A DNA stretch of 64,000 bases from Prochlorococcus sp. AG-347-K18 (lineage in GTDB: Bacteria > Cyanobacteriota > Cyanobacteriia > PCC-6307 > Cyanobiaceae). Below, one piece after another: positions 1-64,000 of the stretch. The first letter of the stretch is position 1. Every line of letters begins with the position of its first letter. Below the pieces are notes generated by a model. The model did not search any database and was not told the DNA's origin. It saw nothing but the letters and a program-made list of their open reading frames with translations. The position numbers and the translations under genes were made by a program. Location of the stretch: assembly GCA_003281365.1 (NCBI GenBank), contig QCCF01000002.1, forward strand, positions 186,001 to 250,000. The letters are read 5' to 3'.

Positions 1-1
1 T

Positions 2-226
2 GAAATTCATGAGTGTGCCAAGATAATTCCAAATGACAAATATTTAATTGAAACAGACTCACCCTTTTTAGCCCCTGTTCCTCACAGAGGGAAAAGAAAT
101 GAACCTGCATTTGTTGAAAATGTTGCAAATTTTATAGCAAATCTAAGATCTACTGAATTAATTACAATTGCCAAAGAGTCATCAAAGAATGCTAAAGATT
201 TGTTTAAGTTTGACTTGTTAAGTTGA
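2..226 (+). CDS. tatD: TatD family metal-dependent deoxyribonuclease, C-terminal part only
   Basis: The reading frame is open from the window edge and encodes the last 74 residues of a TatD-type hydrolase; the start lies outside the window. The TatD signature ETDSPFL followed by PVPHRGKRNEP is visible; its aspartate is a metal ligand in this family. TatD proteins are cytoplasmic TIM-barrel metalloenzymes with 3'-5' exonuclease activity. It lies directly upstream of rpoB and is separated from it by a strong hairpin, so it probably belongs to the transcription unit that precedes rpoBC. Confidence 0.85.
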   Translation, partial: EIHECAKIIPNDKYLIETDSPFLAPVPHRGKRNEPAFVENVANFIANLRSTELITIAKESSKNAKDLFKFDLLS

Positions 227-315
227 CGCAATATTTGTTACTATTAGAAATTACTTGGAAATTTTTCTTAATTTATTCTTTTTAACCTTTTCATAAGTGA
301 TTTCACGATCATTTC

Positions 316-347
316 ATCAATTTTAAGATTTTTTAAAATTGATTTTT
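316..347 (+). terminator. Intrinsic terminator or attenuator between tatD and rpoB
   Basis: A perfect 11-bp inverted repeat (arms 316-326 and 333-343, 6-base loop) is followed by a T-rich tail. It fits the end of the tatD transcript. The rpoB start is 112 bases downstream, so partial read-through into rpoBC is possible. The stem is purely AT-rich apart from one G-C pair, so its strength is uncertain. Confidence 0.6.
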
Positions 348-458
348 GTTGAAATCCGGATTTAATCCTTTATTATTGATTAAAAGAAAAGTTAAAAATC
401 GAATATTGAGTATTTTTAAGGTAAATAGTTAATCTCACAAAATCGCAGGTTTTCTTGG

Positions 459-9829
<9,371 letters not shown>

Positions 9830-9879
9830 ATATTATCTATTATCATTTTTAATGACTAGAATAAATTTTTAATTTATGA

Positions 9880-10035
<156 letters not shown>

Positions 10036-10052
10036 AAATAGTAAAAAACTAA

Positions 10053-11111
<1,059 letters not shown>

Positions 11112-11180
11112 TATTATCGGAGAAAAATTTTTTAAAAGTATATTTAACAGGTTATTATTGATTTAATTATTTAAAATTTT

Positions 11181-11306
11181 TTGGGTTTTATTAAGACAAA
11201 AATTTTACCTTTCGCTATTGTCGCACTATTTGGGATTGCCTTCTTTGCAGTAAGTGCAAGAATTTGGTTACCTGGAGATATGATGTCTCCCGCCCCCATT
11301 AATTAA
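11181..11306 (+). CDS. Small single-span membrane protein of unknown function
   Basis: A 41-codon ORF starting at TTG 11181 (the frame is closed by a stop a few codons upstream). It has one hydrophobic segment, about residues 7-25 (KILPFAIVALFGIAFFAVSA), then a short tail ending MMSPAPIN. The composition resembles the small subunits of photosynthetic complexes, but I do not recognise a named one. It sits between rlmN and the HEAT-repeat gene, 18 bases before the latter, so co-transcription with that gene is likely. The unusual start lowers confidence. Confidence 0.6.
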   Translation: MGFIKTKILPFAIVALFGIAFFAVSARIWLPGDMMSPAPIN

Positions 11307-11324
11307 TATTTTTAGTTTATTAAA

Positions 11325-12092
11325 ATGACAAAAAATAATGATCCTAAAAAAGAAAGCTTAGCTGAAATTGCGGTTGATCCAGATGTTTTGGCCAGAGAAT
11401 TGGCTCTAGAGATTGAAGTAGATCCTTTGGAACAAATTGATGACGATGCTTTTTCAAAAGGTTTAAACATTACTCAAGAGTGCAATGAAGCTTTAAAAAT
11501 GCTTCATGGTAATAGAGAAGAAAGAATACAGGGCTTAAGAATATTTTGTGAATATAGAGATAAAAGATCTTCACCTCTTTTGTTACCATTGCTTGATCAA
11601 CCCTGTCCTGTAGAGAGAATGAGTGCGGTATATGCTTTAGGTCGTAATCCATGTCCTAGCGCAGTCCAAAAACTTGTCAGTCTTTTGGAGACAGATGATA
11701 ACGCTTATGTTAGGAGAGCAACTGCATGGAGCTTAGCTAATTATGATGACCAAATTGTTTTAAAGCCATTAATAAGTGCCTTGAAGAATGATGTAGCTGC
11801 AATAAGGCTGTGGTCTTCTAGTTCTTTAGCTGAAATCGGAAATGTTTCTATAGAAAACGCTCAATTAGCAGCGGAACAACTTTTAATAAGTTTAAAAATA
11901 GATAATGAATCTGGTGTTAGAAGTAATTGCATTTGGTCATTGTGTAGGTTGTATGAAAAATTAAATAATACATTTCAAGAAAGTTTCGTAGATGAATGCA
12001 CCAAGATAGCCCTTTTCGATAAAGAGCCTTCTGTTATGGAAGAAGCAAAAACTGCGCTAGATTCAATGGGAATGCAAGGTTTTTATAATTAG
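11325..12092 (+). CDS. HEAT-repeat (PBS-lyase-like) protein
   Basis: Encodes 255 residues with consecutive helical HEAT-type repeats from about residue 60 to the end: segments such as ERMSAVYALGRNPCPSAVQKLVSLLETDDNAYVRRATAWSLA recur in a 30-residue rhythm. Such repeats occur in phycobilin lyases (CpcE/NblB type) and in protein-scaffold proteins. Prochlorococcus has almost no phycobilisome, so a scaffold or NblB-like pigment role is more plausible than lyase activity, but this is inference. The N-terminal 60 residues are acidic. No catalytic motif is evident. Confidence 0.85.
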   Translation: MTKNNDPKKESLAEIAVDPDVLARELALEIEVDPLEQIDDDAFSKGLNITQECNEALKMLHGNREERIQGLRIFCEYRDKRSSPLLLPLLDQPCPVERMSAVYALGRNPCPSAVQKLVSLLETDDNAYVRRATAWSLANYDDQIVLKPLISALKNDVAAIRLWSSSSLAEIGNVSIENAQLAAEQLLISLKIDNESGVRSNCIWSLCRLYEKLNNTFQESFVDECTKIALFDKEPSVMEEAKTALDSMGMQGFYN

Positions 12093-12240
12093 ATTTCTAA
12101 TTTTTTTTTCTAGAACGATATTAAAAAAATTAATTTATCAGATATTCAATATAAAAATTAAAATTAATTAACTTGTACCAACTGAAACAAAATATTTTCG
12201 TTATTCTATATAAAGTAAAAGTACTTAGTACTTGAATTTA

Positions 12241-12456
12241 ATGCCTCAAAAAACATTGAGATTCAAAATTCATCAAGATGGAAGAGTTGAAGAGACTGTA
12301 GAGGGATTCACTGGTAATTCATGCAATGAAGCCACAAAAAATCTTGAAGATTCTCTCGGTAAAGTAACAGTTAAAAATAAAACATCTGATGCTTTCATCT
12401 CTAATCAAAATGAAAACTTAAAACAATTAAACAACGAATCTAATGTCACATTTTAG
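12241..12456 (+). CDS. DUF2997 protein
   Basis: Encodes 71 residues from ATG 12241; a TTG three codons upstream is a less likely start. The N-terminal beta-rich part (TLRFKIHQDGRVEETVEGFTG) matches the small DUF2997 family, which accompanies Ycf35 in cyanobacteria. The C-terminal tail is polar and variable. It overlaps the next gene (ycf35) by 14 bases in another frame, which indicates translational coupling. No biochemical function is known to me; the fixed neighbourhood suggests a shared role with Ycf35 and the following ferredoxin. Confidence 0.85.
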   Translation: MPQKTLRFKIHQDGRVEETVEGFTGNSCNEATKNLEDSLGKVTVKNKTSDAFISNQNENLKQLNNESNVTF

Positions 12457-12835
12457 TACTATTAAAACTCAGCTTAAAGAAAAAGAGCCTTTAATTAAGG
12501 CTTTAAATAATCTCGGTTATCCAATTAATCAAGATGAAAAGTTTGTAAAAGGCTTCAGAGGTAAGTTTACAGCCGTTGACATAAGCATGAATTTACCTAG
12601 TGATACTAAAGTAGGATTTAAATGGAATAATGATTCAAATGCCTATGAATTAGTTACTGATCTTGATCTATGGGAATTTGAGATTCCTGTGGAAAGATTT
12701 ATTTCCAAAGTAACTCAAATGTATGCTTACCAAACAATTATTTCTAAATCAAAAGAGGATGGATATCAAATTGTAGAACAGAAAAACAAAAATGATGGCT
12801 CTATTGAGTTGGTTTTAACCAAGTGGGATAATTAA
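12443..12835 (+). CDS. ycf35: Ycf35 (DUF1257) protein
   Basis: Encodes 130 residues over the full length of the Ycf35/DUF1257 family found in cyanobacteria and algal plastids. Recognisable parts are the N-terminal MSHFSTIKTQLKEKEPLIKALNNLGY-type helix and the central DLWEFEIPVERFISKVTQMYAY. No enzymatic motif is visible. Its start codon lies inside the end of the DUF2997 gene, and the ferredoxin gene begins 9 bases after it. The three form one operon that may handle electrons or an Fe-S-dependent step, though this is inferred only from the arrangement. Confidence 0.92.
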   Translation: MSHFSTIKTQLKEKEPLIKALNNLGYPINQDEKFVKGFRGKFTAVDISMNLPSDTKVGFKWNNDSNAYELVTDLDLWEFEIPVERFISKVTQMYAYQTIISKSKEDGYQIVEQKNKNDGSIELVLTKWDN

Positions 12836-12844
12836 TATCAGAAT

Positions 12845-13204
12845 ATGGATTCTACTGATCCATTTGAAAATGTTCAAGAAAATTTCGAAATTACAGGTTA
12901 TGAGCCTGTTCTAGGTGGTCAGTTAGCTGAAAAAGCTGTATGGGTTGATGAGTCTAAATGTATTGGCTGTAAATACTGTGTACATGTTGCTTCAAACACT
13001 TTTATAGTTGATGAATTTCATGGTAGAAGCAGAGCTATTAGACAAGATGGAGATGGCGAAGAAACCATACAAGAAGCAATGGATACTTGCCCCGTTGATT
13101 GCATACATTGGGTTGATTTTGAAGAATTGGATGATTTAGAGAATAGTCTTGATAGGGATATGTTTCAAACATTTGGCAAACCACCAAGAATGAATAAGTA
13201 TTAA
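12845..13204 (+). CDS. [4Fe-4S] ferredoxin-like protein (third gene of the ycf35 trio)
   Basis: Encodes 119 residues. The motif CIGCKYC (about residues 40-46) plus a distant CPVDCIHW (about residue 81) provides the cysteines of a CxxCxxC...CP single [4Fe-4S] cluster, with an additional cysteine after the proline. Flanking regions are acidic, typical of soluble electron carriers. It is the last gene of the DUF2997-ycf35-ferredoxin operon; the next gene (aldo/keto reductase) begins 10 bases later and could accept electrons or simply be co-transcribed. The physiological partner is unknown. Confidence 0.9.
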   Translation: MDSTDPFENVQENFEITGYEPVLGGQLAEKAVWVDESKCIGCKYCVHVASNTFIVDEFHGRSRAIRQDGDGEETIQEAMDTCPVDCIHWVDFEELDDLENSLDRDMFQTFGKPPRMNKY

Positions 13205-13214
13205 TTCTGAGCAG

Positions 13215-14408
13215 ATGCAATATCGCAGATTTGGCCGAACCAATCTAAATATTCCTATTTTATCTTTAGGTGGAATGAGATTTCAAAAAAGTTGGGATCA
13301 ATTAGATTTTTCAGAGATTTCATTTGAAGAACAAAATAAAGTTGAAAATATATTAAATCTGGCAAACAAATATGGCTTAAGTCATGTCGAAACTGCTAAG
13401 TATTATGGAACTTCTGAGGTGCAATTAGGAATGGGTTTTCAAAATACGAAAAAAATCCCAAATTTTATTCAAACAAAAATTCCTCCAAATAATGATCCAG
13501 AAATTTTTGAGAGAGATGTTATGAAAAGTATTGAAAAATTAAAAGTTAAAAGAATTGATTTGCTAGCAATACATGGCATTAATACAGATGAACATTTACA
13601 TCAGGCTATCAAAGATGGTGGTTGTATTGACATTTTAAGGAATTTACAAAAAGAAAATTTAATTGGATCAATTGGATTTTCAACCCATGGAAAATCCTCA
13701 CTCATTGAGAAGGCTATATCAACAAATTTATTTGATTATGTAAATTTGCACTGGTATTTCATAAATCAAGAAAATACAAAGGTTATAAATTTAGCAAATA
13801 AGTATGATCTCGGGGTTTTCATAATAAGTCCTACCGATAAAGGGGGACATCTTCATACTCCCTCAGAAAAATTGTTAGGACTTTGTAAGCCACTTCATCC
13901 TATAGTTTTTAATGATCTTTTTTGTTTAAGAAATAAAAAAGTCCATACCCTCAGTGTGGGTATTGCAAAAGAGGCAGATTTTGATCTGCATTTAGAAGCT
14001 GTCTCTTTATTATCAGATTCTGAGAGGTATGTTCCAAGGATTATAGATAGATTAAGGCAGGAATCAATTAATGCATTAGGTTTAGAGTGGTATCATAATT
14101 GGAACAGAAATTTGCCAAGTTGGGAATATACTCCAGGAAATATTAATATTCCTGTTTTGCTCTGGCTTTCAAATTTAATAGATTGGTTGGATATGGAAGG
14201 ATTCGCAAGATCGAGATATCAATTGCTTGGTAATGGAAGTCATTGGTTCCCAGGTCATAATGCGAATTTACTAGATATTAATGTTTCTGAAGGACAATTG
14301 ATGAAAGTTTTAGAAGGCCATATAGATCCAAAAAAAGTTATAAATAAATTGAGAACTTTAAAAGAAAAGTTTGGAGATAAGTTTGCTAAAAGATTATCAA
14401 AAAATTAA
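13215..14408 (+). CDS. Aldo/keto reductase family oxidoreductase
   Basis: Encodes 397 residues beginning with the AKR opening YRRFGRTNLNIPILSLGG. The AKR tetrad region is recognisable: HVETAKYYGTSE supplies Tyr but has Glu where Asp is usual, QTKIPP supplies Lys, and LAIHGIN supplies His. It is longer than a plain AKR (about 320 residues), with a C-terminal extension of about 90 residues that lacks the cysteine clusters found in some COG1453 members. Substrate unknown. It follows the ferredoxin by 10 bases and converges on rsmG with a single base between the stop codons. Confidence 0.85.
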   Translation: MQYRRFGRTNLNIPILSLGGMRFQKSWDQLDFSEISFEEQNKVENILNLANKYGLSHVETAKYYGTSEVQLGMGFQNTKKIPNFIQTKIPPNNDPEIFERDVMKSIEKLKVKRIDLLAIHGINTDEHLHQAIKDGGCIDILRNLQKENLIGSIGFSTHGKSSLIEKAISTNLFDYVNLHWYFINQENTKVINLANKYDLGVFIISPTDKGGHLHTPSEKLLGLCKPLHPIVFNDLFCLRNKKVHTLSVGIAKEADFDLHLEAVSLLSDSERYVPRIIDRLRQESINALGLEWYHNWNRNLPSWEYTPGNINIPVLLWLSNLIDWLDMEGFARSRYQLLGNGSHWFPGHNANLLDINVSEGQLMKVLEGHIDPKKVINKLRTLKEKFGDKFAKRLSKN

Positions 14409-14409
14409 T

Positions 14410-15147
14410 TTATAATGGATTTTTTTCAGGTTTCCCAGCTTTTCTTGGGTAAATTTCAGGGCAAAAATTTTTTGGTTGAATAAGAACAATATTTCGGGTA
14501 CCTTTACTTCTTGGTAATAAAATCTGCTTTTTTTCTCTAAATTTTCCTTCTAATATAGCTAAGGTTTTATTTAGATTCTTACTTTCATCTTCAGTCCATT
14601 TGCCACAATATAAAATTCCCAACCCTTCTTTTTTGAGCATTGGTAGTATGTATTCTGAAACTGTTGATGGATTACTCACCGCTCTAGTTGTAGCTATATT
14701 GAAATTATTTCTCATTGAGGATTCATGGGCTAAGTTTTCAATACGATTATTTATTACATGAATATTGTTTTTGAAATTGATCTTTTTAATTAAGGTTTTA
14801 ATTGCATCTGTTTTTTTTCTTGAGGAATCAACTAGGTATATCTCAGAATTAGAATGAGTTATGGCATAAGCTAAACCAGGGAAGCCACAGCCGGATCCAA
14901 TATCTAAGAATTTTTTATTATCAAAATTAATATTCTGGAAAGTTCTAAATGGCCAAACGCTATCAAAAACTTGAGATACCCAATAATCATCACCATCAAT
15001 TAATCTTGTGAGATTGGTTTTATAGTTTAATTCTTTAATTTTGATTTGTAACTCTTGAAAAAGATTTATTTCTTCTTCAGTTATTAAAGAAAAAATTTCT
15101 TCTGGAATGTTTTGTTTCCTCATTTCTAAATATAAATTTTTAATCAT
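14410..15147 (-). CDS. rsmG: 16S rRNA (guanine-527-N7)-methyltransferase
   Basis: Encodes 245 residues of the RsmG/GidB family. The SAM-binding motif FLDIGSGCGFPGLAYAI (about residues 79-95) and the downstream LVDSSRKKTDAIK are typical. RsmG methylates N7 of G527 in 16S rRNA in the 530 loop near the decoding site. It is transcribed opposite to the preceding aldo/keto reductase and diverges from the J-domain gene at 15210, which leaves about 60 bases for two promoters. Confidence 0.95.
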   Translation of the reverse strand: MIKNLYLEMRKQNIPEEIFSLITEEEINLFQELQIKIKELNYKTNLTRLIDGDDYWVSQVFDSVWPFRTFQNINFDNKKFLDIGSGCGFPGLAYAITHSNSEIYLVDSSRKKTDAIKTLIKKINFKNNIHVINNRIENLAHESSMRNNFNIATTRAVSNPSTVSEYILPMLKKEGLGILYCGKWTEDESKNLNKTLAILEGKFREKKQILLPRSKGTRNIVLIQPKNFCPEIYPRKAGKPEKNPL

Positions 15148-15209
15148 TGGTTAAATACATTTTATTAAGTAAAAATTTATTAGAATTACAATATTAATAA
15201 AAGACTATT

Positions 15210-15650
15210 TTGAAAGGGGAAACTTCTTATTACAAAATTTTAGGTGTAAATGAAAATGCATCAAATAATGAATTAAGAAAGGCATTTTGTAAACTTTCCA
15301 TTGAGTTGCATCCTGATACAACTTCATTAGAAATAGAGGTTGCTAAAAGTAAATTTCAAGAAGTTTTAGAAGCGTATGAACATTTAAACAACAGTAATTT
15401 GAGAAAAATATATGATGACAAACTAAAGGAAAAATCTAGAATTAAAAATTATACTAATAATTTAAATAATCTTATAATCGATCCTAGCAATCAAAATTTA
15501 ATAGGCAATAGAAGACCTTTTTCAAATGGAGAATTGTTTTCGTTATTTCTTTTAATTATCATCATTGGCACTAGTTTGATTTTTTCAATTTTTATTGCAT
15601 CTTTTACAGGAAAAGAATTGGATACAATACCCCTTTGGTTAATAAAATAA
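15210..15650 (+). CDS. Membrane-anchored J-domain (DnaJ-like) protein
   Basis: Encodes 146 residues. An N-terminal J domain (about residues 5-68, YYKILGVNENASNNELRKAF and the invariant HPD in LHPDTTS) is followed by a polar linker and one transmembrane helix (about residues 110-132). The J domain stimulates ATPase activity of a DnaK-type Hsp70; the anchor would place the chaperone at a membrane. There is no G/F region or zinc domain, so it is a class III J protein. The start is a TTG with no ATG nearby. DUF3143 follows 16 bases later. Confidence 0.87.
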   Translation: MKGETSYYKILGVNENASNNELRKAFCKLSIELHPDTTSLEIEVAKSKFQEVLEAYEHLNNSNLRKIYDDKLKEKSRIKNYTNNLNNLIIDPSNQNLIGNRRPFSNGELFSLFLLIIIIGTSLIFSIFIASFTGKELDTIPLWLIK

Positions 15651-15666
15651 TTATATAAAAAAGTCT

Positions 15667-15924
15667 GTGAATCCCTCTAAAAAACCTATTAACCAACATT
15701 CACTACAATCATTGGAATTATGGTTAGCTGATTTAGGTGCAGTTAAGGATAGTAATAATCCATCTAAATGGTATCTTTTACTATCAAATTGGAATGCTAC
15801 TATTATTTTTGAACAAGAAGATTTAAGTGTTATCTGGGAAATTGGAGGACAAGAAACAAAAAGGCTATTTTCGTATTGTATTAATAGAGAAGATGTGGAA
15901 AATGCTATACTTCAAGGTCCTTAA
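15667..15924 (+). CDS. DUF3143 protein
   Basis: Encodes 85 residues from GTG 15667. The sequence (SLESLWLADLGAV-like start, SKWYLLLSNWNATIIFEQEDLSVIWE, and a C-terminal SYCINREDVENAIL) matches the small cyanobacterial DUF3143 family. It probably shares a transcript with the J-domain gene 16 bases upstream. It converges on bioA with 8 bases between the stop codons. No function is known to me. Confidence 0.85.
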   Translation: MNPSKKPINQHSLQSLELWLADLGAVKDSNNPSKWYLLLSNWNATIIFEQEDLSVIWEIGGQETKRLFSYCINREDVENAILQGP

Positions 15925-15932
15925 ATTTTTAT

Positions 15933-17234
15933 CTACAGATTGTCTAAGGTTTTTCTGATTATCCAGTAACTTTTTTCTAATTGATCATCGGTTATACAAA
16001 GAGGTGGCAAGAGGTAAATCACATTACCGAGGGGTCTAATAAATAAACCTTGCTCCATCGCTAGACCCTTTATTTTTTTACCGACATTATTAAAATAACC
16101 TTTTTTGTTACCAATTTCTAAATCGAAGGCAGCAATAGTGCCAGATACTCTTATTTTTTTTATATAGGACAATTTTTTAAATTTAATTAAATGAGATAAA
16201 TGTTTTTCTTCAAATGAAAGATATTTGTGGGGTTCTTTTTCTAATAAATCAAGGCTAGCATTTGCCGCAGCACAACCTAAAGGATTAGCAGTAAAACTAT
16301 GTCCATGCCAAAAGGTTTTTCTTGGGGAATCATCAACAAAGGATTGATAAATTTTTTCTCTACATAAAGTAATTCCCATCGGTAAAAATCCACCAGTTAA
16401 GCCTTTTGAAATACTTATTAAATCAGGAATGATTTTTGATTTTTGAAACGCAAAAAGGCTTCCACATCTTCCAAAACCAGTCAATACCTCATCGGCAATT
16501 AACAAAGAATTATTATTTTTTATAATTTCAGAAACTTTTTGAATAAACTGAGGTCTTACCATATTCATTCCTCCTGCTCCTTGCACAAGTGGCTCAAGGA
16601 TAACTGCTACTGTAGGAGTTTTAAGAAGTTTTTCTAATTTTTGGATTGCCTTATTTTCTTTATTTTTGACTTCTTCATCATTCATCCAAGTTGACGGCCA
16701 TGGGACTCTCTTAACTGGGAACATAAGATTATCAAAATTCTCATTAAAAATATTTCTTTCACCTAAAGCCATTGCTCCAAATGTATCTCCATGATAGGCA
16801 CCATCAAAGGCTACTATTTGAGTTCTTGTCTCTCCTCTGTTTTGCCATGATTGGAATGCAATTTTTAAAGCCACTTCCACTGCAGTAGATCCGTTGTCAG
16901 AAAAGAATAATCTTTCTAGTTTTGTTAATTCACTAAGTCTTTCAGCCAATTTTTTTGCCTGTGGATGTAAGAAATCAGCAAATATAACTTGCTCAAGTTT
17001 TTTTGATTGATTGAAAATGGCATCCGCAATATATTCGTTACTATGACCATGAAGAGTTACCCACCAACTACTAATTGCATCTATTAGCTCTTTTTTAGGA
17101 TCTTTAGTAAATAAGAGGGCGTCTTTACCATGAGTTACTTCTATTTGCGGTTTGCTGTTATTGATTTGTGTAAAAGGTGGCCAAATATTTGGGTGCCAAT
17201 CTTGATTTGGAGGTTTTGAATCCAAAGATTTCAT
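15933..17234 (-). CDS. bioA: Adenosylmethionine-8-amino-7-oxononanoate aminotransferase
   Basis: Encodes 433 residues of a class III PLP aminotransferase. Seen are the substrate segment WPPFTQ near the N terminus, the PLP phosphate region DNGSTAVEVALK, the conserved DEVLTGFGR, and the Schiff-base lysine in LISISKGLTGG (about residue 279). BioA transfers an amino group from SAM to KAPA to form DAPA in biotin synthesis. It is the last gene of a minus-strand operon bioF-bioK-bioC-bioD-bioA; its ATG directly follows the bioD stop with no spacer. No bioB lies in this window. Confidence 0.97.
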   Translation of the reverse strand: MKSLDSKPPNQDWHPNIWPPFTQINNSKPQIEVTHGKDALLFTKDPKKELIDAISSWWVTLHGHSNEYIADAIFNQSKKLEQVIFADFLHPQAKKLAERLSELTKLERLFFSDNGSTAVEVALKIAFQSWQNRGETRTQIVAFDGAYHGDTFGAMALGERNIFNENFDNLMFPVKRVPWPSTWMNDEEVKNKENKAIQKLEKLLKTPTVAVILEPLVQGAGGMNMVRPQFIQKVSEIIKNNNSLLIADEVLTGFGRCGSLFAFQKSKIIPDLISISKGLTGGFLPMGITLCREKIYQSFVDDSPRKTFWHGHSFTANPLGCAAANASLDLLEKEPHKYLSFEEKHLSHLIKFKKLSYIKKIRVSGTIAAFDLEIGNKKGYFNNVGKKIKGLAMEQGLFIRPLGNVIYLLPPLCITDDQLEKSYWIIRKTLDNL

Positions 17235-17900
17235 TTAACTTATTTTTGAGTTTAAAAGTGAGATCAACTTATTTTTGATGTCTAGTTCTTTCCATAGTAT
17301 ATCTAAATTATTTGAGTCCATTTTTTTGATATAAGGAAATTCAGTAATTAATGGAATACCACTAAAATCTACTAGAGTTTTTGGATTATCTAAGTGTTTT
17401 TCGCCATTAACTACTAAACCTAAAATTTTAATATTTCTTCGTCTAAGAGCCTCAATACTTAGCAGTGTATGGTTAAGAGTACCAAGTGAGCTCTTACATA
17501 CAAGTATTACAGGAAGATTCCATTGTTTTATTTGATCTATTTGCAAATAATTGCGTGTTATTGGAACCATTAATCCACCTGCAGTTTCTACAATTAAGGA
17601 GCCTTTTACCTTTGGCAATTTCAACATCTCAAAGTTAATAGTTTTTTTATCTATTTCAGCAGCCCAATGAGGAGATAAAGGTTTTGTAAAGACATAAGCT
17701 TCTTTAATGATTTTCTCTTTACTTACTTGTGTAAGTTTTTCAACAGTTTGACTATCAGTTTGCGACTCAATGCCGCTTTGAATCGGCTTCCAATAAAAGG
17801 AATTTAATCCTTTAACGAAAAAAGAGCTTATTAAGGTTTTCCCAATATCAGTATCTGTCCCACAAATTAAAAATTTGAAAATACTATCCTGACTACTCAT
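17235..17900 (-). CDS. bioD: Dethiobiotin synthetase
   Basis: Encodes 221 residues. The P-loop GTDTDIGKT (residues 14-22) and KPIQSG (substrate carbamate site), plus the ETAGG motif, identify BioD, which closes the ureido ring of dethiobiotin from DAPA, CO2 and ATP. Its start overlaps the bioC stop by four bases (ATGA), and its stop abuts the bioA start, so translation of the three genes is coupled. Confidence 0.96.
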   Translation of the reverse strand: MSSQDSIFKFLICGTDTDIGKTLISSFFVKGLNSFYWKPIQSGIESQTDSQTVEKLTQVSKEKIIKEAYVFTKPLSPHWAAEIDKKTINFEMLKLPKVKGSLIVETAGGLMVPITRNYLQIDQIKQWNLPVILVCKSSLGTLNHTLLSIEALRRRNIKILGLVVNGEKHLDNPKTLVDFSGIPLITEFPYIKKMDSNNLDILWKELDIKNKLISLLNSKIS

Positions 17901-18658
17901 AATTTCTTTATGATTTGAATCTCAATTTGCCATGAAAGGTTCACTGTATTATTGTAATTCTTTGGCCAAAACTTTTGAATTTCTTTTAACTCTCTCACTG
18001 TTTTTCGTTTACATTTTGTTGACTGTGCCCCTACATTTTTAATGCTTCTAAAAAGCTTATATATATCTTCAAAGTTTTCTAGATAATTAAATTTTTCTGT
18101 ATGGTGTATTTCAGTTGATTTGAAATCTTTTAATAATTCTTTAGAGCAAAGGAAATTAAGACCAGTATATTCAATATTAATTGTTCTACAAGTATCTTTC
18201 CATTCAGGAAAACAATCTTTTGTTGGATATGAAATAATTAAAAAACCTCCAGGGGTTAATTTATTAAACCAATTTTTTATTATCTTTCTTGGGTTGTTTA
18301 ACCAATGTATGCAAAAGTTAGATGTCAATAGAGAACAGTTATTGATTTCAGGGGGTAAATCATTATTTAAATCCCATAAAATTCTTTTACTAGAAAATTT
18401 ATTCTCAAGAAGCATGTTTTTACTGAAATCGATTCTGGATACTTTTTGAGAAGAATAAATTTTTTCTATTTCATCAGCTAATAGTCCTGGTCCTGATCCT
18501 AGATCTATCCATTCACCTTTTTTTTGGGGATTTAATTCTTTGATAAATTGAACAATCTTTTCTGCAAAAAACTTCTGAATATTTGAATACTCTAGATAGC
18601 GATATGCAGCATTATTAAAATTATTTTTTATTTTCTCATTCCAATTTTTATTATCCAT
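17897..18658 (-). CDS. bioC: Malonyl-ACP O-methyltransferase
   Basis: Encodes 253 residues of a class I SAM methyltransferase with the motif I IDLGSGPGLLADEI (about residues 47-60) and an N-terminal YLEYSNIQKFFA stretch typical of BioC. BioC methylates the free carboxyl of malonyl-ACP, which lets fatty-acid enzymes extend it to pimeloyl-ACP methyl ester. It sits between bioK, whose product later removes that methyl group, and bioD. Confidence 0.93.
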   Translation of the reverse strand: MDNKNWNEKIKNNFNNAAYRYLEYSNIQKFFAEKIVQFIKELNPQKKGEWIDLGSGPGLLADEIEKIYSSQKVSRIDFSKNMLLENKFSSKRILWDLNNDLPPEINNCSLLTSNFCIHWLNNPRKIIKNWFNKLTPGGFLIISYPTKDCFPEWKDTCRTINIEYTGLNFLCSKELLKDFKSTEIHHTEKFNYLENFEDIYKLFRSIKNVGAQSTKCKRKTVRELKEIQKFWPKNYNNTVNLSWQIEIQIIKKL

Positions 18659-18666
18659 TTTAATAA

Positions 18667-19365
18667 TTAAATATATGTAAGTAAAATCTCGTATAAATTT
18701 AAATTATTCAAGCAATGACCTTGCTGAGCTAATTTAATTACTATTGGCTTAGTATAAAGTTTTTTATTTAAGGAATCTAAAAAGTTATTATTTGATTCAG
18801 TGTCAAGAATCAAATCATTTTCTGATTTTATGAAAATAATTTTGCAATCTTTTTTAAAAAATACTGGAAAATCTCTATTGATATATAGTTGTTTTAAATC
18901 ATTTAAAAGAAGCGTTTTATTTAAATTATCTAAACTTTTATAAAATATATTTTTAAAACTAATATTTATATCATTTGGCATAAATGATCTATGTATAAAT
19001 TCTTTCAACATTTCCTTAGATTCATCTTTTATGATTTTTGTTTCCATTCTTTTTAGAGACCTCAAAATAAAGTTTCTCTTATTACTTACAGGAAGAAAAT
19101 TATTAAAAGAATTGATAAGAACAATATGAGTTGCTTCTTTTAAAATTTTTTTTTGCATCAAATTAAAACCATATGAATGACATAAAGTCATTCTAATTTC
19201 TTTTTTAGAGTCGCTTTTAATCCATTTTGCTTCATAATTATTTGTCGAAAAATAGCCTCTTTCATTATCTTGCCAATGCCAATTATTTTTTAAAAAATCA
19301 ACTTTAAAATCATCCCAGAAATATTTATTAAGTCCCCACCCATGTTGAGTAATAATTTGTTTCAT
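18667..19365 (-). CDS. bioK: Pimeloyl-ACP methyl ester esterase, BioK type
   Basis: Encodes 232 residues of an alpha/beta hydrolase. The oxyanion region QHGWG (residues 7-11) precedes the nucleophile elbow CHSYG with Ser64; Asp185 (ENDLIL) and His217 (QQGHCLN) complete a plausible catalytic triad. It is dissimilar to E. coli BioH. Picocyanobacterial bio clusters are known to carry the esterase BioK at this position, which removes the methyl group from pimeloyl-ACP methyl ester. It overlaps bioF by four bases and precedes bioC by 8 bases. The assignment rests on position plus triad, since overall similarity among these esterases is low. Confidence 0.85.
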   Translation of the reverse strand: MKQIITQHGWGLNKYFWDDFKVDFLKNNWHWQDNERGYFSTNNYEAKWIKSDSKKEIRMTLCHSYGFNLMQKKILKEATHIVLINSFNNFLPVSNKRNFILRSLKRMETKIIKDESKEMLKEFIHRSFMPNDINISFKNIFYKSLDNLNKTLLLNDLKQLYINRDFPVFFKKDCKIIFIKSENDLILDTESNNNFLDSLNKKLYTKPIVIKLAQQGHCLNNLNLYEILLTYI

Positions 19366-20501
19366 TTAAACTCTTTCAATACAGCAATGAAATTCTTTAG
19401 AAGATTTAAATTTAAGTCTCTTCTTATTGTTATTCTGATTCTTGATTGTCCAACTGGAACAGTTGGAGGTCTTATCGCAATTGCTAAAAATCCATTTTTT
19501 TCAAGATATTTTTGTAGATAAATTGCCTTTTCTTCTTGGCCAACAATAATTGATAAAATGTGAGATTCTCCTTGAACTGGAAAACTAAAATTTTTAATAA
19601 TTTCATCTTTCCATACTTTCGCTGAAGATAACAAATCATTACCCCATTCTTTATTTTCTAAAATTTTTTTCAAACCTTCTAATGCCCCAGCAGCTAAAGA
19701 TGGAGCAAGCGCGGTTGTATACCTAAATGCTCCACTTGTTTGGATAATATATTCACCAATTTCTGAATTGGAGGCTACAAACGCTCCGCCGCTCCCAAAT
19801 GCTTTTCCAAAAGTACCAGTGATCATAGTTATATCCGAACGGCAATTAAAACTTAAACCCCTACCTTCAGGACCCAAGATCCCAATTGCATGAGCTTCGT
19901 CAACTAATAATTGGACACTATTTTTTTTGCAAATTTCTGTTATTTCTCTGAGCGGAGCAATTGATCCCTCCATGCTATAAAGAGATTCGACAACAACTAA
20001 AATGGAATTTTTTGTAGGGTTAGATTTAATAATTTTATCTTCTAAATCTTTTAAATTATTGTGTGAAAATCGAACCAGTTTTGCTTGAGCAGCTTTGACT
20101 CCAACCAATAAAGAGTTATGGATTAATTTATCTGCTATTACGATACTATTTCTGTTTGCTAAAGTCTGAATAGCCGCTATATTTGCTTGAAATCCGCTTG
20201 GGAAAAGTAATACTTTCTCTTGATTAAGCCACTTGGCAAGTTCTGTTTCTAATAACTTATGTATTGGTCTTGAACCTGTAATAAACCTAGAGCTACCTGA
20301 ACCAATACCTTCTAAAAGGCTTATTTCGAAAGCAGCTTTTATTAAGTCCTTGTCCCTACTTAATCCAAAATAATCATTACTGCATAAGTCTATAAGTTTT
20401 TTATTTTGTGAATTTAAACTATGAAGTTCGAATGGTTTTTTACCTAAAGAAAATGTTTTTAATTTACGAATTCTATTTTTTGGGATTTTTACTTTTTTCA
20501 T
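19362..20501 (-). CDS. bioF: 8-amino-7-oxononanoate synthase
   Basis: Encodes about 379 residues from ATG 20501; a TTG at 20534 would add 11 residues that look unlike the family. PLP-enzyme hallmarks are LCSNDYFGLS, GSGSSRFITGS, DEAHAIGILG and the PLP lysine in TGTFGKAFGSGG. BioF condenses pimeloyl-ACP with alanine to KAPA. It is the first gene of the bio operon. The promoter must lie in the roughly 140 bases shared with the divergent helicase gene. Confidence 0.96.
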   Translation of the reverse strand: MKKVKIPKNRIRKLKTFSLGKKPFELHSLNSQNKKLIDLCSNDYFGLSRDKDLIKAAFEISLLEGIGSGSSRFITGSRPIHKLLETELAKWLNQEKVLLFPSGFQANIAAIQTLANRNSIVIADKLIHNSLLVGVKAAQAKLVRFSHNNLKDLEDKIIKSNPTKNSILVVVESLYSMEGSIAPLREITEICKKNSVQLLVDEAHAIGILGPEGRGLSFNCRSDITMITGTFGKAFGSGGAFVASNSEIGEYIIQTSGAFRYTTALAPSLAAGALEGLKKILENKEWGNDLLSSAKVWKDEIIKNFSFPVQGESHILSIIVGQEEKAIYLQKYLEKNGFLAIAIRPPTVPVGQSRIRITIRRDLNLNLLKNFIAVLKEFK

Positions 20502-20640
20502 TTTGGCAAAATAAAATATTGTGGATTTAATCAAAAAGATTTAGATTTACTATTAAAGTTTGCAAGGTTTTTTTTGTTTATTAATATCTATATAGATCAT
20601 ATATTAAGAAGTTAACTCATCCTCTCTTCAATCACAATTA

Positions 20641-23367
20641 TTGCTTAATTTAGAGGAATATTTCCCCTTTCCACTAGATGATTTTCAGTTAGAGGCAATA
20701 CGAGCTATTAATAGCGGAAATTCTGTTGTTTTAACGGCACCAACAGGTTCTGGTAAAACATTGATAGGTGAATTTGCTATTTATAGAGGTTTATCTCATA
20801 ACAGCAGAGTTTTTTATACAACACCTTTAAAGGCTCTATCAAACCAAAAGTTTAGAGATTTTGCTAACCAATATGGCGAAAATAAAGTTGGTCTTTTAAC
20901 TGGAGATATAAGTATAAATAGAGAAGCACCAATCTTAGTCATGACGACTGAGATTTTTAGGAACATGCTTTATGGCGAATTTGATGAATTTGATGATCCC
21001 TTAGAAAATTTAGAATCTGTGATTCTTGATGAATGTCATTACATGAATGACCCCCAAAGAGGCACAGTTTGGGAGGAAACTATAATCCATTGCCCTACTA
21101 GAACTCAAATAATAGCTTTATCAGCAACAATAGCTAATGCAGATCAACTACAAAATTGGATAGAAAAAGTACATGGACCCACAGTACTAATTAATAGTGA
21201 TAAGAGACCAGTCCCACTTGATTTTATTTTTTGTAGTGCTAAAGGCCTCCATCCACTTTTAAATAATAAGGGTAATGGAATTCATCCAAACTGTAAGATT
21301 TGGAGAGCTCCTAAAGGGCTGAAAAAGAGAGGAAAAGTAGGCAGGATAATGCAACCAAAGTCTCCCTCGATTGGCTTTGTGATCTCTAAATTAGCTGAAC
21401 GAAATATGTTGCCAGCTATTTATTTTATTTTTAGTAGAAGAGGATGTGACAAGGCTATTGACAATATAAAAGATTTAACTTTAGTAAGTTATTCAGAAGC
21501 AAATATGATATCCCAAAAATTAGATGTTTATCTTAAAAATAATCAAGAAGCAATTAAAGATCAATCTCAATGCGAGGCATTAAAACGCGGCATTGCATCT
21601 CATCATGCTGGATTATTGCCTGCATGGAAAGAATTGGTTGAAGAATTATTTCAGCAAGGTTTGATAAAAGTTGTTTTTGCAACTGAAACTTTAGCTGCAG
21701 GAATTAATATGCCCGCAAGAACAACTGTTATTTCTTCTTTATCAAAAAGGACTGAAGATGGGCATAGATTATTATTTAGCAGTGAATTTTTACAAATGTC
21801 AGGAAGAGCTGGAAGAAGAGGTAAAGATACCCAAGGATATGTTGTTACATTACAAACAAGATTCGAAGGTGCCAAAGAAGCAAGTGCACTGGCTATCAGT
21901 AAACCAAATTCTTTAGAGAGTCAATTCACTCCAAGCTATGGAATGGTACTTAATCTTTTGCAAAGTTATAGTTTAGAGAAGTCTAAAGAATTAATTAAAA
22001 GAAGTTTTGGTAGTTTTTTATATTTAGGTGAATCCTCTGGTGAGAATATAATTCTTGAAAATTTAGATAAGGATTTAATTGAGTTAAAACAAATTACATC
22101 TAACGTTTCATGGAAGGATTTTGATGACTATGAAAAGTTAAAAAATCGTCTTAAAGAAGAGAGAAGACTCTTGAAAATTTTAGAAAAACAAGCAGCTGAA
22201 AAATTGTCAGAAGAGATAACTAATGCACTCCCATATATTAAAGATGGAAGCTTAATTTCAATCAAAGCTCCTCAAATTAAAAGAAAAATTGTTCCAGGAT
22301 TAATTTGTAAGAAAATATATGAATCCCAAAAAATTAAGAGTTTATTGTGTTTGACAATTGATAATTTATTTATTCTTATAAAACCCTCATACATTGTGAA
22401 TATTTTTAATGATTTGGATGTAATTGATGTCTTAGGACTTGAAGTACCAAGAATGTATTTTTCTGGAGAGTTAGTTAGGGGAGATGATAAATCGCAGCGT
22501 TTTGCGGATCGAATTTTAGAAGTTTCTAAGAAAAATGATTTACAAACTCCACAATATGACCTTACAACAGAAGTTTTGGCACAACAGCAACAAATTAATA
22601 ATTTAGAAAAAACAGTCACTGATCATCCTGCACATAGATTTGGAGACTCCAGGAAATTAAAGAAATATAGAAAAAGAATTATTGATCTTGAAGAAGAAAT
22701 AAATATGAGAAAAAAAATTCTTGGGGAAAAAGAAAATCACAACTGGAGAACTTTTACCCACTTGATTAAAATTTTGAATTATTTTGGTTGTTTAAATGAT
22801 TTGGAATTGACAGAAGTTGGTCAAACAGTTGGTGCGATAAGAAGTGAAAATGAATTATGGATTGGTCTTGTTTTAGTTAGTGGTTATTTGGACGATTTAG
22901 ATCCTCCTGAGTTAGCTGCAATTATTCAAGCTATATGTGTTGATGTAAGGAGGCCTAATCTTTGGTGTAATTTCAAGCCTTCTTTGAGAGTAATAGATGT
23001 TTTTAATGAATTAGATGGTTTAAGAAAATTAGTTGCTTCTCAACAAAATAATTTTCATATTGAAATTCCTATCTATTTGGAAATAGAGTTGACTGGAATT
23101 ATTTCTGAGTGGGCAAGGGGGAAAAAATGGAAAGATTTGGTTTTTAATACCTCATTAGATGAAGGTGATGTAGTGAGGATTATTAGAAGATCAATTGATG
23201 TACTTTCTCAAGTACAATACTGTATTGGTGTTACTAATAAATTAAAAAGCAAAGCAAAGCTAGCATTAAAAGCTATTAATCGTTTTCCTGTTTCTGAATC
23301 TAATGATCTTATAAAAGTCTCTGAAGATATTAATCCTGCAACAAAAAGAATTGACAATAATTCCTGA
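20641..23367 (+). CDS. Ski2/Mtr4-like DEAD/DEAH-box RNA helicase with DSHCT domain
   Basis: Encodes 908 residues. Helicase motifs occur in order: the Q-type FQLEAIRAI, motif I APTGSGKT (about residues 33-40), motif II DECH (about 129), SATIAN, and motif VI QMSGRAGRRG (about 385). The C terminus (LSQVQYCIGV region) resembles the DSHCT domain of Ski2/Mtr4 and plastid ISE2 helicases, which act in RNA decay and processing. The best start is TTG 20641; no ATG is available in frame. It diverges from bioF and converges with fumC. Confidence 0.93.
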   Translation: MLNLEEYFPFPLDDFQLEAIRAINSGNSVVLTAPTGSGKTLIGEFAIYRGLSHNSRVFYTTPLKALSNQKFRDFANQYGENKVGLLTGDISINREAPILVMTTEIFRNMLYGEFDEFDDPLENLESVILDECHYMNDPQRGTVWEETIIHCPTRTQIIALSATIANADQLQNWIEKVHGPTVLINSDKRPVPLDFIFCSAKGLHPLLNNKGNGIHPNCKIWRAPKGLKKRGKVGRIMQPKSPSIGFVISKLAERNMLPAIYFIFSRRGCDKAIDNIKDLTLVSYSEANMISQKLDVYLKNNQEAIKDQSQCEALKRGIASHHAGLLPAWKELVEELFQQGLIKVVFATETLAAGINMPARTTVISSLSKRTEDGHRLLFSSEFLQMSGRAGRRGKDTQGYVVTLQTRFEGAKEASALAISKPNSLESQFTPSYGMVLNLLQSYSLEKSKELIKRSFGSFLYLGESSGENIILENLDKDLIELKQITSNVSWKDFDDYEKLKNRLKEERRLLKILEKQAAEKLSEEITNALPYIKDGSLISIKAPQIKRKIVPGLICKKIYESQKIKSLLCLTIDNLFILIKPSYIVNIFNDLDVIDVLGLEVPRMYFSGELVRGDDKSQRFADRILEVSKKNDLQTPQYDLTTEVLAQQQQINNLEKTVTDHPAHRFGDSRKLKKYRKRIIDLEEEINMRKKILGEKENHNWRTFTHLIKILNYFGCLNDLELTEVGQTVGAIRSENELWIGLVLVSGYLDDLDPPELAAIIQAICVDVRRPNLWCNFKPSLRVIDVFNELDGLRKLVASQQNNFHIEIPIYLEIELTGIISEWARGKKWKDLVFNTSLDEGDVVRIIRRSIDVLSQVQYCIGVTNKLKSKAKLALKAINRFPVSESNDLIKVSEDINPATKRIDNNS

Positions 23368-23376
23368 ATTTTTTTA

Positions 23377-24762
23377 TCAAATCATCGAATTAATATTCAT
23401 TACTTCATCAAATTCACCTTCGTTTAAGTAACCTAATTTAAGTGTTGCCTCTTTTAAATTTAATGATTCTTTGAAGGCAAGGTTTGCAATTTCAGCTGCT
23501 TTTTCATAACCAACTTTTGGTACAATGGCTGTAACCAACATTAGTGAGTTTTCTAAATTTAGCTTCATTTTCTTTTGATTAGGTTCCATCCCATTAACTA
23601 ATTTTATTCTGAAGTTTTCTATTGCATTTTTAAGTAATTTTAAACTTGTAAGAATATTAAATCCAATAAGAGGCTTATATTCATTCATCTGTAATGTTCC
23701 GCTAGAATTTGCCATTGAAACTGCATATTCAAGACCCATTATCTGTGTGCATACCATTGATAAGGCTTCGCATTGAGTCGGATTCACTTTACCGGGCATG
23801 ATAGAACTTCCAGGTTCATTTTGAGGGATAATTAATTCATATATTCCTGATCTTGGACCAGAAGATAGAATTTTTATATCATTTGAAATTTTAAATAATG
23901 TACCTGCTAAAATTTTGATCTGACTCATTACTTGAGCTAGACGATCATGGGAGGCCATGATAGAAAAATTATTTTTTGATTTAAAAAACTTTAGATTAGT
24001 ATCATCGGAAATTGATTTTATAGACTCTTCACAAAATCTTTTTGGAGAATTAATCCCTGTACCAACTGCAGTTCCTCCCAGAGGTAAGAAATATAATTCA
24101 TTCAGACTTATAATAATTGCATTCTCAGCATCTTTAAGTTGCTCTGACCATGCTGATATTTCTTGCCCAAAAGTAAGGGGCACTGCATCTTGAAAATGGG
24201 TTCTTCCTATCTTTATAAGGTCTTTCCATTTTTCACTTTTTTTATCAAGGATCTTCGTAAGTTCTCTTATAGCTGGAGCTAAATTTTTGATTATTTCATT
24301 AACAACAGAAATTTGAATAGCAGCAGGAAAAGTATCATTAGTTGACTGAGATTTATTTACATCATCATTAGGATGGATTGGTTGATGACTACCAAGATCT
24401 GAATTTGTTTTTAATGCTGCAATATTAGAAATTACCTCATTAACATTCATATTTGTTTGTGTGCCACTACCTGTTTGCCATACCTTTAAGGGGAACTGTG
24501 AATCATGAAGTCCATCAAGTATTTCTTTACATGCCTCTACAATCAAATCTTTTTTTCTTTTATCTATTAACCCTAAATTGAAATTCGCAATTGAAGCAGC
24601 TTTTTTTATGAGGGTGAGTGAATAAATTAACTCAATTGGAATTAATTCTTCTCCAATAGAAAAATTTTTTATCGATCTTTGTGTTTGAGCACCCCACAAA
24701 GCTTTTGTGGGAACCTCTATTGTTCCCATACTATCTTTTTCAATCCTAAAGTTTTTTGTCAT
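23377..24762 (-). CDS. fumC: Fumarate hydratase, class II
   Basis: Encodes 461 residues of the aspartase/fumarase superfamily. The signature GSSIMPGKVNPTQCEA and the upstream WQTGSGTQTNMNVNEV and GRTHFQDAVP segments are characteristic of class II fumarase. The enzyme interconverts fumarate and malate; in picocyanobacteria it also recycles fumarate released by PurB and by arginine synthesis. The adjacent purB (48 bases upstream, same strand) yields fumarate, so the two genes form a metabolically sensible pair. Confidence 0.97.
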   Translation of the reverse strand: MTKNFRIEKDSMGTIEVPTKALWGAQTQRSIKNFSIGEELIPIELIYSLTLIKKAASIANFNLGLIDKRKKDLIVEACKEILDGLHDSQFPLKVWQTGSGTQTNMNVNEVISNIAALKTNSDLGSHQPIHPNDDVNKSQSTNDTFPAAIQISVVNEIIKNLAPAIRELTKILDKKSEKWKDLIKIGRTHFQDAVPLTFGQEISAWSEQLKDAENAIIISLNELYFLPLGGTAVGTGINSPKRFCEESIKSISDDTNLKFFKSKNNFSIMASHDRLAQVMSQIKILAGTLFKISNDIKILSSGPRSGIYELIIPQNEPGSSIMPGKVNPTQCEALSMVCTQIMGLEYAVSMANSSGTLQMNEYKPLIGFNILTSLKLLKNAIENFRIKLVNGMEPNQKKMKLNLENSLMLVTAIVPKVGYEKAAEIANLAFKESLNLKEATLKLGYLNEGEFDEVMNINSMI

Positions 24763-24810
24763 TATTCCTCTGAAAACACTGGTTAGACCTAGATAAGGTT
24801 TTCAGTAATC

Positions 24811-26106
24811 CTAGATACCTAACTTTTCCCATATTACACTTAAATTATGGAGATGAAATGAAGGATTAAAACATTCTTCTAACTCACGTTGATCAATAAT
24901 ATCCATTATTTCATTATCTCTCTCTATATTTTGCTTGAAATTCCCATTCTGAGTATTCCAAGCCTGATGTGCATTTTTTTGTACTAAGCTATAAGCCTTT
25001 TCTCTAGACAAACCCTTCTCTACAAGCAAAAGTAAAACTTTCTGACTAAAGATTACACCACCATATATATTTAAATTTTTGAGCATATTTTTTGGATAAA
25101 CCTCCAAATTGCTTACAATATCTTTCATTTCCCTGAGCATAAAATGCAAACAGATTGATACGTCAGGTAACATGATACGTTCATTTGAACTATGGCTTAT
25201 ATCTCTTTCGTGCCAAAGTGGAACATTTTCCAGTGCTGTTAAAACGTAACTCCTCAAAATTCTTGCTAAACCGCTGACTCTTTCACTTCTAATAGGATTT
25301 CTTTTATGAGGCATGGCAGAACTTCCTTTTTGCCCTTTTGTAAAGCCCTCCTCAACTTCTAAAACGTCAGTTCTTTGTAAATTTCGTATTTCGGTCGCGA
25401 ATCTATCTAGAGAAGAGCCAACTAGTGCAATAGTTTGTACATATTCTGCATGTCTGTCTCTTGATATAACCTGAGTACTTGCTGTATCTGGTTTTAGGCC
25501 GAGTAAATCACAAGTTATTTGCTCTACTTTGGGATTTGTATTGGCGTAAGTTCCCATTGCACCACTTATTTGTCCAATTGCTACAGATTCTTGCAGTGTT
25601 AATAATCTTTTTTTGTTCCTTATTATTTCAGCTAACCATCCAGCAAGTTTAAAACCGAAGGAAATTGGCTCCCCATGAATTGCATGAGATCTCCCAATCA
25701 TTAATGTATTTTTATGCTTCCTTGCTAATAATCTGACTTCATTTTCTAGGTTCTCAATTTCTTCTAATAACAATTCGCAAGAATCTTTTAACTGAAGAGA
25801 TAAGCCAGTATCAAGTACATCACTACTGGTCATGCCAACATGAATGTATCTTCCAGAATCTCCTACAAATTCATTAACGCTCGTAAGAAATGCTATGACA
25901 TCATGTTTAACTTCTTTCTCAATTTCTGTAATTCTAGATTCATCAAACTTTGCATTTGAACGTATCTCTTTTATGGCATTCTCAGGAATTTTCCCGAGGG
26001 AAAAATTTGCTTCACATGCAGCTATTTCAACCTTAAGCCAACTCTGGAATTTTGCACTTTCAGTCCAGATTTTTCCCATTTCGGGTAATGTGTAACGCTC
26101 GATCAC
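24811..26106 (-). CDS. purB: Adenylosuccinate lyase
   Basis: Encodes 431 residues starting at GTG 26106. It shows the superfamily signature GSSAMPHKRNPI, the catalytic histidine region GRSHAIHGEPISFG, and TSSDVLDTGL. PurB releases fumarate from SAICAR and from adenylosuccinate in purine synthesis. It is co-directional with fumC. About 280 noncoding bases separate it from the divergent tlyA and should hold both promoters; I see no gene there. Confidence 0.97.
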   Translation of the reverse strand: MIERYTLPEMGKIWTESAKFQSWLKVEIAACEANFSLGKIPENAIKEIRSNAKFDESRITEIEKEVKHDVIAFLTSVNEFVGDSGRYIHVGMTSSDVLDTGLSLQLKDSCELLLEEIENLENEVRLLARKHKNTLMIGRSHAIHGEPISFGFKLAGWLAEIIRNKKRLLTLQESVAIGQISGAMGTYANTNPKVEQITCDLLGLKPDTASTQVISRDRHAEYVQTIALVGSSLDRFATEIRNLQRTDVLEVEEGFTKGQKGSSAMPHKRNPIRSERVSGLARILRSYVLTALENVPLWHERDISHSSNERIMLPDVSICLHFMLREMKDIVSNLEVYPKNMLKNLNIYGGVIFSQKVLLLLVEKGLSREKAYSLVQKNAHQAWNTQNGNFKQNIERDNEIMDIIDQRELEECFNPSFHLHNLSVIWEKLGI

Positions 26107-26388
26107 AATTTTTATTTATTATCAATTTAAACTTTATAACAAAATCGAATTATTGCCTTATACCTTAGCGATCTACTTGCCATTGAACATATTTGCTTGA
26201 TTATTATTTTCTTATGTAACATTTTTCTGGCTTATAAAGAAAGCTTAAATATCAAAATGTTTGCGTTCGTCCTTTTTCTTAATAATGGGTAATTTTTTAG
26301 TTCTAATTTAAAATTGGAAAGTATTAAAGAATTTGGATCTTAATCTTGTAGAAGTTCATTATTCAGTCTTTTTTTTGTTGAACAATAG

Positions 26389-27187
26389 ATGATTAAAAAA
26401 AGTAGATTAGACCTTTATCTTCTAAATAAAGGTTTATGTGAAACTCGTCAAAAAGCTCAAGGTTTAATTCTTGCTGGCAAGGTTAGAGATATCAATGGAA
26501 AAGTATTGGATAAACCTGGACAACAAGTATTAATTGGATCTGAATTTTTTATTGATTCCCCACCTATGTTTGTATCAAGGGGTGGCGAAAAATTATTGGA
26601 GGCATTTAAAAAACTCGAAATTAATGTAAAAGACAAAATATGTATTGATGCAGGAATCTCTACTGGTGGATTTACTGATTGCTTATTGCAACAAGGAGCA
26701 AAGTTAGTATATGGGATAGATGTGGGTTATGGACAAACTGCATGGAAGATTAGAAATAACCCAAAAGTCATACTTTTTGAACGAACTAATATTCGTAATT
26801 TAAAACCTAATGATCTTTTATCTAGAAGTAGTGAATTACCAAATTTTGTTGTTGCTGATTTGTCGTTTATTTCACTAAAGTTAGTTTTTAAATCTATTTG
26901 TAATTTATTAGAAGGTGATTGTATTGAAGGAATATTTTTAATTAAACCCCAATTTGAGGTGGGTAAAGATAAAGTCAGTAAAGGTGGTGTTGTTCGCAAT
27001 CCTAAATTCCATACTGAGGCTATAGAGTCTGTTATTTATGCTGCTAAGAATTTTCAATGGAATATAAAGAATTTGATAGCTTCTCCACTGGTAGGTCCTG
27101 CTGGAAATCATGAATATCTAGCTTGGATGACCTTAGGAAGTCAATCAAATAAAAGGATTAATAGTGAATATATACAAAATTTAGTAA

Positions 27188-27201
<14 letters not shown>
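26389..27201 (+). CDS. tlyA: TlyA family rRNA (cytidine-2'-O)-methyltransferase / S4-domain protein
   Basis: Encodes 270 residues. An N-terminal S4 RNA-binding domain (about residues 4-60, RLDLYLLNKGLCETRQKAQGL) is followed by an FtsJ-like SAM methyltransferase domain (DAGISTGGFTDCLLQQGA, about residue 88; DLSFISL). In mycobacteria TlyA 2'-O-methylates 16S and 23S rRNA; many annotations call it hemolysin A, but rRNA modification is the better-supported role. It converges on glnB, with one base between the stop codons inside a shared hairpin. Confidence 0.9.
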
Positions 27202-27565
<364 letters not shown>

Positions 27566-27811
27566 TTAATTGTTTTTTGGGAAAACATCCAACATTGAAA
27601 TATCAGAAAAACATTTAATATCAAGACCTGCATTGGTGGCGTCTTCAATTAGTAAATGGGAATTTTCTTCAGAAATTATTACGGTACTATTTGATAACGC
27701 TTCCCACTTATTATTCTCAAAGTGTGTTTGAAGCCATAACATTCCAATTGCGCTTTTAGGTTGAAGAGCTTTATTTAAATTGTTATCGATAGTAATCAAA
27801 CAAATGTCCAT
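27566..27811 (-). CDS. Small conserved-looking protein of unknown function
   Basis: Encodes 81 residues from ATG 27811 (a TTG at 27826 is a weaker start). The predicted product mixes beta strands and helices (MDICLITIDN, NSTVIISEEN, DIKCFSDISMLDVF), with no signal peptide or membrane segment. I do not recognise the family. It lies 24 bases upstream of glnB on the same strand and may be co-transcribed with it, which would tie it to nitrogen regulation; this is inference from position only. Confidence 0.7.
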   Translation of the reverse strand: MDICLITIDNNLNKALQPKSAIGMLWLQTHFENNKWEALSNSTVIISEENSHLLIEDATNAGLDIKCFSDISMLDVFPKNN

Positions 27812-27989
27812 TAATTTTTCTTTCAACTAAACACATATAACCCTTTTTTCCGACATTATGAATGTAGTAGATGATACAAAAATAAGATTTAACAGCTTTT
27901 GACTTATTCATTTGTAATACTTAAGCTTATTGAGATTTTTGCAGATTTTGATCTTTTTATATAGGTTTAGTAAATAAGTTCTAATAAAA

Positions 27990-28400
27990 ATGAGTACAGC
28001 TAAATTAGATGATTCGACGCAAAGACCACTTTATGGTGAGAGAATTATTGAAGAATCAAAAATAATTTGTTTCGAGAATCCAAATAAGAATAGAATTTAT
28101 GAAATTTCTATCCAGTTGCCAGAATTCACATGTAAGTGTCCCTTTTCTGGTTATCCAGATTTTGCAAAGCTAAATATTATTTATCAACCTAATTTGAAAG
28201 TCTATGAGTTGAAGTCTTTGAAGCTTTATATCAATAATTTTAGAGACATAAAGATATCACATGAGGAAGTTGTTAATAGAATTATGGATGATTTAGTGAA
28301 TGAGGGCTCACCTCACTGGATACATTTAAATGCCGCATTTAACCCCAGAGGAAATGTTTCTATGCAGTTAGATATTTTTAGCGGACAGAAAAAAATTTAA
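27990..28400 (+). CDS. queF: NADPH-dependent preQ0 reductase
   Basis: Encodes 136 residues of the short (YkvM-type) QueF. The active-site segment [14 protein letters not shown] contains the nucleophilic cysteine and the conserved Asp, followed by the QueF motif [10 protein letters not shown] and a conserved histidine in GSPHWIHL. The enzyme reduces the nitrile of preQ0 to preQ1 for queuosine tRNA modification. I looked upstream for a preQ1 riboswitch and could not support one. Its last 4 bases overlap the end of the convergent ccs1 gene. Confidence 0.94.
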
Positions 28401-29683
28401 AAATTTTTTATTTCTTCTGATATTTTCAAAAATTCTTTTTTAAAACCAACAAGATTTTTATTACTAATACCTCCAATGAATAGCTTTTGTGATTTCTTAT
28501 TTACAAGAATCCATAATTGGTTTGTTGGTATAAGACTTATTATTGTTCCAAAAATTATTAAGATAAAAGAAAAGTATATAAACGGTATAGAAGGATCATT
28601 TTTAATTATTAACCCACTGCGGGGGATTATTTTTTTTAGAGATATTTTTGAAGAGTTAACCTCTAAAGGATTGTCATTGATATAGAGATTATTTCCTGAA
28701 AAATTTTCTGTATTGGAAATTTTAAGGGGACCATTTTCATTATCTATTGTTAAAAGAAAATTTTTTTTAGTCTCTGATCCTAATTCAACTAAAACTCCCC
28801 AAATTTGATTGCCAATTTCGGGAATCTCATTTAATTGTAATTGATAAAGGATATTATCTATTTCTAAAACAACATTTGATATTGCCCAATCAGCTTGATA
28901 AATAGTTAATCCTTTAAACCTGATTGGGTTATTAACTTTGGCGGTTTTTATTTCATTCATATTTAGATCTTCAGAAGAAAAATTTAACTTTGAAATAAAC
29001 TGTTTGGGTACACCATCACTTTCTCTTTCTATAGAAAAATCGACCAACTTTACATTAGCTTTTGAATTTGTGCGCTCATTAATCAGATCCAAGCTTTCTC
29101 CAGGTAACAAATATTGTTCTTTTGATTGACTTGCAAAACTCCCATATGCTGAACCTATAAGTAAGACTATTAATCCTATATGAACAACTAAAGGACCGAT
29201 TTTTCCAATTAATCCTCGTCTTGCAGAAATATGACTTTTAAATTTATATGTTTTCCATCCCCTGTTTTTAAGTAATAAATCTACTTTTGATATATGGTCT
29301 CCATCTTGATTAATTGGTTGACTTAAAGTTAATTGCAGGTTGCTAAATTTCTTTTCGCTTCTATATTCAATCCACTTTAATGAAGCTTTTAATGAAGGGA
29401 TTTGCCTCCTGAAACTACAAGCTGCTAGAGAAATACAAAGAAGAATTAAAGAAAATAAAAAACAAAAACTTGTATATAAATGATCCAATTGAAGTTTTAA
29501 GACTTTTTCTCCATCTAAAAATCCAAAAATGGGAGCAACGTTGAAATTATCAATATAGAATTGATTACTATTGCCTTGAGGTATAAAAGTACCTATACCA
29601 CTTGTAATAGCTATAAAGATTAGCAGTGATATGGCGAATCTTAAACTTGATATTTTTAAAATTAGATTCTTGAGAATAATCAT
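28397..29683 (-). CDS. ccs1: Cytochrome c biogenesis protein Ccs1 (ResB)
   Basis: Encodes 428 residues of the ResB/Ccs1 family of system II cytochrome c maturation. Three N-terminal transmembrane helices are visible (about residues 14-32, 68-90 and 160-178), then a large lumenal domain, and one C-terminal helix (about 365-385). Ccs1 with CcsA delivers and ligates heme to apocytochromes c6 and f on the lumen side. It directly follows ccdA: the ccdA stop abuts its ATG. ccsA is not in this window. Confidence 0.93.
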
Positions 29684-30340
29684 TTAAATCCAATTTGAAA
29701 ATAAATTTAATAATCCTAGGGCGACTAAAAGTATCCCACTTAAGGTGGGAATTATTTGACTAAATTTTCTAAGCTCTAAAAATTTCTTTAAGTTTTCTGC
29801 TGTGGCTCCCGCAATGATTAATGGAGTAACTTGGCCTATTCCAAAGAAAAATAAAAAAATAATTGAGATTATCGGGTTTTCAGCTCGCGATACCCAAGCC
29901 AGAAGAGTTGCTAAAACTGGAGTGATGCAAGGTGAAGAGGCTAATCCAAAAGTAGTTCCTATTGCAAAAGGTGCTATTAGGGATGGTATTTTTTTTTCTA
30001 TTATTTTTAAATCAGGTCCATTCGGAAATTGAAACTTTAGAATTCCTAATAAATTTAAACCCATTATTATTGCAACGAGGGCAACAAACGAAGTGTAATA
30101 AGATGGAATTTGACCATATATTTTACCTAAAAAACCACTCGCAGCACCTAGTGAAACGAGCGAAAAAACTACTCCTCCTGAAAAACTTATAAGTTTAAAT
30201 TGATTTTTTTCTGTTCCTCCTATATAAGCAATTGTGACTGGAAGCAAAGATAATGAACATGGTCCAAGACTTGTTAAAAGTCCTGCGCTGAAAACCAAAA
30301 ATATAGTGAATGGACTTGGACTATTAAGACCACTCTGCAT
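29684..30340 (-). CDS. ccdA: Thiol-disulfide transporter CcdA (DsbD family)
   Basis: Encodes 218 residues with about six transmembrane segments. The two redox cysteines lie in LGPCSLSLLP (about residue 28) and SSPCITPVLA (about 138), in symmetric positions as expected for CcdA. CcdA passes electrons across the thylakoid or plasma membrane to keep apocytochrome c cysteines reduced. It stands between ftsW and ccs1, and the coupling with ccs1 supports a role in cytochrome c maturation. Confidence 0.95.
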   Translation of the reverse strand: MQSGLNSPSPFTIFLVFSAGLLTSLGPCSLSLLPVTIAYIGGTEKNQFKLISFSGGVVFSLVSLGAASGFLGKIYGQIPSYYTSFVALVAIIMGLNLLGILKFQFPNGPDLKIIEKKIPSLIAPFAIGTTFGLASSPCITPVLATLLAWVSRAENPIISIIFLFFFGIGQVTPLIIAGATAENLKKFLELRKFSQIIPTLSGILLVALGLLNLFSNWI

Positions 30341-30422
30341 AAGCAGATTACCCTTTTGCGATAATTCTGAAATAATTAAATTAAATGATTCGATAGCTTG
30401 TTATAAATCTTCTAAATTCTAA

Positions 30423-31661
30423 CTAATTAAAAGTCTTTCGTGTACTAATCATACCTATGAATCCTGTTGATTCTAATGAACATCTCAGTAGCATCCCTGC
30501 AATAAAAAAAGAAGCGATTAATGAATTTCCACCATAACTAATAAAAGGTAGTGGTAAGCCTGTGGTGGGCATTGAACCTGTTGCTACTGCAATATGCATT
30601 ATTGATTGACCTGTCAACAATACACCACATCCGATAGCAACTAATTTTGTATAGTTATTCCTGCACTTAAGACTAATTCTTAAGCTTATATAAGAGAATA
30701 CTGCTAAAAATCCTAAGAATAAGGTACAACCCAACAAACCAAATTCTTCAGCAAAAATGGCAAAAATAAAATCTGTATACATGAAAGGTAGATACTGTAA
30801 TTTTTGTATGGAAAGTCCAAAACCTTGGCCAAATAGACCACCTGAACCTATAGCTAATAAACTCTGAACCAATTGAAATCCACTTTCCTGTTGATCCTTC
30901 CAAGGATTAATGAATGAGGTAACTCTAAGTTTTTGATATTCGTTATTAAGGATACTAATGCATCCAGTAATGAATCCTAATGAAGCAAATGAGAAAAGAG
31001 AGCTAAGTTTTACGCCTCCACATAAACCCATTACCCAAAAAAGAATTCCAGTAAGTGATGCAGTACTTAAGTTAGGCTGCTTAAGTATAAATAAAATTAA
31101 CAAACCAAAGGAGAATATTGAAATTAATTTTTTATCATTTTTTATCAGATTCCAATGAGCAAAAAGGTTAGAAGCTTCAAGAATTAGAAATGGTTTTATT
31201 AATTCTGATGGTTGCAGACGTAAATTCCCTATCACTAGCCATCTTGAAGAGCCATTTACTGTTATTCCAGTAATGTTAGTTAGAAAAATCAAAAAAAATA
31301 AAATATAAAAAATAATTCTTGAAAACTTTAAAAGATTTCTAATATTCGTATTAAGAACGAAATAAAAAAGACCAATGCCTGGAATTGTCCAAATAATTTG
31401 TTTTTTTAAGAAATAAGCCCAATTTCCCATTTCTCTACTAGCTACCCACCAACTGGACGATCCAAGAATGCATATTCCTAAAATTGACCAAATTCCAATA
31501 AGAATAACGAGGATTTTTGCCTCATAAGGCCATATTTTCCAAGGCAAAGGAAAAATAGATTCTATTAAGTTGCTTTGATTACTTTTTTTAAACGAACTAT
31601 GGGGAGTTTTTCTTTTATATTTTATTTTTTCTTGACCTATATCCAATTTTTTTTGATGCAT
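30423..31661 (-). CDS. ftsW: Peptidoglycan polymerase FtsW (SEDS family)
   Basis: Encodes 412 residues with about ten transmembrane helices. SEDS motifs include NGSSRWLVIGNLRLQPSELIKP and the C-terminal GMLPTTGLPLPFISYGGNS-like region (here GSMPTTGLPLPFISYGG). FtsW is the division glycosyltransferase that works with a class B PBP at the septum. The N-terminal 40 residues are basic and cytoplasmic. It is the first gene of a minus-strand group with ccdA and ccs1, 82 bases upstream of ccdA. About 250 bases separate it from the divergent ATP synthase operon. Confidence 0.95.
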   Translation of the reverse strand: MHQKKLDIGQEKIKYKRKTPHSSFKKSNQSNLIESIFPLPWKIWPYEAKILVILIGIWSILGICILGSSSWWVASREMGNWAYFLKKQIIWTIPGIGLFYFVLNTNIRNLLKFSRIIFYILFFLIFLTNITGITVNGSSRWLVIGNLRLQPSELIKPFLILEASNLFAHWNLIKNDKKLISIFSFGLLILFILKQPNLSTASLTGILFWVMGLCGGVKLSSLFSFASLGFITGCISILNNEYQKLRVTSFINPWKDQQESGFQLVQSLLAIGSGGLFGQGFGLSIQKLQYLPFMYTDFIFAIFAEEFGLLGCTLFLGFLAVFSYISLRISLKCRNNYTKLVAIGCGVLLTGQSIMHIAVATGSMPTTGLPLPFISYGGNSLIASFFIAGMLLRCSLESTGFIGMISTRKTFN

Positions 31662-31763
31662 ATTTACTATTGAGACGTTTAATTAAGATTTTGCCAAGTC
31701 TTTTATTTACGTTTTTCAGTGTTAAAACAATTAAAAAGATGGCTTTTCGTAAATTTTTATTCT

Positions 31764-31914
31764 TGATGAATAATGAAAAAAATGGCATATAGATTCATCA
31801 TAAATTTTAAGAATTAATTTTTTATAAAAAAAAACTAGCTAAAAGGCACCTCTCCGTGATAGATTCCGTGAGTTTATATACTTACTTAAAACCATTCAGA
31901 GAGGTTTTTAAACT
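31764..31914 (+). promoter_or_regulatory. Leader of the ATP synthase operon with an SD-sequestering stem
   Basis: An 8-bp inverted repeat (31764-31771 and 31793-31800) lies upstream. Further down, ACCTCTC (31848-31854) is exactly complementary to GAGAGGT (31899-31905), which contains the Shine-Dalgarno GAGAGG placed 10 bases before the atpI ATG at 31915. If the 44-base loop is transcribed, the stem would hide the ribosome binding site of the first gene. What would open it is unknown. Confidence 0.5.
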
Positions 31915-32391
31915 ATGTTCACATCAGTGGACTCAAATAGAAAAAAAATTGAGCATCCTTCCAATGAGAATGTTCAATTTCCTCAATCCCTGAATAATTC
32001 GATCATCAAAGAAAGTAAATCTGGCATTGCCAATCAAATAGATAATTTGCTTTCTCAAAATGATGAATACACAAAATTGCAATTAACAATTTTTGGAATT
32101 ACTTTTATTGTTTCTATTTTATTAGCATCAATAACTGCAATTTTTCTAGGCTTTACTTTTGGTTTTAGTATTTTTATAGGTGCAATTGCCGGCATTTTTT
32201 ACCTACGTTTGCTTGCCAAAAGTATAGGGAAACTTGGTAAAGAATCATCAGGTGTATCAAAATTGCAACTATTAGTTCCAGTTTGCCTCTTTATTTTTGC
32301 GAGCAAGCTAGGATCTTTAGATATTTTTCCTGCGATGATAGGTTTTTTCATTTATAAGCCTTCACTCATTCTTTATTTTTCACGTTCTTAA
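31915..32391 (+). CDS. atpI: ATP synthase assembly protein I (Atp1/AtpI)
   Basis: Encodes 158 residues. A polar N-terminal 60 residues precedes four hydrophobic segments between about residues 58 and 155. The length, the placement as first gene of the ATP synthase operon and this topology match the cyanobacterial atp1 gene, whose product helps assemble the c ring. In cyanobacterial nomenclature it is atp1. The N-terminal part is poorly conserved in general, so its exact start is less certain than that of its neighbours. Confidence 0.9.
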   Translation: MFTSVDSNRKKIEHPSNENVQFPQSLNNSIIKESKSGIANQIDNLLSQNDEYTKLQLTIFGITFIVSILLASITAIFLGFTFGFSIFIGAIAGIFYLRLLAKSIGKLGKESSGVSKLQLLVPVCLFIFASKLGSLDIFPAMIGFFIYKPSLILYFSRS

Positions 32392-32413
32392 GTAAATTTT
32401 TTTTTCAAAACAA

Positions 32414-33139
32414 ATGTTTTTTAATTCCTTGCTAACAAATTTTGCAGCATTAGAAGTTGGTCAACATCTTTATTGGCAAATTGGAAATATCAGACTTCAT
32501 GGGCAGGTATTTTTAACATCTTGGATTTTATTAGGAGCGTTATTAGTTTTTATTTCTTTAGGAACAAAAAAAATGGATAATGATCCTAAAGGCCTTCAAA
32601 ACCTGCTTGAGTTCCTCTGGGATTACATAAGAGATCTTGCTAGGACGCAAATAGGTGAAAAAGTATATAGAGATTGGATGCCATTTATAGGTACTTTATT
32701 TTTATTCGTTTTTGTTAGTAATTGGGGAGGCGCTTTAATTCCTTGGAGATTGATTAAGTTACCAAGTGGAGAATTAGGAGCACCTACTGCAGATATTAAT
32801 ACAACTATAGCCTTGGCTTTATTGGTTTCACTTTCTTATTTCTATGCAGGTTTAAGCAATAAGGGTTGGAGATACTTCGAATATTATGTTCACCCAACTC
32901 CGATTATGCTTCCTTTCAAAATTCTAGAGGACTTTACGAAACCTTTATCACTCTCTTTCAGGCTATTTGGAAATATTTTGGCTGATGAACTTGTTGTTGG
33001 TGTTCTAGTCTTTTTAGTTCCGCTAATTCTCCCAATACCTGTTATGTTCCTAGGATTATTTACTAGTGCAATTCAGGCATTGATTTTCGCAACTTTGGCG
33101 GCCTATTACATAGGAGAAGCTGTTGAAGAACATCATTAG
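32414..33139 (+). CDS. atpB: ATP synthase F0 subunit a
   Basis: Encodes 241 residues with five or six membrane helices. The essential arginine is in [18 protein letters not shown] (about residue 185), and the C-terminal helix contains [17 protein letters not shown]. Subunit a forms the two proton half-channels against the c ring. It is the cyanobacterial/plastid atpI (a different gene from the upstream Atp1). It lies 22 bases after the Atp1 gene and 164 bases before atpE, an unusually large gap for this operon. Confidence 0.98.
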
Positions 33140-33172
33140 CTGTTTTCCAATACATTCAGATGCTTTTACAAA

Positions 33173-33226
33173 GGGTCTGTAATCTGGCAAAATATCTAAT
33201 CGCGTAGGTCTGGAAATATCAGACCC
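33173..33226 (+). promoter_or_regulatory. Alternative hairpins in the atpB-atpE spacer
   Basis: GGGTCTG (33173-33179) and GGTCTG (33207-33212) can each pair with the same downstream CAGACCC (33220-33226), giving either a 7-bp stem with a 40-base loop or a 6-bp stem with a 7-base loop. There is no T-run. The element precedes the most abundantly needed subunit of the complex (c) and could set RNA processing or translation of atpE. Confidence 0.45.
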
Positions 33227-33285
33227 ATTCTTAAAACAAAGAATGTCCAAGCGTGTATGACAACAAAGATTATCACAAGTATTAA

Positions 33286-33549
<264 letters not shown>

Positions 33550-33554
33550 AAGTT

Positions 33555-33585
33555 AATATTGCTTCTAATCTTTATTAGCAATATT
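33555..33585 (+). promoter_or_regulatory. Hairpin following atpE
   Basis: A long stem of AATATTG/CAATATT (7 bp), a 3-base bulge and CTAAT/ATTAG (5 bp) around a 4-base loop begins 5 bases after the atpE stop. A T6 tract follows only 10 bases later, so it is not an ideal terminator. It could stabilise the atpE mRNA 3' end or partly end transcription before the b' gene. Confidence 0.5.
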
Positions 33586-33617
33586 TAAATTTAATTTTTT
33601 AACTTCAACTAAAACAT

Positions 33618-34079
33618 ATGTTGGCCTTTAATTTTTTTGGTGCTACAGAAGGTGGATTATTTGATATAAACGCCACTTTGCCACTAATGGCGATACAAGT
33701 AGTTGCTCTTACTTACATATTAAATTCTCTCTTTTTTAAGCCTGTTGGCAATGTTGTAGAAAAAAGAGAAAAGTTTGTAAGTAATAATATTATTGAGGCC
33801 AAAAATAAACTTTCTGAGGTTAAAAAATTAGAAGCTGATTTATTAACTCAGCTTCAAAGTGCTCGTACAGAAGCCCAAAGAATTGTGAGCGAAGCTGAAA
33901 ATGAGTCTGACAAGCTTTATAAAGAAGCATTAGAACTTGCTAACAATGAAGCAAATGCTTCAAAAGAAAAAGCAAGACTAGAAATTGAAAGTCAGACGTC
34001 TGCTGCTCGTGATCAACTTTCTAAACAGGCTGATGATTTAAGCGAACTTATTGTTAATAGATTGATTCTAGAAAAATGA
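33618..34079 (+). CDS. atpF2: ATP synthase F0 subunit b'
   Basis: Encodes 153 residues: one N-terminal membrane helix (about residues 20-42) then a long charged coiled coil, as in the peripheral stalk. Photosynthetic organisms have two different b subunits, and this first one is b' (cyanobacterial symbol atpG). It overlaps the b gene by four bases (ATGA). Confidence 0.95.
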
Positions 34080-34588
34080 ATTTAACTCTTTTAGCTACAG
34101 AAGGTTTTGGATTGAACTTCAATTTATTTGAAACTAATATCCTTAATTGGGCTGTAGTAGTTTTCGGTCTTTATAAATTTTTGCCTGGTTTCCTAGGTAA
34201 AATGCTCCAAAAAAGGAGAGAAGGAATCCTTCTTGAATTAAAAGATGCTGAAGATCGACTACTAAATGCAACTCAAGCTTTAGAAAAAGCAAAGAAAGAT
34301 TTATCTTCAGCAGAAGAAAAAGCTTCTCAAATAAAAGCAGATTCCCTTAAAAGATCTGAATCAATCAGAATGGAAAGTGAGAAAAAAGCTATAGAGGAGA
34401 TGGCACGAATTAAACAAAGTGCAATCTCTGACGAGAGCTCTGAAGCATCCAGAGCAATTTCTCAACTTCGAAAAGAAGCTGTTGAACTGGCAATTAAGAA
34501 AGCCTTAGATTCTCTCCCAAATCGACTTGATAAAACAACACAAGAAAATTTGGTAACTCAATCAATTAATAATATTGAGGTGAACTAA
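34076..34588 (+). CDS. atpF: ATP synthase F0 subunit b
   Basis: Encodes 170 residues with a hydrophobic N-terminal anchor (about residues 20-40, [20 protein letters not shown]) and a charged alpha-helical coiled coil to the end. With b' it forms the peripheral stalk linking subunit a to delta and alpha. Its start overlaps b' by four bases and its stop shares one base with the atpH start, so stoichiometry is probably set by translational coupling. Confidence 0.97.
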
Positions 34589-35130
34589 TGCCACTTTTAA
34601 ATTCAGTTACTACACCATACGCAGAGGCATTACTTCAAGTTGTGAATGAAAATTCGCAAACTGAAGAGATGGTTTCTGAGGTCAAACAACTCTTGGAATT
34701 AATAAATGATTCCCCTGAATTGGAGAAGGCACTATCCTCTCCCATTTTAGAGACAGATGCTAAGAAGAAAATCATTATTGAAATTTTTTCAAATAAGGTT
34801 AATTCTTCTTTACTGAATTTCTTAAAATTATTGGCCGATAGGCAAAGAATTGGAATCCTTACTTCAATTCTTGATAGGTTTTTAGAGATTTACCGAGAAA
34901 ATAGTAATATTGCTTTGGCAACTGTTACTTCTGCAGTAGAGCTTACTGATGAACAGAAAGGTTTAATTACCAAAAAGATCATCAATATTGCTGGTACAGA
35001 AAAATTAGAACTTGTAACTAAAATCGACCCATCTCTTATTGGTGGTTTCGTCGCCAGTGTAGGATCAAAAGTAATTGATGCTTCTCTTGCTTCACAAATA
35101 AGAAAACTTGGCTTATCTCTTTCCAAGTAA
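34588..35130 (+). CDS. atpH: ATP synthase F1 subunit delta
   Basis: Encodes 180 residues of the OSCP/delta family: an N-terminal helical bundle starting PYAEALLQVV, then LLNFLKLLADRQRIGILTSIL and a C-terminal IDPSLIGGFVASVGSKVIDASL motif. It joins the peripheral stalk to the top of alpha3beta3. The cyanobacterial symbol is atpD. Its start codon overlaps atpF, and atpA follows after 30 bases. Confidence 0.97.
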   Translation: MPLLNSVTTPYAEALLQVVNENSQTEEMVSEVKQLLELINDSPELEKALSSPILETDAKKKIIIEIFSNKVNSSLLNFLKLLADRQRIGILTSILDRFLEIYRENSNIALATVTSAVELTDEQKGLITKKIINIAGTEKLELVTKIDPSLIGGFVASVGSKVIDASLASQIRKLGLSLSK

Positions 35131-35148
35131 CTTTTAAATCAACCTTAA

Positions 35149-36678
<1,530 letters not shown>

Positions 36679-36696
36679 ATTTATTTAGGAGATACC

Positions 36697-37647
36697 ATGG
36701 CAAATCTTAAAGAGATTAGAGATCGAATCGTTTCCGTTAAAAATACAAGAAAAATAACGGAGGCCATGAGACTTGTTGCAGCTGCGAAAGTTAGGAGAGC
36801 TCAAGATCAAGTTCTTAAGAGTAGACCTTTTGCAGATAAACTTGCACGAGTTTTAGAAAATATTCAATCTAGAGTACAATTTGAGGCTGTCGACTCTCCT
36901 CTTTTATCAAAGAGAGAAGTAAAGACCATCAGCTTGGTTTGCATAACTGCGGACAGAGGTTTATGCGGAGGTTACAATACAAATATAATAAAAAAGGTAG
37001 AAATAAGATATGCAGAATTAGTCAAACAAGGTTATCAGCCAAATTTAATTTTGGTAGGTAAGAAAGCTATTGGATATTTTCAAAATAGAAAGGATAGATA
37101 TGTAATTAAAAGTACTTTCAAAGAATTAGAACAGGTACCCACAGTAAAGGATTCTGAGGGAGTTACAAATGAGATTTTAGCTGAATTTCTTTCAGAAAAT
37201 TCTGATAGGGTGGAAATTATTTATACGAAATTCATCACTCTAGTTAGCTGCGCACCTGTCGTTCAAACACTATTGCCACTTGACCCTCAAGGAATTGCTG
37301 AGGAAAATGATGAAATTTTTAGGTTGACTACAAAAGATAGTAAGTTACTTGTTGAAAAATCAAATATTGAAAAAAGTGATTCAGAGAAGTTGCCATCCGA
37401 TATTGTTTTTGAACAAAGTCCTGATCAATTATTAGATTCCTTATTACCATTATATTTACAGAATCAGGTACTTAGAGCTCTACAAGAGTCGGCAGCTTCA
37501 GAACTCGCTTGCAGGATGACTGCGATGAATAATGCGAGTGATAACGCTAAAGAATTAGCAAGTACTTTGAATCTAACCTATAACAAAGCCAGACAAGCAG
37601 CTATTACTCAAGAAATATTAGAAGTTGTAGGAGGTTCAGCAGTTTAG
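36697..37647 (+). CDS. atpG: ATP synthase F1 subunit gamma
   Basis: Encodes 316 residues: an N-terminal helix with [17 protein letters not shown], a central Rossmann-like domain with [15 protein letters not shown], and a C-terminal helix ending [10 protein letters not shown]. The photosynthetic insertion (about residues 200-235) is present, but it has no cysteine pair, so the subunit is not thiol-regulated as in chloroplasts. The cyanobacterial symbol is atpC. A strong AGGAG lies 8 bases before the ATG. It ends the ATP synthase operon. Confidence 0.98.
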
Positions 37648-37663
37648 CAATAAGATTTAGGAT

Positions 37664-37990
37664 ATGCCTGAATACAATATCAAAGTTCAATTTGAGCAAA
37701 AGACTTTTAGTTTTTTATGTTCTGAAGATCAAGATATTATTTCAGCGGCAAAAATGAATGGAATAGATTTGCCAAGTAGTTGTTGTTCAGGAGTTTGTAC
37801 TGATTGTGCATCCATGATATTGGAAGGATCTGTAGATCAAGAAGATGCCATGGGATTAAATGATGATTTGAGGAAAAAGGGCTTTGCACTTTTATGTGTG
37901 GCATATCCAAAGTCAGATTTGAATATTGTTATTGGTAAAGAAGTCGAAGATGATTTATATAATGATCAATTTGGTAAATATCAAAGATGA
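37664..37990 (+). CDS. [2Fe-2S] plant-type ferredoxin-like protein
   Basis: Encodes 108 residues. The motif CCSGVCTDC supplies three ligands of a CxxxxCxxC cluster (an extra adjacent cysteine is present), and the fourth is in LLCVAYP. It is somewhat longer than photosynthetic PetF and more divergent, so it is one of the accessory ferredoxins rather than the main photosystem I acceptor. It begins 16 bases after the gamma gene and may be read through from the ATP synthase operon; the next small gene overlaps it by four bases. Confidence 0.9.
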   Translation: MPEYNIKVQFEQKTFSFLCSEDQDIISAAKMNGIDLPSSCCSGVCTDCASMILEGSVDQEDAMGLNDDLRKKGFALLCVAYPKSDLNIVIGKEVEDDLYNDQFGKYQR

Positions 37991-38178
37991 AATTAAGTTC
38001 AGTTAATTATTATTTAGATTGGCCAGTTTCAATAAAATTAAAAAATTTAAGTGAATTTATAATTGCAAATTTAGAAAAAAAAGGTGATTTAATTCGATGG
38101 TCAATTGTTGATATTCAAAATTCTAATGACTCTTTTGGAACAAAAAAACTTAAAATTAAAGCTGTCTTAGCTAATTAA
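37987..38178 (+). CDS. Small protein of unknown function, coupled to the ferredoxin gene
   Basis: Encodes 63 residues, predicted beta-alpha-beta (MKLSSVNYYLDWPVSIKLKN, then DLIRWSIVDIQN and KKLKIKAVLAN), with no membrane segment or signal peptide. Its ATG overlaps the ferredoxin stop, which argues for coordinated expression. I do not recognise the family; it may be a lineage-specific partner of that ferredoxin. DUF3326 begins 27 bases after it. Confidence 0.75.
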   Translation: MKLSSVNYYLDWPVSIKLKNLSEFIIANLEKKGDLIRWSIVDIQNSNDSFGTKKLKIKAVLAN

Positions 38179-38205
38179 AAAAAATAAATTGAAATATTTT
38201 TAATA

Positions 38206-39264
38206 ATGGAAAATTCACCAACAATATTCATTGTTCCAACTGGAATTGGTTGCGAAATAGGAGGTTTTGCAGGGGATGCACTTCCTACTGCTAAATTATT
38301 AGCATCGGCAAGTGGATGTTTAATTACTCATCCAAATGTTATGAATGGCGGTACTCTTTCTGAAAAAGATAAAAATATTTTTTATGTTGAGGGGTATAGT
38401 CTAGACCGACTTGCTAAAGGAGAAATCGCTTTAAAAAGGGTAAAGAAACAGAAAATTGGGATAATTTTTGATTTAGCCATTGAAAAAGAAATATTAGTGA
38501 GACATTTACAAGTTGCTGATGCATGTGTTTCTACTTTAGGGATTAATGTTCATTCTTATGTGATTACAAAAAAGCCATTAAATATAGTTATTGATTCTGA
38601 TTCTTCAAAAATCAGTGGAGGCATAATTGAAAATCCTGATACTCTAATTGATGCTGGAAAATGTTTAATAGAAAAAGGAGTTACGGCAATAGCAATTGTT
38701 GCAAAATTTCCAGATGCTCCAGATTCTTTAGAAACAAATATCTATCGAGAGGGGAGAGGGGTTGATCCTATTGCTGGAGTCGAAGCAGTTATAAGCCATT
38801 TAATAAGCAAATTTTTAAAAGTTCCCTGTGCACACGCACCTGCATTAAATCCAATTGAATTGAATGAAAAGTTAGATCCTCGTGCTGCTGCAGAAGAAAT
38901 AGGATACACCTTTTTACCATCAGTTCTAATTGGGTTAAGCAATGCTCCTGACATTGTTGAATTGCCTGCTAAAAATGAATCAATCTCACTGCACCCTAAT
39001 CAGATTGAATCTATTGTTGTTCCTAATGGTGCATTAGGTGGAGAAGCAGTATTAGCAGGGATTGAAAAAGGATTAAATATTATCTCTGTAAAAAATCAAA
39101 ATACATTAAATGTTACAAATGAGTTTTATGAATATCCCAATCTTTTTGAAGTGGATAATTATTTAGAAGCTGCGGGTATAATTCTTGCTATCAAAAAAGG
39201 TATCAACCTTGATTCAGTTAAACGGCCTTTAAAAAGAATACAACATTGTTCTTATATTGATTAA
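38206..39264 (+). CDS. DUF3326 protein
   Basis: Encodes 352 residues over the full length of the cyanobacterial/plant DUF3326 family. Features are an N-terminal VPTGIGCEIGGFAGDA and THPNVMNGGTLS, a central AIVAKFPD, and the REGRGVDPIAGVEAVISH segment. Glycine-rich motifs suggest nucleotide or sugar binding, but no reaction is known to me. Its final 4 bases overlap the 3' end of convergent nadE. Confidence 0.9.
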   Translation: MENSPTIFIVPTGIGCEIGGFAGDALPTAKLLASASGCLITHPNVMNGGTLSEKDKNIFYVEGYSLDRLAKGEIALKRVKKQKIGIIFDLAIEKEILVRHLQVADACVSTLGINVHSYVITKKPLNIVIDSDSSKISGGIIENPDTLIDAGKCLIEKGVTAIAIVAKFPDAPDSLETNIYREGRGVDPIAGVEAVISHLISKFLKVPCAHAPALNPIELNEKLDPRAAAEEIGYTFLPSVLIGLSNAPDIVELPAKNESISLHPNQIESIVVPNGALGGEAVLAGIEKGLNIISVKNQNTLNVTNEFYEYPNLFEVDNYLEAAGIILAIKKGINLDSVKRPLKRIQHCSYID

Positions 39265-40958
39265 TAAGATATTGCTATGGGAACTCTCCAGTCACTTCCT
39301 AATGATTGACTGCTTAGTTTGAGGATTGGAGGAGCCTGCTTTCTTTTAAATTCTGCTTTTTTTATTAGTGAGATAATTTTTAAAATTAAATCTTTTTTAT
39401 GACCATCATCTTCTAGTTGTTGTAAATCTTTTTTCTCTTCAATAATTCCTTTAAGAATATTATCTAAAATAGAATAAGGAGGGAGAGAATCAGTATCTAA
39501 TTGATCAGGTCCTAATTCGGCGCTTGGAGCTTTCGTACGTATATTTTCTCCAATTATATCTACGTTAGTATCTAACATATATGACTTTCTATGATTAATT
39601 GAATCTTCACTATCAAGCCAATTGCATAATTTAAAAACATTAGTTTTATATAAATCCCCAATTACTGATAATCCCCCATTCATATCGCCATAAAGTGTGC
39701 AATATCCTACAGCTAGCTCTGATTTATTTCCTGTTGAAAGTAATAAATGCTTTTCTTGATTTGCTAAAGCCATAAGAAGCGTTCCTCTTATTCTTGATTG
39801 CATATTTTGATTTGTTATTTCAGCCATCTCGAAAGATATGGTTTTTAAAAAAGATTCTTCAAAAGAGCTCATCAAATTTTCAATTGGGATGCTATTGAAA
39901 TTTATTTTTAATCTTCTCGCTAAGTCTTTCGCATCACTCTTTGAATGAGATGAGCTCCACTTAGAGGGCATTGAGACGCAATAAATATTATTCTTGCCTA
40001 GAGCAGCTGTCGCAATTGCTGAAACTAGTGCTGAATCAATACCACCACTAAGTCCAATTAAAGCTGTTTTAAAGCCGCATTTTTGAGCATAATCCCTAAC
40101 ACCAAGGACTAATGCATCAAATATTGATGACATCTCAGAATTTTTAAATTTATTTTTTTTAGGTTTTGTTTGCTTAATATCCCAACTGTAGAAGTCTTCT
40201 GAAAATGATTTTAATTGCTTTATTTTAGATCCATTCTTATCAAGAATAAAACTATTTCCATCAAAAATTAAATTATCATTTGCTCCAATCTGGTTTACAT
40301 ATATGAGCGGTACTTGAAGATATTGAGCAGCAAAACTCGAAACTTTGGATCTTAGATCTAACTTTTTGAAGGTATAAGGGGAGGCCGATAAGTTCACTAA
40401 GATATCAACTTTTTTTTTCTTTAAATCAAAAATAGGATTTTTTTTATGAATTCCTCTACCTTCTATATTTTTGTTGACCCATAAATCCTCACATATGGTA
40501 AAGCCAAGTCGCCAAATTTTATTATTGATTTCTTTTATTAATACGGAAACTTTTTCTCCTGATCTAAAGTATCTTTTTTCATCAAATACTTCATAGGTGG
40601 GAAGGATAATTTTACGAGCAATTATTTTCCACTCGCCGCGCTCAAGCAATGCAATAGAATTATATAGATTTGGGAAAAAAGAATCATTTATTATCTCAGC
40701 TATCCCTACTGTGATACTCAAGCTTCCATATTTTTTATTAATATCTAAGGCTAATTGGTCAAGAATTTGATATTGATTTTTGATTAAATTTTTTTTTAGA
40801 AGTAGGTCATTTGCTGGATATCCCCATAGTGATAATTCTGGAGTAAGAACTAAATCAGCAGAAGTTGAGCTAGCTTTCGAAGCAATATAAAGTATTTTTT
40901 TTGCATTGCCCTCTAAATCTCCTACTACTGGATTAATTTGAGCGAGTAAAAACTTCAT
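39261..40958 (-). CDS. nadE: Glutamine-dependent NAD+ synthetase
   Basis: Encodes 565 residues in two domains. The N-terminal carbon-nitrogen hydrolase has the Glu-Lys-Cys triad (Glu near 41 in TPELSLWGYP, Lys in the RKIILPTYEVFDE region, Cys near 157 in FTICEDLW). The C-terminal synthetase has the PP-loop GLSGGIDSALVSA (about residue 300). It releases ammonia from glutamine and amidates deamido-NAD with ATP. It overlaps the upstream nadD by four bases, so the last two steps of NAD synthesis are coupled. Confidence 0.97.
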   Translation of the reverse strand: MKFLLAQINPVVGDLEGNAKKILYIASKASSTSADLVLTPELSLWGYPANDLLLKKNLIKNQYQILDQLALDINKKYGSLSITVGIAEIINDSFFPNLYNSIALLERGEWKIIARKIILPTYEVFDEKRYFRSGEKVSVLIKEINNKIWRLGFTICEDLWVNKNIEGRGIHKKNPIFDLKKKKVDILVNLSASPYTFKKLDLRSKVSSFAAQYLQVPLIYVNQIGANDNLIFDGNSFILDKNGSKIKQLKSFSEDFYSWDIKQTKPKKNKFKNSEMSSIFDALVLGVRDYAQKCGFKTALIGLSGGIDSALVSAIATAALGKNNIYCVSMPSKWSSSHSKSDAKDLARRLKINFNSIPIENLMSSFEESFLKTISFEMAEITNQNMQSRIRGTLLMALANQEKHLLLSTGNKSELAVGYCTLYGDMNGGLSVIGDLYKTNVFKLCNWLDSEDSINHRKSYMLDTNVDIIGENIRTKAPSAELGPDQLDTDSLPPYSILDNILKGIIEEKKDLQQLEDDGHKKDLILKIISLIKKAEFKRKQAPPILKLSSQSLGSDWRVPIAISY

Positions 40959-41533
40959 TCAACTAATTTAGTGGATTCATACAAATTATTCTTCTTTATA
41001 AAATCTATCAAGGACATTGGTAAATTTGAGTAATTAGCATCGCATCTAAACTTAGAGCTTGAAATGTTTGGGATTTTTATGGTTGAAATCTTAAATTTTA
41101 CATTATAAGTTTCTAACATTTTAAGAGTATTTGATTTAACAGGATATCCCTCTCTAAGAATTATAAAGAAACTTACCTCCTTCAAAATTTTATCAAAATC
41201 TTTCCAGTAGAAAATATCTTTAATTAAATCACTCCCAATAACAAAATCTAAATTATTAAATTCATAAATTTTTTTACATTTTTGAATTGACTCTACTGCC
41301 CATTGGCTACTGATACTTTGATTAAATAAAATTTTAGGGTTATTAAAATCTTCAATAAGCGTTTTTAATAAATGGCTACGAATTGAAATATCCTCTTTGT
41401 GCTTTTTTTTGGGGTTGTTACTCACATAACTAATTGTATAGGCGTAGATTTTGGATAATTCTTCAAGTATTTTTTTATGACCAATTGTAGGCGGATCTGC
41501 ACTTGTACCAAATAATGCAATATTTTTTCCCAT
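40955..41533 (-). CDS. nadD: Nicotinate-nucleotide adenylyltransferase
   Basis: Encodes 192 residues of the HIGH-type nucleotidyltransferase superfamily: FGTSADPPTIGHKKI at the N terminus contains the TxGH phosphate-binding motif, and ISSSKFR near residue 165 is the ISSTxIR equivalent. It adenylates nicotinate mononucleotide to deamido-NAD. It directly precedes nadE (four-base overlap) and follows the GTPase gene by 8 bases on the same strand. Confidence 0.93.
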   Translation of the reverse strand: MGKNIALFGTSADPPTIGHKKILEELSKIYAYTISYVSNNPKKKHKEDISIRSHLLKTLIEDFNNPKILFNQSISSQWAVESIQKCKKIYEFNNLDFVIGSDLIKDIFYWKDFDKILKEVSFFIILREGYPVKSNTLKMLETYNVKFKISTIKIPNISSSKFRCDANYSNLPMSLIDFIKKNNLYESTKLVE

Positions 41534-41541
41534 TTTAAGTT

Positions 41542-42783
41542 TTAAGGCAGAAAACTAACAATATTATTATTTAAATTTCTATTTGATAAATAAATATTAA
41601 TGTGGTTAAAAATCTCTGGTTCATTAAAAATTATATTTTGAATCATTTTAGAGGGTTCTACAAACGAAATTTTGCTTTTTACATATATCTCCTTAGCTGC
41701 TAATTTCCCAAGGATTTTTGTAGAATAAACAGCAATTGCTGCTTGAATAATTGCTATAGGTCCATAAGTTAATAATGAAAGCCCGCTAGTGTAAGGAGCT
41801 GATAATAAAATTACTTTCTTGATTAGGTTTAAAGATGAATTTACTCCGACATGAGTGAAACCCAAAAATAAATTATTAATGGATATATTTTTAAATATTT
41901 TTCTACTTGATTCACCTTTCAAATTTAAGCCATAAATCTTACTTAACTCACTAATTAATGCCGTATCTAATGCAAAACTACCAGCAACATCAAATAAAAT
42001 AAAAGGATTAAGAGCTACTGCTGATGCTTTTATCGTTGAAAATCTACCGATAGTTGACTGCGCTAATTTCTTCCTTCTTTTCAATCTTTGCTCTTTTATC
42101 TGCAGAAACATTTGGTCAGCTAATTGCAGAGAATTTAGGGTCACAAATATCTCGCCATATTGATTTATTATTTTTGTTAAATAATTTTTAAGATTGTTTT
42201 TATGATTAATGATGATTGGAATATGTAAATCTTTTGGAAGCTTAAATTTTATACTTTCTATTATTTCTTTTAATTCATTCTTATTAAAAAGATCAATTTT
42301 ATTTAAAATTACAATAATTTTTTTTCCATCCTTAATCAAAGAGCTGATTTCACTTAATTCATTTCTATTTAAATCACCTGAAACTATGAATAAAATGAGA
42401 TCTGAATGGTTTATAAAAGAGTAGACTTTATCTGGGTATTTAATTTTGCAGAAATCAAAACCTGGAGCATCTATCAACTCCACAGTATTGAGTGTTTGAT
42501 CTTTAATGGGCCAAACTTCTGCTTGTATTGTTTTTGTAGTGCCATTGATAACATTTGTTTTGAAGATATCTTTTTTAAATAAAGAATTTAAAACGGAGGA
42601 TTTCCCTACTCCTGATTTACCATATATGCCAATTCTAATTTTTTTTTCTTTGAGTCTAATAAGTTGTTGATTAAAATAAATTATTTCTTTATTAAAAAAA
42701 CTTTTTTCGAAGTTGGTAAGATCAATTGTCTCCCACCAATTTCTTAAAAGTAAATAATTTTTATTAATTTTCAATTGTTTCAT
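41542..42783 (-). CDS. Era-like GTPase with C-terminal membrane (DUF697-type) domain
   Basis: Encodes 413 residues. G motifs are seen in order: G1 GKSGVGKSS (about residue 56), G3 DAPG (about 105) and G4 LNKID (about 162). The C-terminal third has hydrophobic stretches (VILLSAPYTSGLSLLTYGPI region) like DUF697 membrane-remodelling or YcjX/YcjF-type GTPases. A role at membranes is inferred from this layout. It lies between nadD and the CNNM-like gene on the same strand. Confidence 0.85.
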   Translation of the reverse strand: MKQLKINKNYLLLRNWWETIDLTNFEKSFFNKEIIYFNQQLIRLKEKKIRIGIYGKSGVGKSSVLNSLFKKDIFKTNVINGTTKTIQAEVWPIKDQTLNTVELIDAPGFDFCKIKYPDKVYSFINHSDLILFIVSGDLNRNELSEISSLIKDGKKIIVILNKIDLFNKNELKEIIESIKFKLPKDLHIPIIINHKNNLKNYLTKIINQYGEIFVTLNSLQLADQMFLQIKEQRLKRRKKLAQSTIGRFSTIKASAVALNPFILFDVAGSFALDTALISELSKIYGLNLKGESSRKIFKNISINNLFLGFTHVGVNSSLNLIKKVILLSAPYTSGLSLLTYGPIAIIQAAIAVYSTKILGKLAAKEIYVKSKISFVEPSKMIQNIIFNEPEIFNHINIYLSNRNLNNNIVSFLP

Positions 42784-42786
42784 GAT

Positions 42787-43764
42787 TTATTTTTTCCACC
42801 AACCAGCTAGTACAGATAAAACAGCTTCTGCTCCGATAATCCCCACAAACCCCCCAAATTCATCTACTACTACTTTTACTCCTTTATTGTTATTGTCAAA
42901 TCTTGTTAATAATTGATCTGCCTTAATCATTTCGGGGATGTAATCCACAGGTTCGCAAATTTCTGATAATAATTTTTTATTTTCCCCATTAATTATTTTT
43001 GCTAACATTTTTTCACGTTTAACTACCCCTTGTATTTTGTCAACTTTATCTCCTAAAATAACCCACCATGGAGAGTTATCAGACATTATAAGTTTTGAAA
43101 TTTCATCAAGATTTGAAGAGCCATCAAGACAAGGAGCTGATACCCTAGGGATCATTAGATCTTTGGCCTTTAAGTCATTTAATTGGAACACCTTAAATAT
43201 CATTGCTGCTTCATCAGCCTCTATAACACCTTTCTGGCTCCCTATTTTTGCCATTTGTCTAATTTCTTCTTCATCAGTAGAAATTTCATTTTCAGCAGTA
43301 ATAACTGGAAATATTTGTTCTATTAATATTAAGAATGGCCTCATCAAAGTATTTAATATTCTCAAGATAGGAACCGACAATAATGCTGTTTGAACTGAAA
43401 ATCTTGTACCAAGAGCTTTGGGTAATACTTCTCCAACTAGGACTACTAATATATAAAAAGCAATTGAAAACAAAGTTAAGCCATAACTACTTTTGATTAC
43501 CAATGCTCCGTATACTCCTAAAATAAGACTTCCAATTATATTAAATCCATTATTTGTAATAGTAATTACAGTTAGCGTTCTACCGAGATGTTTTCTAAGT
43601 TTAAGGAGTTGATTCGCTGAACTTTTGGGCTTTTGTTTTGAGGCTATTTCTATAATCCTAATCGAATTAACTGCCAAAAAAGCTGCTTCTACTCCCGAAC
43701 AACATGCTGACCCAACTAAAATAATAATGATGAGCAAAATTAAACCGTAAACACTTGGTTCCAT
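42787..43764 (-). CDS. CNNM/CorC-like membrane protein (DUF21 plus CBS domains)
   Basis: Encodes 325 residues. Four hydrophobic helices of a DUF21 transporter domain lie between about residues 5 and 145, with a linker and CBS-pair features around residues 185-310 (KDLMIPRVSAPCLD; VKVVVDEFGGFVGIIGAEAVL). The C-terminal CorC_HlyC domain of full-length members is absent, so it is shorter than the typical 420 or more residues. Homologues export or sense magnesium or cobalt. The gene ends three bases before the GTPase gene starts. Confidence 0.87.
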   Translation of the reverse strand: MEPSVYGLILLIIIILVGSACCSGVEAAFLAVNSIRIIEIASKQKPKSSANQLLKLRKHLGRTLTVITITNNGFNIIGSLILGVYGALVIKSSYGLTLFSIAFYILVVLVGEVLPKALGTRFSVQTALLSVPILRILNTLMRPFLILIEQIFPVITAENEISTDEEEIRQMAKIGSQKGVIEADEAAMIFKVFQLNDLKAKDLMIPRVSAPCLDGSSNLDEISKLIMSDNSPWWVILGDKVDKIQGVVKREKMLAKIINGENKKLLSEICEPVDYIPEMIKADQLLTRFDNNNKGVKVVVDEFGGFVGIIGAEAVLSVLAGWWKK

Positions 43765-43838
43765 TAAAATAGATTAGTTCCTAAATCTGTTTTAATTCAT
43801 TCTTCCATTTTTTTTAAAAACACGCCAATAAAGAATTT

Positions 43839-45164
43839 ATGTTTAAAACTAACAAAAAAGTTTTTGAAGAAAGAAGAGAAATTTTTCTAAATAAACTTGG
43901 GGGAAAAGCTGCTATTATCCCCGCGGCTAACCTTGTAAAGCATCATGCCGATTGTGAATATCCTTTTAGACAAGATAGTAATTTCTGGTATTTAACTGGT
44001 TTCGATGAGCCGGATGCAATCGCATTGTTCTTATCTCATAAGCCAAAGGGAGAGAGATTTATTATGTTTGTTGCTCCTAAAGATGTTATGAGTGAAGTCT
44101 GGCATGGCTTTAGATGGGGTTTAGAAGGTGCTGAGAAAGAGTTTAAAGCAGATAAGGCTCATTCACTAACAGAACTAAGAGATTTACTCCCAGCTTATAT
44201 AAATGGTTCTGATGAAATTGTTTTTTCAATTGGTAAACATCTACATATCGAGAAAATTATATTGGATATATTTTCTAAACAACTTGAAAATCGCTCAAGA
44301 TTGGGTATCGGAGCAAATTCTATAAAATCTCCAGAAATTTATTTAAATGAAATGAGATTAATTAAGAGTGAATTTGAAATTCAAAGAATGAGAGAAGCTA
44401 CAAAAATTTCAGCTGAAGCTCATGAACTAGTTAGAGAATCAATATCAACTAAAAAAAATGAAAGACAAATTCAGGGTTTATTGGAAGGATTTTTTCTTGA
44501 AAAAGGTGCAAGAGGTCCTGCTTACAATTCAATTGTTGCTTCAGGAGATAATGCATGTATTTTGCATTATACGTCTAACAACTCCCCCTTAAATAAGGGA
44601 GATCTATTATTGGTAGACGCTGGGTGTGCACTAACTGATTACTACAACGGAGACATAACACGTACTATCCCAATTAGCGGGAAATTTTCTGAAGAGCAAA
44701 AAATTATCTATGAAATTGTCTTGAATGCTCAGAAAACTGCAATTAAAAGTGCTATCACTGGATCTAATTCCAGTACTATACATAATGTGGCTTTAACAAT
44801 CCTCATAGAGGGGTTAAAAGAAATTGGCTTATTATCAGGAAGTACTGAAGATATAATTAAAGATCAGTCATATAAACATCTTTACATGCACAGAACTGGT
44901 CATTGGCTTGGCTTAGATGTTCATGATGTTGGGGCTTACAGAATGGGTGATTATGAGGTGCCATTGAAGAATGGAATGATTCTCACTGTAGAGCCTGGTA
45001 TTTACATAAGTGACAGAATCCCTGTACCTGAAGGACAACCCAACATCGATGAAAAATGGAAAGGCATTGGAATTAGAATTGAAGATGATGTTTTAGTTAA
45101 TAATTCAAAACCAGAAGTTTTAAGTAATGCTGCACTTAAAGAAATTTCTGACTTGGAATTATAA
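43839..45164 (+). CDS. pepP: Xaa-Pro aminopeptidase (aminopeptidase P)
   Basis: Encodes 441 residues. An N-terminal creatinase-like domain is followed by a pita-bread domain with dinuclear metal ligands: two aspartates in LLVDAGCALTDYYNGDITRTIP, histidine in HRTGHWLGLDVHD, and glutamates in EPGIYI and IRIEDDV. The enzyme removes an N-terminal residue preceding proline, with manganese. It diverges from the CNNM-like gene with 74 bases between the starts. Confidence 0.97.
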   Translation: MFKTNKKVFEERREIFLNKLGGKAAIIPAANLVKHHADCEYPFRQDSNFWYLTGFDEPDAIALFLSHKPKGERFIMFVAPKDVMSEVWHGFRWGLEGAEKEFKADKAHSLTELRDLLPAYINGSDEIVFSIGKHLHIEKIILDIFSKQLENRSRLGIGANSIKSPEIYLNEMRLIKSEFEIQRMREATKISAEAHELVRESISTKKNERQIQGLLEGFFLEKGARGPAYNSIVASGDNACILHYTSNNSPLNKGDLLLVDAGCALTDYYNGDITRTIPISGKFSEEQKIIYEIVLNAQKTAIKSAITGSNSSTIHNVALTILIEGLKEIGLLSGSTEDIIKDQSYKHLYMHRTGHWLGLDVHDVGAYRMGDYEVPLKNGMILTVEPGIYISDRIPVPEGQPNIDEKWKGIGIRIEDDVLVNNSKPEVLSNAALKEISDLEL

Positions 45165-45217
45165 AATTTGACTTATCTAGTTAATAGATTTATTTTTATA
45201 AAGCTTCAAGTTCAAAA

Positions 45218-45376
45218 ATGGATAATTCAGAGACATACGATTCGAAACTCTCCCAAGCAAGAAGCTTGGCTAGTCAACTTGGAATGTTTGCAGAAGAAAA
45301 TGATATACCGAAAGATCTTTGGGATTCATTGGAAGCTACAATTTATGATTTTTATCAAGTTTCTCATGTTAGATAA
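45218..45376 (+). CDS. Small acidic protein of unknown function
   Basis: A 52-codon ORF from ATG 45218 (MDNSETYDSKLSQARSLA then WDSLEATIYDFYQVSHVR). It is polar, predicted helical, without a membrane segment. An overlapping ORF in another frame (45168-45404) has a less protein-like composition. The 52-residue frame is favoured by its clean start and its acid/helix composition like other small Prochlorococcus proteins. It sits between pepP and the PSRP-3 gene; I do not recognise it. Confidence 0.65.
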   Translation: MDNSETYDSKLSQARSLASQLGMFAEENDIPKDLWDSLEATIYDFYQVSHVR

Positions 45377-45480
45377 AAATCTTTCAGAAGGTATCAATAA
45401 TTAAATTCAAGAAATTTTGAGTAAATAAATCAAAATGTGACCATTAACTGATAAATTATTTATTGTATATACAAAATTGA

Positions 45481-45954
45481 ATGAACTCATCAGATAAGTC
45501 AAGTCAAAGTTCAACAGAAAAAGAAGAAAACATTGATTCCCAAAAATCTAAAAATTCTTCTCCTAATCAAGGAATGATGGGAGCTACGGCTGTATTAGCA
45601 GCTGCCACAATTGACGAAGATGGAGTCCCCACTGGCTATACCCCCAAACCTGATGAAGGAAGATTTATTATTAAAGTATTGTGGTTACCTGATAATGTTG
45701 CTTTGGCTGTTGATCAAATTGTTGGAGGAGGTCCAAGTCCACTGACTGCCTATTATTTTTGGCCAAGAGATGACGCTTGGGAAAAATTAAAAAGTGAACT
45801 TGAGAATAAAGGTTGGATTACAGATAATGAAAGAATTGAAATATTGAATAAGGCTACAGAAGTCATAAATTATTGGCAGGAAGAGGGTAAAACAAAGAAA
45901 TTAGAGGAAGCCAAGTTAAAGTTTCCCGAAGTCACTTTTTGTGGAACTGCTTAA
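45481..45954 (+). CDS. ycf65: Ribosomal protein PSRP-3 (Ycf65)
   Basis: Encodes 157 residues. The C-terminal 100 residues match PSRP-3/Ycf65: [39 protein letters not shown] and [20 protein letters not shown]-3 is a small-subunit ribosomal protein of plastids and cyanobacteria. The N-terminal 35-40 residues are serine/lysine-rich and look like an unstructured extension; an internal methionine near residue 32 is an alternative start. It converges on atpC with 2 bases between the stop codons. Confidence 0.92.
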
Positions 45955-45956
45955 AA

Positions 45957-46361
45957 TTAGTTTTTTGCAGCTTGAATCCTAGCCTCGGCCTTCGAAATTT
46001 CATTCAAGGCTTTTATTTTCTCTGGATTTTTTTCATTTTCGGAGAATTTGCTAATAGCTAATTTTGCTTCTTTCAGATCTTGTTCAGCATTTTGAACATT
46101 AATTTCAGATCCAATTTCGGCATTGTTAACTAAAACTATAACTTCATCTGATTCAATTTCAGCGAAGCCTCCCATTAAAGCTATTGATTTCCACTGAGAA
46201 TTCATTCTTAGCCTTAAAACGCCAATGTCTATAGCAGTAACTAAAGAAATATGTCCTGGAAGCACTCCAATTTGACCAGTAGTACTTGGAAGGATCACTT
46301 CTTCAGCTTCACCTTGATAAACATTTTTATTAGGAGCTAAAACTTTAAGAGAAATTGCCAT
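45957..46361 (-). CDS. atpC: ATP synthase F1 subunit epsilon
   Basis: Encodes 134 residues: an N-terminal beta sandwich ([34 protein letters not shown]) and a C-terminal two-helix hairpin. Epsilon couples rotor to F1 and can inhibit ATP hydrolysis. The cyanobacterial symbol is atpE. It follows the beta gene by 42 bases on the minus strand; the two form the separate atp2 operon of cyanobacteria. Confidence 0.97.
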
Positions 46362-46403
46362 TAATTTAAAATTTTTGAAGGTTAAATGTATAAATAAAGA
46401 TAA

Positions 46404-47918
<1,515 letters not shown>

Positions 47919-48046
47919 CTACCACCTCATGGGTAGATTCGTTAAATGGGTTCGGCCACCCGCACAGTTAAAGTATGGTTTAATTGATGCTTTGCGGATT
48001 ATGTTGTTGATGATACGGATCGAGAATTTCTCTTTCCATTATTTAT

Positions 48047-48059
48047 GACGCTAAGCGTC
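48047..48059. promoter_or_regulatory. Short perfect palindrome upstream of groES
   Basis: GACGCT and AGCGTC flank a single A, 25 bases before the groES ATG at 48084. It could be an operator or a small RNA hairpin in the groESL leader. No CIRCE element (the HrcA operator usual for bacterial groESL) is visible in the 220-base spacer. Confidence 0.4.
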
Positions 48060-48083
48060 TCAATCATGATCCTCCATTAATCT

Positions 48084-48395
48084 ATGGCAGCTGTTTCACT
48101 TACAGTCTCTACAGTTAAACCACTGGGAGATAGAATATTTATTAAAGTTTCCGCATCTGAGGAAAAAACTGCTGGGGGCATCCTTTTGCCTGATACAGCT
48201 AAAGAAAAACCACAGGTAGGGGAAGTTGCTCAGGTCGGTCCTGGGAAACTTAATGACGATGGTTCTCGACAAACTCCAGAAGTGAGTATTGGCGACAAAG
48301 TCTTATACAGCAAATATGCTGGAACTGACATTAAATTGGGAGGAGATGAATATGTCTTGCTCTCAGAAAAGGATATTTTAGCTGTTGTAGGCTAA
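48084..48395 (+). CDS. groES: Co-chaperonin GroES
   Basis: Encodes 103 residues with the mobile-loop segment [23 protein letters not shown], the [10 protein letters not shown] opening and the C-terminal [14 protein letters not shown]. GroES caps the GroEL ring. It precedes groEL by 51 bases. The paired arrangement marks this as the groESL operon; cyanobacteria usually also have a second, unpaired groEL elsewhere. Confidence 0.99.
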
Positions 48396-48419
48396 AATAT
48401 TTGTTTCAAAAATTATTAA

Positions 48420-50084
<1,665 letters not shown>

Positions 50085-50117
50085 CTAAACAAATTTTAAA
50101 AATTTATTTTTAAATTT

Positions 50118-50147
50118 AAGGGATCATTCACATTGATCCCTTTTTTT
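50118..50147 (+). terminator. Intrinsic terminator of groESL
   Basis: A perfect 9-bp stem AAGGGATCA/TGATCCCTT (50118-50126 and 50134-50142) with a 7-base loop runs into a T7 tract. It begins 33 bases after the groEL stop and separates groESL from the convergent secG. Confidence 0.93.
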
Positions 50148-50156
50148 ATTTAAATC

Positions 50157-50384
50157 TTATGAAATCCAGCCAGCGCTGAGAATAATTGCAAGAGATAAAA
50201 ATATGAATAAAAAAGTCCAGGTTATTTTGTTGAGAGAAGCTTCTGCACTACTTGCACTGTTGAACATTGAGCTTCCACTAGCAGCTATTCCTCCCATTCC
50301 ATCACCTTTGGGACTATGAAGTAAAACTAAAAGTATCAGAAGAATTCCCGAAAATACCCATATCCAACTAAGAATTTGAATCAT
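50157..50384 (-). CDS. secG: Preprotein translocase subunit SecG
   Basis: Encodes 75 residues with two membrane helices (about residues 3-22 and 53-73) linked by a glycine/serine-rich loop, GGIAASGSSMFNSASSAEASL, the SecG pattern. SecG assists the SecYE channel. It follows gpmI on the same strand by 23 bases. Confidence 0.92.
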   Translation of the reverse strand: MIQILSWIWVFSGILLILLVLLHSPKGDGMGGIAASGSSMFNSASSAEASLNKITWTFLFIFLSLAIILSAGWIS

Positions 50385-50407
50385 TACATTAAAAAGTTGT
50401 ATTGATC

Positions 50408-52030
50408 TTATACGTGTTGTACCACTTTATTATAGCCTTTTAATTCGACTTCTTTAATAAGAGACTTTCCTGTCATTTCTTCTGGAATTGGGAGGTTTAA
50501 TAGTTGCAATAAAGTTGGTGCAATATCCGCCAAGCCAGCATTATCTCTTAAAAAAACCTCATTTCCCAAATTAGGGATTTTTCTTTTTTCCCCCTCAATA
50601 AAAATCAATGGAACTTTATTAATAGTGTGAGCAGTCCATGGTTCCCCTGACTTCCCTTTCATAAGCTCTGCATTTCCATGATCGGCTGTTATAAGAATGC
50701 TTCCACCCATTTCTCCAGTGGCATTAACTATTTTACCTATACATTTATCTACAGTTTCTATAGCTTTTATTGTTGCGTTCATATTGCCTGTATGCCCTAC
50801 CATATCAGGATTAGCAAAATTGATTACAACAAAAGCGTAGGCTCCACTTTTAATTGCTTTAGAGCAACTACTAGTTAGCTCTTCCGCTGACATTTCGGGT
50901 TCTAAATCATATGTAGCAACTCTTGGAGATGGAATTAAATGTCTCTCTTCTCCAGGTAAAGGCGTTTCTACTCCTCCATTAAAAAAATATGTTACGTGTG
51001 GATATTTTTCTGTTTCCGCTGTTCTGTATTGTTTAAGGCCGTTTTCTGATACTATTTGGCCGATAAAATTATTGAGAGATTCAGGAGGAAATGCAACTTT
51101 AACTGGAAAATTTGTATCGTATTGAGTAAAAGTTACTAAATCTAAATTAGGGAAAATTTTTCTTTCAAAATCTGAGAATTCTTTTTCCGAAAGTGATTTA
51201 ATAATTTGCCTTGCTCTGTCTGGACGAAAGTTAAAGCAAATTAAACTATCTCCATCTTTAAGATAGTTTTCAGACATTCGTATTGGCTCTAAAAATTCAT
51301 CAGTTGTATTTTTTTCATAACTCTTTTTTATGTAATCTTGTGGAGAAATATTTGTTACTTTAATATCCGGATCAGTCAGATTAGCATAGGCTTTTTCTGT
51401 TCTGTCCCATAAAAGATTTCTATCCATTACCCAATATCTTCCACACATAGAGGCTATTTCTCCTGTATTAAATTTCTTAATGCATGACTCTATTTGATTA
51501 AGATACTTAGATGCACTTTCAGCGGGAGTATCTCTCCCATCTGTGATGACATGAATTGCGACTTTTTTGATGTCATTGTGGGAAGCCCATTTTATTAAAC
51601 CTAATAGATGATCAATATGACTATGAACCCCTCCATCGGAACATAATCCCATGATATGCAAAGTAGAATTGTTTTTCTTTAATGAAGCAGCCATTTTGGT
51701 TAACTCATCAACTATGCCTAATTGATTATTTTTTACAATATTTGAAATCCTTACAAGTTCTTGTTGTATTATTCTTCCTGAACCAATGGTCAGGTGCCCT
51801 ACCTCTGAATTTCCCATTTGACCATCTGGTAGGCCAACATCAGCTCCACTAGCACTTATAAGAGTGTGAGGATATGCATGCCATAATGAATCCATTATGG
51901 GTGTTTTAGCGGTTTTTATAGCATTGTCTGATATTTCTTCCCGATGTCCCCACCCATCAAGTATTGCAAGAACAACAGGACTCTGAGGAATACTTAATCT
52001 ATTAATATTTTTTCTGCTAATGTTTGACAT
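50408..52030 (-). CDS. gpmI: 2,3-bisphosphoglycerate-independent phosphoglycerate mutase
   Basis: Encodes 540 residues. The alkaline-phosphatase-superfamily metal sites are seen: ILDGWG near residue 25, the phosphoserine site MGNSEVGH (about residue 76), [16 protein letters not shown], and the C-terminal DHGNAE and WTAHT. It interconverts 3- and 2-phosphoglycerate in lower glycolysis, without cofactor and with manganese. It is transcribed away from pyrR, with about 135 bases between. Confidence 0.98.
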
Positions 52031-52166
52031 CTTAGATCAAATTTATTTGTAAGTGATCCAATCTTAAATTTAGCTTTAAATCCTACTCTTTAACAATTTA
52101 TATTTAAAATAGTCAGCTTTTGCTAATTTATGAAAATGTTGAATAAATTCAATTTATCAATAAATC

Positions 52167-52703
52167 ATGACTTATAAAACAAAAAAAATTGTAATACTTA
52201 ATGAAAAACAGCTAAGAAATACCATTTCACGTCTAACTTCTGAGATTATCGAAAAAGTAAAAAATCTGGATAACCTTCTTTTGGTTGGTATACCCACAAG
52301 AGGAATTTATTTGTCCGAAGTTTTAGAAAAAGAATTATTCTGTAAGACAGGTTTAGAAATAAAAAAAGGCATAATTGATCCAACCTTTTATAGAGATGAT
52401 CAAAATAGGGTTGGGACCCGTTTAATCAAAGCAACTGAAATTCCTACACCTATTGAGAAACAAGAAATTCTTTTGATAGATGATGTAATTTATACAGGAA
52501 GAACGGTTAGAGCCGCAATGGATGCTTTATATTCGTGGGGCAGACCTTCAAGAGTGATGTTGTTAGTAATGGTCGATAGAGGTCATCGAGAATTACCTAT
52601 TCAACCTGATTTTTGCGGTAAAAAAGTTCCAACTAGTAAAAATGAAAGTATTAGTTTACGTCTAAATAATATCGATAATGAAGAGGGAGTTTTTCTGGAG
52701 TAG
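52167..52703 (+). CDS. pyrR: PyrR bifunctional regulator / uracil phosphoribosyltransferase family
   Basis: Encodes 178 residues with the PRPP loop ILLIDDVIYTGRTVRAA (about residues 106-122), the GIPTRGIYL segment and the PyrR-type VDRGHRELPI. In Bacillus PyrR binds pyr leader RNA and also has UPRTase activity. No pyr genes or PyrR-binding leader are evident next to it here, so the regulatory role is uncertain in this genome. It converges on the Hsp70-like gene with 7 bases between. Confidence 0.92.
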   Translation: MTYKTKKIVILNEKQLRNTISRLTSEIIEKVKNLDNLLLVGIPTRGIYLSEVLEKELFCKTGLEIKKGIIDPTFYRDDQNRVGTRLIKATEIPTPIEKQEILLIDDVIYTGRTVRAAMDALYSWGRPSRVMLLVMVDRGHRELPIQPDFCGKKVPTSKNESISLRLNNIDNEEGVFLE

Positions 52704-52710
52704 CTTTAAT

Positions 52711-54279
52711 TCAGAATATCTTACCTAAAAAATATTCTCCTAAAAAATTATCTCTAATATCAAAACATGTAACTAATAAATCAGCCTTTTCGGTGATTTT
52801 GAAAAAAAGTTTTAAGTTATCTTCTCCAAGATTAGATTTATTTTTTAGTTCGATTCTGAGTGGTTTTTTATCCCATATTATAATTTTTTCTTCACTTTGT
52901 ACCTCTGATAATTTTGGTAATCCGTTTTCAAAAATTACATCATATTCTCTTTCATGTTTTGTTTCTCCGATGATTATTTCAAATATTTTCTGATTATTAT
53001 CACTGGCTTGAAGAACCAGTTTAAATGGGGTTTCAGTTGGCCATGTTTGACCTTTGCAGAAAATAGGATGCCAGAAATGTTTTTGTTCTCTTTTATTTAA
53101 TAATCTTATGGATAAACCTTTTTTTAATATGTCTTTAATTTTGACACCCGGGGTCATTGCCAAAGCTCCAAGAGCTATCGATTCAACAGGAGGTGGTGAC
53201 TTTATCTCAATATTTGGAATCTTTTTTGTTATCCATTCGTTGATTAATGGTATTTGAGTACCCCCTCCAACGAGAATGATTGTATTTAAGTCATCTAATG
53301 TGCAAAATTTGCCTCTTGCTTCATTTAATAAATCTTTTAGTAAAGAGTTAAGGTGATTAAGGAGATTATTCTTAATAATAATTTGTTCAAATATTTCTTT
53401 ACTTAAGTAAAAATCTTTTTCTTGATATTCATCTATATTTAATTTTAATGGATATTTATCTTCATATGATATTTCAGATGAGCTGAGTTTACATTTTATT
53501 TTTTCTGCCCTTGAGAGATTTATTGAATATTTATTATCAGCAATAAAATTATCAACAATCCATTGATCAATATCTTTACCTCCAATTTTTGAGCCTACTT
53601 TGCTTATTATTTCAGCACACCTTATTTTTTGTTTTGAAATTGAACTTACATCATTCCCATTGAATTTTAATAATTCGGCTATAGGTCCTGATTTACCTTC
53701 ACCTCCCTCTATTTTCACTATATTCAGATCTATTGTGCTACCTCCAATATCTAAGGTCATAATTTTTGATCCAAATGGTACATCAACTCCTAAACTTGCC
53801 GCAGTAGGTTCATCAACTAGTGCTATTTCCTTTACAGAGAATTCCTCGCATAGGTTAACCAACCATTCTCTGTAACCTTTATAAGTATCAATAGGAGCAG
53901 TTAAAACAAGTCTCTTAATTTCATACTTTTGGGAAATTTTAACCCATAAAAATTTTAAAAATTTTTCGCCACATTCAGCAGGTTTTAAAATATTTTTTTG
54001 ATTAATTTTTTCAATAGGATTGCCAATTAATCTTTTAAAATTCGAATGAAAAAATAAATCAGAATTTGAGCTTTCCCTCATTTTTAGAGCACTCATACCA
54101 ATTTTCAAGTTTTTTGAAGATTCTTCAAACCAAACCGCTGTTGGTATAACTCCTGGTGATGATGTAATATTTGGTATTTCAACTAAAACAGGATTGTTAT
54201 CCTTTTGATTTTGAAAAGCCACCACAGTGTTTGTATTTCCTAAATCAATAGCAAGCGTTCCTGTTAAATTTTCTTTCAT
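52711..54279 (-). CDS. Hsp70-like ATPase (divergent DnaK family)
   Basis: Encodes about 522 residues from ATG 54279; a TTG seven codons upstream is less likely. The actin-like ATPase core is intact: AIDLGNTNTVVAF, VDEPTAASLG, TLDIGGSTIDL and ILVGGGTQIPLI. After the ATPase part (about 375 residues) only a short substrate-binding region remains and the helical lid is missing, so it is shorter than canonical DnaK (about 635). It may act with specialised J proteins, such as the membrane J protein at 15210, but no link is shown. Confidence 0.9.
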   Translation of the reverse strand: MKENLTGTLAIDLGNTNTVVAFQNQKDNNPVLVEIPNITSSPGVIPTAVWFEESSKNLKIGMSALKMRESSNSDLFFHSNFKRLIGNPIEKINQKNILKPAECGEKFLKFLWVKISQKYEIKRLVLTAPIDTYKGYREWLVNLCEEFSVKEIALVDEPTAASLGVDVPFGSKIMTLDIGGSTIDLNIVKIEGGEGKSGPIAELLKFNGNDVSSISKQKIRCAEIISKVGSKIGGKDIDQWIVDNFIADNKYSINLSRAEKIKCKLSSSEISYEDKYPLKLNIDEYQEKDFYLSKEIFEQIIIKNNLLNHLNSLLKDLLNEARGKFCTLDDLNTIILVGGGTQIPLINEWITKKIPNIEIKSPPPVESIALGALAMTPGVKIKDILKKGLSIRLLNKREQKHFWHPIFCKGQTWPTETPFKLVLQASDNNQKIFEIIIGETKHEREYDVIFENGLPKLSEVQSEEKIIIWDKKPLRIELKNKSNLGEDNLKLFFKITEKADLLVTCFDIRDNFLGEYFLGKIF

Positions 54280-54282
54280 ATA

Positions 54283-54299
54283 TGATTCATTATGAATCA
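54283..54299. promoter_or_regulatory. Operator-like palindrome upstream of the Hsp70-like gene
   Basis: TGATTCA and TGAATCA flank TTA in a perfect 7-3-7 inverted repeat directly before the Hsp70-like ATG (54279) and about 80 bases from the divergent rpoZ start. Its symmetry resembles dimeric regulator sites; the cognate protein is not identifiable. Confidence 0.4.
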
Positions 54300-54379
54300 A
54301 ATTAAGTGCTTTTTGTAATTTATGTTTTGAATCGGGCCAAAAAATTGTAAAATATACCTAATAGTGAAAACTTTTTTTA

Positions 54380-54616
54380 ATGAACATATCGAACAATGCA
54401 AATATCGACTCTAATGATCTTGCAAAAAGAGGTGAGAGCTTAATTAGAAAATCAACTAATAGATATCTAACTACAGTGAGAATTGCTTTTAGAGCTAAAC
54501 AAAGGCGTTTCGATGATTTTGATGGATTATTGGAGGAATCAACAATTAAACCTGTACAAAGATCAATTATTGAACTTAGCGATGAACAGGATCAACCAGA
54601 TTTACTTCCTGGTTAA
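54380..54616 (+). CDS. rpoZ: RNA polymerase omega subunit
   Basis: Encodes 78 residues. The N-terminal half aligns with omega (a Ser-rich start, then [30 protein letters not shown]), with a C-terminal tail [19 protein letters not shown] characteristic of cyanobacteria. Omega helps assemble beta' into the polymerase. The DUF1818 gene follows after 2 bases and is probably translated from the same message. Confidence 0.92.
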
Positions 54617-54618
54617 TT

Positions 54619-54990
54619 TTGGGAAAAAACCAAGGAAGATGGAAATTACTTAAGGATTTTAAAAAGGGCAAATTTTGCTTTTTAATTGGCGTTGATAATT
54701 GGTCAATTGAGTTACAAAAAAGTGAATTTGACTCACTTTTTCTTTTACTTCTAAGAATTAATAAACAACTACTAAGTATCAAGAATGAATTGATGGATGA
54801 GGAGTCTATTTCTTTAGAATTAGAACAGTTACCTTGGTATATTGAATTAGAAGGAACAAGGAATGAATGGAGCTTAAGGTTTGTTTTTGAGAGTCAAGAT
54901 CAAACTAGATCTTTCGAAATGTATTGGCCTATACCAATTGCGCAAAATTTATTTTATGAAATAAAAAAGATGTGGGAATCAATGGATTAA
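54619..54990 (+). CDS. DUF1818 protein
   Basis: Encodes 123 residues from TTG 54619, with no ATG nearby. The sequence (GRWKLLKDFKKGKFCFLIGVDNWSIEL, PWYIELEGTRNEWSLRFVFES, the C-terminal EMYWPIP) matches the cyanobacterial DUF1818 family. It overlaps nothing and is 2 bases after rpoZ, so it is translationally linked. Its function is unknown to me; association with rpoZ is commonly seen in cyanobacteria. Confidence 0.87.
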   Translation: MGKNQGRWKLLKDFKKGKFCFLIGVDNWSIELQKSEFDSLFLLLLRINKQLLSIKNELMDEESISLELEQLPWYIELEGTRNEWSLRFVFESQDQTRSFEMYWPIPIAQNLFYEIKKMWESMD

Positions 54991-55302
54991 AAGATAAATA
55001 AAATTGGAAATTTTGGAAAAAATTTCCCCGTGCTTAAAAATATTTTTCACAACTTTTCCACAACTATTTCAAATAAATCATCTAGTAATCTAATGTATGT
55101 GGAAAACTTACAAGTTTATATAATTCTTTATATTCCAACAAGAATAATTTCTTAAAAATTATTTTCTATGATTTCCCTTGTGATGACTTTATTCTCATTA
55201 TTCTATTGCTTGAGACTGTTTCTTATTAATACATGTTGACGATTTTGTAATTTTGAAGAAAACTGGATCTTGTAGCTTTAAATTCCGACAATTTTTTTGA
55301 AA
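54991..55302. other. Gene-free region with a cluster of DnaA-box-like words
   Basis: No gene is visible in this 312-base stretch. It holds TTTTCCACA at 55054-55062, the same word inverted (TGTGGAAAA) at 55098-55106, and a one-mismatch copy TTTTTCACA at 55043-55051, all within 64 bases. This word is the cyanobacterial DnaA-box form. The surroundings are AT-rich. No dnaA or dnaN is nearby, so it is not obviously the chromosomal origin. Confidence 0.45.
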
Positions 55303-55554
55303 ATGCAAAATTTAAATTTTGATGTAAACCCAATAATTTCAAACCAGAAAGACGATGTAATAAGTTTCAAATGTGAACTTCAAGAAAATCTTCAGAAGGC
55401 TATGAAACAATTTGTTGAGGAGCATCCTAACTGGGATCAGTACCGGATTCTACAAGCTGCTATTGCAGGATTTTTACTACAAAAAGGATTTCAAAATAGG
55501 GATCTTACAAGACTCTATATTGGAAATATGTTATCAATCAATTTTGAGGAATAA
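55303..55554 (+). CDS. DUF2811 protein
   Basis: Encodes 83 residues from ATG 55303 (an in-frame TTG at 55297 is less likely). The core ISFKCELQENLQKAMKQFVEEHPNWDQYRILQAAIAGFLLQKG matches the small DUF2811 family, which is largely helical. Known members occur in cyanobacteria; no function is established to my knowledge. It converges on the EVE gene with 7 bases between the stop codons. Confidence 0.85.
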   Translation: MQNLNFDVNPIISNQKDDVISFKCELQENLQKAMKQFVEEHPNWDQYRILQAAIAGFLLQKGFQNRDLTRLYIGNMLSINFEE

Positions 55555-55561
55555 AAATTTT

Positions 55562-56020
55562 TTATAATTTTTCTAGTATTATTTTTGCGATATCTTTTTG
55601 GACGGGCAAGATTGATAATCTATTTCCTTTCTTTACAACTAATAACTCATCTTCACTAAACAAAATTTTTAATTCAGGTAAACTTAGAATTTTGTTTGAT
55701 TTAGATATGAATTTTACTTTTACGCAATCCCATTTCGGATTTTCTGGTTTCGATTTTGGATCGAAATATTTAGAATCCTTATCAAATTGAGTAGGATCAA
55801 CAATATTTAGATCTATTACTTCCATAAGACCAACAATCCCTGGGGGTTTGCAGTTTGAATGATAGAAAAATACCTTATCTCTTTTGTTCATTTTTCTCAT
55901 AAAATTCCTAGCTTGATAATTTCTTATACCATCCCATAAAGTTTCACTTTCATTTTTTAAAGTATCTATGCTGTAAGCATCAGGTTCACTTTTCATTAGC
56001 CAGTAGTTAATTTCAGTCAT
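55562..56020 (-). CDS. EVE-domain protein
   Basis: Encodes 152 residues covering a whole EVE (formerly DUF55) domain: YWLMKSEPDAYSIDTL at the start, LWDGIRNYQARNFMR, KVFFYHSN and PPGIVGLMEV. EVE domains are PUA-like and bind modified bases in nucleic acids; a substrate cannot be inferred here. The 5' end and upstream region of this gene occur twice more in the window (58606 and 62383). Its leader contains a tandem 9-base repeat at 56047-56066. Confidence 0.92.
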   Translation of the reverse strand: MTEINYWLMKSEPDAYSIDTLKNESETLWDGIRNYQARNFMRKMNKRDKVFFYHSNCKPPGIVGLMEVIDLNIVDPTQFDKDSKYFDPKSKPENPKWDCVKVKFISKSNKILSLPELKILFSEDELLVVKKGNRLSILPVQKDIAKIILEKL

Positions 56021-56149
56021 ATCAATAATTTAGAAGAAAATTACAATGTGTGAACGGTGTGTGAACAGAATATTAAAAACGTTCAAATCTAGGTTAATTA
56101 TCCATCAAATTATCTATTTAGGAAAGTGATGGTTGGTAGGGAGTAATTA
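55986..56149 (-). repeat. Copy A of a three-copy module: EVE 5' end plus upstream region
   Basis: The functional-looking copy. It includes the first 12 codons of the EVE gene, about 64 variable leader bases and the conserved block 56098-56149 (TTATCCATCAAA, then TTTAGGAAAGTGATGG and a G-rich end). Read toward the gene, the conserved block gives a -10-like GATAAT about 75 bases before the ATG. An 18-base identity to copy C covers TCACTTTTCATTAGCCAG. Confidence 0.75.
56047..56066. promoter_or_regulatory. Tandem 9-base repeat with an 11-base period
   Basis: TGTGTGAAC occurs at 56047-56055 and 56058-56066, exactly one helical turn apart, in the leader of the EVE gene and upstream of the divergent GTPase operon. 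Direct repeats at 11-base spacing are typical of OmpR/PhoB-class regulator sites. Copies B and C of the module lack it. Confidence 0.4.
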
Positions 56150-56211
56150 ATTCTCTAAATATTATTGTTTTATCACTTAAATCACAAAATAAATATTTAA
56201 AATCGAAAACA

Positions 56212-56251
56212 AAAATGATTTTCATTTTCATATTGGTGTAAATTTTATACA
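56212..56251 (+). promoter_or_regulatory. Zur/Fur-like operator overlapping the predicted promoter of the GTPase operon
   Basis: AAAATGA (56212-56218) and TCATTTT (56222-56228) form a perfect 7-3-7 inverted repeat resembling Fur-family boxes. A -10-like TATACA lies at 56246-56251, with a 17-base spacer that would put the -35 inside the right arm, so binding would block transcription. The downstream gene encodes a COG0523-type metal GTPase, commonly Zur-controlled. Confidence 0.55.
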
Positions 56252-56267
56252 TTAGGTAGTATTTTTT

Positions 56268-57050
56268 ATGAGTCAAGTCTGTTTAATATCAGGTTCGCCA
56301 GGATGCGGTAAGACAAATTGGATACTAAATACTTTTAAGAATTATTCTGGCAATTGTGGTTACTTACGTCTTGGAGGATATTCCGAAATTAATTTAGAGC
56401 AAGCTATAAATTCAAAAATTGATTTTGCTTTTTTGAAAGATCAAATTCCTAACTTATTAGACTTATCTATTTCAAACTCAATATCAGAGAAAGATAAAGA
56501 AAACATTTTAATTATTATTGAATTTCCACAATTTTTTACACCTAAATCTCAGGGTATTAATGGAGTTGATCTGAGAATTATTAATGTACTTGAAAAATAT
56601 AATCTCCAGCCAAATAGATATCTTCATTTTGGTAGAGATCCAGAATTATCAATTAAAGATACTTTAGATTTTAGAGAAATTGAATCAATAAGCCTTGATC
56701 TTCAAAAGCATATTTGGGATCCTGCAAGCTTGAATACTTTTTGGTTTGAATTAGTTAATGGTGCTTATGGGGATGTATATAGAGCAAAAGCATTAATGAA
56801 CTTACCTGATGGACGTTACATCTTGTTTAATTGGATAGTCAGTCAGCAAGGATCTCAATATCAAACATTAAACCAAGTTGCCCCTCTTAATGGAAGACCA
56901 GAAAGATGTTCTGAAATTGTTATACAAGGGAAAAATTTAAACTTCGAGTCAATAAAAGCAACGATTCATAATTGCCTTCTTAATGATGCTGTACTAGATC
57001 ATCATCAAACTTCACTTAGAAATTCACAATTACAAACTGCTCGCCGTTAA
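56268..57050 (+). CDS. COG0523/CobW-like GTPase, shortened
   Basis: Encodes 260 residues. Walker A GSPGCGKT is at residues 9-16. A C-terminal CobW_C-like domain (about residues 165-245) is recognisable in FWFELVNGAYGDVYRAKALMNLPDGRYILFNW. The EFPQFFTP stretch fits the family's E-S-x-G-x-x-P-like switch. The CxCC metal-binding motif and a clear NKxD are missing, and it is shorter than the usual 300-400 residues. COG0523 proteins are thought to deliver zinc or other metals to client enzymes. It heads a tight operon with two phosphoesterases. Confidence 0.8.
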   Translation: MSQVCLISGSPGCGKTNWILNTFKNYSGNCGYLRLGGYSEINLEQAINSKIDFAFLKDQIPNLLDLSISNSISEKDKENILIIIEFPQFFTPKSQGINGVDLRIINVLEKYNLQPNRYLHFGRDPELSIKDTLDFREIESISLDLQKHIWDPASLNTFWFELVNGAYGDVYRAKALMNLPDGRYILFNWIVSQQGSQYQTLNQVAPLNGRPERCSEIVIQGKNLNFESIKATIHNCLLNDAVLDHHQTSLRNSQLQTARR

Positions 57051-57057
57051 CTTAAAA

Positions 57058-57873
57058 ATGAATCAAGCTGTCATCTCATGTTTACATGCAAATCTACCTG
57101 CAGTAGAGGCTGTCTTAAAAGATATTGAACTTCAAGGAATTACAAATATTACCTGTCTTGGAGATCTAGTGGGTTATGGTCCTCAACCTAATGAGGTTAT
57201 TGAGTTAATAAGAGATAAAGAAATTCCTACTTGTCAGGGATGTTGGGACGAAGACGTTGTTGATGGATTAGATGCTTGCGATTGTAGTTATCCTTCTCAG
57301 CTTGCTGAAAAAAGAGGTCATTTTGCTCATAAATGGACTACAGATAAATTAACTACAGAAAATAAGGATTATCTAGCTAATCTACCCTACTCAATACGTA
57401 AAGATAAGTGTCTTTTTGTTCATGGTAGTCCTAATAGTCAACATGAATATCTTCTACCCGATATGGATGCATTCGCAGCTCTTGAGAGAGTTGAAAATGC
57501 CAGAGCAGAGATTCTTTTTTGTGGTCATACTCACCAACCTTATATTCGCGAATTAGCAGATGGTTTAATTGCTGTAAAGATCAAAAATGCTGTTCCCAAA
57601 GATACTCAAGAAAAAGAAATTCAATTGCCTATGCGAAGAATAGTAAATGCAGGTTCAGTTGGAGAGCCAAGACATGGAGGAACTAAAGCTACTTATGTTG
57701 TTCATAACGATGTCACTAATGAAGTAAAAATTAGAGAAGTGGAATATGATATTGAACTTACTTGTAAAGCAATAATAGATGCCGGTCTTCCTCCGATTTT
57801 TGCATGGCGTTTAAAAAATGGATTCGAATTTGCAGAACAAGCTGAAGATGCATCTCATGTTTGTGAAAGATGA
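57058..57873 (+). CDS. Calcineurin-like metallophosphoesterase with altered metal motifs
   Basis: Encodes 271 residues. Family blocks are present: LHAN at the start, GDLVGYGPQPNEV (GD near 36), HGSP (near 122), GHTH (near 155) and a C-terminal NAGSVGEPRHG. However, the first motif reads SCLHAN rather than SDIHAN (Asp to Cys), and the GNHD motif reads GCWD. Cysteines cluster at PTCQGCWD and LDACDCSY (about residues 58-77). It begins 7 bases after the GTPase gene and overlaps the next gene by four. Substrate and activity are unknown. Confidence 0.88.
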   Translation: MNQAVISCLHANLPAVEAVLKDIELQGITNITCLGDLVGYGPQPNEVIELIRDKEIPTCQGCWDEDVVDGLDACDCSYPSQLAEKRGHFAHKWTTDKLTTENKDYLANLPYSIRKDKCLFVHGSPNSQHEYLLPDMDAFAALERVENARAEILFCGHTHQPYIRELADGLIAVKIKNAVPKDTQEKEIQLPMRRIVNAGSVGEPRHGGTKATYVVHNDVTNEVKIREVEYDIELTCKAIIDAGLPPIFAWRLKNGFEFAEQAEDASHVCER

Positions 57874-58589
57874 TAGAACGCTGGGCACTCGTAAGTGGTC
57901 TTAAAGGGGATCTAGATACTTATGAACTTATTCAAAAAGACTTAAAAAAAACTCCTGGTAATATAACTCTTTTTGTTTTGGGGGATATGATAGGTCCTGA
58001 AAAAAACTGTAATAGGCTTCTCCATAGGTTAATTAATCCAAAAAGTAATGATTTACAACCATGGTGCATATATGGTTGGTGGGAAGAACAAATCCTCTTG
58101 GAAAGTGGTTACCGTGGTGATCAAAGAGCTGAAGCTTTGAGAATAAATAAGGGTGAAGAAGTAGTTAATTCTCTTACGAATGCTGTAGACAAATCATTTC
58201 TTGATTGGATAGCAGCACTTCAATTTGGATTTGTTGAACTTGATTGTGGTTTGATTCACGGAAGCTCAAAAGATGTTGGCGAAAATTTAACACTAGATAC
58301 GCCGCCACTGACACTCCTTGATAGACTTACACGTCTTCAGGTAAACAGATTATTTACTGCAAGAAGTAAACAACAGTTTCACTTGGAATTGACAGAGGGG
58401 ATTGTTAATTCTGAAGTAGAAGATTTAAATGGAAATCGTAAGAAAGAGCAGAAAGTTCCTCAAAAAGCTGTTATTGGTATTGGGGCAGGAAAAAATTATA
58501 CTCTTTATGATGTCGGGACTGATAATACTCAATTCGTACAAGCAGGATATAAAACAGAAAAAAAAATTAAGGGATTTGGAAGGCTTTAG
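57870..58589 (+). CDS. Degenerate metallophosphoesterase-like protein
   Basis: Encodes 239 residues. The fold is recognisable from SGLKGDLDTYELI (in place of SDIHGN), LGDMIGPE, YGWWEEQ (in place of GNHD) and IHGSSKD. The GHTH motif is absent; the corresponding region reads FTARSKQQFHLEL. With several metal ligands lost it is probably a noncatalytic partner of the preceding phosphoesterase, with which it overlaps by four bases. It ends the operon. Its last bases overlap the 17-codon remnant of module copy B on the other strand. Confidence 0.75.
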   Translation: MIERWALVSGLKGDLDTYELIQKDLKKTPGNITLFVLGDMIGPEKNCNRLLHRLINPKSNDLQPWCIYGWWEEQILLESGYRGDQRAEALRINKGEEVVNSLTNAVDKSFLDWIAALQFGFVELDCGLIHGSSKDVGENLTLDTPPLTLLDRLTRLQVNRLFTARSKQQFHLELTEGIVNSEVEDLNGNRKKEQKVPQKAVIGIGAGKNYTLYDVGTDNTQFVQAGYKTEKKIKGFGRL

Positions 58590-58605
58590 TTTTTAGCATC
58601 AAGTA

Positions 58606-58757
58606 CCCACTTCATTAGCCAAAAATTTTCTTCATTCATATCAAGGGATTTGAAGGAATTTATCTGCTAGAATTTTGCTAGAATCAGATTTTTTTTATAT
58701 TTTTATTATCCATCAAAGTCACAATTTAGGAAAGTAATGGGTGGCATGGGGGTGTAT
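58606..58757 (-). repeat. Copy B of the three-copy EVE-upstream module
   Basis: Same order and orientation as copy A: an EVE-like start, then 63 variable bases, then TTATCCATCAAAG and AATTTAGGAAAGTAATGGGTGG. The coding remnant runs from ATG 58639 to TAA 58586 and reads MNEENFWLMKWVLDAKN. After 10 shared codons it departs from EVE. It lies directly behind the phosphoesterase operon and opens the small-gene region. Confidence 0.75.
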
Positions 58758-58806
58758 AGGACCGTGCTGCATCGTATATATGATCTGATACATTTCTGTT
58801 AAAAGT

Positions 58807-58956
58807 TTACGGGTACAACCTTTCAATAGCTTCTTTCTGTTCTTGCTTTTTTATGTCTTCAGCATCTAAAACAGGGCACGAGTTTTGATTTAGTGATAAG
58901 AGGAAAGTGCTTTTTTTGAATAGTTTGAAAAGTGGTGTAAGTAATAAGTTTTTCAT
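58807..58956 (-). CDS. Small protein of unknown function
   Basis: A 49-codon ORF (MKNLLLTPLFKLFKKSTFLL, then LDAEDIKKQEQKEAIERLYP). The N-terminal half is basic and weakly hydrophobic, the C-terminal half a charged helix. Its ATG directly abuts the stop of the gene at 58957, which supports translation of both. I do not recognise it; similar tiny proteins are frequent in Prochlorococcus variable regions. Confidence 0.6.
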   Translation of the reverse strand: MKNLLLTPLFKLFKKSTFLLSLNQNSCPVLDAEDIKKQEQKEAIERLYP

Positions 58957-59142
58957 TTATTCCCAAGTTTTCATATCAGAGAAGTCGCTTGCTATTGCAT
59001 GAAGCATCCCTCCTACAAATGATCTAGGGCAACCAAGTTTGTTAACTAGAACTTCTGATTGTTTTTTGATATCTTCCCATGTAGGTCTGATATCCTCATT
59101 TATTTGTTTAAGGCTAGGTTTAAATTCTTCTGAATCATTCAT
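58957..59142 (-). CDS. Small conserved-looking protein of unknown function
   Basis: Encodes 61 residues from ATG 59142; a TTG ten codons upstream is possible. It is acidic and helical (SLKQINEDIRPTWEDIKKQSEVLVNKLG) and ends with CPRSFVGGMLHAIASDFSDMKTWE. There is no membrane segment. It is followed with no spacer by the 49-codon gene, so the two probably form a small operon. No family is recognised. Confidence 0.7.
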   Translation of the reverse strand: MNDSEEFKPSLKQINEDIRPTWEDIKKQSEVLVNKLGCPRSFVGGMLHAIASDFSDMKTWE

Positions 59143-59220
59143 ATTAAAAGGTATTAACTTATTAAAATTCAAATGATAGTAAAGAAAATCTCATTTATTT
59201 AAATAAATATTCAATAAAAA

Positions 59221-59376
59221 TTACAAAATAAATTCTTTAGAAATTATTCTAAGCTGATTTAAATTCAGATTATTTAAATAATTATTTGCAATCAATTTTT
59301 CTTCATTAATTTCGAGATCTTTAATCTCAGAAATAATACTATTAGATATTAAATCAATTAAATGTTCTTTATCCAT
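59221..59376 (-). CDS. Small acidic protein of unknown function
   Basis: A 51-codon ORF: MDKEHLIDLISNSIISEIKDLE and then NNYLNNLNLNQLRIISKEFIL. It is leucine/isoleucine- and asparagine-rich and looks helical. Codon use is AT-rich like its neighbours. It lies 78 bases upstream of the gene pair at 58807-59142 and could be in the same transcript. No family is recognised. Confidence 0.55.
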   Translation of the reverse strand: MDKEHLIDLISNSIISEIKDLEINEEKLIANNYLNNLNLNQLRIISKEFIL

Positions 59377-59522
59377 GACTTATATATAAACCCAAAACAA
59401 ACATTAATTATTTAAAGTCTTCAACTCAACATATAAGTAAAAATACTCAGATAAATATAAAACTCATAGGTTTGCTAAATCACTTTAGATGATTGGTATG
59501 GGGTGCACGCGAATTATCAGCT

Positions 59523-59541
59523 ACTCACACTTGAGTTTTTT
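59523..59541 (+). terminator. Short intrinsic-terminator-like hairpin
   Basis: ACTCA/TGAGT (5 bp) closes a CACT loop and is followed by five Ts. It lies about 35 bases before the gene at 59578. No plus-strand gene precedes it, so it may end a short RNA or act as a leader element; the stem is short. Confidence 0.35.
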
Positions 59542-59577
59542 ATGTAACATAATAAGTTTACATAAAGTAACAATTAA

Positions 59578-59772
59578 ATGAAAAGACTTTTTCCTTATAT
59601 AGCTTTTGCATGTTTAACTGGTTTTACGGCTACGACCGGTTTACCAGTTATAGCAGGCGGTTGTAGTAGCCACATGAACAAAAAAGCTGATATCAAATGT
59701 GCTGAAGATGATACTGAGTGTCAAATTGAAAAAGCTGAAAAGTTTGATTTAGAAGATTCTCTCAAGTCATAA
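59578..59772 (+). CDS. Small secreted cysteine-containing protein
   Basis: Encodes 64 residues. A basic MKRLFPYI start, a hydrophobic core (about residues 7-25) and a possible cleavage near VIAGG form a signal peptide. The mature part has Cys at GGCSS, IKCAE and TECQI and is otherwise polar and acidic. The GGCSS could also be read as a weak lipobox. I do not recognise the family. A 34-codon ORF follows after 4 bases. Confidence 0.7.
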   Translation: MKRLFPYIAFACLTGFTATTGLPVIAGGCSSHMNKKADIKCAEDDTECQIEKAEKFDLEDSLKS

Positions 59773-59776
59773 AATC

Positions 59777-59881
59777 ATGACTCAAATCGGTTTATTTATG
59801 AACTCTGCCCCAAGAGATTTGATTGAGTTCACATTCTTTTCGGCTGTTGGTTTTACTGCAGGATTGTTTGGTCTAATTTAG
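59777..59881 (+). CDS. Very small membrane protein
   Basis: A 34-codon ORF (MTQIGLFMNSAPRDLIEFTF then FSAVGFTAGLFGLI) with one hydrophobic C-terminal segment. It follows the secreted-protein gene by 4 bases in the same orientation. This supports a two-gene transcript, but at this length chance cannot be excluded. Confidence 0.5.
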   Translation: MTQIGLFMNSAPRDLIEFTFFSAVGFTAGLFGLI

Positions 59882-59999
59882 TTATAGAAAATTGACCCAT
59901 TCTTTTTTTCTCCTAACCTTTTCAAGTCTTTCTTTCTTTTATGTGATGGCTTGCTTATGGAGAGATTTAATTAATCAAAAGTAAAAAATATTTTTTAAA

Positions 60000-60143
60000 T
60001 TACCTTTTATAGATAAATCTTTGTATGTCTTCGAATAGATTAGATTTTGATTTAAAAAATCCATTACTTTTTAAATAAGATTTTCCTTTCTCTATATTTT
60101 CAATTCTTTTTTCATAAGAATTTTCATCTAAATTTTTTTGCAT
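60000..60143 (-). CDS. Small lysine-rich protein of unknown function
   Basis: A 47-codon ORF: MQKNLDENSYEKRIENIEKG then NGFFKSKSNLFEDIQRFIYKR. It is charged and helical. It stands alone on the minus strand with about 120 bases on either side. No family is recognised; the evidence is the uninterrupted frame, its ATG and protein-like composition. Confidence 0.5.
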   Translation of the reverse strand: MQKNLDENSYEKRIENIEKGKSYLKSNGFFKSKSNLFEDIQRFIYKR

Positions 60144-60278
60144 AAAAAAATAGTCGGACTCTTATTCTGAATAATGCTCACAAAAAAGCGGTTACCTTAA
60201 ATACAAAATTTAAATTCTTTTTTGAATTTCTTTTCATTCAAACTAAAGATCAAATAAAAAAGTTTCTTTCTTAAATTT

Positions 60279-60416
60279 CTAAGAATCTTTTGAGATCTTC
60301 TTCTTCATGTCCTCAATATTATTAATTAATCTGTCTAACCATTCTGTATTATCTTCTGGTTTTAAATATTTAATTTTTGGTTGATTAATTTCAAGAGTCT
60401 CAAAATCTCCACTCAT
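60279..60416 (-). CDS. Small protein of unknown function
   Basis: A 45-codon ORF beginning MSGDFETLEINQPKIKYLKP and continuing EDNTEWLDRLINNIEDMKKK. The second half looks like an amphipathic helix. It is 135 bases upstream of the 47-codon gene and co-directional with it. No family is recognised. Confidence 0.55.
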   Translation of the reverse strand: MSGDFETLEINQPKIKYLKPEDNTEWLDRLINNIEDMKKKISKDS

Positions 60417-60537
60417 AAATTCACCTTTGTATATTCGTTTAACTACCTCTTTGTTCTAATTGATTTGACTAAAACACTGCGTATCTAATGTGTGCGGTTT
60501 GAGGAACATTTAGGTACGGAAAGAGGTATGTTTTTTT

Positions 60538-60619
60538 AGCCATTTAAATCTATGGCTGACCTAAATTAGAAATATGGTTGTCATGAATCGGTTGCGTTGC
60601 TGCAACTGAAATCAACCAT
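60538..60619 (+). promoter_or_regulatory. Structured leader upstream of a small gene
   Basis: Two hairpins precede the gene at 60644: AGCCAT/ATGGCT (60538-60543 and 60552-60557), and a nested pair of ATGGTTG/CAACCAT (60574-60580 and 60613-60619) enclosing GTTGC/GCAAC (60591-60595 and 60602-60606). The nested structure ends 24 bases before the ATG. No terminator tail is present, so a translational or stability role is more likely. Confidence 0.45.
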
Positions 60620-60643
60620 GAACTTTAAATTGCATTTAATAAA

Positions 60644-60826
60644 ATGACTTACTACAGTTGCTTTGATCAAAAAGGAAACATAATTGCTCGCTGTCAGACT
60701 AAAGAAGATATAGATGTTCTTAAGAAAATGGGCAGACCAATAATGGAAATAAAAGAAATGAAAAAAGAGGAATCAGTTGTTTGTTCTTTAACTGGTAGTC
60801 CATCCGATTACAATGAAGATTATTAA
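60644..60826 (+). CDS. Small protein of unknown function
   Basis: Encodes 60 residues: MTYYSCFDQKGNIIARCQTKEDIDVLKKMGRPIMEIKEMK, a beta-beta-alpha-like start, then a polar tail with Cys47. It has no signal or membrane segment. It is preceded by a strong RNA structure and followed after 4 bases by a small membrane-protein ORF. No family is recognised, but the composition strongly suggests a real gene. Confidence 0.7.
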   Translation: MTYYSCFDQKGNIIARCQTKEDIDVLKKMGRPIMEIKEMKKEESVVCSLTGSPSDYNEDY

Positions 60827-60830
60827 AAGT

Positions 60831-60962
60831 ATGACTCAAAGATCACTTCAATTAAATCAACATGGAAGATCAGTAGTTCTTTTGTTGGTTGCATTGAATA
60901 GCATTTGTACTTTCTTTTTTACTTTTGAAAAAGCATTAATTGATCGCGAAAGAGCGAGATAA
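60831..60962 (+). CDS. Small single-span membrane protein
   Basis: A 43-codon ORF with MTQRSLQLNQHGRSVVLLLV, a hydrophobic helix (about residues 13-33) and a charged C terminus EKALIDRERAR. It begins 4 bases after the preceding stop. A bidirectional terminator follows 50 bases downstream, consistent with a two-gene unit from 60644. Confidence 0.6.
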   Translation: MTQRSLQLNQHGRSVVLLLVALNSICTFFFTFEKALIDRERAR

Positions 60963-61014
60963 AAATATTTAATTATTTGTGGATTAACAGTAAATAAATA
61001 AAATTTAAGACATA

Positions 61015-61042
61015 AAAAAAGACCCTTTTACAGGTCTTTTTT
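61015..61042. terminator. Bidirectional intrinsic terminator
   Basis: The stem AAAAAAGACC/GGTCTTTTTT (61015-61024 and 61033-61042) with an 8-base loop has T-runs in both directions. On the plus strand it ends the 60644-60962 unit; on the minus strand it could end an RNA coming from 61310 or from the membrane-protein genes at 61429-61973. Confidence 0.88.
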
Positions 61043-61117
61043 AAATGGTGACGACAGAAAGGAGATCTATTTAATAATCAGATTAAGAATTTTCTTAGAA
61101 ATTAGTTTTGAATGTAA

Positions 61118-61310
61118 AAGTGATTACTCACTTCTTCATGCTTTACAAACGACTTTATTTTTAAGATAGTTCAGAATTAATCACGAAAGATTAATTTCTG
61201 ATCACTTAACTTTCTTACCGTAAAGGTTAGGTAAGTTAATTTACCTTGGTGTTGCAGACCATGGATTAGTGAAGATCTAGTTGGTCAACCTTGGTCGAGT
61301 CGATCACCAG
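61118..61310 (-). ncRNA. Candidate structured noncoding RNA or structured 3' UTR
   Basis: Four stem-loops occur in 190 bases: AAGTGA/TCACTT (61118-61133); a 12-bp stem with one bulge (61171-61182 with 61189-61201, loop ACGAAA); AGGTAA/TTACCT (61229-61246); and a compound stem TTGGTG/CACCAG (61246-61251 with 61305-61310) enclosing GACCAtGG/CCtTGGTC (61257-61264 with 61289-61296). A minus-strand transcript would end at the terminator 61015-61042. The strand is inferred from that terminator and the upstream minus-strand genes; the other strand is possible. Confidence 0.5.
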
Positions 61311-61428
61311 AACTGTCGTAATTATAAATTAATCGGTCATAAATATTTTGCATGAATCCTTAAGAATGATTTAATCATGATTAATTAAATCTTTAATCCG
61401 CGGACCACATCATCTCTCAGTAAGCATT

Positions 61429-61785
61429 TTATTTGTTTGTTTTACAAAGAATATAAAGCCAACCAAAGAAAGTAGCAAAAGCAATTATTAAAGCAATATT
61501 GTTATTCAATGGACTTAAATATCTTTCTATTGAAAGTGGCACATGGAGAATAACAAAATACCAATATAGAGCAGATAGTAATCCAAACAATAAAGCTAGA
61601 AGAATATAAAAAGGCAGGATATAAAATCTTCTTTTTTTTATTCTTTCCTCTGTAATATTTTCGGCTAAACCAATTCTTGACCAATAACCTCCATTTAATT
61701 GAAGAAAAAACTTTAAAAATATTCCGTAAATATTTATAAAAAACCTAGATAAAGCAAATAACGGTGAAATTATAAATCTTTGCAT
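61429..61785 (-). CDS. Small multi-span membrane protein of unknown function
   Basis: Encodes 118 residues from ATG 61785; a TTG four codons upstream would reach 61797. Three hydrophobic stretches are evident (about residues 8-28, 55-80 and 95-113), with a basic loop EERIKKRR between the first two. I do not recognise the family. It follows the 57-codon membrane protein by 14 bases on the same strand. The two genes share the terminator-containing leader upstream. Confidence 0.7.
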   Translation of the reverse strand: MQRFIISPLFALSRFFINIYGIFLKFFLQLNGGYWSRIGLAENITEERIKKRRFYILPFYILLALLFGLLSALYWYFVILHVPLSIERYLSPLNNNIALIIAFATFFGWLYILCKTNK

Positions 61786-61799
61786 TACTGCTTTCAAAA

Positions 61800-61973
61800 T
61801 TAAATTTGTTCAGTTATGGAAATCTGGCTTATATTATTAACTTTTTTTTCTCTATATTTCGTTAGAAAAAATACCATTGAGCTAAAAACAACTAAAAATC
61901 CTATTAATGATATTCGATAGAAAAGGTCATCAGACATATCAAAAAAAGCTGATCTTTTAAATTTGTTTCTCAT
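61800..61973 (-). CDS. Small single-span membrane protein preceded by an attenuator-like leader
   Basis: A 57-codon ORF: MRNKFKRSAFFDMSDDLFYR, a hydrophobic helix (about residues 20-40), then a polar C-terminal tail. The ATG stands one base after the T-run of a strong minus-strand terminator, which leaves no room for a separate promoter or an unstructured ribosome site. An internal ATG at residue 12 (61940) is an alternative start. Family unknown. Confidence 0.6.
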   Translation of the reverse strand: MRNKFKRSAFFDMSDDLFYRISLIGFLVVFSSMVFFLTKYREKKVNNISQISITEQI

Positions 61974-61974
61974 C

Positions 61975-61999
61975 AAAAAAAAGAGGGTTTTATCCCTCT
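61975..61999 (-). terminator. Minus-strand intrinsic terminator touching a start codon
   Basis: The stem AGAGGG/CCCTCT (61994-61999 and 61982-61987 on the minus strand) with a 6-base loop is followed by seven Ts, then a single G and the ATG at 61973. The 5' arm contains the only Shine-Dalgarno-like GAGG nearby. Confidence 0.88.
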
Positions 62000-62160
62000 A
62001 AGTTTAGATCGACTGTCAATCAAGTTATTTTTACTTGTGATGAGTGTGTTTCTTAGGTATAAGTGGTCTAAGGACTTCTCCTTTTCGTAAGGACTTGAGC
62101 CTAGCGGTTTCAAGGTTAACCCCGCACTCCTACACACGAGTACAAAAACCTTTTTAATTA

Positions 62161-62232
62161 ATGCAGATTACTTCTAAGACACTTAGCTTGCTACTTAATG
62201 TAGTTTTTGTGCTTTGTGTCTTTGTCATTTGA
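62161..62232 (+). CDS. Possible 23-residue membrane peptide
   Basis: An ORF of 24 codons (MQITSKTLSLLLNVVFVLCV then FVI) encodes a single hydrophobic helix like the tiny subunits of photosynthetic complexes, though I cannot assign it to one. A plus-strand terminator follows 48 bases after the stop, so a short transcript is plausible. It may instead be part of a noncoding RNA. Confidence 0.35.
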   Translation: MQITSKTLSLLLNVVFVLCVFVI

Positions 62233-62280
62233 AGACTATTCATCAAAAGAGATTAATAGTTTCAGGTTTTTCTTACTTCG

Positions 62281-62308
62281 AACCGAACTCAATATCGGTT
62301 AGTTTTTT
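62281..62308 (+). terminator. Plus-strand intrinsic terminator
   Basis: AACCGA/TCGGTT (62281-62286 and 62295-62300), an 8-base loop, two bases and six Ts. It would end a plus-strand RNA from the 62040-62232 region. Confidence 0.75.
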
Positions 62309-62316
62309 AGTCTGTA

Positions 62317-62338
62317 AAAGTTTGAGTAAAGTTTGAGT
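62317..62338. repeat. Tandem 11-base direct repeat
   Basis: AAAGTTTGAGT occurs twice without a gap (62317-62327 and 62328-62338), just after the terminator and 45 bases before module copy C. It may be an 11-base-period protein site or slippage. Confidence 0.7.
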
Positions 62339-62382
62339 AAAAAATTACGATTCCCTGAAATCCCAGTAATAGCTAGACGCGC

Positions 62383-62536
62383 TCACTTTTCATTAGCCAG
62401 AAATTTTCTTCAGTCATATCATGAGATTTGGGAGATTTTATTGATCGAAATAGGTGCAATTCGACCCTTTTTGGTATAAATTTATTATCCATCAAAGTTC
62501 CTAATTAGGAAAGTGATGAGTGTTGTGGGGTAATTA
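62383..62536 (-). repeat. Copy C of the three-copy EVE-upstream module
   Basis: Shares TCACTTTTCATTAGCCAG and TCAGTCATATCA with copy A, then 64 variable bases, then TTATCCATCAAAG, AATTAGGAAAGTGATG and GGGGTAATTA. The coding remnant from ATG 62417 to TAG 62373 reads MTEENFWLMKSERV. Here the spacer in the conserved block makes a perfect 14-base palindrome TTCCTAATTAGGAA. Same orientation as A and B. Confidence 0.75.
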
Positions 62537-62551
62537 TGAAATTAATAGTCT

Positions 62552-62728
62552 TTAGTTATAATCCAAAATATGAGCTATTGAATTTTTGTCACTTACTGAA
62601 AGTTCTTTATCTTCAAATCTCCATTTATACCAATAAATGCATTCATATAGTTTTGGATTTTCTCCAGAAATCTTTTTTTTATTTTTTATCCAACTAGCAA
62701 GAGCGTAAGCTTCGTTATTATTTAACAT
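62552..62728 (-). CDS. Small aromatic-rich protein of unknown function
   Basis: A 58-codon ORF: MLNNNEAYALASWIKNKKKI, then NPKLYECIYWYKWRFEDKELSVSD and NSIAHILDYN. It is rich in Trp and Tyr and predicted helical, without a signal or membrane segment. It stands alone just beyond module copy C. I do not recognise the family. Confidence 0.6.
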   Translation of the reverse strand: MLNNNEAYALASWIKNKKKISGENPKLYECIYWYKWRFEDKELSVSDKNSIAHILDYN

Positions 62729-62813
62729 TTCTTTTTAATTTTATTTAAGCATGAGAAAATGTATTTACAAAATATAGATATATTTATTTTGATAATTTTC
62801 CTAAAATAAAGTA

Positions 62814-63404
62814 ATGAAGAATATCCCGCTTTTTGTATTTTTTTTATTCATCCTAAACGTGCCTGTAGGTTATGCCTTTTTGGGAAAAGTATCTAGTGAG
62901 CAATATTCTAAATGTAAAAAAAGAGCTCAAAATCAACTAAACGAATTTAGTGCGAAGCAAATTTTTCGAGATTGTATAAATTCTTATAAAGAATCAAATA
63001 AACAAATGAGCAGAGAAGAAAAGGTTCGAATTAAAGAATTAAAAAAATTAGAAAAGGCAAAAGAAAAATATTCTAAAATTTGCTTTGATAATTTATTTGA
63101 GTCCTTTAAAGACAGAATGGAAAATACTATTTATAATCATTCTTTTGGCGATGTCAATGAAATCTATTCTTTTATAGAGCAATTAAATATTAATAAACAA
63201 AGTAATGCTGATTTTGTATTAAGTAACCATCAAAGAAATTTAATAGATAATAATGTAAGGGTTGAATATAACGAAATTACAAAATTTGCAATAGGAAAAA
63301 ACATTTTTTACTCTATAAAATATTTTAGAGAAGAATTTTTAAAAGAATTTGATCAATGTATTCTTGATAAGTCTGAATCAAAATCTTTTTTGAAATTTTT
63401 CTAA
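62814..63404 (+). CDS. Secreted or lumenal protein of unknown function
   Basis: Encodes 196 residues. A signal peptide (MKNIPLFVFFLFILNVPVGYA, cleavage near residue 21) is followed by a highly charged, mostly helical mature part with scattered cysteines (KCKKRAQ, FRDCINS, ICFDNLF, DQCILDK) that could form disulfides. No catalytic motif is visible and I do not recognise the family. It converges on the TPR gene with a 4-base overlap. Confidence 0.75.
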   Translation: MKNIPLFVFFLFILNVPVGYAFLGKVSSEQYSKCKKRAQNQLNEFSAKQIFRDCINSYKESNKQMSREEKVRIKELKKLEKAKEKYSKICFDNLFESFKDRMENTIYNHSFGDVNEIYSFIEQLNINKQSNADFVLSNHQRNLIDNNVRVEYNEITKFAIGKNIFYSIKYFREEFLKEFDQCILDKSESKSFLKFF

Positions 63405-64000
63405 TTACAGAATTTATCTAATAATTGCAATGCATATTCTGAACTTAGTTGTGAAGCAATTTCCCAATCCTTACAATATCCTGATTTACTTGCTTTGAAC
63501 TTAGTTATCCCTATTTGTTCGTAAAGAAAAGAAGAGTTTGGTTCAGATTTTATGGCTTTATTAAAATATAAAATTGCTGCTTCATAATCATTATTTTTTT
63601 CTTTTGCTAAAGCCAATATCTTATATGAAGAGGCAGGAAATTCATCAGGATTTATTTCTATTGCCGCAATAAAATCTTTTGCGGCTCCAGTGTAATCTTT
63701 CATGAAAAATCTTGCTAAACCTCTTCTTTCTAAGGCAAGTGATTTCATGGAAGATTTGCTATTTGATTTAACAACAAAATTGAGATCATTAATTGCTTTT
63801 TTAAATTCTTTTAGAGCAACAAAAATAGTGCCTCTATATAAAAAAGCTTCTTTATAAACTGAATTAATCTCTAATGCTTTATTTAAGTCGTTTACTGCAC
63901 CCTCCAAGTCTCCCCTATCTTTTTTGATTGAAGCTTTTAATAAAAAATCTTCAGCCGTTTCTGCTTTAATGGAACTTATATTCAATAAATAATTTGAGCC
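63401..64000 (-). CDS. Tetratricopeptide-repeat protein, 5' end outside window
   Basis: The minus-strand frame is open to the window edge, so the gene is incomplete; a TTG at 63985 is an internal candidate start only. About four TPR units are visible, with the rhythm AVNDLNKALEINSVYKEAFLYRG / AINDLNFVV / AAKDFIAAIEINPDEFPAS / AILYFNKAIKSEPNSSFLYEQ, followed by a short C-terminal cap. The residues before AETAEDF may belong to a signal peptide. TPRs mediate protein-protein contacts; the partner is unknown. Confidence 0.88.
   Translation of the reverse strand, partial: GSNYLLNISSIKAETAEDFLLKASIKKDRGDLEGAVNDLNKALEINSVYKEAFLYRGTIFVALKEFKKAINDLNFVVKSNSKSSMKSLALERRGLARFFMKDYTGAAKDFIAAIEINPDEFPASSYKILALAKEKNNDYEAAILYFNKAIKSEPNSSFLYEQIGITKFKASKSGYCKDWEIASQLSSEYALQLLDKFCN

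Follow-up and report, generated by a model that had tools for sequence, protein, structure and literature searches.

Candidate attachment-site junctions of integrative elements at the 5' end of the EVE-domain gene in Prochlorococcus

Prochlorococcus is the ocean's commonest photosynthetic bacterium, and its genomes are streamlined. The integrative elements called Tycheposons, which occur in Prochlorococcus islands, are said to carry a tyrosine recombinase together with variable cargo and to integrate at tRNA genes. The locus analyzed here bears on the entry of accessory genes into these streamlined genomes, for which it would provide a route beside the tRNA-linked elements and one with an exact address. 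Several described systems resemble it in part. According to PMC4482086, dusA islands insert at the 5' end of a housekeeping gene and supply that gene with a new 5' end, and the 5' end that was there before marks the outer limit of the island; they have a semi-conserved direct repeat at both ends and an integrase which adjoins the dusA 5' end, and they are typically 30-60 kb long. In the attP of Cluster K mycobacteriophages, as described in PMC3203893, two 11-bp arm-type repeat pairs flank a common core, and from one related integrase to another the repeats vary along with residues of the N-terminus. PMC10187409, which mentions Tycheposons, describes a diverged tyrosine recombinase that is found in Prochlorococcus and Synechococcus islands upstream of tRNA-Phe/tRNA-Cys and is missed by standard models.

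The window (the whole stretch of 64,000 nucleotides that was analyzed) contains an EVE-domain gene and three copies of a module that includes the start of this gene. The modules are, with a probability of roughly 0.9, attachment-site junctions of integrative elements which insert site-specifically into the 5' end of the EVE gene in Prochlorococcus. The attachment site would consist of the core TGGCTAATGAA, flanked to its left and right by paired 11-bp direct repeats, the predicted arm-type sites of the integrase. Integration would fuse the promoter block, leader, start codon and first codons of the element to the body of the EVE gene, and the prior EVE start would be displaced to the far end of the element and left there as a truncated start. 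Repeated insertion at the EVE core would stack elements in one orientation, and internal deletion would remove the integrase from many of the stacked elements, so that core-bounded cassettes would persist. The window would hold two such remnants, one between copies A and B with a GTPase operon and the other between copies B and C with small genes, and the first codons and leader of the present EVE gene probably derive from the element that was inserted last.

Module copies and their layout

The preliminary description had reported three copies of the module, A, B and C, and all three are present at the positions it gave, on the minus strand. Their components are as follows.

55562-56020, minus strand: EVE-domain gene, the predicted target (open reading frame; Pfam PF01878, E=4.9e-53)
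55992-56002, minus strand: attachment core at EVE, copy A, TGGCTAATGAA (sequence match; the conservation step over 79 loci falls here)
58611-58621, minus strand: core, copy B (sequence match)
62389-62399, minus strand: core, copy C (sequence match)
56098-56127, minus strand: promoter-like block, copy A
58706-58735, minus strand: promoter-like block, copy B
62485-62514, minus strand: promoter-like block, copy C
58586-58639, minus strand: displaced EVE start, copy B, a 17-codon open reading frame, MNEENFWLMKWVLDAKN
62373-62417, minus strand: displaced EVE start, copy C, a 14-codon open reading frame, MTEENFWLMKSERV

The core corresponds to codons 7-10 of the EVE gene (WLMK). It occurs exactly three times in the window when both strands are searched, compared to a first-order Markov expectation of 0.08, and the minus strand has three instances of the combined pattern of block plus core, the plus strand none. 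The same bias in orientation is present across 80 EVE loci, in which a search for the core (19 nt, at most 4 mismatches, EVE's own copies counted) returned 136 matches in the orientation of EVE and 6 in the opposite one, and a search for the block (at most 6 mismatches) returned 100 and 1, respectively.

Constant spacing had also been claimed for the module, but the distance from block start to core end is 125 nt in B, 126 nt in C and 136 nt in A, copy A being longer than the other two by 10-11 nt, and the distance from block start to core start over the 80 loci is 113-117 nt in 45 cases, 121-126 nt in 42 and 142 nt in 4. Because the distances differ both between copies and between loci, it is the layout that is conserved and not the spacing. 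The interior of the module, which had been called variable, does vary between copies, but it is not random, since A and B each contain an 11-bp direct repeat pair there; no such pair is present in the interior of C, and one is found across core C, on its other side. The preliminary description had further regarded absence of the block beside EVE in relatives as an argument against the module, and this absence is partial: the block is present at 46 of the 80 EVE genes, and in 26 of the 33 measurable genes that lack it a different left end is found, whose paired arm repeats agree at all 8 of 8 positions.

The block is promoter-like and may plausibly act as a promoter, and such a role could hold alongside one in recombination. 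It also precedes, at L144 and without any core, an open reading frame which reads by eye as a desaturase; an earlier identification of this gene as minC was dropped. The block of copy C would be part of the left end of another element, lying beyond C, for which no outer core is found in the next 19.9 kb.

Sequence switching, arm repeats and cargo

When the loci are compared at fixed offsets, the mean pairwise identity among 79 of them is 0.30-0.53 between 160 and 21 bp upstream. In the two 10-bp bins nearest to the core, which hold the start codon and first codons, it is 0.77 and 0.63, within the core it is 0.99, and across the EVE body it is mostly at least 0.9; this step partly reflects the difference between coding and non-coding DNA, and indels depress the upstream values. 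The likeness of the upstream DNA is uncorrelated with the likeness of the EVE body (r=0.002, 79 loci). L049 and L109, for example, have all upstream 8-mers in common and EVE bodies that are 85% identical, and L043 and L104 have zero upstream 8-mers in common and EVE bodies that are 99.3% identical.

An empty site is also found. The upstream gene runs into EVE in L035 and L057, where L042 holds two stacked elements (6.4 kb), which provides the unoccupied site looked for in an integrative element of the tyrosine-recombinase type; such elements are likewise expected to enter at a single specific site and to have direct repeats at their two ends, and this is found as well. The preliminary description had read the module as a promoter plus leader or as a recombination site and had guessed that it is an entry point of accessory DNA, and the latter two proposals are supported by the empty site, the sequence switch at the core, the core-bounded elements and the integrase genes that adjoin the outer core. 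The sites in L035 and L057 are compatible with either a never-filled or an emptied state.

The elements in the window and the features at their ends are listed here.

56003-58610, no strand assigned: element 1, core A to core B, an integrase-less cassette (delimited by cores)
56268-58589, plus strand: cargo of element 1, consisting of a CobW_C-domain P-loop protein, a Metallophos_2 protein and a protein of 239 aa that matches no Pfam family (Pfam, open reading frames)
56044-56065, minus strand: left arm of element 1, two 11-bp direct repeats of the TTCACAC type
58622-62388, no strand assigned: element 2, a decayed stretch with small genes that reaches from core B to core C (delimited by cores; right arms and integrase relic at the C end)
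58663-58684, minus strand: left arm repeats of element 2, an 11-bp pair of the TTCTAGCA type
62320-62339, minus strand: right arm repeats of element 2, TACTCAAAC type
62353-62378, minus strand: conserved right-end sequence after core C, beginning GTCTAGCTATTACTGGGATTTC, alike behind many displaced cores
62246-62314, minus strand: C-terminal relic of the integrase, corresponding to residues 504-526 of 528, 73.9% identical, with stop (tblastn E=0.002)

A pair of 11-bp repeats (at least 9 of 10 matching) is present upstream of the EVE core in 62 of the 80 loci, compared to 39 of 1600 random stretches; of the 67 loci whose pair matches at 8 or more, 66 have a period of 11. Displaced cores are flanked in the same way: among 55 that were picked irrespective of repeats, a pair (at least 7 of 8 matching) is present to the left of 40 and to the right of 36, compared to 19 and 31 of 2000 random stretches. 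The repeat families found upstream of the EVE core recur after displaced cores in a layout like that of integrase arm-type sites. In a pairing test which retained displaced sites only if repeats were present on a side, only 13 of the 31 intervals from one core to the next have matching arms (6.6 on average in permutations, P=0.0035), and 10 of 25 do when duplicates are removed (P=0.02). This limited pairing and, in the window, the differing arm families at the two ends of element 2 speak against the attachment-site reading. At the B end of element 1, arm repeats were looked for and not found.

The genes of the GTPase cassette occur in 12 loci, and in 7 of these the cassette is bounded by a core on either side. 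Its position varies, since it adjoins EVE in 6 loci and is displaced in L106. The cargo found between cores elsewhere has ecological and defence value, and includes the alkaline phosphatase PhoX (L041), a type I restriction-modification system (L205), a cytosine methylase (L108) and a HupE/UreJ-family protein (L059).

The integrase associated with the elements

The candidate integrase is a diverged recombinase of 528 aa. Each of its six whole copies in the genus starts 85-119 nt after a displaced core (6/6); of the 266 genomes of the genus, many of them incomplete, only 6 have a whole copy, and one further copy is split. All six integrase elements on contigs that reach EVE adjoin it, and these elements, which are 5.6-12.0 kb long and one of which has the split integrase, carry the same arm family at both ends (6/6), with the integrase inside the element at its outer end, away from EVE. 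An element-borne integrase beside the attachment site is present in these six elements; the window's own elements have only the relic, which is the sole match of the integrase profile in its genome (E=1.8e-4). C-terminal relics of this kind lie 85-99 nt behind displaced cores at 12 of the 80 loci as well as in the window according to tblastn, several of the matches being weak (E from 2.6e-4 to 0.25). In other genera of the family, 22 loci were read by eye with their upstream DNA, and an EVE-like start precedes the integrase in 8 and is absent in 14; in a comparison confined to the two ends of each element, arms match in one of the three elements there that have EVE in reach, and differ in two.

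The integrase escapes standard models. Its Pfam score is below the cut-off (E=0.003), a profile comparison yields E=5.2e-5 with a probability of 67%, and a relative, L229, passes Pfam PF00589 with E=8.1e-9. Tyr496 and Arg464 are retained in 23 of 23 aligned members, with the qualification that extraction itself required one of two motifs around these residues; the Arg I position is occupied by Ser in 19 of the 23, and HxxR is replaced by YxxR. The protein would bind the DNA of the attachment site, catalyse recombination there and excise the elements, and a transfer vehicle would presumably carry them. No match to the integrase is found in phage or plasmid records, and the viral contigs hold neither a relative of the integrase profile nor an exact match for the core or for block plus core.

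Extraction yielded 23 of 27 candidate integrases, of which 18 have a repeat pair, and among these 18 the similarity of the arms tracks that of the first 75 residues at the N-terminus (P=0.0002, with a partial r of 0.71), while the catalytic part, given the N-terminus, has r=-0.38 with the arms (n=18). This natural series of arm repeats and matching N-terminal domains constitutes a data set on how the DNA specificity of recombinases changes.

Other candidates for the integrase were rejected. When 50 of the 80 locus genomes were searched with Pfam, 30 tyrosine recombinases were returned, most of which are a conserved protein of about 389 aa, and these have no tblastn match in the 80 EVE loci. 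Their matches were a weak one in L147 (27% identity; in G022, about 13 kb upstream of EVE), one in L148, on a contig which by its length is not that of EVE, and one in L154, about 40 kb from EVE. Open reading frames of about 430 aa which adjoin EVE were likewise set aside, one being porin-like by eye and without a Pfam match, and one an oxidoreductase, as Pfam confirms.

Alternative readings and relation to known systems

The module might be simply a copied promoter-leader, or a small RNA, whose copies serve expression and not recombination, and both the promoter-like character of the block and its presence before the desaturase-like gene without a core are in keeping with this. Such a reading, however, leaves unexplained the identity step at the in-frame core, the repeats across displaced cores and the adjoining integrase, and it is contradicted by the empty site, for which it also has no explanation, and by the decoupling of upstream DNA from the EVE body; an Rfam search of 54000-64000 returned no RNA family at the module and one chance match elsewhere. 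This reading is considered highly improbable. A reading in which homologous recombination between the 150-bp repeats shuffles the cassettes, and a site-specific step occurs only at the first insertion, is unlikely rather than implausible: arms mismatch in 18 of 31 cassettes, and a 123-bp interval in L076, whose right and left arms are one single shared repeat pair, is what would be expected from unequal crossing-over, but homologous shuffling does not account for new EVE insertions with matching arms at both ends (6/6) or for the EVE-adjoining position of all six integrase elements whose contigs reach EVE.

It is also conceivable, if doubtful, that the integrase-less cassettes are moved in trans by the integrase of another element, as in an integron, and that the array is a live cassette store. 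The differing array positions of the GTPase cassette, core-bounded in 7 of 12 loci, and the occurrence of an identical upstream module beside distant EVE alleles point in this direction, and the scarcity of whole integrases (6 of 266 genomes, many of them incomplete, and one split copy) and the differences in arm family between elements point away from it. A broader form of this idea can be put forward tentatively: dead elements may leave cassettes, each with a promoter-bearing attachment module, in a live integron-like store at the EVE locus, visiting integrases of a rapidly diversifying family may move these cassettes in trans, their N-terminal domain and the arm repeats may co-evolve as lock and key, and many element types may in this way share one core without interference.

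If the modules are attachment-site junctions, as is preferred here, the elements can be compared with known systems feature by feature. Integrons share with them an array of cassettes that all face the same way and have recombination sites as their boundaries. An integron has an intI gene and attI at the head of its array; in six EVE elements the integrase lies inside the element, at its outer end, and a search of the window's own genome for this integrase family found only a relic. Like Tycheposons, the EVE elements carry a putative tyrosine recombinase and variable cargo in Prochlorococcus, and no tRNA gene at which they might have integrated is present in the window or in 14 integrase loci. 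Their integrase is diverged and missed by standard models, like that of PMC10187409, but it has no tRNA-Phe or tRNA-Cys nearby, neither gene being present in the 14 integrase loci or in 15 regions of 1.9-19.9 kb beside other family relatives; the two differ in the location given by that study, and they may be cousins or overlap. With the Cluster K attP, as described in PMC3203893, the EVE site has in common the two 11-bp arm pairs around a core and the co-variation of arms and N-terminus; it differs in having about ten arm families and a protein gene instead of a tRNA gene as its target, and in that a phage origin is not shown.

There is also a resemblance to the dusA islands of PMC4482086, since in both cases the element replaces the 5' end of its target, the old 5' end is found outermost, and repeats are present at both ends. 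Unlike those islands, the EVE elements have a diverged integrase at the end away from their target, measure 5.6-12 kb when complete, and are stacked in tandem, often without an integrase. The EVE elements resemble dusA islands, and what is new is the target, the diverged integrase and the tandem integrase-less cassettes.

The EVE core, its block and its arm repeats

Three copies of a module containing the EVE gene start (A, B and C), reported in the preliminary description, are confirmed, all on the minus strand of the window, and the core of each, EVE codons 7-10 (TGGCTAATGAA), which is proposed here as an attachment site, occurs at exactly three sites in the window when both strands are searched, against 0.08 expected. 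The constant spacing claimed for the module does not hold, since the distance from the start of the upstream promoter-like block to the end of the core measures 136 nt in copy A against 125 and 126 nt in copies B and C, respectively, and the interior described as variable has a structure of its own, a short word held twice, 11 bp apart. The words (TTCACAC, TTCTAGCA, ATACCAGCA, TTCACGAT, GACTAGCA, TCCACAC, TTACYCAAAC, TTCGAAC and others) form arms, repeat pairs on the EVE side (left) or outer side (right) of an element. Pairs with at least 9 of 10 positions matching are found at 62 of 80 EVE loci compared with 39 of 1600 random stretches, the other 18 loci having weaker pairs or none. Among 55 displaced cores, which mark old EVE starts left at the far ends of elements and which were picked by block or start codon alone, the left pair is present at 40 (random stretches, 19 of 2000), the right pair at 36 (31 of 2000) and both at 29. 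The smallest unit found (L076:2201-2324) is a 123-bp "element" that comprises nothing beyond the core, a single shared repeat pair, a leader and an EVE start.

The arms match in 13 of 31 intervals between neighbouring cores, which is above chance (P=0.0035; 0.02 without duplicates), and differ in 18, so that cassettes have also recombined.

The block (up to 3 mismatches) is present in 30 of 60 genomes searched, the window's own included, all 30 of the same genus, with 1-6 sites per positive genome and 70 in total versus 13 for a reversed control pattern. It is also found, away from any core, ahead of a gene for a 392-aa protein that looks desaturase-like by eye (L144:7081-7163, L146:6434; weaker in L149:16687), and may therefore represent a kind of promoter that the elements have in common with the host.

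Sequence switch at the core

The loci compared were the best 80 of at least 461 confirmed relatives (77 titled Prochlorococcus, 3 Synechococcaceae). The 13 commonest neighbour families all lie downstream of EVE, each in 57-77 loci, and the commonest upstream family is found in 33, in counts for which contig ends shorten many of the loci on one side. In 79 loci, mean pairwise identity at fixed offsets stays at 0.30-0.53 between 160 and 21 bp upstream; the final 20 bp before the core, with the start codon and the variable first codons, give 0.77 and 0.63. Identity reaches 0.99 within the core and is mostly at least 0.9 over 300 bp of the EVE body (lowest bin 0.73), a step which partly reflects the difference between coding and non-coding DNA. 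Judged from these sequences, the exchange of DNA is located at or very near the core, because likeness of the upstream 130 bp is uncorrelated with likeness of the EVE body (r = 0.002, all pairs) and the upstream DNA is unlike in 106 of the 112 closest EVE pairs.

At two loci (L035, L057) an upstream gene of family c31 directly abuts EVE, an empty site that was either never filled or has since been emptied; at L042 a gene of the same family abuts the displaced EVE start instead, followed by the core, two stacked elements and the EVE body, with 6.4 kb from outer core to EVE core.

Integrase-bearing elements and their relics

Integrase matches were found in 53 of 266 genomes of the genus, six whole, one split and the others fragments or distant, and all six whole copies begin 85-119 nt past a displaced core. 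Directly upstream of EVE, elements of 5635-12017 bp carry five of the six and the split copy (L091, L205, L206, L207, L208, L209), and the two ends of each element share one arm family (ATACCAGCA in four, TTATCCAAAC in one, GTCCACACC in one); for the remaining whole copy (L179) the contig ends too soon to show its place relative to EVE.

Features of an integrase-bearing element and of window element 2 (core B to core C)
L091 element, 9668 bp: outer core, right arms, 528-aa protein, cargo, c37, c33, left arms, EVE core
62320-62339: right arms of element 2, repeats
62246-62314: integrase relic of element 2, just behind the right arms; last codons with stop, 73.9% identical

The 528-aa protein has a recombinase-like tail (YSMRSTF ... 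ARICGNS ... QTYERID) and a weak match to Pfam Phage_integrase, below the cut-off (E=0.003), with no match in PHROGs and a chance match only in NCBIfam; a 475-aa relative is above the Pfam cut-off (E=8.1e-9), and profile comparison with known recombinases gives E=5e-5 and 67% probability.

Searched with the integrase profile, the window's own genome gives the relic at 62246-62314 as its sole match; element 2 has unlike arms at its two ends. Tail relics of the same sort, several of them weak, were seen at 12 of the 80 loci, 85-99 nt past a displaced core, and suggest internal deletion as the origin of cassettes that lack an integrase. Element 1 (core A to core B) is a GTPase cassette; of the 80 loci, 12 contain its genes and 7 of these have cores at both ends, with 6 adjoining EVE and one (L106) displaced by another cassette; no right repeats of element 1 were found at core B.

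The L205 element carries HsdM, HsdS and HsdR. Four of the six integrase-bearing elements (L091:9069-9678, L205, L206, L207) encode two small proteins near EVE, c37 (~106 aa) and the Cys-rich c33 (~80 aa), and L209 has c37 without c33; the two are candidate excision factors. Another genome contains a second tyrosine integrase, of the ordinary type and 435 aa long (L158:5234-6541; PHROG integrase, E=1.2e-34), ~3.3 kb from a displaced core of the GTPase cassette, accompanied by a c33-like gene, and a search for its attachment site found none. A ~389-aa tyrosine recombinase recurs in the Prochlorococcus genomes searched, with ~87-98% identity between strains (L126, L128-L143).

Integrase family, mechanism and precedents

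Of 27 integrases tried, 23 could be extracted and 18 had a clear repeat pair. Across these 18, similarity of the arms tracks identity over the N-terminal 75 residues (r=0.66) and, much less, that of the catalytic part (r=0.21), the partial r being 0.71 (P=0.0002, n=18), or 0.65 for 16 non-redundant integrases; such a pattern would be predicted if the N-terminal domain binds the arms. In the alignment of 23 members the canonical first catalytic arginine (Arg I, column 300) is Ser in 19 and seems to have been lost, and HxxR is replaced by YxxR, both unusual features; all 23 retain Tyr496 and Arg464, though extraction itself depended on finding either of two motifs around them. Comparison of columns 284, 300, 461 and 487 (L175-L180, L211-L235) places Arg284 near the Arg I position, and four distant members keep Arg300, two of them with Asn284; relocation of the catalytic residue is possible.

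In other genera of the bacterial family an EVE-like start, judged by eye, precedes the integrase in 8 of 22 loci and is absent in 14; eight of these regions were extended, and EVE was found in three, with matching arms in one and non-matching arms in two. Neither tRNA-Phe nor tRNA-Cys was found in 15 regions beside integrase relatives, and members lacking the EVE start would therefore use other sites. An 11-bp repeat pair often precedes the integrase gene where the EVE start is absent (L218, L220-L236).

In the mechanism proposed here, the integrase would bind the arm repeats and pair the core of the element with that of EVE, where strand exchange would occur; EVE would remain expressed because the element would supply the leader, the start codon and probably the promoter as well. 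Full-text searches of the openly available literature, at the level of titles and abstract starts, found no published description of this EVE site in Prochlorococcus. The layout of core and repeats is that of the Cluster K mycobacteriophages, in which a common core has pairs of 11-bp arm-type repeats on either side (PMC3203893), and the closest precedent is provided by the dusA islands, which replace the 5' end of their target, the old 5' end becoming a boundary (PMC4482086).
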